Positions 1 through 36,408 of a DNA stretch of 36,408 nucleotides are shown in pieces. The notes below the pieces were generated by a model. The model saw only the letters and a program-made list of their open reading frames with translations. It was not told where the DNA came from and searched no databases. Within the stretch, counting starts at the first letter, position 1. Every line of letters starts with the position of its first letter. The stretch is from a virus, in IMG/VR virus record IMGVR_UViG_3300047378_000084, positions 1 to 36,408 of that record. One strand, written 5' to 3'. Both the position numbers and the translations under genes were made by a program.

Positions 1-2346
1 AGAGTCAGCACCAAAGATGGCCTTGTTATTATCAGCAAAACTTAAATCACCCGGAAGCGTAAGATCACCAGACAACTTAGCAGACGTTATAGTTCCATCA
101 ACAGGAACATTAATATCCGTCTGAGTCATTGTCATGACCTCTACAGCACTTCCAGTAGGTGGAGCCGTAGAGAATGTTAGAGTAGTTCCAGAGATGCTAT
201 AGTTAGACTTGCTCTGATATACACCGTCAATAAATACTTGTGTATTATTTTCATTGACAGGGTTTATAGAAAGCGTTAAAGTAGTATCACTTCCATCGCC
301 TGTCATGCTATCAATGTTCAAGTTAGAACCTGATACACCAGCAGCTACAGAGTAAATAAGAATACTGTTACCATTGGCTGGAGCAGAGCTAAAGGTTAGT
401 GTAGTTACACCGCCTGCTGTTGCAATACTGTAAGCATCTTGTTGCTGGAATACGCCTTCAATAAATACAAGAAGATTATCTTCAGAAGCTGTAGATTGGC
501 TTAGAGCATACGCAGTAGTAGAGCCATTACCAGTAAAGCTATCAGTAGTAAAGGTATTAGTACCACCACCTCCAATGGCTCCCCAAGCGTCTGTATAGCC
601 TTCAAACTGTGCAAGGCTACTGTTGTATCTAAACATACCAGCAGCAGGGCTACCGTCTCTCTGAGCCGTTGTACCAGCAGGAACCTTAACAGATCCTGTG
701 CCGTTCAAAGTTAAGTTAGTAAATGCAGGGCTATCTGTAGTAGCTACACCCTGATTTAAAGCTTTAACAGAGGCTTCGCTGGTAAGCTCACTGTCCATCA
801 AGGCACCAGCAGCAGTTACGTTAGCTGTATCAGTTACATCTGCACTGGCTTCAATACCGTCTAGTTTAGTACCATCAGTAGCTACATCACGACCATCAAA
901 AGTACTATTAGTTGTAATAGCACCTGTCATGGCTCCACCAGTTCTAGGTAGAGCAGCATCTGCTGTAGTACCTTGTGCGGCTGTAGCGTAGTCTGAAGAA
1001 TCAAATGCTTTTACTTGAGCAAGATTACTTACTTCAGAATCCATCAAAGCGCCAGCGGCTGTTACATTCGTAGTGTCCGTAACATCTGCACCAGCCTCAA
1101 TACCATCTAGCTTAGAGCCGTCTGTAGCCACGTCACGTCCGTCTACGAGGCCATCAGTAGTAAGGTTACCCGATACCACAGGGGTAGTTAAAGTCTTGTT
1201 AGTAAGCGTCTGAGAGCCTGTTAGGGTAGCTACAGTAGAATCAATAGCAAAGGTTACAGCATTACCTGAACCAGACGTATCAATGCCTGTACCGCCTGTA
1301 AAGGTCATAGCCTCACTGTCTAGGTCAATACTTAAAGAACCACCAGCGTCTGCACTAAAGTCAAAGTCTTGTGCAGTTACTTGAGCGTCTACATAAGCCT
1401 TAACAGACTGTTGAGTAGGTACAAGCGTAGCACTATCAGAAGACATGTCATCTTCATCAGCAAAAGCTGTTACAGTGATTGAACCATCATTAAGGCTTCC
1501 AAAGGTTAGGTCTGTAATAGTAGTAGCAGCAATTGTACCACCTTCTACTTTATCCCCGGATATCTGGTTGTCTGCAAGAGTAAGAGTACCTGCTGAGACA
1601 TCTAGAGTCTTTCCAGACCCTACAGTAATATCAGCAGCATCAATAGTACCGCCGTTAATGTCTGCTGTGTCAGCTACAAGGCTGTCAATATTAGCAGTGC
1701 CATCAATATATAAGTCTTTCCACTCAGATCCTGAAGCACCTAAGTCATAAGTATTATCAGCACTAGGAAGTAAGTTAGAGGCTACATCAGCACTAAAGGC
1801 TACCGTATCTGTAGCAGCATCACCAAAGGTTAGGTTACCTGCAATAGTTGCATTGCCTGTTACTGTAAGATTACCACCTACACTCAAGTTATCTGAAAGA
1901 GTTGTAACGCCTGTAACGCCTAGAGTACCTGCAACGGTAGCGTTTGCGTCTACATCTAAAGTATCTACGTGGGCTGTGCCGTCTAAGAATAAATCTTTAA
2001 ACTCTAAAGAAGACGTACCTAGATCTATATCATTAGTTATAACAGGAACAACAGCACCATCTTGAATACGGATCTGCTCTACAGCAGCACTAGAAACTTC
2101 TACATAAAAACCTAGACGATTGTTTGTTCCGTCTACTTCAATCTTGTTAAGAAAATCAAGATCGCCAATCTTAAAAATATTACCACCTTGACCAGCAGAA
2201 CCATCGTGTCTATGGCCTGTGTTTACTGCACTAGTAGATGAGTAAGCAAAAGAGTTTACTAATTGGTTGTACTCGTTATTAAACAACGATGCTGAGATAG
2301 TATCTCCATCAGCGAATGTACTTTGTCTGGTATAGCTCTGAGCCAT
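1..2346 (-). CDS. Tail fibre / receptor-binding protein, N-terminal part (runs off left edge)
   Basis: The reading frame opens with ATG at 2346 and stays open to base 1, giving 782 codons with no stop, so the C-terminus lies outside the window. The N-terminus (YTRQSTFADGDTISASLFN, then NTGHRHDG near residue 45) is the attachment-domain style of marine podovirus fibres. The body is low-complexity, rich in Gly, Thr, Asp and Ala, with beta-strand-like repeats such as LGVTG, LSVGGNLTV and TNKTLTTPVVSGNLT. A unit beginning DGRDVATDG and ending AGALMDSE occurs twice (encoded around 790-900 and 1035-1145). The last residues (KAIFGADS) look like the lead-in to a further fibre domain. The SD AAGGAG lies in the end of the upstream gene. 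Role inferred: trimeric fibre binding the host surface. The receptor-binding tip is not visible. Confidence 0.85.
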   Translation of the reverse strand, partial: MAQSYTRQSTFADGDTISASLFNNEYNQLVNSFAYSSTSAVNTGHRHDGSAGQGGNIFKIGDLDFLNKIEVDGTNNRLGFYVEVSSAAVEQIRIQDGAVVPVITNDIDLGTSSLEFKDLFLDGTAHVDTLDVDANATVAGTLGVTGVTTLSDNLSVGGNLTVTGNATIAGNLTFGDAATDTVAFSADVASNLLPSADNTYDLGASGSEWKDLYIDGTANIDSLVADTADINGGTIDAADITVGSGKTLDVSAGTLTLADNQISGDKVEGGTIAATTITDLTFGSLNDGSITVTAFADEDDMSSDSATLVPTQQSVKAYVDAQVTAQDFDFSADAGGSLSIDLDSEAMTFTGGTGIDTSGSGNAVTFAIDSTVATLTGSQTLTNKTLTTPVVSGNLTTDGLVDGRDVATDGSKLDGIEAGADVTDTTNVTAAGALMDSEVSNLAQVKAFDSSDYATAAQGTTADAALPRTGGAMTGAITTNSTFDGRDVATDGTKLDGIEASADVTDTANVTAAGALMDSELTSEASVKALNQGVATTDSPAFTNLTLNGTGSVKVPAGTTAQRDGSPAAGMFRYNSSLAQFEGYTDAWGAIGGGGTNTFTTDSFTGNGSTTAYALSQSTASEDNLLVFIEGVFQQQDAYSIATAGGVTTLTFSSAPANGNSILIYSVAAGVSGSNLNIDSMTGDGSDTTLTLSINPVNENNTQVFIDGVYQSKSNYSISGTTLTFSTAPPTGSAVEVMTMTQTDINVPVDGTITSAKLSGDLTLPGDLSFADNNKAIFGADS

Positions 2347-2349
2347 CTA

Positions 2350-3954
2350 TTATCTCCTTCCTGATGGAGTGTAGTCTATATAAAGACCATTCACTGTATA
2401 TGGCGATTGTTGATCTGAACTTGTTACAATAAAACTTACAGTATGCCCACTGCCCTGTACAGTTTGACGTATTAAAGGATCTGAAGAGGCTCCAAATACA
2501 TTGGTTCCCAATATGCCTGATCCAAAAATACTAGGTAAAGGAATACTATCTAATACATAATCTAAAGGTTGTGCGATAAGAGGATCTTCATAATCATAAC
2601 GCACACGTAATGTAGGCTGTACTGATCCTTCAGGACTCATAGAGATGCGTACATAACGCATAGTTTTTTTAGTACCTACATCACCAAAGTCTAAGTTAGG
2701 TGTTTGATAAGCTGCTGTTACATTTGAAGCAGTACCGCCGTAGTCAAAAGAGTTACCACTATCATGATTATAAATATAACCATCGGTATCTCCATGCCAC
2801 GTTTGTTCAATACCATCAACATCTAAATCTGATGTCAATGCTGTAGCTTTAATTCCTAAAGTTTCTGAATACTGAAAACCTTCATTAGTTAACGTAGCTA
2901 TAATCCCTTTTGAAGCAGCATTAGCAGTACCGTTATTATTATAAAATAATCTATATTGTGATTTACTTCTAAGAACAGCACTGGTTATATCTAAGTTGTC
3001 AATGTTAGCTGCAATACTTTTAATCGTAGGCTGAATAGGTCTACTTACAGTTCCTAATTCAACGTCACCAATTCGTACTGTACCTGCAACGGTTCTAAGA
3101 CCGTCAGGACTCAAGAATAACAAGTCACCTGCAATTTCTTGAATGCTTTGGAAATCCATGCAGCCTACGTTTTTTGTAATAGGCTGTATCACAATACTAG
3201 AAGAATCATTAATGTTAAGAAGTTTAAAAATACTATTCTTACAAAAAATAATAAGGTCACTACGGAAACTAGCCAAACCTACTACTTGGTCTTCAAGTAC
3301 GATAGAACCTGCTCCAGTTCCTGAAAAATTATCAGGATCATTCGTATGGCTATAGTAGATTGTATTAGATGCAGAACCTGCACCAGCAACTACGAAGTGT
3401 TTGTCATGGATAGTGCCTACTGCCGGAGCAAGTGTTCCATCTACAGTTACTTCACCTGCAAAGAAAGTACGGGTATTTAAAGCACCAGTACCTTCCATTC
3501 TAAAAAAATAAGGCTTATTAGCCCCATCACATATAAGTATCTCACCGTAGTCTGACAAGCCTTCAAATAATGAAAAACTTATTTGTGATTGGTTAGTACG
3601 CGCTAAGTCTGTGCGGCCTGTAAAGGTTGTGTAGTTATCTCCACTACTGTGTACACTTTGCTTAGATATAGAAATCCAAGATGTACCATCCTGACTAAAA
3701 AAGATTCCAGTATTTGAACAAACTATTACACCATCAGCATAACCTCTAATACCTAGTACTTTAGCAGAGCCATTAGGACGTACTGATGAAGCTCCTCCAA
3801 AAAGATTAAAGCCATTAATACGACGATAACCACCATCAGTATCTACTTCAAAGTTTGTAAGCTTAGAAGCAATACCCGGCTGTCCCAGCATTTCAAGCTG
3901 GTTAAGGCTGGTATATAAACCACCTTTAGCTGATAAACCAAACGGCTGAGACAT
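2350..3954 (-). CDS. Tail nozzle-like virion protein (beta-rich, 534 aa)
   Basis: A 534-aa protein starting MSQPFGLSAKGGLYTSLNQ, followed by ASKLTNFEVDTDGGYRRING. This opening is typical of beta-propeller tail proteins in podoviruses of this size, comparable in place and style to P22 gp10 or T7 gp12 nozzle proteins. Strand-rich blocks (VVGLASFRSDLIIFCKNSIF, GDLLFLSPDGLRTVAG) suggest propeller blades. It sits between the adaptor-like gene and the fibre, where a nozzle is expected. Its ATG at 3954 shares a base with the TAA of the upstream gene (TAATG), and its last codons carry the SD of the fibre gene. Virion location is well supported by context; the exact tail part is inference. Confidence 0.65.
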   Translation of the reverse strand: MSQPFGLSAKGGLYTSLNQLEMLGQPGIASKLTNFEVDTDGGYRRINGFNLFGGASSVRPNGSAKVLGIRGYADGVIVCSNTGIFFSQDGTSWISISKQSVHSSGDNYTTFTGRTDLARTNQSQISFSLFEGLSDYGEILICDGANKPYFFRMEGTGALNTRTFFAGEVTVDGTLAPAVGTIHDKHFVVAGAGSASNTIYYSHTNDPDNFSGTGAGSIVLEDQVVGLASFRSDLIIFCKNSIFKLLNINDSSSIVIQPITKNVGCMDFQSIQEIAGDLLFLSPDGLRTVAGTVRIGDVELGTVSRPIQPTIKSIAANIDNLDITSAVLRSKSQYRLFYNNNGTANAASKGIIATLTNEGFQYSETLGIKATALTSDLDVDGIEQTWHGDTDGYIYNHDSGNSFDYGGTASNVTAAYQTPNLDFGDVGTKKTMRYVRISMSPEGSVQPTLRVRYDYEDPLIAQPLDYVLDSIPLPSIFGSGILGTNVFGASSDPLIRQTVQGSGHTVSFIVTSSDQQSPYTVNGLYIDYTPSGRR

Positions 3955-4721
3955 TATACAAACCTCATACGGTCATCTTTAAACTCACCGGGATTAGGAT
4001 TCATTAGATTAAGTTTCATCAAACGTAAGCCACGCTTGTAGTCTTCAAGAGCAAATGCAGAAAACTGTGGACTTTCTTTAAACTGATAAATATAATATCT
4101 AGCTCTGTTAAGCAATACAGGCTTATAAGTATTTGGGAATACTGTTTCATCGCCAAAAGCTGAAAGCTCTGTAGGTAGTACGTAAGCATAAAACCAAATA
4201 CGATATACTTTATCTGGTATAGAGCTAAGACCAAACTTACGGTTATCAGGACTTTTGATTACACGATCAGGAATACCATACTGTTGAGTATCTGCATCAT
4301 CTAAGTTTTCTGGAATACGTCTATAGTCTTTCCAAGCTTCTGTCGTAGTAAAACGTAAGTTACGCGCAGTATAAGGAGCAGCTTCACCAGATACACCTAC
4401 AGTAGTTAAATAAAAGTTATCCCAATCTATGTAGCCATAGTCAGTGGTCAAAGAAGAGCTAGTAGGTTTTAAGTTATACCAGCGTTGTCCTGCTACAGTT
4501 TCTACATACACATTACCGTACATAGGATCTGTTTCACCGCTTAGGTTAGCAGCAAGGAAAGGCCACTGAGGTTCTTCATTAACAATATCTAGATAAGCCC
4601 TGTTAATAGAGTCTTTAACGTGTTGTTGAATACCCACAGCAGAAGCAAAGCTAGAACTTGTAAGCTCTACCTCATTCATCTCCCGTAGGAGTTCATTTGC
4701 TAAATCTAGATATGTTGCCAT
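3954..4721 (-). CDS. Head-tail adaptor-like protein (255 aa)
   Basis: The N-terminus MATYLDLANELLREMNEVE, followed by a predicted helix pair (VKDSINRAYLDIVNEEPQWPF), resembles the adaptor proteins of SU10-type and related short-tailed phages, which form the ring between portal and nozzle. The middle is mixed alpha/beta with many aromatic residues, and the C-terminal helix (YKPVLLNRARYYIYQF, then FALEDYKRGLRLMKLNL) fits a ring protein. Length is usual for the family. The order capsid - small genes - adaptor - nozzle - fibre supports the role. ATG at 4721 overlaps the previous stop by one base. Function is inferred from position and N-terminal pattern; no catalytic motif is expected. Confidence 0.6.
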   Translation of the reverse strand: MATYLDLANELLREMNEVELTSSSFASAVGIQQHVKDSINRAYLDIVNEEPQWPFLAANLSGETDPMYGNVYVETVAGQRWYNLKPTSSSLTTDYGYIDWDNFYLTTVGVSGEAAPYTARNLRFTTTEAWKDYRRIPENLDDADTQQYGIPDRVIKSPDNRKFGLSSIPDKVYRIWFYAYVLPTELSAFGDETVFPNTYKPVLLNRARYYIYQFKESPQFSAFALEDYKRGLRLMKLNLMNPNPGEFKDDRMRFV

Positions 4722-4864
4722 TATTTATGCGCCTTTTGAACCTCAAAGGTTGCTGATTTACTTGCACCCTTATGGGGCTTATAACCGTCTTTAGGATCTT
4801 TCATAAGCTTAAAAGTCTTCCCAGACTTCATCCAGTGGTAACCTTTAGGAGCAGCTACTTTCAT
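4721..4864 (-). CDS. Small basic hypothetical protein (47 aa)
   Basis: Reads MKVAAPKGYHWMKSGKTF, then KLMKDPKDGYKPHKGASK and a short polar end. It is Lys-rich (pI clearly basic), with the pattern GYHWMKSGKTFKLM that recurs as a tiny gene near capsid genes of marine phages. The start ATG at 4864 is in an ATGA overlap with the stop of the upstream gene, and its TAA at 4723-4721 shares a base with the ATG of the adaptor-like gene, so it is chained between two genes with no spare bases. That tiling is the main reason for calling it. No function is recognised. Confidence 0.6.
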   Translation of the reverse strand: MKVAAPKGYHWMKSGKTFKLMKDPKDGYKPHKGASKSATFEVQKAHK

Positions 4865-5025
4865 TTTACTTTCTGCTTAACAGTTTTGCTACTACACACC
4901 CTTTCCATATCCTGCACAGAAGCATAGCCACCACTACCGTACATAGAGCGCCCACCACCCATCTTACCTTCACGTACCATACTGCCGTACATCATGCCCT
5001 TCTTTTTATCTTTACCGTACATCAT
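4861..5025 (-). CDS. Small Gly/Met/Tyr-rich hypothetical protein (54 aa)
   Basis: Begins MMYGKDKKKGMMYGSMVREG and continues KMGGGRSMYGSGGYASVQDM. The motif M-Y-G occurs three times in 30 residues and the N-terminal half is repetitive (MMYGKDKK, MMYGSMVR, SMYGSGGY), suggesting a flexible, low-complexity peptide. ATG at 5025 shares a base with the TAA of the upstream 68-aa gene, and the TGA at 4863-4861 overlaps the next start (ATGA). The gene was too short for an ordinary ORF list but fits the operon without gaps. Function unknown; a minor virion component or assembly factor is only a guess from place. Confidence 0.5.
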   Translation of the reverse strand: MMYGKDKKKGMMYGSMVREGKMGGGRSMYGSGGYASVQDMERVCSSKTVKQKVK

Positions 5026-5231
5026 TAGTCTTGCTCCATTGAAAAAGTTTTACTAATTGCTCTAGCACCTTCAAATTCTGTAGCACATTCAGGGTCAGAG
5101 TCTTTATTAAAAATTTTATCAAAGTTATCTTTGTAACGTGCATAGTTACTTCCTTTACGAATCCTACTACCTTTACCAGCAATAGTTTGTCGCATCATTA
5201 AAGGCTTTTCATCGCTACCAAGTTTAGGCAT
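5025..5231 (-). CDS. Small basic hypothetical protein (68 aa)
   Basis: Reads MPKLGSDEKPLMMRQTIAG, then KGSRIRKGSNYARYKDNFD and an acidic tail ending FSMEQD. ATG at 5231 is preceded by GGAG with good spacing (TTGGAGATTATAATG). A TTG four codons upstream would sit on the SD itself, so 5231 is preferred. It is the first gene after the terminator that follows the capsid gene, so it is read by terminator readthrough or from an unseen promoter. No family is recognised; charge pattern is basic N-terminal two thirds and acidic end. Confidence 0.55.
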   Translation of the reverse strand: MPKLGSDEKPLMMRQTIAGKGSRIRKGSNYARYKDNFDKIFNKDSDPECATEFEGARAISKTFSMEQD

Positions 5232-5244
5232 TATAATCTCCAAT

Positions 5245-5275
5245 AAAAAAAGGAAGGGGCTACCGAAGCAGCCCC
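5245..5275 (-). terminator. Rho-independent terminator after major capsid gene
   Basis: In the minus-strand RNA the arms GGGGCTGC and GTAGCCCC (5275-5268 and 5263-5256; seven Watson-Crick pairs plus one G-U) enclose a UUCG tetraloop, followed by TTCC and a seven-T run (5251-5245). It starts 14 bases beyond the capsid stop codon. A terminator directly after the capsid gene is a common way to set high capsid relative to tail expression. Confidence 0.9.
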
Positions 5276-5288
5276 CACCTTAAAAGGT

Positions 5289-6278
5289 CTAGTCGATACC
5301 GTAGAAGGCTGAAACCAGAGCTTCTGGTCGCAGTACCTTAGCACCGTAAACGTGTAGACCACGTACAATGTCACCAAAGCTATCTGGGTCACGAATAACC
5401 TCAGTGCTGGTGATCGTTTGAGCCGTTGCCGTAGAAGACATGTGACCAGCCAGACATTGACCAGCAGCATTAGATACCGCAGGAATGTTGTTTGACTTGT
5501 ACATATCAAAACCACGCAGCTTGCCAGAGCTTACTAAACCATTACGGATGGAGCCTTGACCAGCGTTGAAGTCTACGTTCAATAGCTTAGAGCTAGACTG
5601 AGACAGTACTTCGTAGAACTGTGGTGAAGCTACGAACCAGCGGCCTTCTTCTGGGATATTCTGCTCGTCTAGCAAACGTGCCATACGTGCCATAATATCC
5701 AGAGGATCATGCTCGTTAGTACCAAAACCAAGGTCTAGGTTACCAGTACCGTCAAAGGTTCCTTCAGCAATATCAGTAGCATTGTCCGTACCAAGTACAT
5801 GGTCAGGGCTAGAGGCAGATACACCAGAGAACATAGAAGCCAGTACACCTTGGTCAAAAGCATCACGCAAAGAGTAAGCTGCTGAAGACGTTGCTACGTC
5901 ACGGAAGTTAACGTGAGACATGTTAGTTTCAATGTCATCTACGATAAACTTAAATGCGTTAGCAGTGTCAACAACCAGAACTACTTCTTGGTCGGTCAAC
6001 TTCGTAGCAGCCACATCTTGGCCACGCTCATACTGATAAACAGTAATTTCAGGCTCTTTGATGATGCGTACACTATCACCGAATGCTGCGATTTCACCCG
6101 CATAGTCAGTGTTCGTAATACCTTCAATCACAGAAGCCTTACGGAAAAAGTTTAGTACCTGCTTGGAATAAACTTTAGGTAGGAAGAACGAATTGTTCTG
6201 TCCTGAAACAGAGTTACCAAAGTTAGCATTGGTATCTGTGGACGGTTCAAAAAATTGGTCACTTACATTATAAGCCAT
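5289..6278 (-). CDS. Major capsid protein
   Basis: A 329-aa protein starting MAYNVSDQFFEPSTDTNANF. The stretch FLPKVYSKQVLNFFRKASVI, followed by GDSVRIIKEPEITVYQYERG and LVVDTANAFKFIVDDIE, is the N-arm / E-loop / spine order of HK97-fold capsid proteins of podoviruses (T7 gp10 and pelagiphage style). The C-terminal part carries FVASPQFYEVLSQS, LRGFDMYKSNNIP and GLHVYGAKVLRPEALV, usual for the A-domain in this family. It lies just after the scaffold gene and before a strong terminator, as in T7. ATG at 6278 has AGGAG nine bases upstream. It assembles the icosahedral shell. Confidence 0.92.
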   Translation of the reverse strand: MAYNVSDQFFEPSTDTNANFGNSVSGQNNSFFLPKVYSKQVLNFFRKASVIEGITNTDYAGEIAAFGDSVRIIKEPEITVYQYERGQDVAATKLTDQEVVLVVDTANAFKFIVDDIETNMSHVNFRDVATSSAAYSLRDAFDQGVLASMFSGVSASSPDHVLGTDNATDIAEGTFDGTGNLDLGFGTNEHDPLDIMARMARLLDEQNIPEEGRWFVASPQFYEVLSQSSSKLLNVDFNAGQGSIRNGLVSSGKLRGFDMYKSNNIPAVSNAAGQCLAGHMSSTATAQTITSTEVIRDPDSFGDIVRGLHVYGAKVLRPEALVSAFYGID

Positions 6279-6307
6279 GTTAATATTCTCCTAATAACAC
6301 AAATTAA

Positions 6308-7126
6308 TTATGCTACTACGCGACCCTCCATCATTGCTTGCTTAATATCTTCTTCATATTTATCAAACTGATCTAGGGACATAGCAGCGATTTCCCGTTC
6401 AGTCCAGATCTTAGGTTGACCAGCATCTACGTTAGTTGTTTTAGTTGATACCATATCTGCTGCCGAACCTTGAGGTTTCTTTCTGGGCTGTTGTTTTTGA
6501 GTAACACCAGTTTCCAATTTGTAAAGATCAATAGCTTTTGAAGCCAAAGCAACATTATCAGGATTATTATAAATCCAATCTTGAATCTGCTCAGGTTGCT
6601 CTTTAGCCCACGAATGAAACTGCTCATCCCCTCTGATATCTTCAAAGTCTGGATGTCGCTGTTGCAAAGTGGTTTCAGCTTCTCTCCGCAGTACTTCAGA
6701 CTCACGTTGCCGCATAGCCTGTAGTTGTGCTTCAAGGTCTGCTACCTGCCGTTGACTCTGCATATGTGCTACAGATTCAACAGTGTTATACAGATCAGGA
6801 TACTCCTCTTTAAAACTTTCTAACTCTTCTTCAGACTTAGGCGGTTCATAACGAGGTTGTGCTTGTTGAGCCATCGCAAGGAGTTCTTGTTCCTTTTGTT
6901 TAAACTCTCCAAGTTTTTGATCATAATGTTTCTTTAGATCATCGTATCGCTTCTTATAGTTAGTCCTCTTTCGAGGTTGAGCTTCTTCTTCAGGGGCCTC
7001 TTCGAGGGTAGCCTGTTGTGGCTCAAAAAATAATCCATCTGCACTGCCTCCACTGGGCTTATCAGCTTCGTGCCAAGGCTTACGAGCATTGTATGGATTA
7101 CTAACTTCTTCTTGTACTTCTGACAT
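6308..7126 (-). CDS. Capsid scaffolding protein
   Basis: 272 aa, strongly charged and Gln/Glu-rich. After a disordered N-terminus (PYNARKPWHEADKPSGG) come two coiled-coil stretches (about residues 55-95, YDDLKKHYDQKLGEFKQKE; and about 120-160, ADLEAQLQAMRQRESEVLRR). The C-terminus is helical and mixed charge (REIAAMSLDQFDKYEEDIKQ), as in scaffolds that bind capsid through a C-terminal helix. Position immediately upstream of the capsid gene is diagnostic. The start is ATG 7126, with AGGAG seven bases upstream; the TTG at 7132 would leave no room for ribosome binding. Probably expelled from the prohead during maturation. Confidence 0.85.
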   Translation of the reverse strand: MSEVQEEVSNPYNARKPWHEADKPSGGSADGLFFEPQQATLEEAPEEEAQPRKRTNYKKRYDDLKKHYDQKLGEFKQKEQELLAMAQQAQPRYEPPKSEEELESFKEEYPDLYNTVESVAHMQSQRQVADLEAQLQAMRQRESEVLRREAETTLQQRHPDFEDIRGDEQFHSWAKEQPEQIQDWIYNNPDNVALASKAIDLYKLETGVTQKQQPRKKPQGSAADMVSTKTTNVDAGQPKIWTEREIAAMSLDQFDKYEEDIKQAMMEGRVVA

Positions 7127-7142
7127 TCTCAATCTCCTTCAC

Positions 7143-7213
7143 GGGGCTTGTGTCTTGCAAGGTAGCCATATTAACTCCGTCGAGTTTATGGGGCTTGTCT
7201 TACCAAGGTAGCC
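7143..7213 (-). repeat. Tandem imperfect repeat with hairpin potential upstream of scaffold gene
   Basis: Two direct copies of a 24-25 base element (7143-7167 and 7190-7213), start-to-start distance 47 bases, fill the gap between the 435-aa gene and the scaffold gene. Each begins GGGGCTTGT and ends AAGGTAGCC on the plus strand. In mRNA each copy can pair GGCT with AGCC around an inner CUU/AAG stem. No U-run follows, so they are not ordinary terminators. The right-hand copy overlaps ATG 7169, which has GGAG upstream and opens a 22-codon frame (MATLQDTSPVKEIENVRS and 4 more residues) running into the scaffold start; this could be a leader peptide. Confidence 0.55.
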
Positions 7214-7220
7214 GTAAAAA

Positions 7221-8528
7221 TTATTGAAGACTAGGCATCTTATTTGCACCCATCATGAGCTTCTTGATTTCCTCGTCGGTTTGACTGAGGGGTGAATCTT
7301 GCTCTTCAGGGTCTTCTTGCATATAACCACCGATAGCCTTCATTTGATAACCGCCATCATAAGCACGTTCAGCATCATCCATAATTGTTTGAAGCTGATC
7401 CGCACCAATCTGGTCGGTTGCTTTTCTGGTAAATACAAACTCTCCATCACTCAAACGAGCGGGGATAGAATCTGATACACCAGTTCCGGGGCCTTCGACT
7501 TCTCCAGCACCCGAAAACTCACTAGCAACTGTAATTACTTTGTCCAAAATATCTGATAGTCTTGGATCGTTTTGTAATACACCTGCTAGGTAATCTTGTT
7601 CATCATCGTCAAGGGATTCATCCATGACGTAACCAATATAATCATCTTCCATTTCATCATCTGGAAGCTGTGAAGCCAGTGCTTCATCCATTTCATCTTC
7701 TGGTATGTTTGGATAGGTATCTACTGGCATACCTTCAGGGGGCATCATCATTGAGCCACCTTCGTTAAATACTCCACGTCCTTTCAAGACATCTGCCTGA
7801 GTAATCTTTCCATCACCTGTAAGATCTGGTAAACCACCTTTAGCCTTAGCTTCACGATTAAAAAATCCTTCCTCTTCTAATTCCATCATGGCATCTCTAA
7901 CAGTTGTGCCGGGTACATTGCCAGTATCTTTTAGGAAGTTTTTTTCAATAGTTTTACGCTGCTCTTCAGTTTCTGCGTTTTCTAAGCTACGCTCAAGAGT
8001 CTTGTACATTTCTTTATAACCCTGTACAGGATCATATTCTCCATTGCCACCTACAGCTTTTTTACTACGAGGTGTCATGTCTAAAACAACATCATCTTCT
8101 TCAGTTGCTAGTGAAAAAGGAACAGCTTGACCTTTATATTTAAAATGAGGCTGTCCTGCTTTCATAAATACATATTTAGTTGGATTCTTAGAAGCTTTTG
8201 AAAAAGCAGAATCCATAGTTCCTGAAGTAATGTCAGTAACTGTAGAAGTTTTATTTTCTTTTACTTTAGCTTCTTGTGCAGGTGAAAAAGCTAAATAACT
8301 AAGTCCCGCTGTACTTGGAATTGTAACAGCAGCGGTTTTTACGGCTGATGATCTTTCTTTTTCTCTAGTAGCTCTTTGTCCTTGAGTAGCAGCTTTCACT
8401 TGTTTTTGACCCAAAGTTTCTTCCGTACTCAAATCATCATAATGTTTTTTTAATTTTTTACCTGCTTTTACAATAGAACCCACCACATATTCTTCGCGTT
8501 CTGGTGGGGTTAACATACTCTTACTCAT
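7221..8528 (-). CDS. Acidic virion-type protein with EF-hand-like loop (435 aa)
   Basis: No enzyme motif is seen. The N-terminal 90 residues are basic; the centre has PDLTGDGKITQADVLKGRG, a calcium-loop-like DxTGDGKIT segment; the region after it is very acidic (PEDEMDEALASQLPDDEME, then ESLDDDEQDYLAGVLQ). Near the C-terminus is GPGTGVSDSIPARLSDGEFV followed by FTRKATDQIGADQLQ, a conserved motif found in capsid-region and internal proteins of many marine phages. Gly-Gly breaks (KAKGGLPDL, FNEGGSMMMP, KAIGGYMQ) recall those in the large virion protein at the right end of the window. It lies between portal and scaffold. Start ATG 8528 overlaps the previous gene by 8 bases. A head or internal protein is likely; its job is not known. 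Confidence 0.6.
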   Translation of the reverse strand: MSKSMLTPPEREEYVVGSIVKAGKKLKKHYDDLSTEETLGQKQVKAATQGQRATREKERSSAVKTAAVTIPSTAGLSYLAFSPAQEAKVKENKTSTVTDITSGTMDSAFSKASKNPTKYVFMKAGQPHFKYKGQAVPFSLATEEDDVVLDMTPRSKKAVGGNGEYDPVQGYKEMYKTLERSLENAETEEQRKTIEKNFLKDTGNVPGTTVRDAMMELEEEGFFNREAKAKGGLPDLTGDGKITQADVLKGRGVFNEGGSMMMPPEGMPVDTYPNIPEDEMDEALASQLPDDEMEDDYIGYVMDESLDDDEQDYLAGVLQNDPRLSDILDKVITVASEFSGAGEVEGPGTGVSDSIPARLSDGEFVFTRKATDQIGADQLQTIMDDAERAYDGGYQMKAIGGYMQEDPEEQDSPLSQTDEEIKKLMMGANKMPSLQ

Positions 8529-8754
8529 AATCTTTCCTATTAAGTGCTTCGTCTACTTGCTCAGGTAAAGTTTCTAGTCTAGCCAGAGAACTCAGCTTCC
8601 CCTGACTGCGGAACAATTCCAGTTCCGATGTTGCCGCCACCAGTACCTGTAGCTCCAAGGTCTTGAGGCTGTTGAGGTACTCCTTCAGGGCCTCCCATTG
8701 GTGCTTGTCCTTGACCATCGGGGCCAGCTTCCGGGCTAGGGCTTTGTCCAACAT
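8521..8754 (-). CDS. Small helical protein overprinted on the portal C-terminus (77 aa)
   Basis: Reads MLDKALARKLAPMVKDKHQW, then EALKEYLNSLKTLELQVLVA, then SELELFRSQGKLSSLARLE and an acidic end. It is amphipathic and helical throughout, with the segment FRSQGKLSSLARL resembling small genes found just behind portal in other short-tailed phages. The first 176 bases lie inside the portal gene in another frame; the last 58 bases extend beyond the portal stop and overlap the next start by 8 bases, so without it there would be a 50-base gap. An AGGA lies nine bases upstream of ATG 8754. The portal frame in the overlap codes only for a low-complexity Gly/Pro/Gln tail. Function unknown. Confidence 0.7.
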   Translation of the reverse strand: MLDKALARKLAPMVKDKHQWEALKEYLNSLKTLELQVLVAATSELELFRSQGKLSSLARLETLPEQVDEALNRKDYE

Positions 8755-10753
8755 TATTTTGCATTCCTATAATCTGAGCCATCATCGCAGCTTCTTCAGG
8801 GTCATTCATCAGTTCATCTGGGTCTAGATCTAAACTATATGCCAGTTCACTGATAAGCTTGTTCATCTTAATAAACGGAGCTACAGCAGGGTTAGCTGCG
8901 GTCTGAAGGAACATTGTAAGCCTTTGAGAGCGTACTTCCTTCTGCATCAGACTGTTCGTACCTGTAGCCTTAACTTCTAAATCACCTTCAATGCCAAGCT
9001 TATAGTCTGAAAACTGCATGTTCCATTGGAAGTATGCTTCACCCATAGGCTTTAACAGGAAGTCATCAAGATTCTTAATAACAGTCTTAATGTTCAATGA
9101 GGCTGCACCAAGCAACATAGACATACCTGATGCGGTACGTGTCATGCTCTGTACGCCTGTTTGACCGTGGCTATAAGAAGGAATACCTGTTTGTTCGTCT
9201 GCAAGCTGTCGGAACTTGTCAAACATTTGCATGTTTTCTATAGTAGTATTAGGAAACTTTAAGCCATTAATAGCTGTTCCGGGTACACCTGCTTGTCGCC
9301 TAAATACTTTACCGGGATAAATCTCCATGCTCTGACCACCTACAAGGGCAGTCTCGTCTACATCAAAGATTACAGAGCCTGATAGAGCTAGATTATCAAT
9401 AGCCATACGTGCATGACCGTTCATAATCTTTTGACTATCATCCATGTTCTCTGCTACGCCAATACCAAAAAAGCTGTAGGGGTTCTTTTCGTAGCTGAAC
9501 GCATGGTAAGGAATACGGAAAGGTGTAAAAGGATTAATTACACTTCGTAGCATTTGACCATTACATACCCAAGCGTTGATCTGTACTTCATCTAAGTCAT
9601 CTACTTCTTCAGGAATATCCATGCCTACCTGTCGGCAGTACTCTGCGTCCATAACACCCCAGTATTCTAAAACTTCATACTGAGATGCACCATACTCATC
9701 ATTACGATTGTCATCTTTTAACTCATGCTCGTAATCTTCTTCTACGTAGTTAGGCCCCATTTGGAGGCACTCACGAATAGCTTCCTTGTCAAAGTAAGGC
9801 ATCTTACCAAGACTACGAAGCTGAGTACGGTTCATTCTATGTCGGTGGAATACATACTCTGATTCATCAACATTTGTTGCGTTGGGGTCTGGGAAAAAGT
9901 CCCAGATGCTGACAAACTCCAAGCGAGGCACCCTAACATCAACAGGAGAGTAAACTCTATCGCCATCCTCTCCTTCCTCCCATCTGTGTAAGGTTTTGTT
10001 AAAATTGAATGGCCCTTTAACAATTCCTGTGCCGAATAAAGCTGATTCAAATAATGCGTTTCTAATTTCACTAGCGCCGTTAGACTCCTCTATCTGATCG
10101 TGTATAAGTTTTTCCATGCGTCTTGCAGCTTTCTGTGCAGGACTTATTTCTAGTACTTGTGGGTCTGGTGAAGGCCCTTCAACAAGCATATCCTTTTCTT
10201 CTGCTTTCTTGTCAAGTTTAATATCTTCAAACTTACCTGTAGCAAAAGTAGCTCCGGGCTTTAACACCCGTCCATCACCTTCGTAACCTACATCAAAAGG
10301 ATTTTCAGGTGCTTCTTCTTCCATCTCAGGAGCTTGTCCTTGAGAGGTTTCAATACCCGGTGAAGCTGTTGCGTCTACGTGTGCGTACTGAGAAATACCT
10401 TCAGGCATCTTAGTTTCACTAATACCGATAGGAAACTTATTAGCACCAAACACAACATCTACAAGTTGTCCAAAGGCTGCAAGTACTTTGGTCTTAGTTA
10501 CTTTAACAAAGATACGGGACTTCTCAGACTCTCTAAAACGTACATTCTTGCCGTATAGACCACGATAGTTGTGATACGCTGTAAGCCAACGCTGCTCATC
10601 TAGATCGCGTGAGGACTTAGCAGAAACATAGCGATCAGTAATTAGACCTACTAGGTTATTGCGTAGATTCTCTTCTAGGGTCAGTTCAAGGCCATCTTCG
10701 CCTTCAACGTCTCCAAAGTAAATCCCATTCGCTGTTAAAGTATTTTCTGCCAT
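8579..10753 (-). CDS. Portal (head-tail connector) protein
   Basis: 724 aa, a usual length for podovirus portals. Near the N-terminus are RYVSAKSSRDLDEQRWLTAY and FRESEKSRIFVKVTKTKVLA, the stem-wing region of SU10/pelagiphage-like portals. A central block (FEPFAS is absent here; instead EFVSIWDFFPDPNATNVDES and YVFHRHRMNRTQLRSLGKM) is the typical clip/wing motif with a conserved DPxA segment. QTGVQSMTRTASGMSMLLGA near residue 550 is the conserved crown-helix stretch. The last 60 residues are disordered (Gly, Pro, Gln) and overprint another gene. ATG 10753 shares a base with the terminase TAA. It forms the dodecameric channel for packaging and ejection. Confidence 0.9.
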   Translation of the reverse strand: MAENTLTANGIYFGDVEGEDGLELTLEENLRNNLVGLITDRYVSAKSSRDLDEQRWLTAYHNYRGLYGKNVRFRESEKSRIFVKVTKTKVLAAFGQLVDVVFGANKFPIGISETKMPEGISQYAHVDATASPGIETSQGQAPEMEEEAPENPFDVGYEGDGRVLKPGATFATGKFEDIKLDKKAEEKDMLVEGPSPDPQVLEISPAQKAARRMEKLIHDQIEESNGASEIRNALFESALFGTGIVKGPFNFNKTLHRWEEGEDGDRVYSPVDVRVPRLEFVSIWDFFPDPNATNVDESEYVFHRHRMNRTQLRSLGKMPYFDKEAIRECLQMGPNYVEEDYEHELKDDNRNDEYGASQYEVLEYWGVMDAEYCRQVGMDIPEEVDDLDEVQINAWVCNGQMLRSVINPFTPFRIPYHAFSYEKNPYSFFGIGVAENMDDSQKIMNGHARMAIDNLALSGSVIFDVDETALVGGQSMEIYPGKVFRRQAGVPGTAINGLKFPNTTIENMQMFDKFRQLADEQTGIPSYSHGQTGVQSMTRTASGMSMLLGAASLNIKTVIKNLDDFLLKPMGEAYFQWNMQFSDYKLGIEGDLEVKATGTNSLMQKEVRSQRLTMFLQTAANPAVAPFIKMNKLISELAYSLDLDPDELMNDPEEAAMMAQIIGMQNNVGQSPSPEAGPDGQGQAPMGGPEGVPQQPQDLGATGTGGGNIGTGIVPQSGEAEFSG

Positions 10754-12582
10754 TAGTATCCAAACTCCGAATCAACGGGTGTATATGCCTGTTCCATTCT
10801 TAGATTTCTAAACTGACTAAAGATGTCATTGACTTTAGGCCGTGACATAATTAAGTAGCGTAACGCATCATAAGCGTGGTCAGGTGCATTTGTATTAACA
10901 TCTTCTGGGTTAGTTTTATCCAGAGGAAGACTTTGGAGTTCACGTATCAAGTTAGGACAGCTATTAAATATCTGTATCTTAGGTCTGCCACTTGGTTGCA
11001 CTCTCAAGTATTCGTGGATTTGTATCTTACCCTGTATTCTGTTTTTATCTGCTCTACGTAATTTATGCCCTGCTCGTTGAAGTGTCTCTCCAACTGTAGG
11101 GCCTGTAGTACCTGTTCTGTTCCATGCCGCTGTATCAAGTACTCCCGACACAGAGTAGGGGTCTGTTAGCTCCATGTTCGTAATCATTTGAGCTAAATCA
11201 ACACCTGTTAGTCCTTTCCGATAAAGTTCCCTATATATAATAAGTGTACCGTCAGAGGGATCAACAGTGCCCCAAACACAAGCAGATTCTGAAGCGTATC
11301 CGTAGTCAATTCCTTTCACCCTTTCCCAGCCTACTGGGATTTCAAATGGTGTTATAACATGCTCCATTACATCAAACTCTGTAAAGGCAGCACCTTCTGT
11401 AACATCCCAGTTACCTTCTAGAAGCTGCTTACGCTGTACCGCTGGTAGAGCTTTAAGCATCTGCTCATACCTGCCATCTGTAGACAGGTACGGGTTATCT
11501 TCTAGACGGGCTGGTATGAAACGTCGTGTCAAACCATCGTGGCCTGTAAAGCTCTCATTAGGCTCTGATGGGTTCACATAACGCTTCTTTACCCATGTTG
11601 CACCAGCACCACCGGGGTTAGCTGTACAACGCATGTACGGCGTAATCTCAGGGTCTGTAGTACGCAGTCGTGATGCTAGGTAGTTCCAAGAAAACTCTGT
11701 TGATAGGTGAGTAATCTCATCGAAACCAATCCAACTATAAGCTTGTCCCTGATAGCGATAGACATCTGCATCTCTTTCAAGGAAGCCAAACTCTAGTTTA
11801 GCACCACTAGGGAATGTCCAGATCTTTTCAACTTCTCTGAACTTACATCCCGGAAAAGCCTTTGGGTATAACTCCCTAGACTTATCTATAAGCTCCCTCA
11901 GTTCAGGCATGGAGCGTCTTAATATTAACGCCCTGTGAGCAGCCCTGTGGGCGAATCTGAGGGGATCTACGAGCATAGCATAGGACTTACCACCCCCTGC
12001 TGCGCCACCATACAATACGTCCGTCTCTGGAGCCGCTAAGAAGTCTGTCTGCGGCCCATCATTAGGCTTAAAGATAATCTTGTCATTTACTATCTCCTTT
12101 GTACTAGGAGCTAACAGATCAAGTTCATCCTCTGTTAAAATCTTACCTTCAGTTGTAGAGGCATCTAAAGCCTCATCTAACTTAGATTGTACCTTTGTCT
12201 GCTGGTTTAGTGTAGCCTTAGCAGACTTCAACTTCTTGTCAAGGGCTTCTATACGGCGCTGCTTGTCCTTTACAGACCTTCTAGCAGCCATCTTAGCCTT
12301 TTCTTTCTTACTGTAACGGTACTTAGGAGCTTCTCCTCTATCCTCTCTTTCCTGCTTTACATGGTTAGAGAGAGTTTGTACTGATACGTTATAGCCCTTA
12401 GACTCTATAAACAATCTACCTTCACGGATAGATTTATACTTACCATCAACAATACCTTCTACAACTTCTTTGAGGACTTTGTAGACTTTATCATTACGTA
12501 CAAATAGCTTACTCTCTGGATCTGCATCGTATGCAAATGGAGCAACACCCTGTGTACGGGGTTTAGTCTTGGGTAACTTCAT
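10753..12582 (-). CDS. Terminase large subunit with N-terminal DNA-binding-like extension
   Basis: 609 aa. ATPase: Walker A GGAAGGGKS at about residues 192-200, Walker B WIGFDE at about 284-289, coupling motif CTANPGGAG near 320. Nuclease: GIDYG near 425 and the closing acidic motif APDHAYDALRY near 570. It drives DNA into the prohead and cuts the ends. Unusually, about 165 residues precede the ATPase: a resolvase-like helix-turn-helix candidate (REGRLFIESKGYNVSVQTLS) followed by a Lys/Arg-rich coiled coil (KDKQRRIEALDKKLKSAK). GTG 12588 is possible, but ATG 12582 has the better AAGGTG spacing. It overlaps the small terminase gene by 20 bases. Confidence 0.93.
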   Translation of the reverse strand: MKLPKTKPRTQGVAPFAYDADPESKLFVRNDKVYKVLKEVVEGIVDGKYKSIREGRLFIESKGYNVSVQTLSNHVKQEREDRGEAPKYRYSKKEKAKMAARRSVKDKQRRIEALDKKLKSAKATLNQQTKVQSKLDEALDASTTEGKILTEDELDLLAPSTKEIVNDKIIFKPNDGPQTDFLAAPETDVLYGGAAGGGKSYAMLVDPLRFAHRAAHRALILRRSMPELRELIDKSRELYPKAFPGCKFREVEKIWTFPSGAKLEFGFLERDADVYRYQGQAYSWIGFDEITHLSTEFSWNYLASRLRTTDPEITPYMRCTANPGGAGATWVKKRYVNPSEPNESFTGHDGLTRRFIPARLEDNPYLSTDGRYEQMLKALPAVQRKQLLEGNWDVTEGAAFTEFDVMEHVITPFEIPVGWERVKGIDYGYASESACVWGTVDPSDGTLIIYRELYRKGLTGVDLAQMITNMELTDPYSVSGVLDTAAWNRTGTTGPTVGETLQRAGHKLRRADKNRIQGKIQIHEYLRVQPSGRPKIQIFNSCPNLIRELQSLPLDKTNPEDVNTNAPDHAYDALRYLIMSRPKVNDIFSQFRNLRMEQAYTPVDSEFGY

Positions 12583-12985
12583 ACTCACCTTCTACAACAG
12601 TCTTAGCAGGAAGTATGAATAAAGCGCCACCCTCTGACTCAACATTAACCTCTAGTCTATCTTGCTTCCCTAAACCAGTGCGATCCAATATCGTTTGAGC
12701 AGCTTGTAACTTTACGTTAGCTTGAGGCATAGGATCATCTGAATCTAATACCTGTACAAGCTTCATAGCTGCCTTGGGTGCAGACTGAGCAAGTATATGA
12801 GAGGCCAGTTCTATTATTTCATTTTTAAGTGATTTAACTACTTGAGAATAGCTACCTTCGGCATAACCCGCTAACTCCGCTGCGTATTTTGGATCACCTC
12901 CCGTTTGGATTAGACAGTCCAAGAACTTTTGTTGCTTCTCTGTTAGCTCGCGTTCTTTAGATGTTTGAGGTAAATAAGCATTCAT
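12563..12985 (-). CDS. Terminase small subunit
   Basis: 140 aa. The N-terminal helix-turn-helix (TEKQQKFLDCLIQTGGDPKY, then AAELAGYAEGSYSQVVKSL) is the DNA-recognition domain of phage small terminases of the terminase_2-like type. A helical oligomerisation part follows (LASHILAQSAPKAAMKLVQV) and a beta end. It marks phage DNA for packaging and recruits the large subunit. It is the first gene of the leftward operon. ATG 12985 has no SD, and no GTG or ATG lies between it and residue 70, so the start is fixed by the frame. With the promoter -10 box ending at 12994, the mRNA would have almost no 5' leader. Confidence 0.85.
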   Translation of the reverse strand: MNAYLPQTSKERELTEKQQKFLDCLIQTGGDPKYAAELAGYAEGSYSQVVKSLKNEIIELASHILAQSAPKAAMKLVQVLDSDDPMPQANVKLQAAQTILDRTGLGKQDRLEVNVESEGGALFILPAKTVVEGEYEVTQD

Positions 12986-12993
12986 AACAAGAC

Positions 12994-13022
12994 AGTATAG
13001 TGTTGAATTGAGGTTTTGTCAA
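12994..13022 (-). promoter_or_regulatory. Late leftward sigma70-type promoter
   Basis: On the minus strand, TTGACA (13022-13017), a 17-base spacer and TATACT (12999-12994) give a perfect -35 and a 5/6 -10 box. Predicted transcription start is around 12987-12986, one or two bases before the small-terminase ATG at 12985. Confidence 0.85.
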
Positions 13023-13049
13023 GTCTTTTTTAAAAAAATAATAAAAAAC

Positions 13050-13078
13050 TTGACAGATTGAGAATCTGACACTATACT
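13050..13078 (+). promoter_or_regulatory. Early rightward sigma70-type promoter
   Basis: TTGACA (13050-13055), a 17-base spacer and TATACT (13073-13078). It has the same two boxes and spacing as the divergent late promoter 27 bases away, and shares the core ACACTATACT with it. It would transcribe the long leader and the early gene block. Confidence 0.85.
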
Positions 13079-13083
13079 ATAGT
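13054..13083 (+). promoter_or_regulatory. Two palindromes inside the early promoter (operator candidates)
   Basis: CAGATT-GAG-AATCTG (13054-13068) is a perfect 6-base inverted repeat in the spacer between -35 and -10. ACTATA-C-TATAGT (13071-13083) is a second perfect palindrome covering the -10 box. Binding of a dimeric regulator at either would block the promoter. The late promoter has neither palindrome, so any control would be asymmetric. Confidence 0.55.
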
Positions 13084-13360
13084 AACAGCCGCCGAGGGTG
13101 TAAGTATGTATTATATAGATTTATATATATGTACTTTAAAGCTTTAAAAGGGAGCCGCAGTATGTGAAGATACTGTCAAGGTTAGACAACTTGAAAAGCT
13201 TTCAAAATGTTTATAATTGTATATATATACCCCCACCCCCGTACGGGCACCTGCCCACCCGCACGCGCCTACGCGATACGCGCACACCCGCACAAGCGCA
13301 TAAAGGTCGCACCATCTTCACAAGCCTTCACAAGCCTTTGAAGCCTTCACGCGCAAAACT

Positions 13361-13372
13361 TAACAAATGTTA
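13361..13372 (+). repeat. Palindromic repeat, copy 0 (variant TAACAAATGTTA)
   Basis: The core TAACAAATGTTA matches the other four copies, but the outer pair differs (T instead of C at the left end). It lies in the non-coding control region and, unlike the other copies, is not just upstream of an SD. Confidence 0.6.
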
Positions 13373-13524
13373 GATATTCCTCAAAGTACTTAAAAGCTTC
13401 CCAAGTATTCCAAAGCTTTGACAATCTTGTGCCGCGTTTAAAAAGCTTGTAAAAGTTAATCTTTATAACTTAAAAGCATAAGCCTTTCAAAGCCTTACAA
13501 GCTTTCCCCGTTCTTCCCAAGCCT

Positions 13525-13553
13525 TCCACAATCTATACTTTTTTTCCTATAAT
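13525..13553 (+). promoter_or_regulatory. Second rightward promoter candidate
   Basis: A perfect -10 box TATAAT (13548-13553) with a weak -35 TCCACA (13525-13530; 4/6) at 17-base spacing. It is followed at once by nested inverted repeats, a plausible regulated second start for the early genes. Confidence 0.5.
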
Positions 13554-13596
13554 AGGTACAGCCTTTCACATACTGTATAGATGTACAGTACCTATT
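13551..13596 (+). promoter_or_regulatory. Nested inverted repeats at second promoter
   Basis: Outer arms AATAGGTAC (13551-13559) and GTACCTATT (13588-13596) are exact complements. Inner arms TACTGTA (13571-13577) and TACAGTA (13584-13590) are also exact. The two right-hand arms overlap, so the pairings exclude each other in RNA. As DNA, both are operator-like. The half-site ATACTGT also occurs at 13170 and, reversed, at the late promoter. Confidence 0.5.
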
Positions 13597-13813
13597 CCCT
13601 CCCCGTGTTAACTTCATGCCTTGCAAGCTTTTATTGAAAATCCCTACAAAATATTTACAAGCTTTTCCCTAGTCTTTTCAATGACTTACAATCATTCCCA
13701 ACAGGAATATAACCTAGTCCAAAAAATCTCTATAGAAATCATGCCACCTAAATTAAATTCCTCACATCGCCAAGGCAACAACGCCAACGGCAAACACTGT
13801 GAGGGATCGCAAA

Positions 13814-14308
13814 ATGGATAAGAAAGAAATCAGAAGTATAGCCAGCGCAATTACTACGCTAGATAACAGGAATGCGACAATAGCATCAAGGCTCTTTGAA
13901 GTATTGAAGCCAGCAATAAATAGCAGCGACATGGCGACATGGAAGCAAGCTAAAAAAGAATTCGCGGAAGCCTTGGGATTTAAAAGCCTTAACAAGTACA
14001 CGGAAGAAAAAGGCGGAAGCTTGGCCCAACGGGTGAGTGAATTCACGTGGGCAGTTGAAGGCGTAGGCTTTGAATTAGAAAGCTTCGGCGACTACCTAGC
14101 AGCCAAGGCGGAAATGCTGGAAGCCCAGAAGGCAGCCAAGGCGGAAGAAAAGGAAAAGGCGGAAATGGCGGAAGCCTTGGAAGCTTCACAAGCGCAACCG
14201 ACTGAAAAGCTTTTAGCGTTAATCAATGCGCTAAAGGCGGCGGCATCCTTACCAGCAGAAGATCAAGACGCGCTAGCGGACGCACTGTCGCCACTAGTTA
14301 AAGTGTAG
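13814..14308 (+). CDS. Helical early protein of unknown function (164 aa)
   Basis: First gene of the rightward operon. It starts MDKKEIRSIASAITTLDNRN and is helical. The N-terminal 90 residues are a compact, mixed-charge domain (ATWKQAKKEFAEALGFKSLN); from about residue 95 it is an Ala/Glu/Lys-rich coiled coil (AAKAEMLEAQKAAKAEEKEK), ending with another helix. ATG 13814 has GAGGGA eight bases upstream, the same SD style as the next two genes; a GTG at 13799 lacks one. The gene itself is rich in AAGCTT (14017, 14080, 14181, 14207) and AAGCCTT words, like the region before it. As the gene nearest the control region it is a candidate regulator, but no DNA-binding motif is certain. Confidence 0.7.
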   Translation: MDKKEIRSIASAITTLDNRNATIASRLFEVLKPAINSSDMATWKQAKKEFAEALGFKSLNKYTEEKGGSLAQRVSEFTWAVEGVGFELESFGDYLAAKAEMLEAQKAAKAEEKEKAEMAEALEASQAQPTEKLLALINALKAAASLPAEDQDALADALSPLVKV

Positions 14309-14464
14309 GGAATCCCTCCACGCCCTAGGCATGGCGCTAAACTGCCTACGCTAGACGCTAGCCATTAGATCCCGTCGGGGTTTAATGAGTAGCGCCAAGG
14401 CTCTACAAGCTTGCCAAGATAGCGGACGGATACTCTGCTGCCCGGTGTAAGTGTTAGAAAAAAC
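14309..14464 (+). other. Intergenic leader, weak hairpin, no gene seen
   Basis: About 155 bases, more GC-rich than its surroundings, with no ORF above 15 codons. One hairpin ATCCC-GTC-GGGGT (14369-14381) followed by TTTAAT could be a weak terminator. No tRNA arms or T-loop were found. A structured 5' leader for the following membrane-protein gene is possible. Confidence 0.3.
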
Positions 14465-14478
14465 CTAACAAATGTTAG
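14465..14478 (+). repeat. Palindromic repeat CTAACAAATGTTAG, copy 1
   Basis: Perfect 6-base inverted repeat with AA centre, flanked by AAC on the left and AAAATTTGAGGG on the right, so the SD of the next gene starts only a few bases after the right arm. Confidence 0.85.
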
Positions 14479-14497
14479 AAAATTTGAGGGATAGAAA

Positions 14498-14689
14498 ATG
14501 TTAAACAAAGCTCTTTTAATAATGTCCGCAATCATCACATCTATTGTTTTGATGTGGTCGGGTATATGGTTGACATGGGCATATTACGCTACCGATATGG
14601 CAACGCATGACATGCTTTTTATTGTTGGCCCAATGTTAGTGCTTGTTGGCTTTGCGTCACCATTTGCGGTCATCGAAGAATTAAAGTAA
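14498..14689 (+). CDS. Small inner-membrane protein with two TM segments (63 aa)
   Basis: Two hydrophobic helices: about residues 4-28 (ALLIMSAIITSIVLMWSGIW) and about 40-58 (LFIVGPMLVLVGFASPFAVI), joined by a short polar loop (YYATDMATHD). The short charged C-terminus ends EELK. GAGGGA lies upstream of ATG 14498, directly behind palindromic repeat copy 1. Early expression and membrane location suggest an effect on host envelope, superinfection or transport. It lacks the dual-start or charged-tail signs of a holin and lies far from the lysis genes. Function unknown. Confidence 0.7.
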   Translation: MLNKALLIMSAIITSIVLMWSGIWLTWAYYATDMATHDMLFIVGPMLVLVGFASPFAVIEELK

Positions 14690-14693
14690 AAAC

Positions 14694-14707
14694 CTAACAA
14701 ATGTTAG
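14694..14707 (+). repeat. Palindromic repeat CTAACAAATGTTAG, copy 2
   Basis: Identical core to copy 1, starting five bases after the membrane-protein stop; followed by AAAATTTTGAGGG, the SD of the 73-aa gene. Confidence 0.85.
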
Positions 14708-14726
14708 AAAATTTTGAGGGAAGCAA

Positions 14727-14948
14727 ATGACATTGGCAGAAAAGTTTTGGGAATGGGAACACAGTCAGCGCATACGCTGGAAGGGTGGCGACCACGACTA
14801 TAAAGTCCAACAGTTTGATGCGGGTGCAGAGGTTGCATATTTCAGCAAGTACCCCGATGGTGACGGATACTACGACGATCAAACGCTGGTGACGTTCAGC
14901 GACGGATCGCAAACCAATTTCAATTATAAAGGTGAGGAAGGCTGGTGA
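14727..14948 (+). CDS. Small acidic/aromatic hypothetical protein (73 aa)
   Basis: Reads MTLAEKFWEWEHSQRIRWKG, then an acidic, Tyr-rich centre (YFSKYPDGDGYYDDQTLVTF). Predicted beta strands (EVAYFSKY, TLVTFSD, QTNFNYKG) suggest a small beta-sheet fold. ATG 14727 is preceded by GAGGG. Its TGA overlaps the GTG start of the next gene (GTGA), so the two are probably translated together. The N-terminal KFWEW resembles that of the 47-aa gene at 16815, which may show common ancestry or the same partner. Function unknown. Confidence 0.65.
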   Translation: MTLAEKFWEWEHSQRIRWKGGDHDYKVQQFDAGAEVAYFSKYPDGDGYYDDQTLVTFSDGSQTNFNYKGEEGW

Positions 14949-15634
14949 AATTACTAGACACGACAGGCGGCAACGCCAAGCTAAAAAAGAGCGACAAGAG
15001 TAGCCAAGAATACCGGCTCGCAGGCTTATCACTGATGCCCGATGACATACTCTGTCCCTATCGAAACGTGGCAGGCTGCGCTAAGTCTTGCCTAGAGTCA
15101 GCAGGCATGGGCGTATTTTCAAACGTCAAGGCTGGAAGGCAACGCAAAACTGACTGGTGGCATAGTGATCGGGTTGGGTTCTTGGATCAGTTACGCAAAG
15201 AGCTTGGCAACTTTCAAAAGCTTTGCAAGCGTCAAGGTGTCAAGGCGGCAGTCCGTCTTAATGTATTGTCGGACATACCTTGGGAAAAGCATGGGATACT
15301 GCAGGAGTTTCCCGATATTTTCTTCTATGACTACACCAAGAATGCGTCAAGACTGGGCAAGACTCCCGACAATTACGAGTTGATGTTTTCGTACAGTAAC
15401 GAGCCGGACTATCAGAAGCATGTCGCTAAGGCTTGGAATACCGACGCGCCTATATCGGTGGTGTTCCGTGGCGGTATGCCAGAGCATTACAAGGGACGCA
15501 GGGTGATTGATGGCGATGCCTCAGACCTTGTGAACGTCAAGGCTGGTAGGGTTGTTGTCGGGTTGGTAGCCAAGGGCAAGGCCAAGAAAGATGAGGGTAA
15601 CTTTGTTGTTGATAATGTGATTGCGGTAGGGTAA
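14945..15634 (+). CDS. GP88-like cysteine-containing protein (229 aa)
   Basis: Begins (GTG start) MKLLDTTGGNAKLKKSDKSS. A cysteine cluster follows, CPYRNVAGCAKSCLESAG (about residues 37-54), and then FSNVKAGRQRKTDWW and a Lys/Arg-rich helix. The order GGNAKL - LSLMPDD - CP...GC..SC - KAGRQRKT resembles the GP88 family of unknown function, known from mycobacteriophages and other phages. The C-terminal half has beta strands around SVVFRGGMPEHYKGRRVIDG and is followed by an NVKAGRVVVGLVAKG segment. The cysteines could bind a metal or Fe-S cluster. GTG 14945 is forced by the GTGA overlap, with GAGGAAGG upstream. Family assignment is by eye. Confidence 0.6.
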   Translation: MKLLDTTGGNAKLKKSDKSSQEYRLAGLSLMPDDILCPYRNVAGCAKSCLESAGMGVFSNVKAGRQRKTDWWHSDRVGFLDQLRKELGNFQKLCKRQGVKAAVRLNVLSDIPWEKHGILQEFPDIFFYDYTKNASRLGKTPDNYELMFSYSNEPDYQKHVAKAWNTDAPISVVFRGGMPEHYKGRRVIDGDASDLVNVKAGRVVVGLVAKGKAKKDEGNFVVDNVIAVG

Positions 15635-15637
15635 AAC

Positions 15638-15651
15638 CTAACAAATGTTAG
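15638..15651 (+). repeat. Palindromic repeat CTAACAAATGTTAG, copy 3
   Basis: Same core and AAAC left flank as copies 1 and 2, four bases after the GP88-like stop; here followed by AAACTTGGAGAT, the SD for the 53-aa gene. Confidence 0.85.
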
Positions 15652-15669
15652 AAACTTGGAGATAAAATA

Positions 15670-15831
15670 ATGGAAGAACAAATAATCTTTACAAAAAAAG
15701 AATTGTGGTTGAATCAGGCTCCTTCTTGGAATTTTGAGCTTGACGAAGACCAACTGCTTTCAAAAGCTTTGCAGGTTGGCTTTGTCACTAAGGTTGGTGA
15801 TGATTCTTACTTAGTCAATCAGGATTATTAA
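15670..15831 (+). CDS. Small hypothetical protein (53 aa)
   Basis: Reads MEEQIIFTKKELWLNQAPSW, then NFELDEDQLLSKALQVGFVT and a short end. A winged-helix-sized peptide with one clear helix (DEDQLLSKALQVG) followed by a beta turn (FVTKVGDDSYLV). ATG 15670 has TTGGAG eight bases upstream. It fills the space between palindromic repeats 3 and 4 exactly and so belongs to the same regulated group. No family recognised. Confidence 0.6.
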   Translation: MEEQIIFTKKELWLNQAPSWNFELDEDQLLSKALQVGFVTKVGDDSYLVNQDY

Positions 15832-15832
15832 C

Positions 15833-15846
15833 CTAACAAATGTTAG
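15833..15846 (+). repeat. Palindromic repeat CTAACAAATGTTAG, copy 4
   Basis: Last copy; it begins two bases after the 53-aa stop and is followed by AAACTTGGAGGATG, nearly identical to the flank of copy 3. Confidence 0.85.
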
Positions 15847-15861
15847 AAACTTGGAGGATGT

Positions 15862-16032
15862 ATGGAAACTAGATTAGTAATGGTCACGATGCAGCGTGGC
15901 GGTGGAGGCCCTAGCATGTACCGCTTGGCGTATGGGAAGGTGCTGTCTGACGGCAGGACAATTATAAAAGCAGCCCTGCGTGAGAGCATGGCTAGAGAGT
16001 TAGGTATCCAACGTGGAGAAGCGGTGAGATGA
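15862..16032 (+). CDS. Small basic hypothetical protein (56 aa)
   Basis: Reads METRLVMVTMQRGGGGPSMY, then RLAYGKVLSDGRTIIKAALR and a charged helical end. The first half is strand-like with a four-glycine turn; the second half is a helix (KAALRESMARELGI). Two ATGs are possible (15858 gives no frame; 15862 is in frame with GGAGGA four to six bases upstream). The TGA at 16030-16032 overlaps the methyltransferase-like start (ATGA), which suggests translational coupling and perhaps joint work. Function unknown. Confidence 0.6.
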   Translation: METRLVMVTMQRGGGGPSMYRLAYGKVLSDGRTIIKAALRESMARELGIQRGEAVR

Positions 16033-16613
16033 AAGTACTTGTAGCGTGTGAGTCTAGCGGTACAGTCCGCGAAGCTTTTAGAAAGCTTGGGCATGAAGTT
16101 TGGTCTAATGATCTGTTGCCTGCTGATGATGGCAGTGAGTATCACTTGCAGATGGATTGTGAGGAGGCGATAGGTTGGGACGATTGGGATTTGATTATCA
16201 TGCACCCACCCTGTACAGCCTTGGCGGTCAGCGGCAACTCTACCTATGCAAAGGGAATGCCTAAGCATGACGAGCGTTTGCGGTCGATTGAGTGGACTAC
16301 AAAGCTTTATCAGTTGGCTATTATTGCCTGCGACAAAGTGTGTATGGAGAACCCTGTCGGGGTGTTACCGTTCAAGCCTACGCAGTATGTACAGCCTTGG
16401 ATGTTCGGTCATCCTGAGTCTAAAAAGACAGGCTTGTGGCTTCATGGTTTGCCCAAGCTGGGCGAAACTAACAACGTAAAAGAGGAGTTTGATGGACTAC
16501 CGAAACGGGAACAGCAACGGCTGCATTACCTACCACCCTCAGAGGATAGGTGGAAGATACGCAGCAAAACTTTTCAAGGTCTAGCAGATGCTATGGCCGA
16601 GCAGTGGGGATAG
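16029..16613 (+). CDS. Small DNA cytosine-C5 methyltransferase-like protein
   Basis: 194 aa. Motif I-like start VLVACESSGTVREAF (residues 3-17), motif IV HPPCTALAVSGN with Pro-Pro-Cys at 60-62, and motif VI ENPVG at 107-111 match the C5-methyltransferase fold, which uses that Cys to attack cytosine and S-adenosylmethionine as methyl donor. At 194 aa it is far shorter than a typical enzyme (300+ aa), and no target-recognition domain or motifs IX and X are seen. It may act on a simple target, be a base-modifying relative, or be inactive. A role in hiding phage DNA from restriction enzymes is the natural inference. ATGA overlap with the upstream gene. Confidence 0.7.
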   Translation: MKVLVACESSGTVREAFRKLGHEVWSNDLLPADDGSEYHLQMDCEEAIGWDDWDLIIMHPPCTALAVSGNSTYAKGMPKHDERLRSIEWTTKLYQLAIIACDKVCMENPVGVLPFKPTQYVQPWMFGHPESKKTGLWLHGLPKLGETNNVKEEFDGLPKREQQRLHYLPPSEDRWKIRSKTFQGLADAMAEQWG

Positions 16614-16615
16614 GT

Positions 16616-16810
16616 ATGTTGATTGAGAAGAGGTCTGGACTTACAGGCAAGGTGCATGTCTTGGACGTGCCGGTAACTGTGCAGCAGATAGAGGCTTGGC
16701 AGGGTGGAGAGTTGATTCAGAACGCTATGCCTGACCTGTCTGCTGAGTTTCGTGAGTTTTTGATGACAGGTATAACGCCTTTTGAATGGAAAGAAAATTT
16801 TGGAGCATAA
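16616..16810 (+). CDS. Conserved small phage protein (64 aa, REFLMTGITPFEW motif)
   Basis: Reads MLIEKRSGLTGKVHVLDVPV, then VQQIEAWQGGELIQNAMPDL, ending REFLMTGITPFEWKENFGA. The pattern SGLTG - VT..Q...W..G..IQ.A.P.L - REFLMTGITP.EW recurs in many short-tailed phages, usually annotated as hypothetical. Helical and compact, probably one small domain. ATG 16616 lies two bases after the methyltransferase TAG and is used here because the upstream in-frame ATG (16550) lies inside the methyltransferase gene without an SD. A host-targeting or transcription-related role is possible but unproven. Confidence 0.7.
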   Translation: MLIEKRSGLTGKVHVLDVPVTVQQIEAWQGGELIQNAMPDLSAEFREFLMTGITPFEWKENFGA

Positions 16811-16814
16811 GAGT

Positions 16815-16958
16815 ATGGATTTGTATGACGATAAGTTTTGGGAATGGATGGCGCAGTGCCCAGTGGAGCATAACGCTAATCCAGACAACGTAGATATGTA
16901 CGGTCAGCGGTTAGCTGGTGTTAACTTTTTTGTGGAGGAAGAAGATGAGGAGTCCTAA
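16815..16958 (+). CDS. Small acidic hypothetical protein (47 aa)
   Basis: Reads MDLYDDKFWEWMAQCPVEHN, then ANPDNVDMYGQRLAGVNFFV and EEEDEES. The N-terminal FWEW and a C-terminal run of acidic residues suggest a short helix-turn peptide. ATG 16815 follows four bases after the previous stop. The end overlaps the next gene by 14 bases, whose SD (GGAGG) lies in its codons. It was too short for an ordinary ORF scan but fits the run of small genes. Unknown function; DNA-mimic-like acidity is only a remark. Confidence 0.55.
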   Translation: MDLYDDKFWEWMAQCPVEHNANPDNVDMYGQRLAGVNFFVEEEDEES

Positions 16959-17169
16959 GTATGTGTTCACCCGTATACCTAATGATGAGGCCGGGCGTGA
17001 GCTAGTTGAGAAGATGCGTAAGTATCTAAACAGGGACAGGTATAGCCTTCGGGTACGGGGTCAGGGTCTTATTGACGGTGAGAATTGGAGGCGCTATGGT
17101 TACGGTCAGCCCTTGGATAAGTCCAAGTACATCAGAATCTATGTAGAGGAGAAAGCTAATGAGCAATAG
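16945..17169 (+). CDS. Small basic hypothetical protein (74 aa)
   Basis: Reads MRSPKYVFTRIPNDEAGREL, then VEKMRKYLNRDRYSLRVRGQ and a Tyr-rich end (RYGYGQPLDKSKYIRIYVEE). Arg and Lys are abundant. Secondary structure looks like strand-helix-strand-strand. ATG 16945 has GGAGG six bases upstream; an earlier in-frame TTG (16918) has none. The gene overlaps the next by 11 bases. No family is recognised; a nucleic-acid-binding fold is plausible from the charge. Confidence 0.6.
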   Translation: MRSPKYVFTRIPNDEAGRELVEKMRKYLNRDRYSLRVRGQGLIDGENWRRYGYGQPLDKSKYIRIYVEEKANEQ

Positions 17170-17440
17170 AACTAAGTTTGGTAAGACAAGGGACGTATCA
17201 GAACCCTACGCTACCTTTAAAAACCCACAGGGTTGGGAGTGGCGTGTACTCAAGACCTATCAGAGCGTTAAGAAGGAACGTGACAATCAGTATGCACGAT
17301 GGTTTGTTGCAGCTAAGTCACCTATGACGCATGGTAGCTGGGAGTACGGTGATACGTATGTAAGAGAAGTTGAGAACTACGGTCACTTAACTTCAGCAAC
17401 TAGTGACTGGTTAGAGGAGTACCTGAATGAACTTTCATAA
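17159..17440 (+). CDS. Conserved hypothetical early phage protein (93 aa)
   Basis: Reads MSNRTKFGKTRDVSEPYATF, then GWEWRVLKTYQSVKKERDNQ, and YARWFVAAKSPMTHGSWEYG. The block WEWRVLKTYQ - KE..N.YARWFVAAKSPMTHGS.EYGDTYV is a strongly patterned, aromatic-rich sequence seen as a hypothetical protein in marine phages. Mostly beta, one C-terminal helix (SDWLEEYLNEL). Both ends overlap neighbours (11 and 14 bases). Function not known. Confidence 0.7.
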   Translation: MSNRTKFGKTRDVSEPYATFKNPQGWEWRVLKTYQSVKKERDNQYARWFVAAKSPMTHGSWEYGDTYVREVENYGHLTSATSDWLEEYLNELS

Positions 17441-17690
17441 TGTAAAGAGTGTGAATGTTGAGCGTGACAACAAGCGTGGTTGGACTACCATTAAGATCAC
17501 CCGACATGAGAGGTTGGATGTGGACGTTGAGTCGGAGGTTGCTATTGCTAAGGCTTTCGGCATCGACAGGTGGGACATGGCTGATGTTGTTCGCAGTATC
17601 AATAAGAATGGTACGGTGACTGATGAGATAACTTTGTTTCATGTTGATGATGGCATGATTGATATAAATATGGAGACTGTAAATGAGTAA
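17427..17690 (+). CDS. Small hypothetical protein (87 aa)
   Basis: Reads MNFHNVKSVNVERDNKRGWT, then TIKITRHERLDVDVESEVAI and AKAFGIDRWDMADVVRSINK. Strands at both ends surround one helix (ESEVAIAKAFGI). Acidic. ATG 17427 lies in the tail of the previous gene (14-base overlap), whose GAGGAG is the SD; its own end overlaps the following gene by 8 bases. No family recognised. Confidence 0.6.
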   Translation: MNFHNVKSVNVERDNKRGWTTIKITRHERLDVDVESEVAIAKAFGIDRWDMADVVRSINKNGTVTDEITLFHVDDGMIDINMETVNE

Positions 17691-17901
17691 TGATATATGT
17701 TGGGTTGAGGCGCATAAGTCTCACCCTGATGCCCCTTGGAACCAGCCTGATGCCGATGACCTCACCTTTGAGTTTGCGGTCACGATAGATTTGGTGGTCA
17801 GGGCGGTTGATAGACACGATGCGGTGAATATAGCGGAGGCGCTAATAAAACCGTCACCAGAACTGATCGACACAGAAATGATGCAGGTAATGGAGCTTTG
17901 A
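17683..17901 (+). CDS. Small acidic hypothetical protein (72 aa)
   Basis: Reads MSNDICWVEAHKSHPDAPWN, then QPDADDLTFEFAVTIDLVVR and a helix (VDRHDAVNIAEALIKPS). The middle FEFAVTIDLVVRAVDRHDAV is a beta strand leading into a helix, a ferredoxin-like pattern. ATG 17683 starts 8 bases inside the previous gene; the stop is one base before the next ATG. Function unknown. Confidence 0.55.
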   Translation: MSNDICWVEAHKSHPDAPWNQPDADDLTFEFAVTIDLVVRAVDRHDAVNIAEALIKPSPELIDTEMMQVMEL

Positions 17902-17902
17902 T

Positions 17903-18118
17903 ATGACTTACTTACAAATGGCACAGTTCATAATGAAAGAGATGCCAAAAGATCTAAGGGATAAGGCTGTTGTGGGCTTCATGCCTTGGGGTTTTGATGA
18001 GTCTGGAGGCATTGATGGTTCGTTTAGAAAGATCTCTGTTCACTATAATATACAAGACGGCAAGTCTTTAGAGCCTGTCGTTACTATGGAGTTTGATCAT
18101 GATATACCGACTGCGTAA
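17903..18118 (+). CDS. Small hypothetical protein (71 aa)
   Basis: Reads MTYLQMAQFIMKEMPKDLRD, then KAVVGFMPWGFDESGGIDGS and a beta end (ISVHYNIQDGKSLEPVVTME). One N-terminal helix is followed by strands. ATG 17903 follows the previous TGA after one base. The last 20 bases overlap the next gene. No family is recognised. Confidence 0.55.
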   Translation: MTYLQMAQFIMKEMPKDLRDKAVVGFMPWGFDESGGIDGSFRKISVHYNIQDGKSLEPVVTMEFDHDIPTA

Positions 18119-18278
18119 GTTTAAGACACGCTATGGCGTACATTCCGGGCGGTGCTATACGGGCATCCACTTTGGCCGACGCTCATGGTACATACCTCAT
18201 CACGACAGGGGTCATCTGTTTAAGGTTGAGGATAAGGATGGCAGGACTATGGTGTCCCGTCTCATAACAAGGAAATAA
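18099..18278 (+). CDS. Small Arg/His-rich basic protein (59 aa)
   Basis: Reads MIYRLRKFKTRYGVHSGRCY, then TGIHFGRRSWYIPHHDRGHL and a short charged end. Very basic (many Arg, Lys, His), with beta-strand patterning. ATG 18099 has GGAG eight bases upstream; a TTG at 18093 is less likely. It overlaps the end of the 71-aa gene. Nucleic-acid binding would fit its charge. No family recognised. Confidence 0.55.
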   Translation: MIYRLRKFKTRYGVHSGRCYTGIHFGRRSWYIPHHDRGHLFKVEDKDGRTMVSRLITRK

Positions 18279-18333
18279 CTCTCCGGCACCTGAGCATGTG
18301 TGTAAACTGCTCGCCTTTAATTTGGAGAATGAA

Positions 18334-18618
18334 ATGGATAATATAGATATATTTGTAGATCACTTTGTGATTCACTCTGAGAGTCGTGAGGCTTTGATAC
18401 TCAATGCTGGTAGTTCAGCGGAGTTTGAGAAGCACTTGCGTAATCTTGTATCACAGGAGATTCGTGCTGCTTTGTCAGCAGAGATAAATTCTTTTGAGGA
18501 AGAGATCACAAAGTCTAAGGGCGTTAAGCGTGAGAGGTTGATAGATGGCGCTAATGCTTTGAGGGGCCTCAGAAGTGATCTTGTGTGGGAGAAGGTTAGA
18601 GTAGGGGTGTCAGCATGA
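18334..18618 (+). CDS. Small helical hypothetical protein (94 aa)
   Basis: Reads MDNIDIFVDHFVIHSESREA, then LILNAGSSAEFEKHLRNLVS and a coiled-coil-like helix (EIRAALSAEINSFEEEITKS). ATG 18334 is preceded by TTGGAG with suitable spacing; an upstream in-frame ATG (18298) lacks an SD and would use the 55-base gap after the previous gene. The TGA overlaps the next start (ATGA). The alternation of charged residues in the second half suggests dimerisation. Function unknown. Confidence 0.6.
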   Translation: MDNIDIFVDHFVIHSESREALILNAGSSAEFEKHLRNLVSQEIRAALSAEINSFEEEITKSKGVKRERLIDGANALRGLRSDLVWEKVRVGVSA

Positions 18619-18866
18619 ATGATTTATTTTACAAGGCTGTCAAGGCTCAGAAAAATCTTGATAAGATATACCCAGACAGGTACTGGCCTGTCGGCGCTGA
18701 GTCCCCTCCTAAGCCTCACATCATCAAGGTTACTCAGATGTATGCGGGAGGAGTACGACCACGCGACATCATCAAGCAGCTTGGCATGAGCAAAGCTATG
18801 GTGATCAGTATTATAAAGCGTTCACGTTTCAATCAAGAGTCTAAGTATCGTGCAAAATATAATTGA
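18615..18866 (+). CDS. Small helix-turn-helix protein (83 aa)
   Basis: After MNDLFYKAVKAQKNLDKIYP, the stretch VTQMYAGGVRPRDIIKQLGM followed by SKAMVISIIKRSRF (about residues 39-73) has the spacing of a helix-turn-helix of the resolvase/Hin or terminase-like kind: helix, G-V-R-P turn, D-I-I-K-Q-L-G, S-K-A-M-V-I-S-I-I recognition helix. The C-terminus is basic. As the only clear HTH in the rightward early block it is a candidate transcription regulator, perhaps for the palindromes upstream. ATGA overlap with the previous gene. Confidence 0.65.
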   Translation: MNDLFYKAVKAQKNLDKIYPDRYWPVGAESPPKPHIIKVTQMYAGGVRPRDIIKQLGMSKAMVISIIKRSRFNQESKYRAKYN

Positions 18867-18867
18867 C

Positions 18868-19041
18868 ATGTGTAACCACATCCTAGGCTTCAGTGATTGT
18901 TACTTTGAAACGGGGAGAGTAACACCTGTTGTTCGTGAGGATGCTCTAAGGCTGTGTCAGAAGCATGGTGATGACTTCTGCATAGGGTTCGTTGCTATCT
19001 ACCTTGAGGTACAGAATCAGGAGTATCAAAAATTCTTTTGA
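18868..19041 (+). CDS. Small hypothetical protein with cysteines (57 aa)
   Basis: Reads MCNHILGFSDCYFETGRVTP, then VVREDALRLCQKHGDDFCIG and an aromatic end (VEVQNQEYQKFF is its approximate tail). Helical, with four cysteines spread along the chain. ATG 18868 lies one base after the TGA of the HTH gene; a GTG at 18850 is in frame but has no better SD. The stop is inside the -35 box of the next promoter, so this gene ends the transcription block before it. Function unknown. Confidence 0.5.
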   Translation: MCNHILGFSDCYFETGRVTPVVREDALRLCQKHGDDFCIGFVAIYLEVQNQEYQKFF

Positions 19042-19066
19042 CACCGTTTGATATCTTGTGTACAAT
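19038..19066 (+). promoter_or_regulatory. Rightward sigma70-type promoter for replication genes
   Basis: TTGACA (19038-19043), a 17-base spacer and TACAAT (19061-19066). It gives an independent start some 30 bases before ATG 19097, which has AAGGAG. It would raise expression of the ssDNA-binding protein and its neighbours over the upstream small genes. Confidence 0.75.
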
Positions 19067-19096
19067 CCCTTTCAAGGTTTTAAAGGAGATATAAAA

Positions 19097-19321
19097 ATGA
19101 GTTCTACAGATACTAGAATGGAGTTTTGTTCAGAGCTAGATGATTGGTGGTGTCAGTTGTTTGCTATGCGGTTAGGGGCACCTTTACCTTCTGAAAGAAT
19201 TAAGTTAAGGTTTATTGGATTTGTTGAAGAGCGTTGCCAAGAGGTAGGATCTTGGAGAATACGTGACGATGATCTAACAGTATTGTTTTCTGAATTCATA
19301 GACGAACTAGGAGGTTGGTAA
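19097..19321 (+). CDS. Small acidic hypothetical protein (74 aa)
   Basis: Reads MSSTDTRMEFCSELDDWWCQ, then LFAMRLGAPLPSERIKLRFI and an acidic helix end (DDDLTVLFSEFIDELGGW). Helical and Trp-rich. ATG 19097 has AAGGAG nine bases upstream and is the first gene after the promoter at 19038; the longer frame from 19058 would start inside the promoter -10 region and is rejected. TAATG overlap with the next gene. No family recognised. Confidence 0.6.
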   Translation: MSSTDTRMEFCSELDDWWCQLFAMRLGAPLPSERIKLRFIGFVEERCQEVGSWRIRDDDLTVLFSEFIDELGGW

Positions 19322-19515
19322 TGTTATTTGATATTACTACTGATGAGTACAAGGCTTTCACGGCCTCTCATCTTATTGGATTGTTATATGAAAATAAGTC
19401 CAGTTATCATATAACTTACGGTAAGGACAGGCATTGCCTGACAATAGAGGAGGGCATCGACGGATCTATAGAAGAGCAAGTCTCTGAATTTTTTATTGAC
19501 AACGCATCCAAGTGA
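19321..19515 (+). CDS. Small acidic hypothetical protein (64 aa)
   Basis: Reads MLFDITTDEYKAFTASHLIG, then LLYENKSSYHITYGKDRHCL and an acidic end (EEGIDGSIEEQVSEFFID). Strand-helix-strand pattern. GGAGG lies seven bases before ATG 19321, and the ATG shares a base with the previous TAA. Coupled with the 74-aa gene before it. Function unknown; being just ahead of the ssDNA-binding protein gene it may assist replication. Confidence 0.55.
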   Translation: MLFDITTDEYKAFTASHLIGLLYENKSSYHITYGKDRHCLTIEEGIDGSIEEQVSEFFIDNASK

Positions 19516-19552
19516 TGTTAATTTATAATGACGCTAACAAAGGAGAAAACCT

Positions 19553-20008
19553 ATGCGTATGATTGATGGTATTCCACAAGTGTTAACTGGCGAAGCCTTT
19601 TATCCACATGTGAAAGTTCCTGTCCCTAACTTCAGCGGTGACCGTAACGGGTATGAGATTAACCTAGCGGTATCTGATGAGGTATATAATCAGTTCGTTG
19701 CTGCTGGCTTCAACGTCGGTGTCAAGGCGGCTGGTCGTTCTAAGTACACGGAAGATCCCGTGATTCATTTCTATCAGTGGGAAGTGAACGGTAAGGGTGA
19801 GAAGAATCCTGCACCTAGACTGGTAGACCTTGAGAAGAATGAGATTGATGTGCAGATTGGTAACGGCTCAAAGGTAGCAGTGCAGTGGCGAGCAGCCGTG
19901 TACGGGCCTAACAAGCAGTACAAACGTGCCATCCTTGAGAACGTACAGATCATCGAGCTTGTCGAGTACGGGCAGGGTGCATCTGGTGAATCAGCTTTAG
20001 CATTTTAG
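19553..20008 (+). CDS. Single-stranded DNA-binding protein (T7 gp2.5-like)
   Basis: 151 aa. The OB-fold type beta pattern is clear: YPHVKVPVPNFSGDRNGYEI, FVAAGFNVGVKAAGRSKYTE, HFYQWEVNGKGEKN, VQWRAAVYGPNKQYKRAILE. It would coat single-stranded DNA at the fork and contact polymerase and helicase. Like gp2.5 it ends with a phenylalanine, although the last stretch is less acidic than in T7. AAGGAG before ATG 19553. Placed directly ahead of primase-helicase and polymerase, as in T7-like phages of this group. The family is recognised by pattern and place rather than by a unique motif. Confidence 0.7.
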   Translation: MRMIDGIPQVLTGEAFYPHVKVPVPNFSGDRNGYEINLAVSDEVYNQFVAAGFNVGVKAAGRSKYTEDPVIHFYQWEVNGKGEKNPAPRLVDLEKNEIDVQIGNGSKVAVQWRAAVYGPNKQYKRAILENVQIIELVEYGQGASGESALAF

Positions 20009-20018
20009 AGGAGGTAGT

Positions 20019-20249
20019 ATGACTGAAGAAACTACAAACACCGTGACCTTTGAGGACAAGGAATACAATGTCGCTGATCTTTCTGAACGTGGTCAGGCCC
20101 TTGTAGGTCTTATACGCTCAGTACGTGAAGAGTCTGCGGGTTTGCAGACCCGGCTAGCTGTTCTACAGGCAGCAGAGATAACCTTCTCCAAGGAATTGGA
20201 GGGGGTATTCAACGAGCCTGATCAGGAAGAGCTTGAAGGGATGGACTAA
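20019..20249 (+). CDS. DUF6447-like small coiled-coil protein (76 aa)
   Basis: Reads MTEETTNTVTFEDKEYNVAD, then LSERGQALVGLIRSVREESA and LQTRLAVLQAAEITFSKELE. The pattern of a short beta hairpin (VTFEDKEYNVADLSE) followed by a long amphipathic helix with LQTRLAVLQAAE matches the DUF6447 family of small phage proteins. GAGG precedes ATG 20019. It lies 10 bases after the ssDNA-binding protein gene and before a terminator, so both share a transcript. Function not known. Confidence 0.65.
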   Translation: MTEETTNTVTFEDKEYNVADLSERGQALVGLIRSVREESAGLQTRLAVLQAAEITFSKELEGVFNEPDQEELEGMD

Positions 20250-20255
20250 ACTAAG

Positions 20256-20280
20256 AGGGGCTGAAAGGCCCCTTCTTTTT
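20256..20280 (+). terminator. Rho-independent terminator before primase-helicase gene
   Basis: AGGGGC (20256-20261) and GCCCCT (20268-20273) form a six-base stem with loop TGAAAG, followed by TTCTTTTT. It would reduce transcription into the helicase gene, so the helicase and polymerase need fewer copies than the ssDNA-binding protein. The T-run ends just before the helicase SD (GGAGG). Confidence 0.85.
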
Positions 20281-20291
20281 CTGGAGGCATA

Positions 20292-21956
20292 ATGGCTTTT
20301 GTAGAGACACATCTAGACTGCCCCACTTGTGGACACAGACAATGTCTTGGTCTTAACGAAGATGGCAGTGCAAAATGTTTTTCATGTGGTGATTATATTA
20401 GAAACTTCAAAGAGGGAGATATGGAACCAACCCCTAGATTGGTAAAAGATAATGTCGTAATCAGTGAAGGAAACTTCAACAACCTGCGTGACCGTGGGAT
20501 TAGTGAGGCTACTGCAAAGAGATACGGCGTTAAGTCCACTGTTAATTCTAATGGTGACATAACACGACACTTCTATCCGTACTACAACGGGTCGGAGGAG
20601 GTGGCGTACAAGACACGCATCGTGGATGGTAAAGGCTTCATTGCTACCGGCCCTATATCAGACTGTGGTTTGTTCGGACAGCAGTTAGTAGGCGACAAGG
20701 GTGGCAAGTACGTTACCCTAGTTGAGGGTGAGTGCGATGCGATGGCAGCCTATGAGTTGCTAGGATCTAAGTGGCCTGTAGTATCTATTAAGAATGGTGC
20801 ACAGGGTGCAGAGAAAGATGTAAAGAATCAGATAGAATTCCTCGAAAGGTTCGACAACATCATCATCTGCTTTGATGCTGACAAACCCGGACAGGAAGCA
20901 GCAAAGAAAGTAGCAAGACTGTTGAAGCCTAACAAGGCTAAGATCATGGTCATGCCTGACGGCTTCAAGGATGCCAATGATATGCTGCGTAAGAACCAGC
21001 ATGGCTCCTATGTTGCTGCGTGGTGGAACGCTAAGACCTACACACCCAGCGGTGTACTTAATGTAAGTCAGAACAAAGACAAGTTCCACAACCGTGTGAA
21101 GAAGAAGGCTATCCCATACCCTTGGGAAGGTTTAAACAAGAAGCTAGAAGGCTTACGTCAGGGTGAGCTTGTGCTACTTGCAGGTGGTACAGGGCTTGGT
21201 AAGTCCAGCGTCACACGCGAATTAGAACACTGGCTTATCAAAGAGACTGATGACAATATCGGTATCGTTGCTCTTGAAGAGGACTGGACACGTACTGTGG
21301 ATGGTATCCTTTCTATCGAAGCTAATGCTAAGTTACACATTGATCGTGTACGGGAGGAACACTCAGTAGAGGAACTAAACATTCTGTTTGATGATCTGTT
21401 CATTGACAACGACAACAACGACAGGGTGTGGATACACGCTCACTTCGGTTCCAATGATATTGATGGTATCTTTTCTAAGCTACGCTACATGATCGTTGGT
21501 TGTGAATGTAAGTGGGTTGTAATTGATCACCTACACATGATGGTATCCGCCACATTGGAGGGCGATGAACGTCGTTCTATTGACTCTATCATGACACGCC
21601 TTCGCAGCCTTGCTGAAGAGACAGGCGCTGGTCTTATTCTTGTGTCACACCTTCGTCGTATTGATGGCAATAAGGGACATGAGAAGGGTGCTGAGACAGA
21701 CCTTAGCCACCTTAGAGGTAGTCAATCTATCGCTCAGTTGTCGGACTGTGTTATAACTCTTGAGCGTAACCAGCAGGCTGATGATCCTGTTGTGGCATCC
21801 ACCACCCGTGTCCGTATCCTGAAGTCTAGGTACACAGGTGATGTCGGCATCGCTACGTATTTGCAGTATGATAAGGACACCGGGAGGCTCAACGAAGTTG
21901 ATGACTCAGACATTAACTTTAATCCTGAACAAGAAGATGCGTTGGCGTTTGAATGA
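20292..21956 (+). CDS. Primase-helicase (T7 gp4-like)
   Basis: 554 aa, close to T7 gp4. N-terminal zinc ribbon Cys10-Cys13 and Cys29-Cys32; toprim domain with Glu145 in VTLVEGECDA and the Asp pair FDAD at 194-197; DnaB-like helicase with Walker A GGTGLGKSS at 298-306, Walker B region KWVVIDHLHMM near 410, and LVSHLRR near 450. It synthesises RNA primers and unwinds DNA 5' to 3' at the fork as a hexamer. The last bases overlap the polymerase gene (ATGA), keeping the two coupled. GGAGG upstream of ATG 20292. Confidence 0.95.
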   Translation: MAFVETHLDCPTCGHRQCLGLNEDGSAKCFSCGDYIRNFKEGDMEPTPRLVKDNVVISEGNFNNLRDRGISEATAKRYGVKSTVNSNGDITRHFYPYYNGSEEVAYKTRIVDGKGFIATGPISDCGLFGQQLVGDKGGKYVTLVEGECDAMAAYELLGSKWPVVSIKNGAQGAEKDVKNQIEFLERFDNIIICFDADKPGQEAAKKVARLLKPNKAKIMVMPDGFKDANDMLRKNQHGSYVAAWWNAKTYTPSGVLNVSQNKDKFHNRVKKKAIPYPWEGLNKKLEGLRQGELVLLAGGTGLGKSSVTRELEHWLIKETDDNIGIVALEEDWTRTVDGILSIEANAKLHIDRVREEHSVEELNILFDDLFIDNDNNDRVWIHAHFGSNDIDGIFSKLRYMIVGCECKWVVIDHLHMMVSATLEGDERRSIDSIMTRLRSLAEETGAGLILVSHLRRIDGNKGHEKGAETDLSHLRGSQSIAQLSDCVITLERNQQADDPVVASTTRVRILKSRYTGDVGIATYLQYDKDTGRLNEVDDSDINFNPEQEDALAFE

Positions 21957-23704
21957 AGCTATTATTTGACATAGAGACTGATGGGCTTGAGTACACAAAG
22001 ATATGGTGTCTTGTTGCTCAAGAAGTAAACACTGGTGAGGTCTGGAGCTATGGGCCTGATGAGATAGAAGAAGGAGTTAAGTTACTAAATAAAGCAGAGC
22101 AACTGGCAGGACATAACATCATTGGTTTTGATATACCTGCCCTAGAAAAGCTCACGTCTTTCAAGCTTGGCAATCAGCAGATCATAGATACCTTGGTGTT
22201 GTCTAGATTATTTAATCCTGTACGTGAAGGTGGTCACAGCCTTGCGGTATGGGGAGGCAAGCTAGGCTTGGCTAAGATTGAGTTCGATCAGTTTGATTGT
22301 TACACACCTGAGATGCTTGAGTACTGTAAGCGTGATGTTGGAGTCAACGTCAAGGTTTATAAGGCTTTGCAGAAAGAAGGTGTTGGCTTCTCTCCTGACT
22401 CAATAGAGCTAGAGACTGAAGTGGCCTCTATCATGAAGGATCAGGAACATAACGGCTTTTACTTTGATGAGTATAAAGCAAGTATGTTACTGGCTCTTAT
22501 GCGTGAAAACATGACTAAGCTTGAGGAGCAAGTAGGTAAGGTATTCAAGCCTAAGATAGATGAGCGTCTTATATATCGTCGTGAGACAGGTAAGGGTGAG
22601 ACATCAAAGATGGGTTCTTGGGATACTCCTAGCGGTAAAGGTGTGCGTCTTACTGAAGAAGAGTACGAGCATTTAAGCCAACCCGCCAACTTCAGTACCA
22701 GCAGGCAGAGCATAATGGACTTCAACATTAGCTCAAGGAAGCAGGTAGGTGAATACCTTATTGAGTTTGGATGGAAGCCTACAGAGTTTACTGTGAACGG
22801 TAGGCCAATTGTTAATGAGAAAACATTGTCGCTTATAAACGACATACCACAAGCAGAACTAATCAAAGATTATCTGATGCACCAGAAGCGTGAGGCTCAG
22901 ATTAAATCGTGGTTAAAAGCACTAGAAGATGACGGTAGAGTACACGGTTATGTGATACCTAACGGAACCATTACAGGCCGTATGACTCACCGTGAGCCTA
23001 ACATGGCGCAAGTACCTAGCTCTAACTCACCTTATGGTAAGGAGTGTAGAGCGGTATGGACTGTACCTAAAGGTTACAAGCTGGTGGGTATTGATGCCAG
23101 TGGCCTTGAGTTACGTATGCTTGCACACTATATGGAAGACGAGGAGTACACAAATGAAATTGTCAACGGAGACGTACACACAGCTAACCAGCACCTTGCA
23201 GGACTTGAATCTAGAAATCAGGCGAAAACATTCATCTATGCACTGCTGTACGGAGCAGGAGATGAAAAGCTTGGAAGTGTGGCTGGAGGAGGCAGAGACG
23301 CTGGTTCAAAACTTAGAAAATCTTTCTTCGATAATCTTCCATCATTTACAAATCTCAAAAATAAAGTTGCAAGAGCTTCAGCAAGAGGGCACCTCAAAGG
23401 TTTAGACGGACGTAAGTTATTTGTACGTTCAGAACACTCAGCCCTTAACACGCTGTTACAGGGTGCCGGTGCTATCGTGATGAAGCAGGCTCTTGTATTC
23501 TTTAATAGGAAGCTACAAGGAATAGATGCTAAGTTTGTTTGTAACATCCACGATGAGTGGCAGCTAGAAGTAATTGAAGATAGTGCTGATGCTGTAGGTG
23601 TTTTAGGTGTAGAATCTATAGTAGAAGCTGGTAAATATTTAAATCTTAAATGTCCTTTAGATGGAGAGTATAATGTCGGAAGCGATTGGTCAGCCACACA
23701 CTAG
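21953..23704 (+). CDS. Family A DNA polymerase with 3'-5' exonuclease
   Basis: 583 aa, shorter than T7 gp5 (704). Exonuclease: Asp6 and Glu8 in FDIETDGL, Asp60 in HNIIGFD, Asp128 in CKRDVG, all conserved, so proofreading should work. Polymerase: motif A DASGLELRMLAH (Asp381), motif B RNQAKTFIYALLYGAG (Arg421, Lys425, Tyr429), motif C NIHDEW (His533, Asp534, Glu535). Tyr429 corresponds to T7 Tyr526 (E. coli position 762), the residue associated with fast, dideoxy-accepting, lytic-phage polymerases. The thioredoxin-binding loop region seems reduced, accounting for part of the shorter length. ATGA overlap with the helicase gene. Confidence 0.95.
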   Translation: MKLLFDIETDGLEYTKIWCLVAQEVNTGEVWSYGPDEIEEGVKLLNKAEQLAGHNIIGFDIPALEKLTSFKLGNQQIIDTLVLSRLFNPVREGGHSLAVWGGKLGLAKIEFDQFDCYTPEMLEYCKRDVGVNVKVYKALQKEGVGFSPDSIELETEVASIMKDQEHNGFYFDEYKASMLLALMRENMTKLEEQVGKVFKPKIDERLIYRRETGKGETSKMGSWDTPSGKGVRLTEEEYEHLSQPANFSTSRQSIMDFNISSRKQVGEYLIEFGWKPTEFTVNGRPIVNEKTLSLINDIPQAELIKDYLMHQKREAQIKSWLKALEDDGRVHGYVIPNGTITGRMTHREPNMAQVPSSNSPYGKECRAVWTVPKGYKLVGIDASGLELRMLAHYMEDEEYTNEIVNGDVHTANQHLAGLESRNQAKTFIYALLYGAGDEKLGSVAGGGRDAGSKLRKSFFDNLPSFTNLKNKVARASARGHLKGLDGRKLFVRSEHSALNTLLQGAGAIVMKQALVFFNRKLQGIDAKFVCNIHDEWQLEVIEDSADAVGVLGVESIVEAGKYLNLKCPLDGEYNVGSDWSATH

Positions 23705-24233
23705 ATATTGTATAGATTGCACTGTAGAGCTAGACAGTAGTGGTAACTGGAGTGAGGCATTAAAGAAAGAACGTAGGTATATTTGTAGAGCATGTGATTC
23801 TCTAAGATCTAAGTTTAGAAGAATGTATGTTGACGGTAAGTATATTTCAAAGTCTCATCCGCTGTTTAAACCCGGACGCTATAAAGGTTTTACTGATGCA
23901 GCCTTTAGCTCTTTAAATAATTATGCGGCATCTAAAGAAGGCTCAGTTTACATTATGTATAACCCCTCATTTCCCGGCTGGGTTAAAATAGGAATGGCTA
24001 TTGACCCAGAAGATAGATTAAAACAATATCAAACTTCCTCACCTTACAGGAATTATGAAATTGTAAAGTCTTACAAGGTTACTGACAGACGTGAAGCGGA
24101 AGCTAAAGCACATGAAGCTTTGACTGTTAAGGGTCGTGGACGTAGAGGTGAGTGGTTCTACATGGGATCTACTATAGCTGTGTCTGAACTTGACAAATTA
24201 TTTATTAATGGAGAACAACTTGAACTCTTCTAA
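23673..24233 (+). CDS. T5orf172 / GIY-YIG-like nuclease with zinc finger
   Basis: 186 aa. A zinc-binding pair Cys13-Cys16 and Cys38-Cys41 (CIDC, CRAC) is followed by the T5orf172/MUG113 domain (about residues 83-150): GSVYIMYNPSFPGWVKIGMA, DRLKQYQTSSP, and DRREAEAKAHEAL then GEWFYMG. These are the GIY-YIG-superfamily positions (VYIMY in place of GIY, KIG for YIG, the Arg and the Glu of the helix). Such proteins are probable DNA endonucleases or DNA-repair factors, sometimes homing nucleases. It overlaps the polymerase gene by 32 bases. ATG 23673 has GGAG eight bases upstream; ATG 23661 has none. Confidence 0.8.
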   Translation: MSEAIGQPHTRYCIDCTVELDSSGNWSEALKKERRYICRACDSLRSKFRRMYVDGKYISKSHPLFKPGRYKGFTDAAFSSLNNYAASKEGSVYIMYNPSFPGWVKIGMAIDPEDRLKQYQTSSPYRNYEIVKSYKVTDRREAEAKAHEALTVKGRGRRGEWFYMGSTIAVSELDKLFINGEQLELF

Positions 24234-25083
24234 AGACCTAGACAACCTTGTAGATGATATCTACGGAGCGTTGGATGCCCTGTCAGAGGGCGAAGAACTA
24301 GACATAACTGATGATATGATCTATGACTTTGGCGAGCGTATGAAGGGTGCCTTGGCTCACTGGTCACAGCCCCATAAGCAGTCCAAGGGATTACGTATGA
24401 GTAACATTGGTAAGCCTGCCCGTCAGCTATGGTATGAATCCCGTAGAGATCTTGATGAGCCGTCTACCATGAAGGCTCACATGCACATTAAATTCTTATA
24501 TGGTCATTTACTCGAAGAAGTACTCCTCCTACTTGTTAAACTCTCAGGACATACTGTTACTGATGAGCAGAAAGAAGTAGAGGTAGACGGTATCAAGGGT
24601 CACATGGACTGTAAGATTGATGGTGAGGTAGTTGATATTAAGACTGCTTCTAACTTTGCTTTCAAGAAGTTCTCTGAAGGTACGCTGGCAGTTGACGATC
24701 CCTTTGGCTACATGGCCCAGTTGAGTGGATATGAGGCAGCAGAGGGTACATCTGATGGTGGTTTCTTGGCTATCAACAAAGAGTCAGGTGAGCTTGCACT
24801 ACTGAGGCCCGGAGATTTGTCCAAGCCCAACATTAGTACAAGAATAAAAGAACTAAAAACAGCCCTCTCTATTGACAACCCTCCAGATCGTTGCTATACT
24901 GATATACCCGAAGGCAAAAAAGGCAATATGCGGTTGCCTACTGGGTGTACTTATTGTCCTTATAAACATGACTGTTGGACAGACGCTAACGAAGGTAAAG
25001 GTCTTAGGGCGTTTAGATATTCTAACGGATTGAAGTACTTTACTAAAGTAGTGTCTGAACCAAGAGTAGAGGAGGTTTCTTGA
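24208..25083 (+). CDS. Cas4/RecB-like PD-(D/E)XK exonuclease
   Basis: 291 aa. The nuclease core is seen as GHMDCKIDGEVVDIKTASNF (Asp, then Asp-Ile-Lys), followed by a conserved GYMAQLSGYEAAEG (motif QxxxY). The C-terminus has the cysteine set CTYCPYKHDCW, with another Cys upstream in DRCYTDIPEG, as in 4Fe-4S Cas4/AddB nucleases. N-terminus: helix-rich region with GKPARQLWYESRRDL. Likely a 5' or 3' exonuclease in recombination or host DNA degradation. Start: ATG 24208 is chosen, but TTG 24220, six bases after GGAG, could be the true start. It overlaps the preceding gene. Confidence 0.8.
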   Translation: MENNLNSSKDLDNLVDDIYGALDALSEGEELDITDDMIYDFGERMKGALAHWSQPHKQSKGLRMSNIGKPARQLWYESRRDLDEPSTMKAHMHIKFLYGHLLEEVLLLLVKLSGHTVTDEQKEVEVDGIKGHMDCKIDGEVVDIKTASNFAFKKFSEGTLAVDDPFGYMAQLSGYEAAEGTSDGGFLAINKESGELALLRPGDLSKPNISTRIKELKTALSIDNPPDRCYTDIPEGKKGNMRLPTGCTYCPYKHDCWTDANEGKGLRAFRYSNGLKYFTKVVSEPRVEEVS

Positions 25084-25379
25084 ATACTAAGACCTGTAAA
25101 AAAATTAGCAAGCATTCCAATATATTGCTTCTTGAGTGGTTAAAGACCCTTATACCAGAGGATGACCATGATAAAGTGGATATAAAAAATCTACATCAAT
25201 ATCTTCCAGAGGCAAATTACTTCTACGCAAACAAGCAAATACGTCTAAGCTTTTACAGTCCTAAGTGGGTTCGTAAAGGTATTAAGAAGCTTGTAAAGCG
25301 TGGCATCTCTATTGATAACATCACCATGTCTGACTTAGAGACTCTTGCAAAGAACCATCAGGTGGCTGATGAGTACTAA
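25080..25379 (+). CDS. Small basic helical protein, TTG start (99 aa)
   Basis: Reads (TTG start) MNTKTCKKISKHSNILLLEW, then LKTLIPEDDHDKVDIKNLHQ, then YLPEANYFYANKQIRLSFYS and a basic helix KWVRKGIKKLVKRG. The start is fixed by a TTGA overlap with the exonuclease stop and a GGAGG five bases upstream. It lies between the exonuclease and endonuclease I genes with overlaps on both sides. Basic surface and place suggest a DNA-related helper, but no family is recognised. Confidence 0.65.
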   Translation: MNTKTCKKISKHSNILLLEWLKTLIPEDDHDKVDIKNLHQYLPEANYFYANKQIRLSFYSPKWVRKGIKKLVKRGISIDNITMSDLETLAKNHQVADEY

Positions 25380-25887
25380 AAAGAAAGCTACTAGCGGCTG
25401 GCGCAAGCCTAGAGTACCCCGCCCAAAGCTTGTTAAGAAAGATGGTAACAAGTACGACTCTATCTGGGAGATGGTGTTACATGAGTCAATCTTAAAAGAC
25501 TGGGAGCATCATACAGACTATGTATCATATGTTATTGAGCATAAGTACGAGCCTGACTTTGTTAGAAAGATTGGCAAGAAGAAGATCCTACTTGAATCTA
25601 AAGGTAGGTTCTGGGACTTTGCAGAGTACAATAAGTATGTCTGGGTAAAGAAGATATTACCTACGAATACTGAACTGGTGTTCTTGTTCGCTAACCCGTC
25701 AGCCCCTATGCCGGGAGCCAAGCGCCGTAAAGATGGTACTAAAAGATCACATGGTGAGTGGGCTACAGCGAATGGCTTCAGATGGTTTAGTGAGGACAGT
25801 ATCCCTGACAGTTGGATTGACAAGTCTGCTAGAGATACTGAAGAGTTTAAGAAACGTAATGATAAGATTAACTTGGAGATGCAATGA
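25369..25887 (+). CDS. Endonuclease I (T7 gp3-like Holliday junction resolvase)
   Basis: 172 aa. The catalytic set of T7 endonuclease I is seen: Asp63 in YEPDFV, Glu76 and Lys78 in LLESKGRFW, with an upstream Glu helix (SIWEMVLHES, Glu34 or Glu39). In T7 it resolves junctions and cuts host DNA for nucleotide recycling. The Lys/Arg-rich N-terminus (STKKKATSGWRKPRVPRPKL) may bind DNA. Slightly longer than T7's 149 aa. Start ATG 25369 lies within the end of the previous gene (11-base overlap). The stop overlaps the next gene (ATGA). Confidence 0.9.
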   Translation: MSTKKKATSGWRKPRVPRPKLVKKDGNKYDSIWEMVLHESILKDWEHHTDYVSYVIEHKYEPDFVRKIGKKKILLESKGRFWDFAEYNKYVWVKKILPTNTELVFLFANPSAPMPGAKRRKDGTKRSHGEWATANGFRWFSEDSIPDSWIDKSARDTEEFKKRNDKINLEMQ

Positions 25888-26276
25888 AGACTATTGATGA
25901 CGCAACACCAGAAGAGTGGAATGCACTTAGAAAAAAACCTGCAACACCTGTAGCTGATACTTGGAATTATGTTTATGATGACAACGAACCTAATCATCAC
26001 CCTGTGTTTGGTGAAAACATACCTGATAACAGCACTAAGTTTGATAATGTTAACAGACCAGAACATTACAATAACGGGGGTATGGAGTGTATAGACGCAA
26101 TCAAAGGAATGCTGACACACGACGAATACATTGGTTATTTACGAGGAAACGCACTTAAATATAACTGGCGTTGTCGCTACAAAGGTAAGCCCATAGAAGA
26201 CTTGCGTAAGGCGCGTTGGTATGAAGAGCGTTTGATTCGTTACATGTTGGAGCATCCGGGTGACAAGTTGGGATAG
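25884..26276 (+). CDS. DUF3310 protein (T7 gp1.7-like nucleotide kinase)
   Basis: 130 aa. The C-terminal domain VNRPEHYNNGGMECIDAIKG, then LRGNALKYNWRCRYKGK, then DLRKARWYEERLIRYM is the DUF3310 signature. In T7, gp1.7 is a nucleotide kinase that phosphorylates dGMP and dTMP. The N-terminal 55 residues are a less conserved, acidic extension. It begins in the tail of endonuclease I (ATGA). Its place before nrdA fits nucleotide supply for DNA synthesis. Confidence 0.85.
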   Translation: MKTIDDATPEEWNALRKKPATPVADTWNYVYDDNEPNHHPVFGENIPDNSTKFDNVNRPEHYNNGGMECIDAIKGMLTHDEYIGYLRGNALKYNWRCRYKGKPIEDLRKARWYEERLIRYMLEHPGDKLG

Positions 26277-26295
26277 GAAAGCAGAAAGGACTGAA

Positions 26296-26439
26296 ATGTT
26301 TCATAAAAGAAACAAAGTAAAGAATAAGAAACAAAACAAAGCAAGAACTAAGGGCTACAGGCAAGCTCAATTAACAGAGAAGGATGATTTGGATGACATC
26401 AAAGATTGGCATACAGGATTATTTAGGGATTCAGATTGA
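26296..26439 (+). CDS. Small very basic protein overlapping nrdA start (47 aa)
   Basis: Reads MFHKRNKVKNKKQNKARTKG, then YRQAQLTEKDDLDDIKDWHT and a short acidic end. The first half is almost entirely Lys, Arg, Asn and Gln; the second half is acidic. AAGGA precedes ATG 26296 at good spacing. The last 47 bases overlap the nrdA coding region in another frame, which needs the nrdA start at 26393 or 26384. It fills the gap after the DUF3310 gene. Real status is less sure than for other small genes. Function unknown. Confidence 0.45.
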   Translation: MFHKRNKVKNKKQNKARTKGYRQAQLTEKDDLDDIKDWHTGLFRDSD

Positions 26440-28276
26440 TTATGATCGGGAAGAAACCCTTAATAATTTTTCTTTAGAAACTTTAAAAGACCGTTACTTT
26501 TGGGGAGATGAGACACATGCCCAAGAAGCCTTCGCCAGAGCGTCCGTCTATGGTGCAACGTATCAGGGACTTACTGACTATGATCTTGCACAGCGACTTT
26601 ACAACTACGCAAGTAAGAGTTGGTTCGGCTTTAGCACTCCTATACTTAGCAACGGGGGAACCACACGTGGCCTCCCTATTAGCTGTTTTCTTAATTATGT
26701 TCCTGATTCAAGGCGCGGCCTATCTGATCATTATGATGAGAACATATGGCTGGCAAGTGGAGGTGGAGGCTTGGGTGGATATTGGGGTGATGTTAGAAGC
26801 AACGGCGTTTCTACTGCTAACGGCAGTCAGTCTACTGGTAGCATCCCTTTCATGCACGTAGTTGATAGTCAGATGTTGGCCTTCAATCAAGGTATCACCC
26901 GAAGGGGATCTTATGCAGCGTACATGGACATCAGTCACCCAGAGGTTGAAGAGTTTATTGCTATGCGTAAGACTACTGGTGGTGATCTTAATCGTAAGTG
27001 TCTTAACCTACACAATGGTATCTCCATTACTGATGAGTTCCTTGAAGCTGTAAGAGGTGACGGTCAGTGGCGCTTGATTGACCCTAAGTCTAAGCAGGCA
27101 GTAAAAACTTTATCAGCTAGGGACTTGTGGTGGCAGCTAGTGCATACCAGAGCAGAGACAGGTGAACCCTATATCGTTAACCTAGACCGCTGTAATGAGG
27201 CTCTACCGCAGGAACAGAAGGATCTAGGCTTAGAGGTACGTCAGAGTAACCTATGCTCTGAGATTACCCTACCGACCAGTGAGGAGCGTACAGCAGTGTG
27301 CTGCTTATCTAGTGTTAACCTAGAATACTTTGATGAGTGGAAGGACGATGAACAGTTCATTGATGATCTCATTACAATGCTTGACAATACCTTAGAACAT
27401 TTTATTGATAACGCTATACAGACAGTAGGCATATCACAACAATGCAATACTTTGCAGGAGTTTAAGTATCATGTGGACTTGGATAAAAAAGGGTTTACAA
27501 AAGCCGCTTATTCAGCATATAGAGAACGGGCGGTTGGTCTTGGAGCGATGGGTTTTCATAGTTACCTTCAACGTAATGGAATCCCTTTTGCAGGAATGTA
27601 CGCCGCCAGCTTTAACAATAGAGCGTTTAAAACGATCAAAGACAGAGCTACGATGGCTTCCCGGCGTTTGGCTGGAAACCGTGGGGAGGCTCCTGACATG
27701 GCTGGCAGTGGCCTGCGTAATTCCCATCTGCTTGCTATTGCCCCTAATGCTAGTTCTAGTATTATATGTGGTGGAACAAGCCCTTCTATTGAGCCTACGA
27801 GGGCTAACGTATTTACGCACAAGACTCTGACAGGCTCTTTCAAAGTAAAAAATAAATACTTGGAGGAACTACTTGAAAGTAAAGGCATCAATACCGAAGA
27901 AACGTGGAAGGATATTGCTGCTGCTGAAGGCTCTGTTAAAGACTTGGAGGAACTCACGGAAGAGGAGAAGGAAGTATTTAAGACAGCGCCAGAACTCAAC
28001 CAGATCTGGGTTATTGAACACGCCTATCAGCGACAGAAGTACGTCTGCCAAGCACAGTCAGTAAACTTATTCTTTGAGCCACCACCCGCTACAGCACCAC
28101 AGGAGGTACACGATGAGTATTTGGAGTATGTTAATAGCGTGCATTGGACAGGAGCTAACAAACTCAAATCTATGTATTACCTGCGAACTACAGCGGCTAG
28201 AAATACAGAGAATGTTAACATCAAGATCCCTAGAATCAACCTTGAAGACGGGGAGTGCCTAAGCTGTGAAGGATGA
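26393..28276 (+). CDS. nrdA: Ribonucleoside-diphosphate reductase, alpha subunit (class I)
   Basis: 627 aa. Catalytic elements are seen: PISCFLNYV (first active-site Cys), SNLCSEI (thiyl Cys), CCLSSVNL (partner Cys), the MYYLRT tyrosine pair for radical transfer, and NTENVNIKIPRI near the end with a terminal CLSCEG thiol pair for reduction. No N-terminal ATP-cone is present, so the dATP feedback switch of the E. coli enzyme (761 aa) is probably lost. It turns ribonucleotides into deoxyribonucleotides with the beta subunit encoded 1.1 kb downstream. ATG 26393 fits AAGGA spacing; ATG 26384 would sit on it. Confidence 0.95.
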   Translation: MTSKIGIQDYLGIQIDYDREETLNNFSLETLKDRYFWGDETHAQEAFARASVYGATYQGLTDYDLAQRLYNYASKSWFGFSTPILSNGGTTRGLPISCFLNYVPDSRRGLSDHYDENIWLASGGGGLGGYWGDVRSNGVSTANGSQSTGSIPFMHVVDSQMLAFNQGITRRGSYAAYMDISHPEVEEFIAMRKTTGGDLNRKCLNLHNGISITDEFLEAVRGDGQWRLIDPKSKQAVKTLSARDLWWQLVHTRAETGEPYIVNLDRCNEALPQEQKDLGLEVRQSNLCSEITLPTSEERTAVCCLSSVNLEYFDEWKDDEQFIDDLITMLDNTLEHFIDNAIQTVGISQQCNTLQEFKYHVDLDKKGFTKAAYSAYRERAVGLGAMGFHSYLQRNGIPFAGMYAASFNNRAFKTIKDRATMASRRLAGNRGEAPDMAGSGLRNSHLLAIAPNASSSIICGGTSPSIEPTRANVFTHKTLTGSFKVKNKYLEELLESKGINTEETWKDIAAAEGSVKDLEELTEEEKEVFKTAPELNQIWVIEHAYQRQKYVCQAQSVNLFFEPPPATAPQEVHDEYLEYVNSVHWTGANKLKSMYYLRTTAARNTENVNIKIPRINLEDGECLSCEG

Positions 28277-28520
28277 ACACCCGGTCTATAGGGCACAGTT
28301 CTATATACCTGAGCTAAAAAAGTACACCAACTGGCATGACTATCTGGTATACTATAGGGAACAGGATGACAAGATTATGTTGTTCAGTAACTACTGTATG
28401 CAGATGTGGGCCAGTTACATGAACGATAAGATCAAACAACAAGAGGCACCCTTGAGTTACAAGGAGTACCTTAGTAAATTTAAAGAATTACTGGAGGATG
28501 GATACAGTGATAGACCCTAA
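28266..28520 (+). CDS. Small hypothetical protein within rnr operon (84 aa)
   Basis: Reads (GTG start) MKDEHPVYRAQFYIPELKKY, then TNWHDYLVYYREQDDKIMLF and a helix (YCMQMWASYMNDKIKQQEAP). Tyr-rich, mixed charge. The GTG at 28266 overlaps the nrdA TGA by 11 bases, a coupling style seen throughout the window. It is neither a glutaredoxin (no CxxC) nor an NrdI or NrdF-type maturation factor by sequence. It overlaps the next gene. Function unknown. Confidence 0.6.
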   Translation: MKDEHPVYRAQFYIPELKKYTNWHDYLVYYREQDDKIMLFSNYCMQMWASYMNDKIKQQEAPLSYKEYLSKFKELLEDGYSDRP

Positions 28521-28710
28521 GATCAACGCGCTCATGAAGCTTTACAAAGCTGAGATAGCTGTTTACAAGGAAGAGATCCAAAACTATCTGGACAATCCCG
28601 TAGCAGTTGGTGAGCACGGTAACTTGATTGAGACTATGGATACGTTAGTTCAGAAGATGGCTGAGTCTGAAGACAAGCTCATCGTGTTGGAGACACATTT
28701 TAATGAGTAA
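28507..28710 (+). CDS. Small coiled-coil hypothetical protein (67 aa)
   Basis: Reads (GTG start) MIDPKINALMKLYKAEIAVY, then KEEIQNYLDNPVAVGEHGNL and a second helix (ETMDTLVQKMAESEDKLIVL). Two helices joined by a Gly-rich turn, an antiparallel coiled-coil pattern. GGAGG lies nine bases before GTG 28507; the in-frame ATG 28498 touches the SD and is rejected. Overlaps both neighbours (14 and 8 bases). No family is recognised. Confidence 0.55.
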   Translation: MIDPKINALMKLYKAEIAVYKEEIQNYLDNPVAVGEHGNLIETMDTLVQKMAESEDKLIVLETHFNE

Positions 28711-28921
28711 CATAATTAACTTAATGCCTGAAGACGCTACGGCTGATGAGGTTTTAGAGGATGCCAAGGGCAGTTACAAGGACGTACTAATCCTTGGCTG
28801 GGATGAAGAGGGTATGTTGAATGCTAAGTCAACTACTTCTCTAGATGTAAAAGAGCTTGTGTACATGATTGAAGTATTTAAGTCTGTTGTAATTACAGCA
28901 GGGCATGAGATAGATGCTTGA
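28703..28921 (+). CDS. Small hypothetical protein (72 aa, LGWDEEG motif)
   Basis: Reads MSNIINLMPEDATADEVLED, then AKGSYKDVLILGWDEEGMLN and LDVKELVYMIEVFKSVVITA. The pattern VLILGWDEEGMLNAKSTTSL followed by ELVYMIEVFK is seen in small phage proteins of unknown role, a ferredoxin-like strand-helix layout. Acidic. ATG 28703 lies in the previous gene; the end overlaps the next gene by 8 bases. Function unknown. Confidence 0.6.
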   Translation: MSNIINLMPEDATADEVLEDAKGSYKDVLILGWDEEGMLNAKSTTSLDVKELVYMIEVFKSVVITAGHEIDA

Positions 28922-29081
28922 TAATCTACCTAAGATAGTTGTTAAGAAAGTCACAGAGAATGAGGATGGTTCTGCTAACATGGAACTGGACTTAGACTCT
29001 CAAGCAGTACAGCTACTACTTGACATAGGTTTGACTAGACTGCTTGAAGAACATTTGGAGAACAACAAAGATGAGCGATGA
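28914..29081 (+). CDS. Small hypothetical protein (55 aa)
   Basis: Reads MLDNLPKIVVKKVTENEDGS, then ANMELDLDSQAVQLLLDIGL and a charged end (TRLLEEHLENNKDER). Beta strand then helix. ATG 28914 overlaps the previous stop; the last 11 bases overlap the MazG start. The gene was missed by length cut-offs but tiles the operon exactly. The conserved-looking LLLDIGLTRLLEEHL helix suggests a folded domain. No family recognised. Confidence 0.6.
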   Translation: MLDNLPKIVVKKVTENEDGSANMELDLDSQAVQLLLDIGLTRLLEEHLENNKDER

Positions 29082-29376
29082 ACTGATACACCTGATTAGC
29101 CTATGGTCTATGCAGCGTGGTATAATCAACAACAGTACACCCTTGGCACAGTTTGCTAAACTTGTGTCAGAGGTAGGCGAGCTAGGGGACAACGTAGCCA
29201 AGGAGCGTGATGTTACTGATGACATTGGGGACTGCTTGGTGGTACTAAATAACCTAGCCATTATGAATGATACGACCCTTGAGGAATGCCTGAAGGTAGC
29301 GTACAATGATATTAAAGACAGAAAGGGACACATGAATACACATGGTGTCTTTATCAAAGAGGGAGATGCAGCTTGA
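29071..29376 (+). CDS. mazG: MazG-like nucleotide pyrophosphohydrolase
   Basis: 101 aa, the usual length of single-domain MazG. Metal-binding motifs: EVGELGD (E-x2-E) and DDIGDCLVVL (D-x3-D), with the helical frame MSDELIHLISLWSMQRGI before and YNDIKDRKGHMNTHGVFIK after. It hydrolyses NTPs or dNTPs to monophosphates; in phages it is thought to adjust nucleotide pools or the ppGpp stress signal. ATG 29071 is used with GGAG 10 bases upstream. Its TGA overlaps the nrdB TTG start. It lies between nrdA and nrdB, tying it to nucleotide metabolism. Confidence 0.85.
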   Translation: MSDELIHLISLWSMQRGIINNSTPLAQFAKLVSEVGELGDNVAKERDVTDDIGDCLVVLNNLAIMNDTTLEECLKVAYNDIKDRKGHMNTHGVFIKEGDAA

Positions 29377-30344
29377 GTTTATTAGATACTAGAGATTACT
29401 ACAAACCGTTTGACCATCCTTGGATGTTTGACTACTACTCACAACAGAACCAGATGCACTGGTTTCCAGAGGATGTACCTCTGCACAATGACGTTAAAGA
29501 TTGGCAGACAATGACTGATGAAGAGAAGAACCTCCTGACTCAGATCTTTCGTCTGTTCACACAGTCTGATGTAGACGTAGGTGCTGGGTACGTTGATAGA
29601 TACATGCGTATCTTTAAGAAGCCTGAAGCACGTATGATGATGTCTAGCTTTGCTAACATGGAGTCCATACACCAACATGCCTACAGCCTACTACTGGACA
29701 CCGTAGGGATGCCAGAGGTGGAGTATAAGGCGTTCTCAGAGTACGAGGCTATGGCTGACAAGCATGAGTACATCAACGCTGTGAAGGTCACTAAGGGCGA
29801 CAAGAAGTCCATTGCAAAGGCGCTGGCTATCTACTCAGGTTTTACTGAAGGCTTACAACTCTTTAGTAGCTTTATCATCCTGTTGAACTTCCCAAGGTTT
29901 GGTAAGATGAAGGGTATGGGGCAGATCATTACCTACAGTATACGTGATGAGTCCATGCACGTAGAGGCAATGACAAAGCTATTCAGGGAGTTTATGCAGG
30001 AGAACATTGACTTGTGGACTGATGACTTCAAGGCTGAGATCTATCAGGCATGTCGTGAGATGGTTGACCTAGAGGATAGGTTCTTGGACTTGGTGTTTGA
30101 GCAGGGTGATATACCGGGCCTGACTAAGTCTGAGATGCAAGAGTACATCAGGTACATTGCTGACCGCCGCTTATTACAGCTAGGATTGAAGCCCAACTAC
30201 GAGGTGAAGGACAACCCACTAAACTGGCTTGACGATGTGTTAGGTGTAGAGCATCAGAACTTCTTTGAAGGCCGTGCAACTACCTACATGAAGGCTGGCT
30301 TACGTGGTGATGTTGGTAAAGTTACCTTCAACAAGGTCGCATAG
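29373..30344 (+). CDS. nrdB: Ribonucleoside-diphosphate reductase, beta subunit (class I)
   Basis: 323 aa, usual for the family. Di-iron ligands Glu97 and His100 in NMESIHQHAY, then Tyr104 at the radical position (seven residues after Glu97, like E. coli Tyr122), Glu in EGLQLFSSF, and Glu-His in RDESMHVEAM. A tyrosyl-radical class Ia-type beta subunit is therefore likely. The start is TTG at 29373, fixed by a TTGA overlap with mazG and GAGGGAG upstream. It generates the radical used by the alpha subunit to make dNTPs for phage replication. Confidence 0.95.
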   Translation: MSLLDTRDYYKPFDHPWMFDYYSQQNQMHWFPEDVPLHNDVKDWQTMTDEEKNLLTQIFRLFTQSDVDVGAGYVDRYMRIFKKPEARMMMSSFANMESIHQHAYSLLLDTVGMPEVEYKAFSEYEAMADKHEYINAVKVTKGDKKSIAKALAIYSGFTEGLQLFSSFIILLNFPRFGKMKGMGQIITYSIRDESMHVEAMTKLFREFMQENIDLWTDDFKAEIYQACREMVDLEDRFLDLVFEQGDIPGLTKSEMQEYIRYIADRRLLQLGLKPNYEVKDNPLNWLDDVLGVEHQNFFEGRATTYMKAGLRGDVGKVTFNKVA

Positions 30345-30345
30345 T

Positions 30346-30552
30346 ATGGAGGGCAACATCATAAGCTTCAAAGTATTTGTAAACTCTAGAGGTCAGGTCA
30401 TGAGTGAATACAGTAGACTGCCAGTTGAAAAACTAGGCACTGTATTTGATAGTGATGATATACCTCTATTTAAAAAGATATTGAGTGAGGTAGACAGTAA
30501 AGTTGGTTCACTTCATGAACATCTTGAAAAGGAGTTAGAAGCTTTAAACTAA
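30346..30552 (+). CDS. Small hypothetical protein, last early gene (68 aa)
   Basis: Reads MEGNIISFKVFVNSRGQVMS, then EYSRLPVEKLGTVFDSDDIP and a helix (PLFKKILSEVDSKVGSLHEH). Start ATG 30346 lies two bases after the nrdB TAG; ATG 30400 (MSEYSRLP) has an AGAGG region and is an alternative. The C-terminus overlaps the end of the convergent minus-strand gene by 9 bases. Function unknown. Confidence 0.6.
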   Translation: MEGNIISFKVFVNSRGQVMSEYSRLPVEKLGTVFDSDDIPLFKKILSEVDSKVGSLHEHLEKELEALN

Positions 30553-30750
30553 AAGATTGATGGTCTGGGACGATGAGGATACATTACGTACACTTATTGT
30601 CCCATGATCATACTGGTAGTACACTGTCCTGAAAACAGTATTATCAATTCTACCAGTATCCCCACCAGTATTAATAACAGAAGTGCGCGTTTCTGTATTG
30701 ACATAACTACTCAGTAGCATGTTTGATACAGGTGATACAGGCCCTACCAT
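30544..30750 (-). CDS. Small Ser/Thr/Val-rich late protein (68 aa)
   Basis: Reads MVGPVSPVSNMLLSSYVNTE, then TRTSVINTGGDTGRIDNTVF and RTVYYQYDHGTISVRNVSSS. It is beta-patterned and polar, like a short stretch of a fibre or carbohydrate-binding protein. The ATG at 30750 overlaps the upstream TAG (ATGGTAG), so it continues the late minus-strand chain. It is the last gene of that operon; its end meets the early plus-strand gene tail-to-tail. A perfect inverted repeat lies within it. Function unknown. Confidence 0.6.
   Translation of the reverse strand: MVGPVSPVSNMLLSSYVNTETRTSVINTGGDTGRIDNTVFRTVYYQYDHGTISVRNVSSSSQTINLLV
30610..30659. repeat. Long hairpin at convergent operon junction
   Basis: Perfect arms ATACTGGTAG (30610-30619) and CTACCAGTAT (30650-30659) enclose a second perfect hairpin ACTGT-cctgaaa-ACAGT (30623-30639). 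It works on both strands. No U-run follows, so it is not a classical terminator, but it lies exactly where the early and late transcripts collide and may slow or separate them. Confidence 0.6.
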
Positions 30751-31067
30751 TTGGCCTTATTAGCCCAATATGCCGCACTCATCTTACCCTTCTTAATGTT
30801 CTTAGCGTGACGAGCCTTAAAGCTTGCACGTTTCTTCTTCATCCTTTCAGACTCTCCTGCCTTTGGCTTACCTGCCGTCTTAGCACCTTGCTCACCAAAT
30901 CGAATAGTCTTAACCTTATCCCCTTCTTTAGCCACTACAACGTGTGACTTCTTGGGGTGATTAGGAGTTCTCTTAGGCTTGTTATAGCCGCTAACACCTG
31001 CACGGGCTAACCGTGGGTCTTTCTTCTTAGCCTTACCACCCTTCTTGTACTCTTCTCTATCCATCAT
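30744..31067 (-). CDS. Lys/Arg-rich basic protein (107 aa)
   Basis: Reads MMDREEYKKGGKAKKKDPRL, then ARAGVSGYNKPKRTPNHPKK, SHVVVAKEGDKVKTIRFGEQ, GAKTAGKPKAGESERMKKKR and FKARHAKNIKKGKMSAAYWA. More than a quarter of residues are Lys or Arg. Recurring in marine phages with the end FKARHAKNI.KGK.SAAYWANK.KW. Its ATG is in an ATGATG overlap with the previous TGA. A DNA- or RNA-binding role is likely from charge; a packaged or condensing protein is possible. Confidence 0.7.
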   Translation of the reverse strand: MMDREEYKKGGKAKKKDPRLARAGVSGYNKPKRTPNHPKKSHVVVAKEGDKVKTIRFGEQGAKTAGKPKAGESERMKKKRASFKARHAKNIKKGKMSAAYWANKAKW

Positions 31068-31318
31068 TTACGATGCCTCGCTGTTTTCTTAGCTATCTTT
31101 TTGGGTTGCTTTGAGTGCTGCTTTCCTTTCTTCGTGTCTTCACGTTTCTTTTTGGAAGTGGCAGCGTACTCCTTGTCTGATAAAGCCTCTCTAGCCTTCT
31201 TCGGGAGATACCTTTCACCTGTTGCTTTCTTTCCTTGTGTTGAGGGTTTACCTGACTTGGTTCCCCATTTCTCTTTAGTCCATTTCTTCAAAGACTTTTG
31301 TGATTTTTTGAGTGCCAT
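31064..31318 (-). CDS. Lys-rich basic protein (84 aa, KWGTKSGKPSTQGKKATG motif)
   Basis: Reads MALKKSQKSLKKWTKEKWGT, then KSGKPSTQGKKATGERYLPK, KAREALSDKEYAATSKKKRE and a Lys/Arg end. About 35 percent Lys plus Arg. The block WTKEKWGTKSGKPSTQGKKA - ERYLPKKAREAL - KKREDTKKGKQ is widespread in marine phages as a hypothetical protein. The ATG at 31318 shares a base with the preceding TAA. It belongs to the cassette of four Lys-rich genes at 31.0-31.6 kb. Function unknown. Confidence 0.75.
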   Translation of the reverse strand: MALKKSQKSLKKWTKEKWGTKSGKPSTQGKKATGERYLPKKAREALSDKEYAATSKKKREDTKKGKQHSKQPKKIAKKTARHRK

Positions 31319-31452
31319 TATTGATTATGTCCTTTACCTTTTTGCTGCTCTATCATCTTTTCAATAGCCTTTCTCTGCTTTTCAATAGCATCTGCTTGAT
31401 CTTTTATTTTTTTATATTCAAAGCGTAGCTGATGTTGTTGTGGCTGACTCAT
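31318..31452 (-). CDS. Small charged coiled-coil peptide (44 aa)
   Basis: Reads MSQPQQHQLRFEYKKIKDQA, then DAIEKQRKAIEKMIEQQKGK and a short end. One continuous helix of Glu, Lys and Gln with heptad-like spacing. It fits exactly between its neighbours: ATG 31452 and TAA 31320-31318 each share a base with a neighbouring codon (TAATG both sides). Missed by ORF length filters. Probably a short coiled coil; function unknown. Confidence 0.55.
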   Translation of the reverse strand: MSQPQQHQLRFEYKKIKDQADAIEKQRKAIEKMIEQQKGKGHNQ

Positions 31453-31640
31453 TACTTGTAGCCACCGCCTGCATCTTTATAAGCCTTTGCTAACATCTGT
31501 GCTTTACGCGCACTCCATTGTCCCGGCTTACCACCCTTACTACCCGCCTTGATCTTGTTAAATAAACGCTTACGCATAGTAGGCTTGGTATAGTTACCTG
31601 CCTCATTAACTCTGGACTTCTTCTTCTTAGCTGCTGGCAT
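31452..31640 (-). CDS. DUF5872-like small basic protein (62 aa, KGGKPGQWSARKAQ motif)
   Basis: Reads MPAAKKKKSRVNEAGNYTKP, then TMRKRLFNKIKAGSKGGKPG and QWSARKAQMLAKAYKDAGGG. The pattern YTKP.MRK.LF.KIKAGSKGGKPGQWSARKAQMLA..Y belongs to the DUF5872-like group found in phages and giant viruses. Lys-rich N-terminus. It begins the basic cassette, 11 bases after the upstream gene. No enzyme motif is seen; a nucleic-acid-binding or structural role is possible. Confidence 0.7.
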   Translation of the reverse strand: MPAAKKKKSRVNEAGNYTKPTMRKRLFNKIKAGSKGGKPGQWSARKAQMLAKAYKDAGGGYK

Positions 31641-31651
31641 AGTGCCTCCGC

Positions 31652-32101
31652 TTACTTAGTTAAATATGAAATTAAAAGGGCTAAACACACAGGCACCAAT
31701 AGCACCACTATGGCTATGATAGTGCCTATTTCTCTAACGTCTTTCCAAAACTTTTTCTTAGCTGCTGCTGCTCTAGCTAACTCTAGCTGTTTAGCCTTTC
31801 TAGCTTCAGCCATAGCAGCCATAGCTTCTTGATATAGCTGACCGTTACCACTGACTGTAAAGAGATCCTTGATCTCCTTCATAGTCTCTTGTATTTGCTT
31901 CTTGGCTAGTGCAGCTTTTACAGCATCTGCTTCAGATAGTTTACCCTCATTTTGCGCCCGTGCAAGCTCTACTTCAGCACCGCCAAGTGTAGATAAGAAA
32001 CCTGATATAGATTGTATATCATTAGTAGTTTCAGCTACACGCTTAATAGCGCCTGTGGCGGCGTTAACACCTGCTATGATCGCAGATATTTCAGCAATCA
32101 T
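31652..32101 (-). CDS. Membrane-anchored helical late protein (149 aa)
   Basis: N-terminal two thirds are helical, Ala/Glu/Lys-rich (VELARAQNEGKLSEADAVKA, then KKQIQETMKEIKDLF), ending in a Lys patch AAAAKKKFWKDVRE and one strong TM helix (IGTIIAIVVLLVPVCLALLI) close to the C-terminus. Place directly after holin suggests a lysis-related or virion-associated membrane protein. The topology (C-terminal TM) does not match a normal i-spanin. Its ATG at 32101 is in an ATGA overlap with the holin stop. Function not certain. Confidence 0.6.
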   Translation of the reverse strand: MIAEISAIIAGVNAATGAIKRVAETTNDIQSISGFLSTLGGAEVELARAQNEGKLSEADAVKAALAKKQIQETMKEIKDLFTVSGNGQLYQEAMAAMAEARKAKQLELARAAAAKKKFWKDVREIGTIIAIVVLLVPVCLALLISYLTK

Positions 32102-32487
32102 TTTCTGGTCTTCTCGTAGGATCTCATAGCGCCTAACCCCAACATACCCATGAGTACAGGCATCATAGTTTCTAAAGGTACTAGAGGAATAACAATGTCT
32201 ATTCCTATTAAGGCCAGTACAAAGTTAGAAAATGGAATTGTAATGAAGTTACCAAACATACCCAGCCCACATGTCCAGCCAATGAAGGGCCTCCAGCCGC
32301 TTACAAAGATACTAGAGTGTGCTGCTTCAGTTTTGTTAACCTCAAGCTGACCCTTAGCTAACTCCTGTGCATGTTTCTCAGACATGGTAGCAATCTCATG
32401 AGCCAGAGCATTCTTCTGATCCTTGTCTTCAATAAACTTATCTAGTAATCCAGATACAGGGCCTACTAAGCTTGCTACAATACTCAT
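32098..32487 (-). CDS. Holin (GTA 3TM-type)
   Basis: 129 aa from ATG 32487 (GGAG eight bases upstream). The N-terminal amphipathic, charged region (LLDKFIEDKDQKNALAHEIA, then EKHAQELAKGQLEVNKTEAA) is followed by HSSIFVSGWRPFIGWTCGLG and two more hydrophobic segments (FSNFVLALIGIDIVIP, METMMPVLMGMLGLGA region). This is the pattern of the GTA_holin_3TM family. It would form holes in the inner membrane to release the endolysin made by the gene just upstream. A longer frame from 32544 overlaps the endolysin gene and is rejected. Confidence 0.85.
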   Translation of the reverse strand: MSIVASLVGPVSGLLDKFIEDKDQKNALAHEIATMSEKHAQELAKGQLEVNKTEAAHSSIFVSGWRPFIGWTCGLGMFGNFITIPFSNFVLALIGIDIVIPLVPLETMMPVLMGMLGLGAMRSYEKTRK

Positions 32488-32488
32488 A

Positions 32489-32857
32489 TTAATAACTCCA
32501 GATGTGTGGCCTTGGACGGCCTTCAGAGTCTTCAAGGTCATCAAGGTGTATAAACCTTACACCACCCTTCTGACTGACACCAATACCACTAAAGCCTGCC
32601 TCTACAGCGCCCTGTACGAGCCTGTAAGCCTTTTCATGGGATACCCCTATGTCTATGGCCCTACCTGACGCATGTGCCCCCGGAGAGGCTTTACGGGCCT
32701 CTATGGGGTGGTCTTTACAGCGATATGCAGAGGTGACAGGAAAGCTAAAGCCCATCTTCTCACGCAAGGCATCTACCTTCTTCATAAACATAGGGTCTAT
32801 ACCCTTGGCTTGGCAGTGCTTACACTCCAGTTCTTCTTCTGTGAAATACTTATACAT
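32489..32857 (-). CDS. Endolysin, M15-family zinc peptidase
   Basis: 122 aa. The zinc motif GAHASGRAIDIG gives His62 and Asp69 (H-x6-D), and RFIHLDD gives His104, as in M15_3 / D-Ala-D-Ala carboxypeptidase-like endopeptidases. SAYRCKDHPIE is the usual strand before it. The N-terminus holds a short cysteine pair (ECKHCQAKGI) seen in some phage relatives. No signal peptide, so release needs the holin encoded directly downstream. It cuts peptidoglycan cross-links at lysis. ATG 32857 overlaps the large virion gene by 8 bases. Confidence 0.88.
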   Translation of the reverse strand: MYKYFTEEELECKHCQAKGIDPMFMKKVDALREKMGFSFPVTSAYRCKDHPIEARKASPGAHASGRAIDIGVSHEKAYRLVQGAVEAGFSGIGVSQKGGVRFIHLDDLEDSEGRPRPHIWSY

Positions 32858-35800
32858 TCCTCTTCCTCTTCAAAGCCGTTAAAACTTTACCACCGCCTTC
32901 GAAGTTCTTTCTAAAACTTAGATTAAACTGCGGATCGCCAGAGTTTGTAGAGGCCCCCATAGACAAGAAAGATCCTTCATCGTCTCTAAATGTTTTAGAT
33001 AAACTATAATCATCTCCCTGTACACCTACATCTAAAGGTAAGCGGCTACTTAACTCAGAAGCTATACGTTCTTTTATGAGATCCTGAGCATCTCTTTGAA
33101 CCAAAGTTACAGGTAATCCTGCTCTAGATACCACCTCTTCTTTAAGTTGTTGCTTAACTTCGCTTTTGGTGAGGGGTATGCCTCTGTCTGTAAAGTATCT
33201 CTGCTTTATTTGTCGCTCTAACGTATCTATATCTTCAGCAGTGCTTGAGCCATACTCATAGCCTGCGGCTTCCGCAAAACTAGAATATTCGGGAGAACCA
33301 TAACCCGTGTGAAAGCCACCTTGATTAAACTTCTCACGCTTTGTAACGCCTTCAGGTAGTGAGGGCGTACCGTCTACTTCAATGTAGTCATAGAGTGGGT
33401 GAGTCTTTTTACCTACCTTTATTGTTCCTATAATATCTCCAAGAACAATATCTCCAACTGTCTCAGGTCTTAGATTAGGTTGCGGAACCTTTCCGTCCTT
33501 TCCCTTCCTAGTCATCCTGTTCATGCGCACAGGGCCTACAAACTGAGTATCTAGAGTGTAAAAATGTTCAGAGCCTCTACCTTCTACAGCAACTATGGGG
33601 TTGTCTAATCTGCCTTCCTTACCATCTTCTATGATTCTAAACTTCTCAGGCTGTAAAAGGTTAGTACGTACTGTCTGAGGAGACTTAACGCCTGTAGCTT
33701 TCTTATAGTTTTCTTTCATTTGTGCAAGAGTTAAGTTCTCACCATCATATTCATTAACCCTAGCAACAGACTTGTTACTTCCTGATGATAGTTTTTCTGC
33801 TGTTCTTGCAGTAACAAACAAGTTTTGAACAGTTTGATTACTTATATCTTTAGGCTTTCCAGCCATGCCAATGTAATTACCAAACTCAAGATCAACCTCA
33901 ATACCAGCCCCCGTCATACCCTCAACAAACTTATCTCCTTTGTATCCTCTACTTTCAGGGTCAAAGAATTTTCCGGGAGCAGGCATAACGCTAGAAGCTG
34001 TTTCAGCCTCCATAGCCCTACCCATTCTAGGATCTAAAGTTTCTTCAAGCTCCTCAGTCTGTGTCATCACTACAGGCTTGTCAGGGTCTTGTACGACACG
34101 TTTAGCGCCTTCACGCCCTACAGTCTTGGTAGGCGTAAACAGGTCACGAAGACCTCTAGCAATAACAGTGCCGCCCGGAACAAAACCAAGACGCCGCAAA
34201 GGATCTACCTCACCACCGCCCTTGAAGCCTAGCCTACGTAGAGGGTCTTCCTCGTCCACAAAAGCTGTACCAGCCTGTTGGTCATAGGGTAGCCCTGTCA
34301 TCTTGTCGATGCGCTGGTCAGGCTCTCTGGGTACGTTAGGTACGTCAAGTACTTCACCGCCTTTGGCTTTACCTTCCCTGTAAGTATCTGTAGAAGTATC
34401 TAACTTATAATCTGGCGTGTACAGAGATGAACCATTAAGTTCTGCTCTTACATTCGACAAAGAGTCTCTGTATTCAAGAACTTTTTTACGGGCTGTTTCA
34501 GGATTTACCTTTTTCAAAGAGTTGTACATCTCTACTGTAAGTACATCTCCTCTGGGTCTTGTTGCCGTAAATTGTCCTTTAACTAAACTAGCGGCTGTAG
34601 ATCTAGATATACCATTATCCTGCAACACGTTCATGGCCTCTTGATAGCCGTACAGAGTTGTATAAGCATTAACTAATTTAAATAAATCTTGTTGGGCGGC
34701 ATAGACACTCTTTTGCTGGTCTTTGTACTCTTGTATGTATTGCTCAGGGTCTGTATCATACAAGAACTTTTTACTACGATTAGCGTCTTCTATCCTGTTA
34801 TAATCCCTTACAGCGAAGCTTAAATTTAATTCAGGGTCATACTTAGTAAACCTAACACCCGTCATATTTGCCATTAGCTCATTTTCAGCGTTGCGGGGTT
34901 CCCCTGTATATCTGTTCGGCTCTTCATTCAAAGCCTCTACATATCTCTGTATAGAAGTAGCTGAACCGGGAACGAAGGTTTGTAGAACATCTCCTAAAAA
35001 CTCTGCTTCATCTATGTATCCGTTTTTATATTTTATTCCTGAATTTAGTATAGCTTCAGTAATCATCTCTTGAGAGGCAAAAGGCTCTAATAAAGAAACA
35101 GCAGTATCTTTAGCAGCCTCAAATAAAGCCTCATCTAAATCGTCACCTCTCAGAGCGCCTTCATTTATCCTGTCCATAGCAATCAGTATAGGACGCTTTA
35201 CAAACTCATAAGAGTCTAAGAAGCGTGTATCTACAAAATAAATCTGGCCGTCTTCATCCATACGCCAAATCTTGTTAGAGTCCTTGTTAAAAGCTCCTTC
35301 AGCCAAGTCTGTATGCGCCCTCTGCTCTTCCTCTGACCAACCCATAAGATCCATAGAAGCTTTAGAAGCTTCATTAAAACCTATTGCAGCAGTACTAAAC
35401 CCTGCAAGCCTTTTAAGACCTCTGTTTCTTAAAACAGAATTACCAGAGTTAATTTCTTCTGAAGCTTGCTTAACAATCTTATAAGATGTACGAGCTATTT
35501 CAGCAGGGAAAGATACGAAGTTACCCACAGGCATGTCCCTAAGTGCTTTAATGCCTTTAGGTACTTTGTCGTAGTTAGGTATTGTGTCTTGAACAATTTG
35601 CGCTGCTTTTATTTCTAGTACATCGTCAGCTTGATCTGGGAACGCCTTCTTTAAAGTGGCAAGTTCATTTCCAAAAGCATTTATCTTATAGAAATCGTCT
35701 GTAGCCATGTATATATTTTCAGCGCCACGAAGAAAAGACCTAGCACCCGCATCTACTTGACGCATACCCGGAATATCTTCAGAATATTTTAGTCCCTGTA

Positions 35801-36408
35801 ACTTCTTTAAAATAAAGCTAGGCTCTCTTTCCATCCCAGTTTCAAGTAAGGCCCTAAACTCATTTACTTTTACGTTAGTGTTAATCAAGCCTAAGCGCAA
35901 ATACTTCTCATACGCAGCATCAAGAGCCTCATCTCCACCCTGAAGAATACTATTGCTTAGATTACGTATAGACTTCAAGCCCTTACTAGAGAAAGGGTTT
36001 AATCCATTAGCAACGCCAAACTGAGCACCACCTAAAAAGTTACGAATATGCGTTACATGGTTCAGTACGGTCTTCATCTGCTGTGAAAAACCTTTAGCAG
36101 TTGAAAAGTTTTGCAGCAATACAGCTAAAGGATTGGTGCCTTCCATCACGCTAGAAAACATTTCTTCTTTACGTTCTAAAGCCTGTAACATCTCAGGGGT
36201 AGTGTACTTACCATCCAATATTGAGTTAGTGTCTTTAATCTTTTCGGTGTTACGTCCTGACTCTTTTGAAGTAAGATAACCACCAGACTTACCAAGGTCA
36301 TTAAACTGTCTATAAAAGTTATTTACCTCATAAACTCTAGAAGCCTTGGCGACAGATAGAACAATACTTTCAGACGGAGAAGTTACTTCGCCCAGTAAAG
36401 CTCTTATT
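32850..36408 (-). CDS. Very large internal virion protein, C-terminal part (runs off right edge)
   Basis: The frame is open from the right edge (codons start at 36407) to the TAA at 32852-32850, so at least 1,185 residues are here and the true start is outside. A TTG at 36218 is only an internal candidate. The N-terminal half is helical (NFSTAKGFSQQMKTVLNHVT; GMRQVDAGARSFLRGAENIY). A loop region has the repeat DPLRRLGFKGGGE and DPLRRLGFVPGGT, and many GG-V/K stops (KAKGGEV, FEGGGKV). The C-terminus ends in a basic KRKRNV. No lytic enzyme motif is visible in this part. Size, helix content and place before the endolysin fit an ejection protein like T7 gp16 or its marine counterparts. Confidence 0.75.
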   Translation of the reverse strand, partial: IRALLGEVTSPSESIVLSVAKASRVYEVNNFYRQFNDLGKSGGYLTSKESGRNTEKIKDTNSILDGKYTTPEMLQALERKEEMFSSVMEGTNPLAVLLQNFSTAKGFSQQMKTVLNHVTHIRNFLGGAQFGVANGLNPFSSKGLKSIRNLSNSILQGGDEALDAAYEKYLRLGLINTNVKVNEFRALLETGMEREPSFILKKLQGLKYSEDIPGMRQVDAGARSFLRGAENIYMATDDFYKINAFGNELATLKKAFPDQADDVLEIKAAQIVQDTIPNYDKVPKGIKALRDMPVGNFVSFPAEIARTSYKIVKQASEEINSGNSVLRNRGLKRLAGFSTAAIGFNEASKASMDLMGWSEEEQRAHTDLAEGAFNKDSNKIWRMDEDGQIYFVDTRFLDSYEFVKRPILIAMDRINEGALRGDDLDEALFEAAKDTAVSLLEPFASQEMITEAILNSGIKYKNGYIDEAEFLGDVLQTFVPGSATSIQRYVEALNEEPNRYTGEPRNAENELMANMTGVRFTKYDPELNLSFAVRDYNRIEDANRSKKFLYDTDPEQYIQEYKDQQKSVYAAQQDLFKLVNAYTTLYGYQEAMNVLQDNGISRSTAASLVKGQFTATRPRGDVLTVEMYNSLKKVNPETARKKVLEYRDSLSNVRAELNGSSLYTPDYKLDTSTDTYREGKAKGGEVLDVPNVPREPDQRIDKMTGLPYDQQAGTAFVDEEDPLRRLGFKGGGEVDPLRRLGFVPGGTVIARGLRDLFTPTKTVGREGAKRVVQDPDKPVVMTQTEELEETLDPRMGRAMEAETASSVMPAPGKFFDPESRGYKGDKFVEGMTGAGIEVDLEFGNYIGMAGKPKDISNQTVQNLFVTARTAEKLSSGSNKSVARVNEYDGENLTLAQMKENYKKATGVKSPQTVRTNLLQPEKFRIIEDGKEGRLDNPIVAVEGRGSEHFYTLDTQFVGPVRMNRMTRKGKDGKVPQPNLRPETVGDIVLGDIIGTIKVGKKTHPLYDYIEVDGTPSLPEGVTKREKFNQGGFHTGYGSPEYSSFAEAAGYEYGSSTAEDIDTLERQIKQRYFTDRGIPLTKSEVKQQLKEEVVSRAGLPVTLVQRDAQDLIKERIASELSSRLPLDVGVQGDDYSLSKTFRDDEGSFLSMGASTNSGDPQFNLSFRKNFEGGGKVLTALKRKRNV

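Follow-up and report, generated by a model that had tools for sequence, protein, structure and literature searches.

The preQ1-I riboswitch folds as a small pseudoknot of H type that has an A-rich loop. Structured RNAs of viruses and phages have reportedly been catalogued by Fremin and others in 2023. Excerpts from PMC3014915 describe the autoregulatory mRNA of T4/T2 gene 32, in which an H-type pseudoknot lies upstream of the start codon in a phage message. That pseudoknot is 67 nt upstream of the SSB gene. Repeated short sites are represented by the stoperators of mycobacteriophage L5 type, which are mostly oriented with transcription and have group-specific sequences (PMC6550527, in extract). 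The core group of HTVC103P-type podoviruses is defined by a G+C content of 30.8-34.0% and at least 33% of ORFs in common (PMC8528129, in extract).

The window, the whole stretch of 36,408 nucleotides of viral DNA that was analysed, is by its portal and replication genes from a marine bacterial virus related to podoviruses of the HMO-2011/HTVC103P type and distinct from T7. The portal is 61% identical to that of HTVC115P and 51% to that of HMO-2011, and the polymerase and primase are 50% and 47% identical to those of HTVC103P. With a G+C content of 42.9% the window falls outside the HTVC103P-type core group, and the phage is closer to 'group IV' of PMC8528129. The features of its early region are the following.

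13022-12994, - strand, probable divergent promoter of sigma-70 type
13050..13078, + strand, probable sigma-70-type promoter of the early operon, TTGACA-17-TATACT, 11/12 match
13814-14308, first early gene, stop 12 nt before pseudoknot copy 1
14321-14347, + strand, pseudoknot copy 1, 12 nt after that stop
14945..15634, + strand, GP88-family protein gene, PF17338 at 1.1e-37, conserved flank to the left of the exchanged region
16029..16613, + strand, predicted DNA methyltransferase gene, phrog_757 at 3.6e-59, present in 10/18 relatives
16616..16810, + strand, gene A, 64 aa, ITPFEW family, phrog_20898 at 1.4e-21
16815..16958, + strand, gene B, 47 aa, 23 loci, dN/dS 0.21
16945..17169, + strand, gene C, 74 aa, 25 loci, dN/dS 0.07
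17159..17440, + strand, gene D, 93 aa, WEWRVLKTYQ family, dN/dS 0.10, beta-rich small fold predicted
17427..17690, + strand, gene E, 87 aa, 55 loci, dN/dS 0.28
17683..17901, + strand, gene F, 72 aa, 24 loci, dN/dS 0.26
17903..18118, + strand, gene G, 71 aa, 11 loci, dN/dS 0.29 (one pair)
18099..18278, + strand, gene H, 59 aa, 62 loci, dN/dS 0.12 (one usable pair)
18286-18312, + strand, pseudoknot copy 2, stem 1 GCAC/GUGU, stem 2 GAGCA/UGCUC, 7 nt past the H stop codon and 21 nt before I
18334..18618, + strand, gene I, 94 aa, 30 loci, dN/dS 0.18
18615..18866, + strand, gene J, 83 aa, weak HTH similarity, dN/dS 0.11
18850..19041, + strand, gene K, 63 aa with the GTG start, 56-57 aa with a later one (57 aa from 18868), 55 loci, dN/dS 0.09
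19038..19066, + strand, probable promoter of the next operon, TTGACA-17-TACAAT

The early regions of HTVC115P and HTVC103P resemble that of the window in having many small, almost all hypothetical genes (22 and 35, respectively) upstream of the SSB gene, followed by primase and polymerase on the same strand. The HTVC115P gene at 2902-3180 is 44% identical to gene D. The two regions differ from the window in their other gene content, and both the pseudoknot pattern and the exact box described below are absent from the stretches compared.

Eleven + strand ORFs with plausible starts, 47-94 codons long, cover 97.5% of the interval 16616-19041, which bears out the first-pass annotation of ten or more such genes at 16.6-19.0 kb. 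Its wording that nearly all of them overlap was slightly too strong. Seven of the ten junctions overlap by 4-20 nt (six if K begins at 18868), and the remaining gaps are 1 nt, 4 nt and, between H and I, 55 nt. Homologues were found by tblastn for 11/11 genes among 223 loci, each gene being present in between 11 and 97 of them; A and D had themselves served as baits. Median dN/dS against relatives was 0.07-0.29 across A-K, where G and H each rest on a single pair, and neighbouring genes gave comparable values. Because related viral contigs contain homologues of each ORF and dN/dS is low, A-K are genes and not chance. The ORFs are short and nearly all are without database names, as chance or non-coding frames in a densely packed region would be, but the homologues of all eleven, the low dN/dS and the gene order kept in close relatives make such an artefact hardly credible.

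Four strong promoter sites were found in 12.9-31.7 kb, against 0.32 in shuffled sequence, and 0/100 shuffles reached four. The site at 19038-19066 is kept at 10-11/12 in six relatives (L002, L003, L005, L015, L017 and L021). One long message probably runs from the host-polymerase promoter at 13050-13078 through the methyltransferase gene and A-K, and the replication operon would start at the second promoter, 19038-19066. Overlapping neighbours within A-K are probably translated by coupling.

Two motif patterns had been singled out as common to other phages, and both proved to be genuine family signatures, REFLMTGITPFEW in gene A and WEWRVLKTYQ... in gene D. Gene A has matches in 41/50,697 phage records. 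Relatives of gene D occur in at least 556 IMG/VR stretches, but a match was found in only 1/50,697 phage records. In the alignment of the gene A family, 4/30 members have CxxC near both ends, and the protein looks like a degenerate zinc finger. Structure models of A and D were confident (pLDDT 95.1 and 92.5, respectively), and neither model had a PDB relative at E ≤0.001. The gene A model gave no PDB row with Z ≥2. The best values for the gene D model were a Foldseek E of 0.47 and a VIA-align Z of 4.2, and its rows were mostly the small barrels of NatC, Sm and Tudor proteins, a hint that D may be a small beta-barrel; its three close BFVD matches are all uncharacterised. Searching the PDB with profiles of the A, D, E and H families returned chance-level matches only. 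The HTH protein that had been claimed corresponds to gene J, for which the similarity is weak (phrog_125 at 0.0027); its family profile reaches generic HTH chains only (NarL, Pax and resolvase, at about 0.005-0.05). A match of J to 8vd6_A (8.6e-15) has the appearance of repeat noise, with no stretch passing alone, and was not used. Scans of the other ten block proteins, J included, against Pfam, PHROGs and PADLOC yielded no convincing or informative family, and gene K, scanned alone, had no match. In the bacterial genome collection no copy of gene A was confirmed with a single exact peptide pattern, which is a weak test, and gene D was found in two MAG contigs that are possibly phage DNA.

Among 18 relatives compared, block content ranges from 1 to 11 of the 11 genes, and gene K is found in 18/18. 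L003 and L004, whose primase is 99% identical, retain only E, I and J (38-59% identical) and K, and carry other small genes there. DNA identity to L003 is 97% as far as 13256 and again from 18856 onwards, and is lost between these points except in GP88 and short patches. Block content turns over far faster than the flanks. These comparisons show 16616-19041 to be part of an exchangeable early-gene island beside the predicted methyltransferase gene and immediately upstream of SSB-primase-polymerase (SSB gene start, 19553).

A T7-like position for host-takeover and anti-defence genes had been proposed for the block. Its early position in a variable region, fast turnover and predicted methyltransferase neighbour are as expected of such genes, and a host-takeover or anti-defence role is plausible. 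The analogy with T7 itself holds by position only, since the phage belongs with HMO-2011 and HTVC103P, and the ten proteins scanned gave no convincing match in PADLOC, Pfam or PHROGs, libraries that contain few early host-takeover or anti-defence families. The most likely role of the small island proteins is to condition the host cell for infection, through host takeover, DNA protection and counter-defence. A narrower reading, in which the majority of A-K inhibit host defences such as restriction or CRISPR, draws on the same early position, turnover and neighbour, on the small size of the genes, and on the C5 methylases and PDDEXK-like protein present in related early regions. We consider it unlikely. 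The libraries, few as their families are, returned no known anti-defence protein; gene A is conserved at 40%-plus across phages of very different hosts, and D is widespread, so that a common host or phage target fits better than one defence system.

The first-pass annotation was silent on two further features, repeated boxes before the upstream small genes and a structured RNA in the H-I gap. The box, CTAACAAATGTTAG, is near-palindromic and resembles the attC-like recombination site pattern RYYYAAC...GTTRRRY. Within the window it is confined to 13.3-15.9 kb, and 4/4 exact copies are on the coding strand. Over the loci compared, 143 sites lie along both flanking genes versus 47 opposite. Other relatives carry other palindromes as group-specific variants, and in isolate phages the search for CTAACAAATGTTAG gave chance-level matches only. 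The box is like the L5-type stoperators in its many oriented intergenic copies and phage-group-specific sequence, and unlike them in being near-palindromic and so confined. Single boxes fold weakly as RNA (z -0.2 to -2.0), and the box may be a symmetric DNA operator or an RNA hairpin. No repressor was found for it. Gene J is disfavoured as the box-binding protein because J of L041 is 40% identical and the box there is identical. The identity of the first early gene (13814-14308) tracks box type among the relatives compared, at 71-81% with the same box and 32-37% with another, so its product might be a candidate box binder. This stays a guess because the first early genes of the two unrelated box-bearing groups have no profile relation (hhalign probability <1%).

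The only wide gap in the block, that between H and I, contains a 27-nt H-type pseudoknot with the consensus NNNC-CU-GAGYA-U-GNNN-NUAAAC-URCUC, in which the loops UAAAC and CU are conserved. The pattern occurs in at least 120 IMG/VR stretches, between genes and in many unrelated phages. Both stems covary: 98.3% of cells are paired and 26 are doubly changed, a result reached in 0/500 shuffles. The free stem-1 pairs are Watson-Crick at 107, 106 and 86 of 107 distinct sites, compared with 46, 44 and 33 when shuffled. Unusual stem-2 sequences still pair in 11/14 cases, and 7/9 pairs are doubly changed in a wider alignment. The shuffle controls ignore shared descent. As judged by this covariation, the H-I message is shown to hold an H-type pseudoknot. 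Cultured carriers include roseophage SIO1 and Lactobacillus phage phig1e, with the same placement at gene boundaries. The pseudoknot matched no family in Rfam. In the portions of the literature consulted, among them phage and pseudoknot passages of PMC8040213, neither of the two elements was recognised, and the 27-nt pseudoknot seems not to have been described before.

The window pseudoknot shares its H-type topology with that of T4 gene 32. It differs in being only 27 nt long, in following a stop codon, in lying about 20-30 nt before diverse genes, and in recurring, with several copies, across unrelated phages. It is not an SSB leader of the gene 32 type, as the window copies are at 14321 and 18286 and the SSB gene begins at 19553. 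Unlike preQ1-I, it is tied to no single metabolic gene set at the sites surveyed.

The distance from stop codon to pseudoknot is 4-16 nt in 87/126 sites and 5-8 nt in 57/126. A pseudoknot 7 nt past the stop of H would meet the mRNA entrance of the ribosome that is ending H. Most likely it shields the upstream message end, holds or spaces the terminating ribosome and uncouples H from I. We infer a new gene-boundary RNA that would act on ribosomes at termination or on the ends of mRNAs. Its association with termination is not absolute, since 39/126 sites are ≥18 nt from the assigned stop and 21/141 lie inside a called ORF. A Rho-independent terminator was rejected, as a scan for a G+C-rich stem plus T run returned no site at 14321 or 18286. 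Recoding or stop-codon readthrough is disfavoured because most of the 126 sites have <25 open codons past the stop, and TAA is the stop codon at 97 sites.

The next start lies at quartiles of 20-32 nt downstream of the pseudoknot, a distance about as well kept as that to the stop, and therefore an operator fits too. A phage or host RNA-binding protein would then repress the downstream gene, in the way that T4 gp32 represses its own mRNA, and the topology equals that of the gene 32 pseudoknot in the excerpts from PMC3014915. This is a close rival, but on balance we doubt it, given up to 4 copies per phage, the diversity of the genes that follow (a glutaredoxin or PhoH region, a scaffolding protein, small unknowns) and the post-stop position that is also kept. 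Some compact pseudoknots, preQ1-I among them, act as riboswitches (PMC11625349, in extract), and conserved loops like UAAAC and CU would suit a very small metabolite sensor. This is quite improbable, as no one pathway consistently follows, the sites lie between genes inside operons, and an Rfam search of the window stretch and of 15 loci matched no riboswitch at E values up to 1.

An exchangeable early island with two promoters, coupled translation and a gene-boundary pseudoknot that uncouples H from I is the best joint explanation, and we regard it as fairly probable. More tentatively, the pseudoknot may represent a widespread new class of phage RNA that follows stop codons, engages the terminating ribosome or message end and sets gene borders in polycistronic messages, in phages whose hosts are alphaproteobacteria, cyanobacteria or lactobacilli. 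In the phage group of the window it would work beside palindromic boxes (CTAACAAATGTTAG and its group-specific variants) that mark the edges of swappable early genes.

Tiny phage genes that come in runs tend to be set aside as unknowns. Because this run is coding and exchangeable, it provides a candidate list for functional screens. Strong covariation and carriers in culture, SIO1 and phig1e among them, make the structure and role of the pseudoknot testable now. If gene-boundary pseudoknots are common, the reading and annotation of phage operons would change.

The window, 36,408 bases long, is one virus record. Its large genes lie on the minus strand at either end, and between about 13.8 and 30.5 kb they lie on the plus strand. 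On protein sequence the phage is related to the HMO-2011/HTVC103P-type marine podoviruses: its portal protein shares 61% identity with that of HTVC115P and 58% with that of HTVC103P, and its polymerase 50% with that of HTVC103P. In G+C content (42.9%) the window is closer to the uncultured 'group IV' of PMC8528129 than to the low-G+C core group. A direct repeat of 98 bp (78% identity) lies close to the left end of the record, at 794-891 and 1040-1137.

A consensus scan between 12.9 and 31.7 kb found four sigma-70 sites matching 11/12 positions with 17-nt spacing:

13050, plus strand, sigma-70-like site
13022, minus strand, sigma-70-like site
19038, plus strand, sigma-70-like site
24872, plus strand, sigma-70-like site

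Dinucleotide shuffles (n=100) gave a mean of 0.32 sites of this class and a maximum of 2. The laxer 9-of-12 class was not enriched (31 observed vs 33.2 in shuffles). The 19038 site was checked in 14 relatives. It matches at 10 or 11 of 12 positions in L012 and in six close relatives (fetched loci L002, L003, L005, L015, L017 and L021); the seven remaining score 7 to 9. Past the probable divergent promoters comes a long leader, 13140-13700, in which low-complexity stretches and repeats resembling AAGCTT and CAAGCCTT abound; it may be an origin or a regulatory leader.

The first-pass annotation had claimed ten or more genes of 47-94 codons at 16.6-19.0 kb, and this observation is sound. Eleven such genes, A-K, cover 97.5% of 16616-19041. 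Its description of nearly all as overlapping was slightly too strong, as 7/10 junctions overlap by 4-20 nt (6/10 if K has a later start) and the remaining junctions do not. Homologues of all eleven were found by tblastn among 223 loci fetched with the primase, D and A as baits, from 11 loci for G to 97 for D; these loci are not independent and form 135 groups by shared sequence. Median dN/dS is 0.07-0.29, with G represented by one pair and H by one usable pair. On sequence evidence A-K are genes. A second run of five small genes (55-101 aa), overlapping or abutting, lies at 28266-29376 between genes of 627 and 323 aa, which resemble the two ribonucleotide reductase subunits.

Two of the block families, A and D, are large. 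The A family occurs in 41/50,697 phage records, including phages of Gordonia, Aeromonas, Stenotrophomonas, Acinetobacter, Vibrio and others. CxxC lies close to both ends in 4/30 aligned members and is absent from those places in the window copy, so that A looks like a zinc finger whose metal site was lost. The D family (window copy at 17159-17440) was found in at least 556 stretches from environmental phages and matched 1/50,697 phage records (isolates and others). This disparity is a gap in culture collections.

Gene content was compared in 18 relatives that carry GP88, SSB and primase in this order and have a primase at least 75% identical; repeats of the same sequence were removed. The predicted methyltransferase is present in 10/18, and the block genes in 7 (A), 9 (B), 7 (C), 13 (D), 16 (E), 9 (F), 5 (G), 13 (H), 13 (I), 15 (J) and 18 (K). 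L003 and L004, with primases 99% identical, retain only E, I and J (38-59% identical) and K from the block. Their replacement genes include members of clusters f10 and f12, other members of which match DUF932 and Pyr_excise. The window and L003 share 97% DNA identity as far as 13,256 and onwards from 18,856; between these points only GP88 and short patches align. The block is evidently swapped between relatives, behaving as accessory regions do. Clusters found in related early regions also contain C5 methylases and a PDDEXK-like protein. The earlier proposal of host takeover and anti-defence is partly supported: it fits the position, the methyltransferases and the content turnover. Host takeover and DNA protection are possible roles of the block.

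Left of the block, a near-palindromic box, CTAACAAATGTTAG, precedes small genes, between the stop codon and the ribosome-binding site:

13360-13373, box with a mismatch, in the leader
14465-14478, exact box
14694-14707, exact box
15638-15651, exact box
15833-15846, exact box

With up to 2 mismatches there are 9 matches over both strands vs 0.56 expected, and 0/100 shuffles had as many. At least 119 IMG/VR stretches contain a 16-mer that includes the box, and 17 contain a rearranged control. Loci with at least 2 boxes belong to two phage groups sharing almost no proteins, plus one more locus tied to the first group; copies are also many in the otherwise unrelated group. In longer multi-copy records the boxes are concentrated in a single part of the genome. 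Relatives lacking CTAACAAATGTTAG have other palindromes at similar places, or none was found. Those ahead of early genes (TTACACAATGTAA, CTAACAGTTGTTAG and variants, TTATACTGTATAA and TTTACAATTGTAAA) lie at L012:4893-7373, L025:2321-3794, L035:107-1208 and L233 near 5000, as if sequence specificity changed with the phage group.

The gene at 15670-15831 lies between two boxes in the window and, in L005, ahead of gene 14727 with the joint at a box. L002 lacks 15655-16028 and keeps one box. These two arrangements suggest that the boxes may be operators or hairpins that also serve as exchange points. Within 14471-15870, an ATG inside each exact box starts a short frame ending close to the start of the next gene; read by eye, the products are MLETWR, MLETWRMYGN, MLENLRDRKC and MLENFEGSK, each followed by a stop, and are possible leader peptides. 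A small gene at L107:3250-3504 lies exactly between two boxes, and its 60% identical relative (L298:1880-2149) is in the unrelated box-bearing group. A tandem pair of boxes 24 nt apart at L156:6036-6073 (a contig also fetched as L084 and L292) encloses no gene and is like an empty slot.

A 37-bp stretch at 18276-18312 keeps 95% identity in L003, L004 and L047 despite replacement of the block, and in L021 falls within a 92% identical patch. Similar stretches recur within these phages and are present in more distant phages too. When the fetched loci were scanned for TG-N4-TAAAC flanked by five paired bases, 33 distinct contexts emerged, 2 or 3 of them judged chance; with the loop read backwards the same scan found none. 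The consensus is NNNC-CU-GAGYA-U-GNNN-NUAAAC-URCUC, in which stem 1 (NNNC/GNNN) and stem 2 (GAGYA/URCUC) are ordered as in an H-type pseudoknot. The two window copies differ in sequence in both stems:

14321-14347, copy 1, 12 nt past the first early gene
18286-18312, copy 2, 7 nt past H and ending 21 nt ahead of I

A first alignment used 21 sequences, 20 of them distinct; 98.3% of its pair cells were standard and 26 cells had changed on both sides; 0/500 shuffles, which ignore shared descent, scored as high. A collection scan that kept stem 2 and the loops constant and left stem 1 free then gave at least 120 stretches and 107 distinct sites. Watson-Crick pairing held at the three free stem-1 pairs in 107, 106 and 86 of the 107, against means of 46, 44 and 33 in shuffles that ignore shared descent. 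About two dozen different fully paired triplets were seen, and the position next out from stem 1 was unpaired (22 vs 34). Conversely, with stem 1 and the loops fixed and stem 2 free, all 5 pairs of stem 2 formed in 127/133 sites; most of these loci had been fetched with GAGYA, so the informative sites are 14 whose stem 2 differs, and pairing was complete in 11 of them. Reversed loops gave zero sites. A second alignment (38 sequences, including five named phages) had 98.5% of cells paired, against 23-45% in slid controls, and changes on both sides in 7/9 pairs; its metagenome rows were picked from the pairing sites, which favours structure. The gap between H and I thus holds a predicted H-type pseudoknot. 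Rfam gave no match at the element, and a literature search found no description of it.

Placement was examined at 150 sites with a full stem 2 and at least 3/4 stem-1 pairs. In 126/150 the 80 nt upstream contain the end of an ORF of 40 codons or more. The spacer from stop to pseudoknot is 4-16 nt in 87/126 and 5-8 nt in 57/126, and the stop is TAA in 97/126. An ORF starts within 90 nt downstream in 112/126 (distance quartiles 20-32 nt). On a stricter list, 21/141 sites lie inside a called ORF, and the neighbour is on the same strand in 125/135 cases upstream and 111/134 downstream. Named phages carrying the element are SIO1, where it follows ribonucleotide reductase, P12053L, Lentibacter phages ICBM1-3, Synechococcus phage S-EIVl (one pair broken; DNA match E 0.003) and Lactobacillus phage phig1e. 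The last, with stem 1 UGAC/GUCA between two genes, was assigned because of its complete pairing and position and not its DNA match (E 0.1). Synechococcus phage S-CRM01 also has a match (E 0.03), which lies under a gene.

The post-stop position is kept, the genes that follow are diverse, and the element interrupts a run of otherwise overlapping genes in the window. These features fit a boundary function better than a gene-specific switch; the pseudoknot would act on termination, message ends or coupling. An operator is the nearest alternative, and the less likely one. By the geometry of the ribosome, a stop codon in the A site and a spacer of 5-8 nt would put the pseudoknot at or near the mRNA entrance of the terminating ribosome. 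The run of small genes is an ordinary kind of region, and the structured RNA predicted in its one gap raises its interest.
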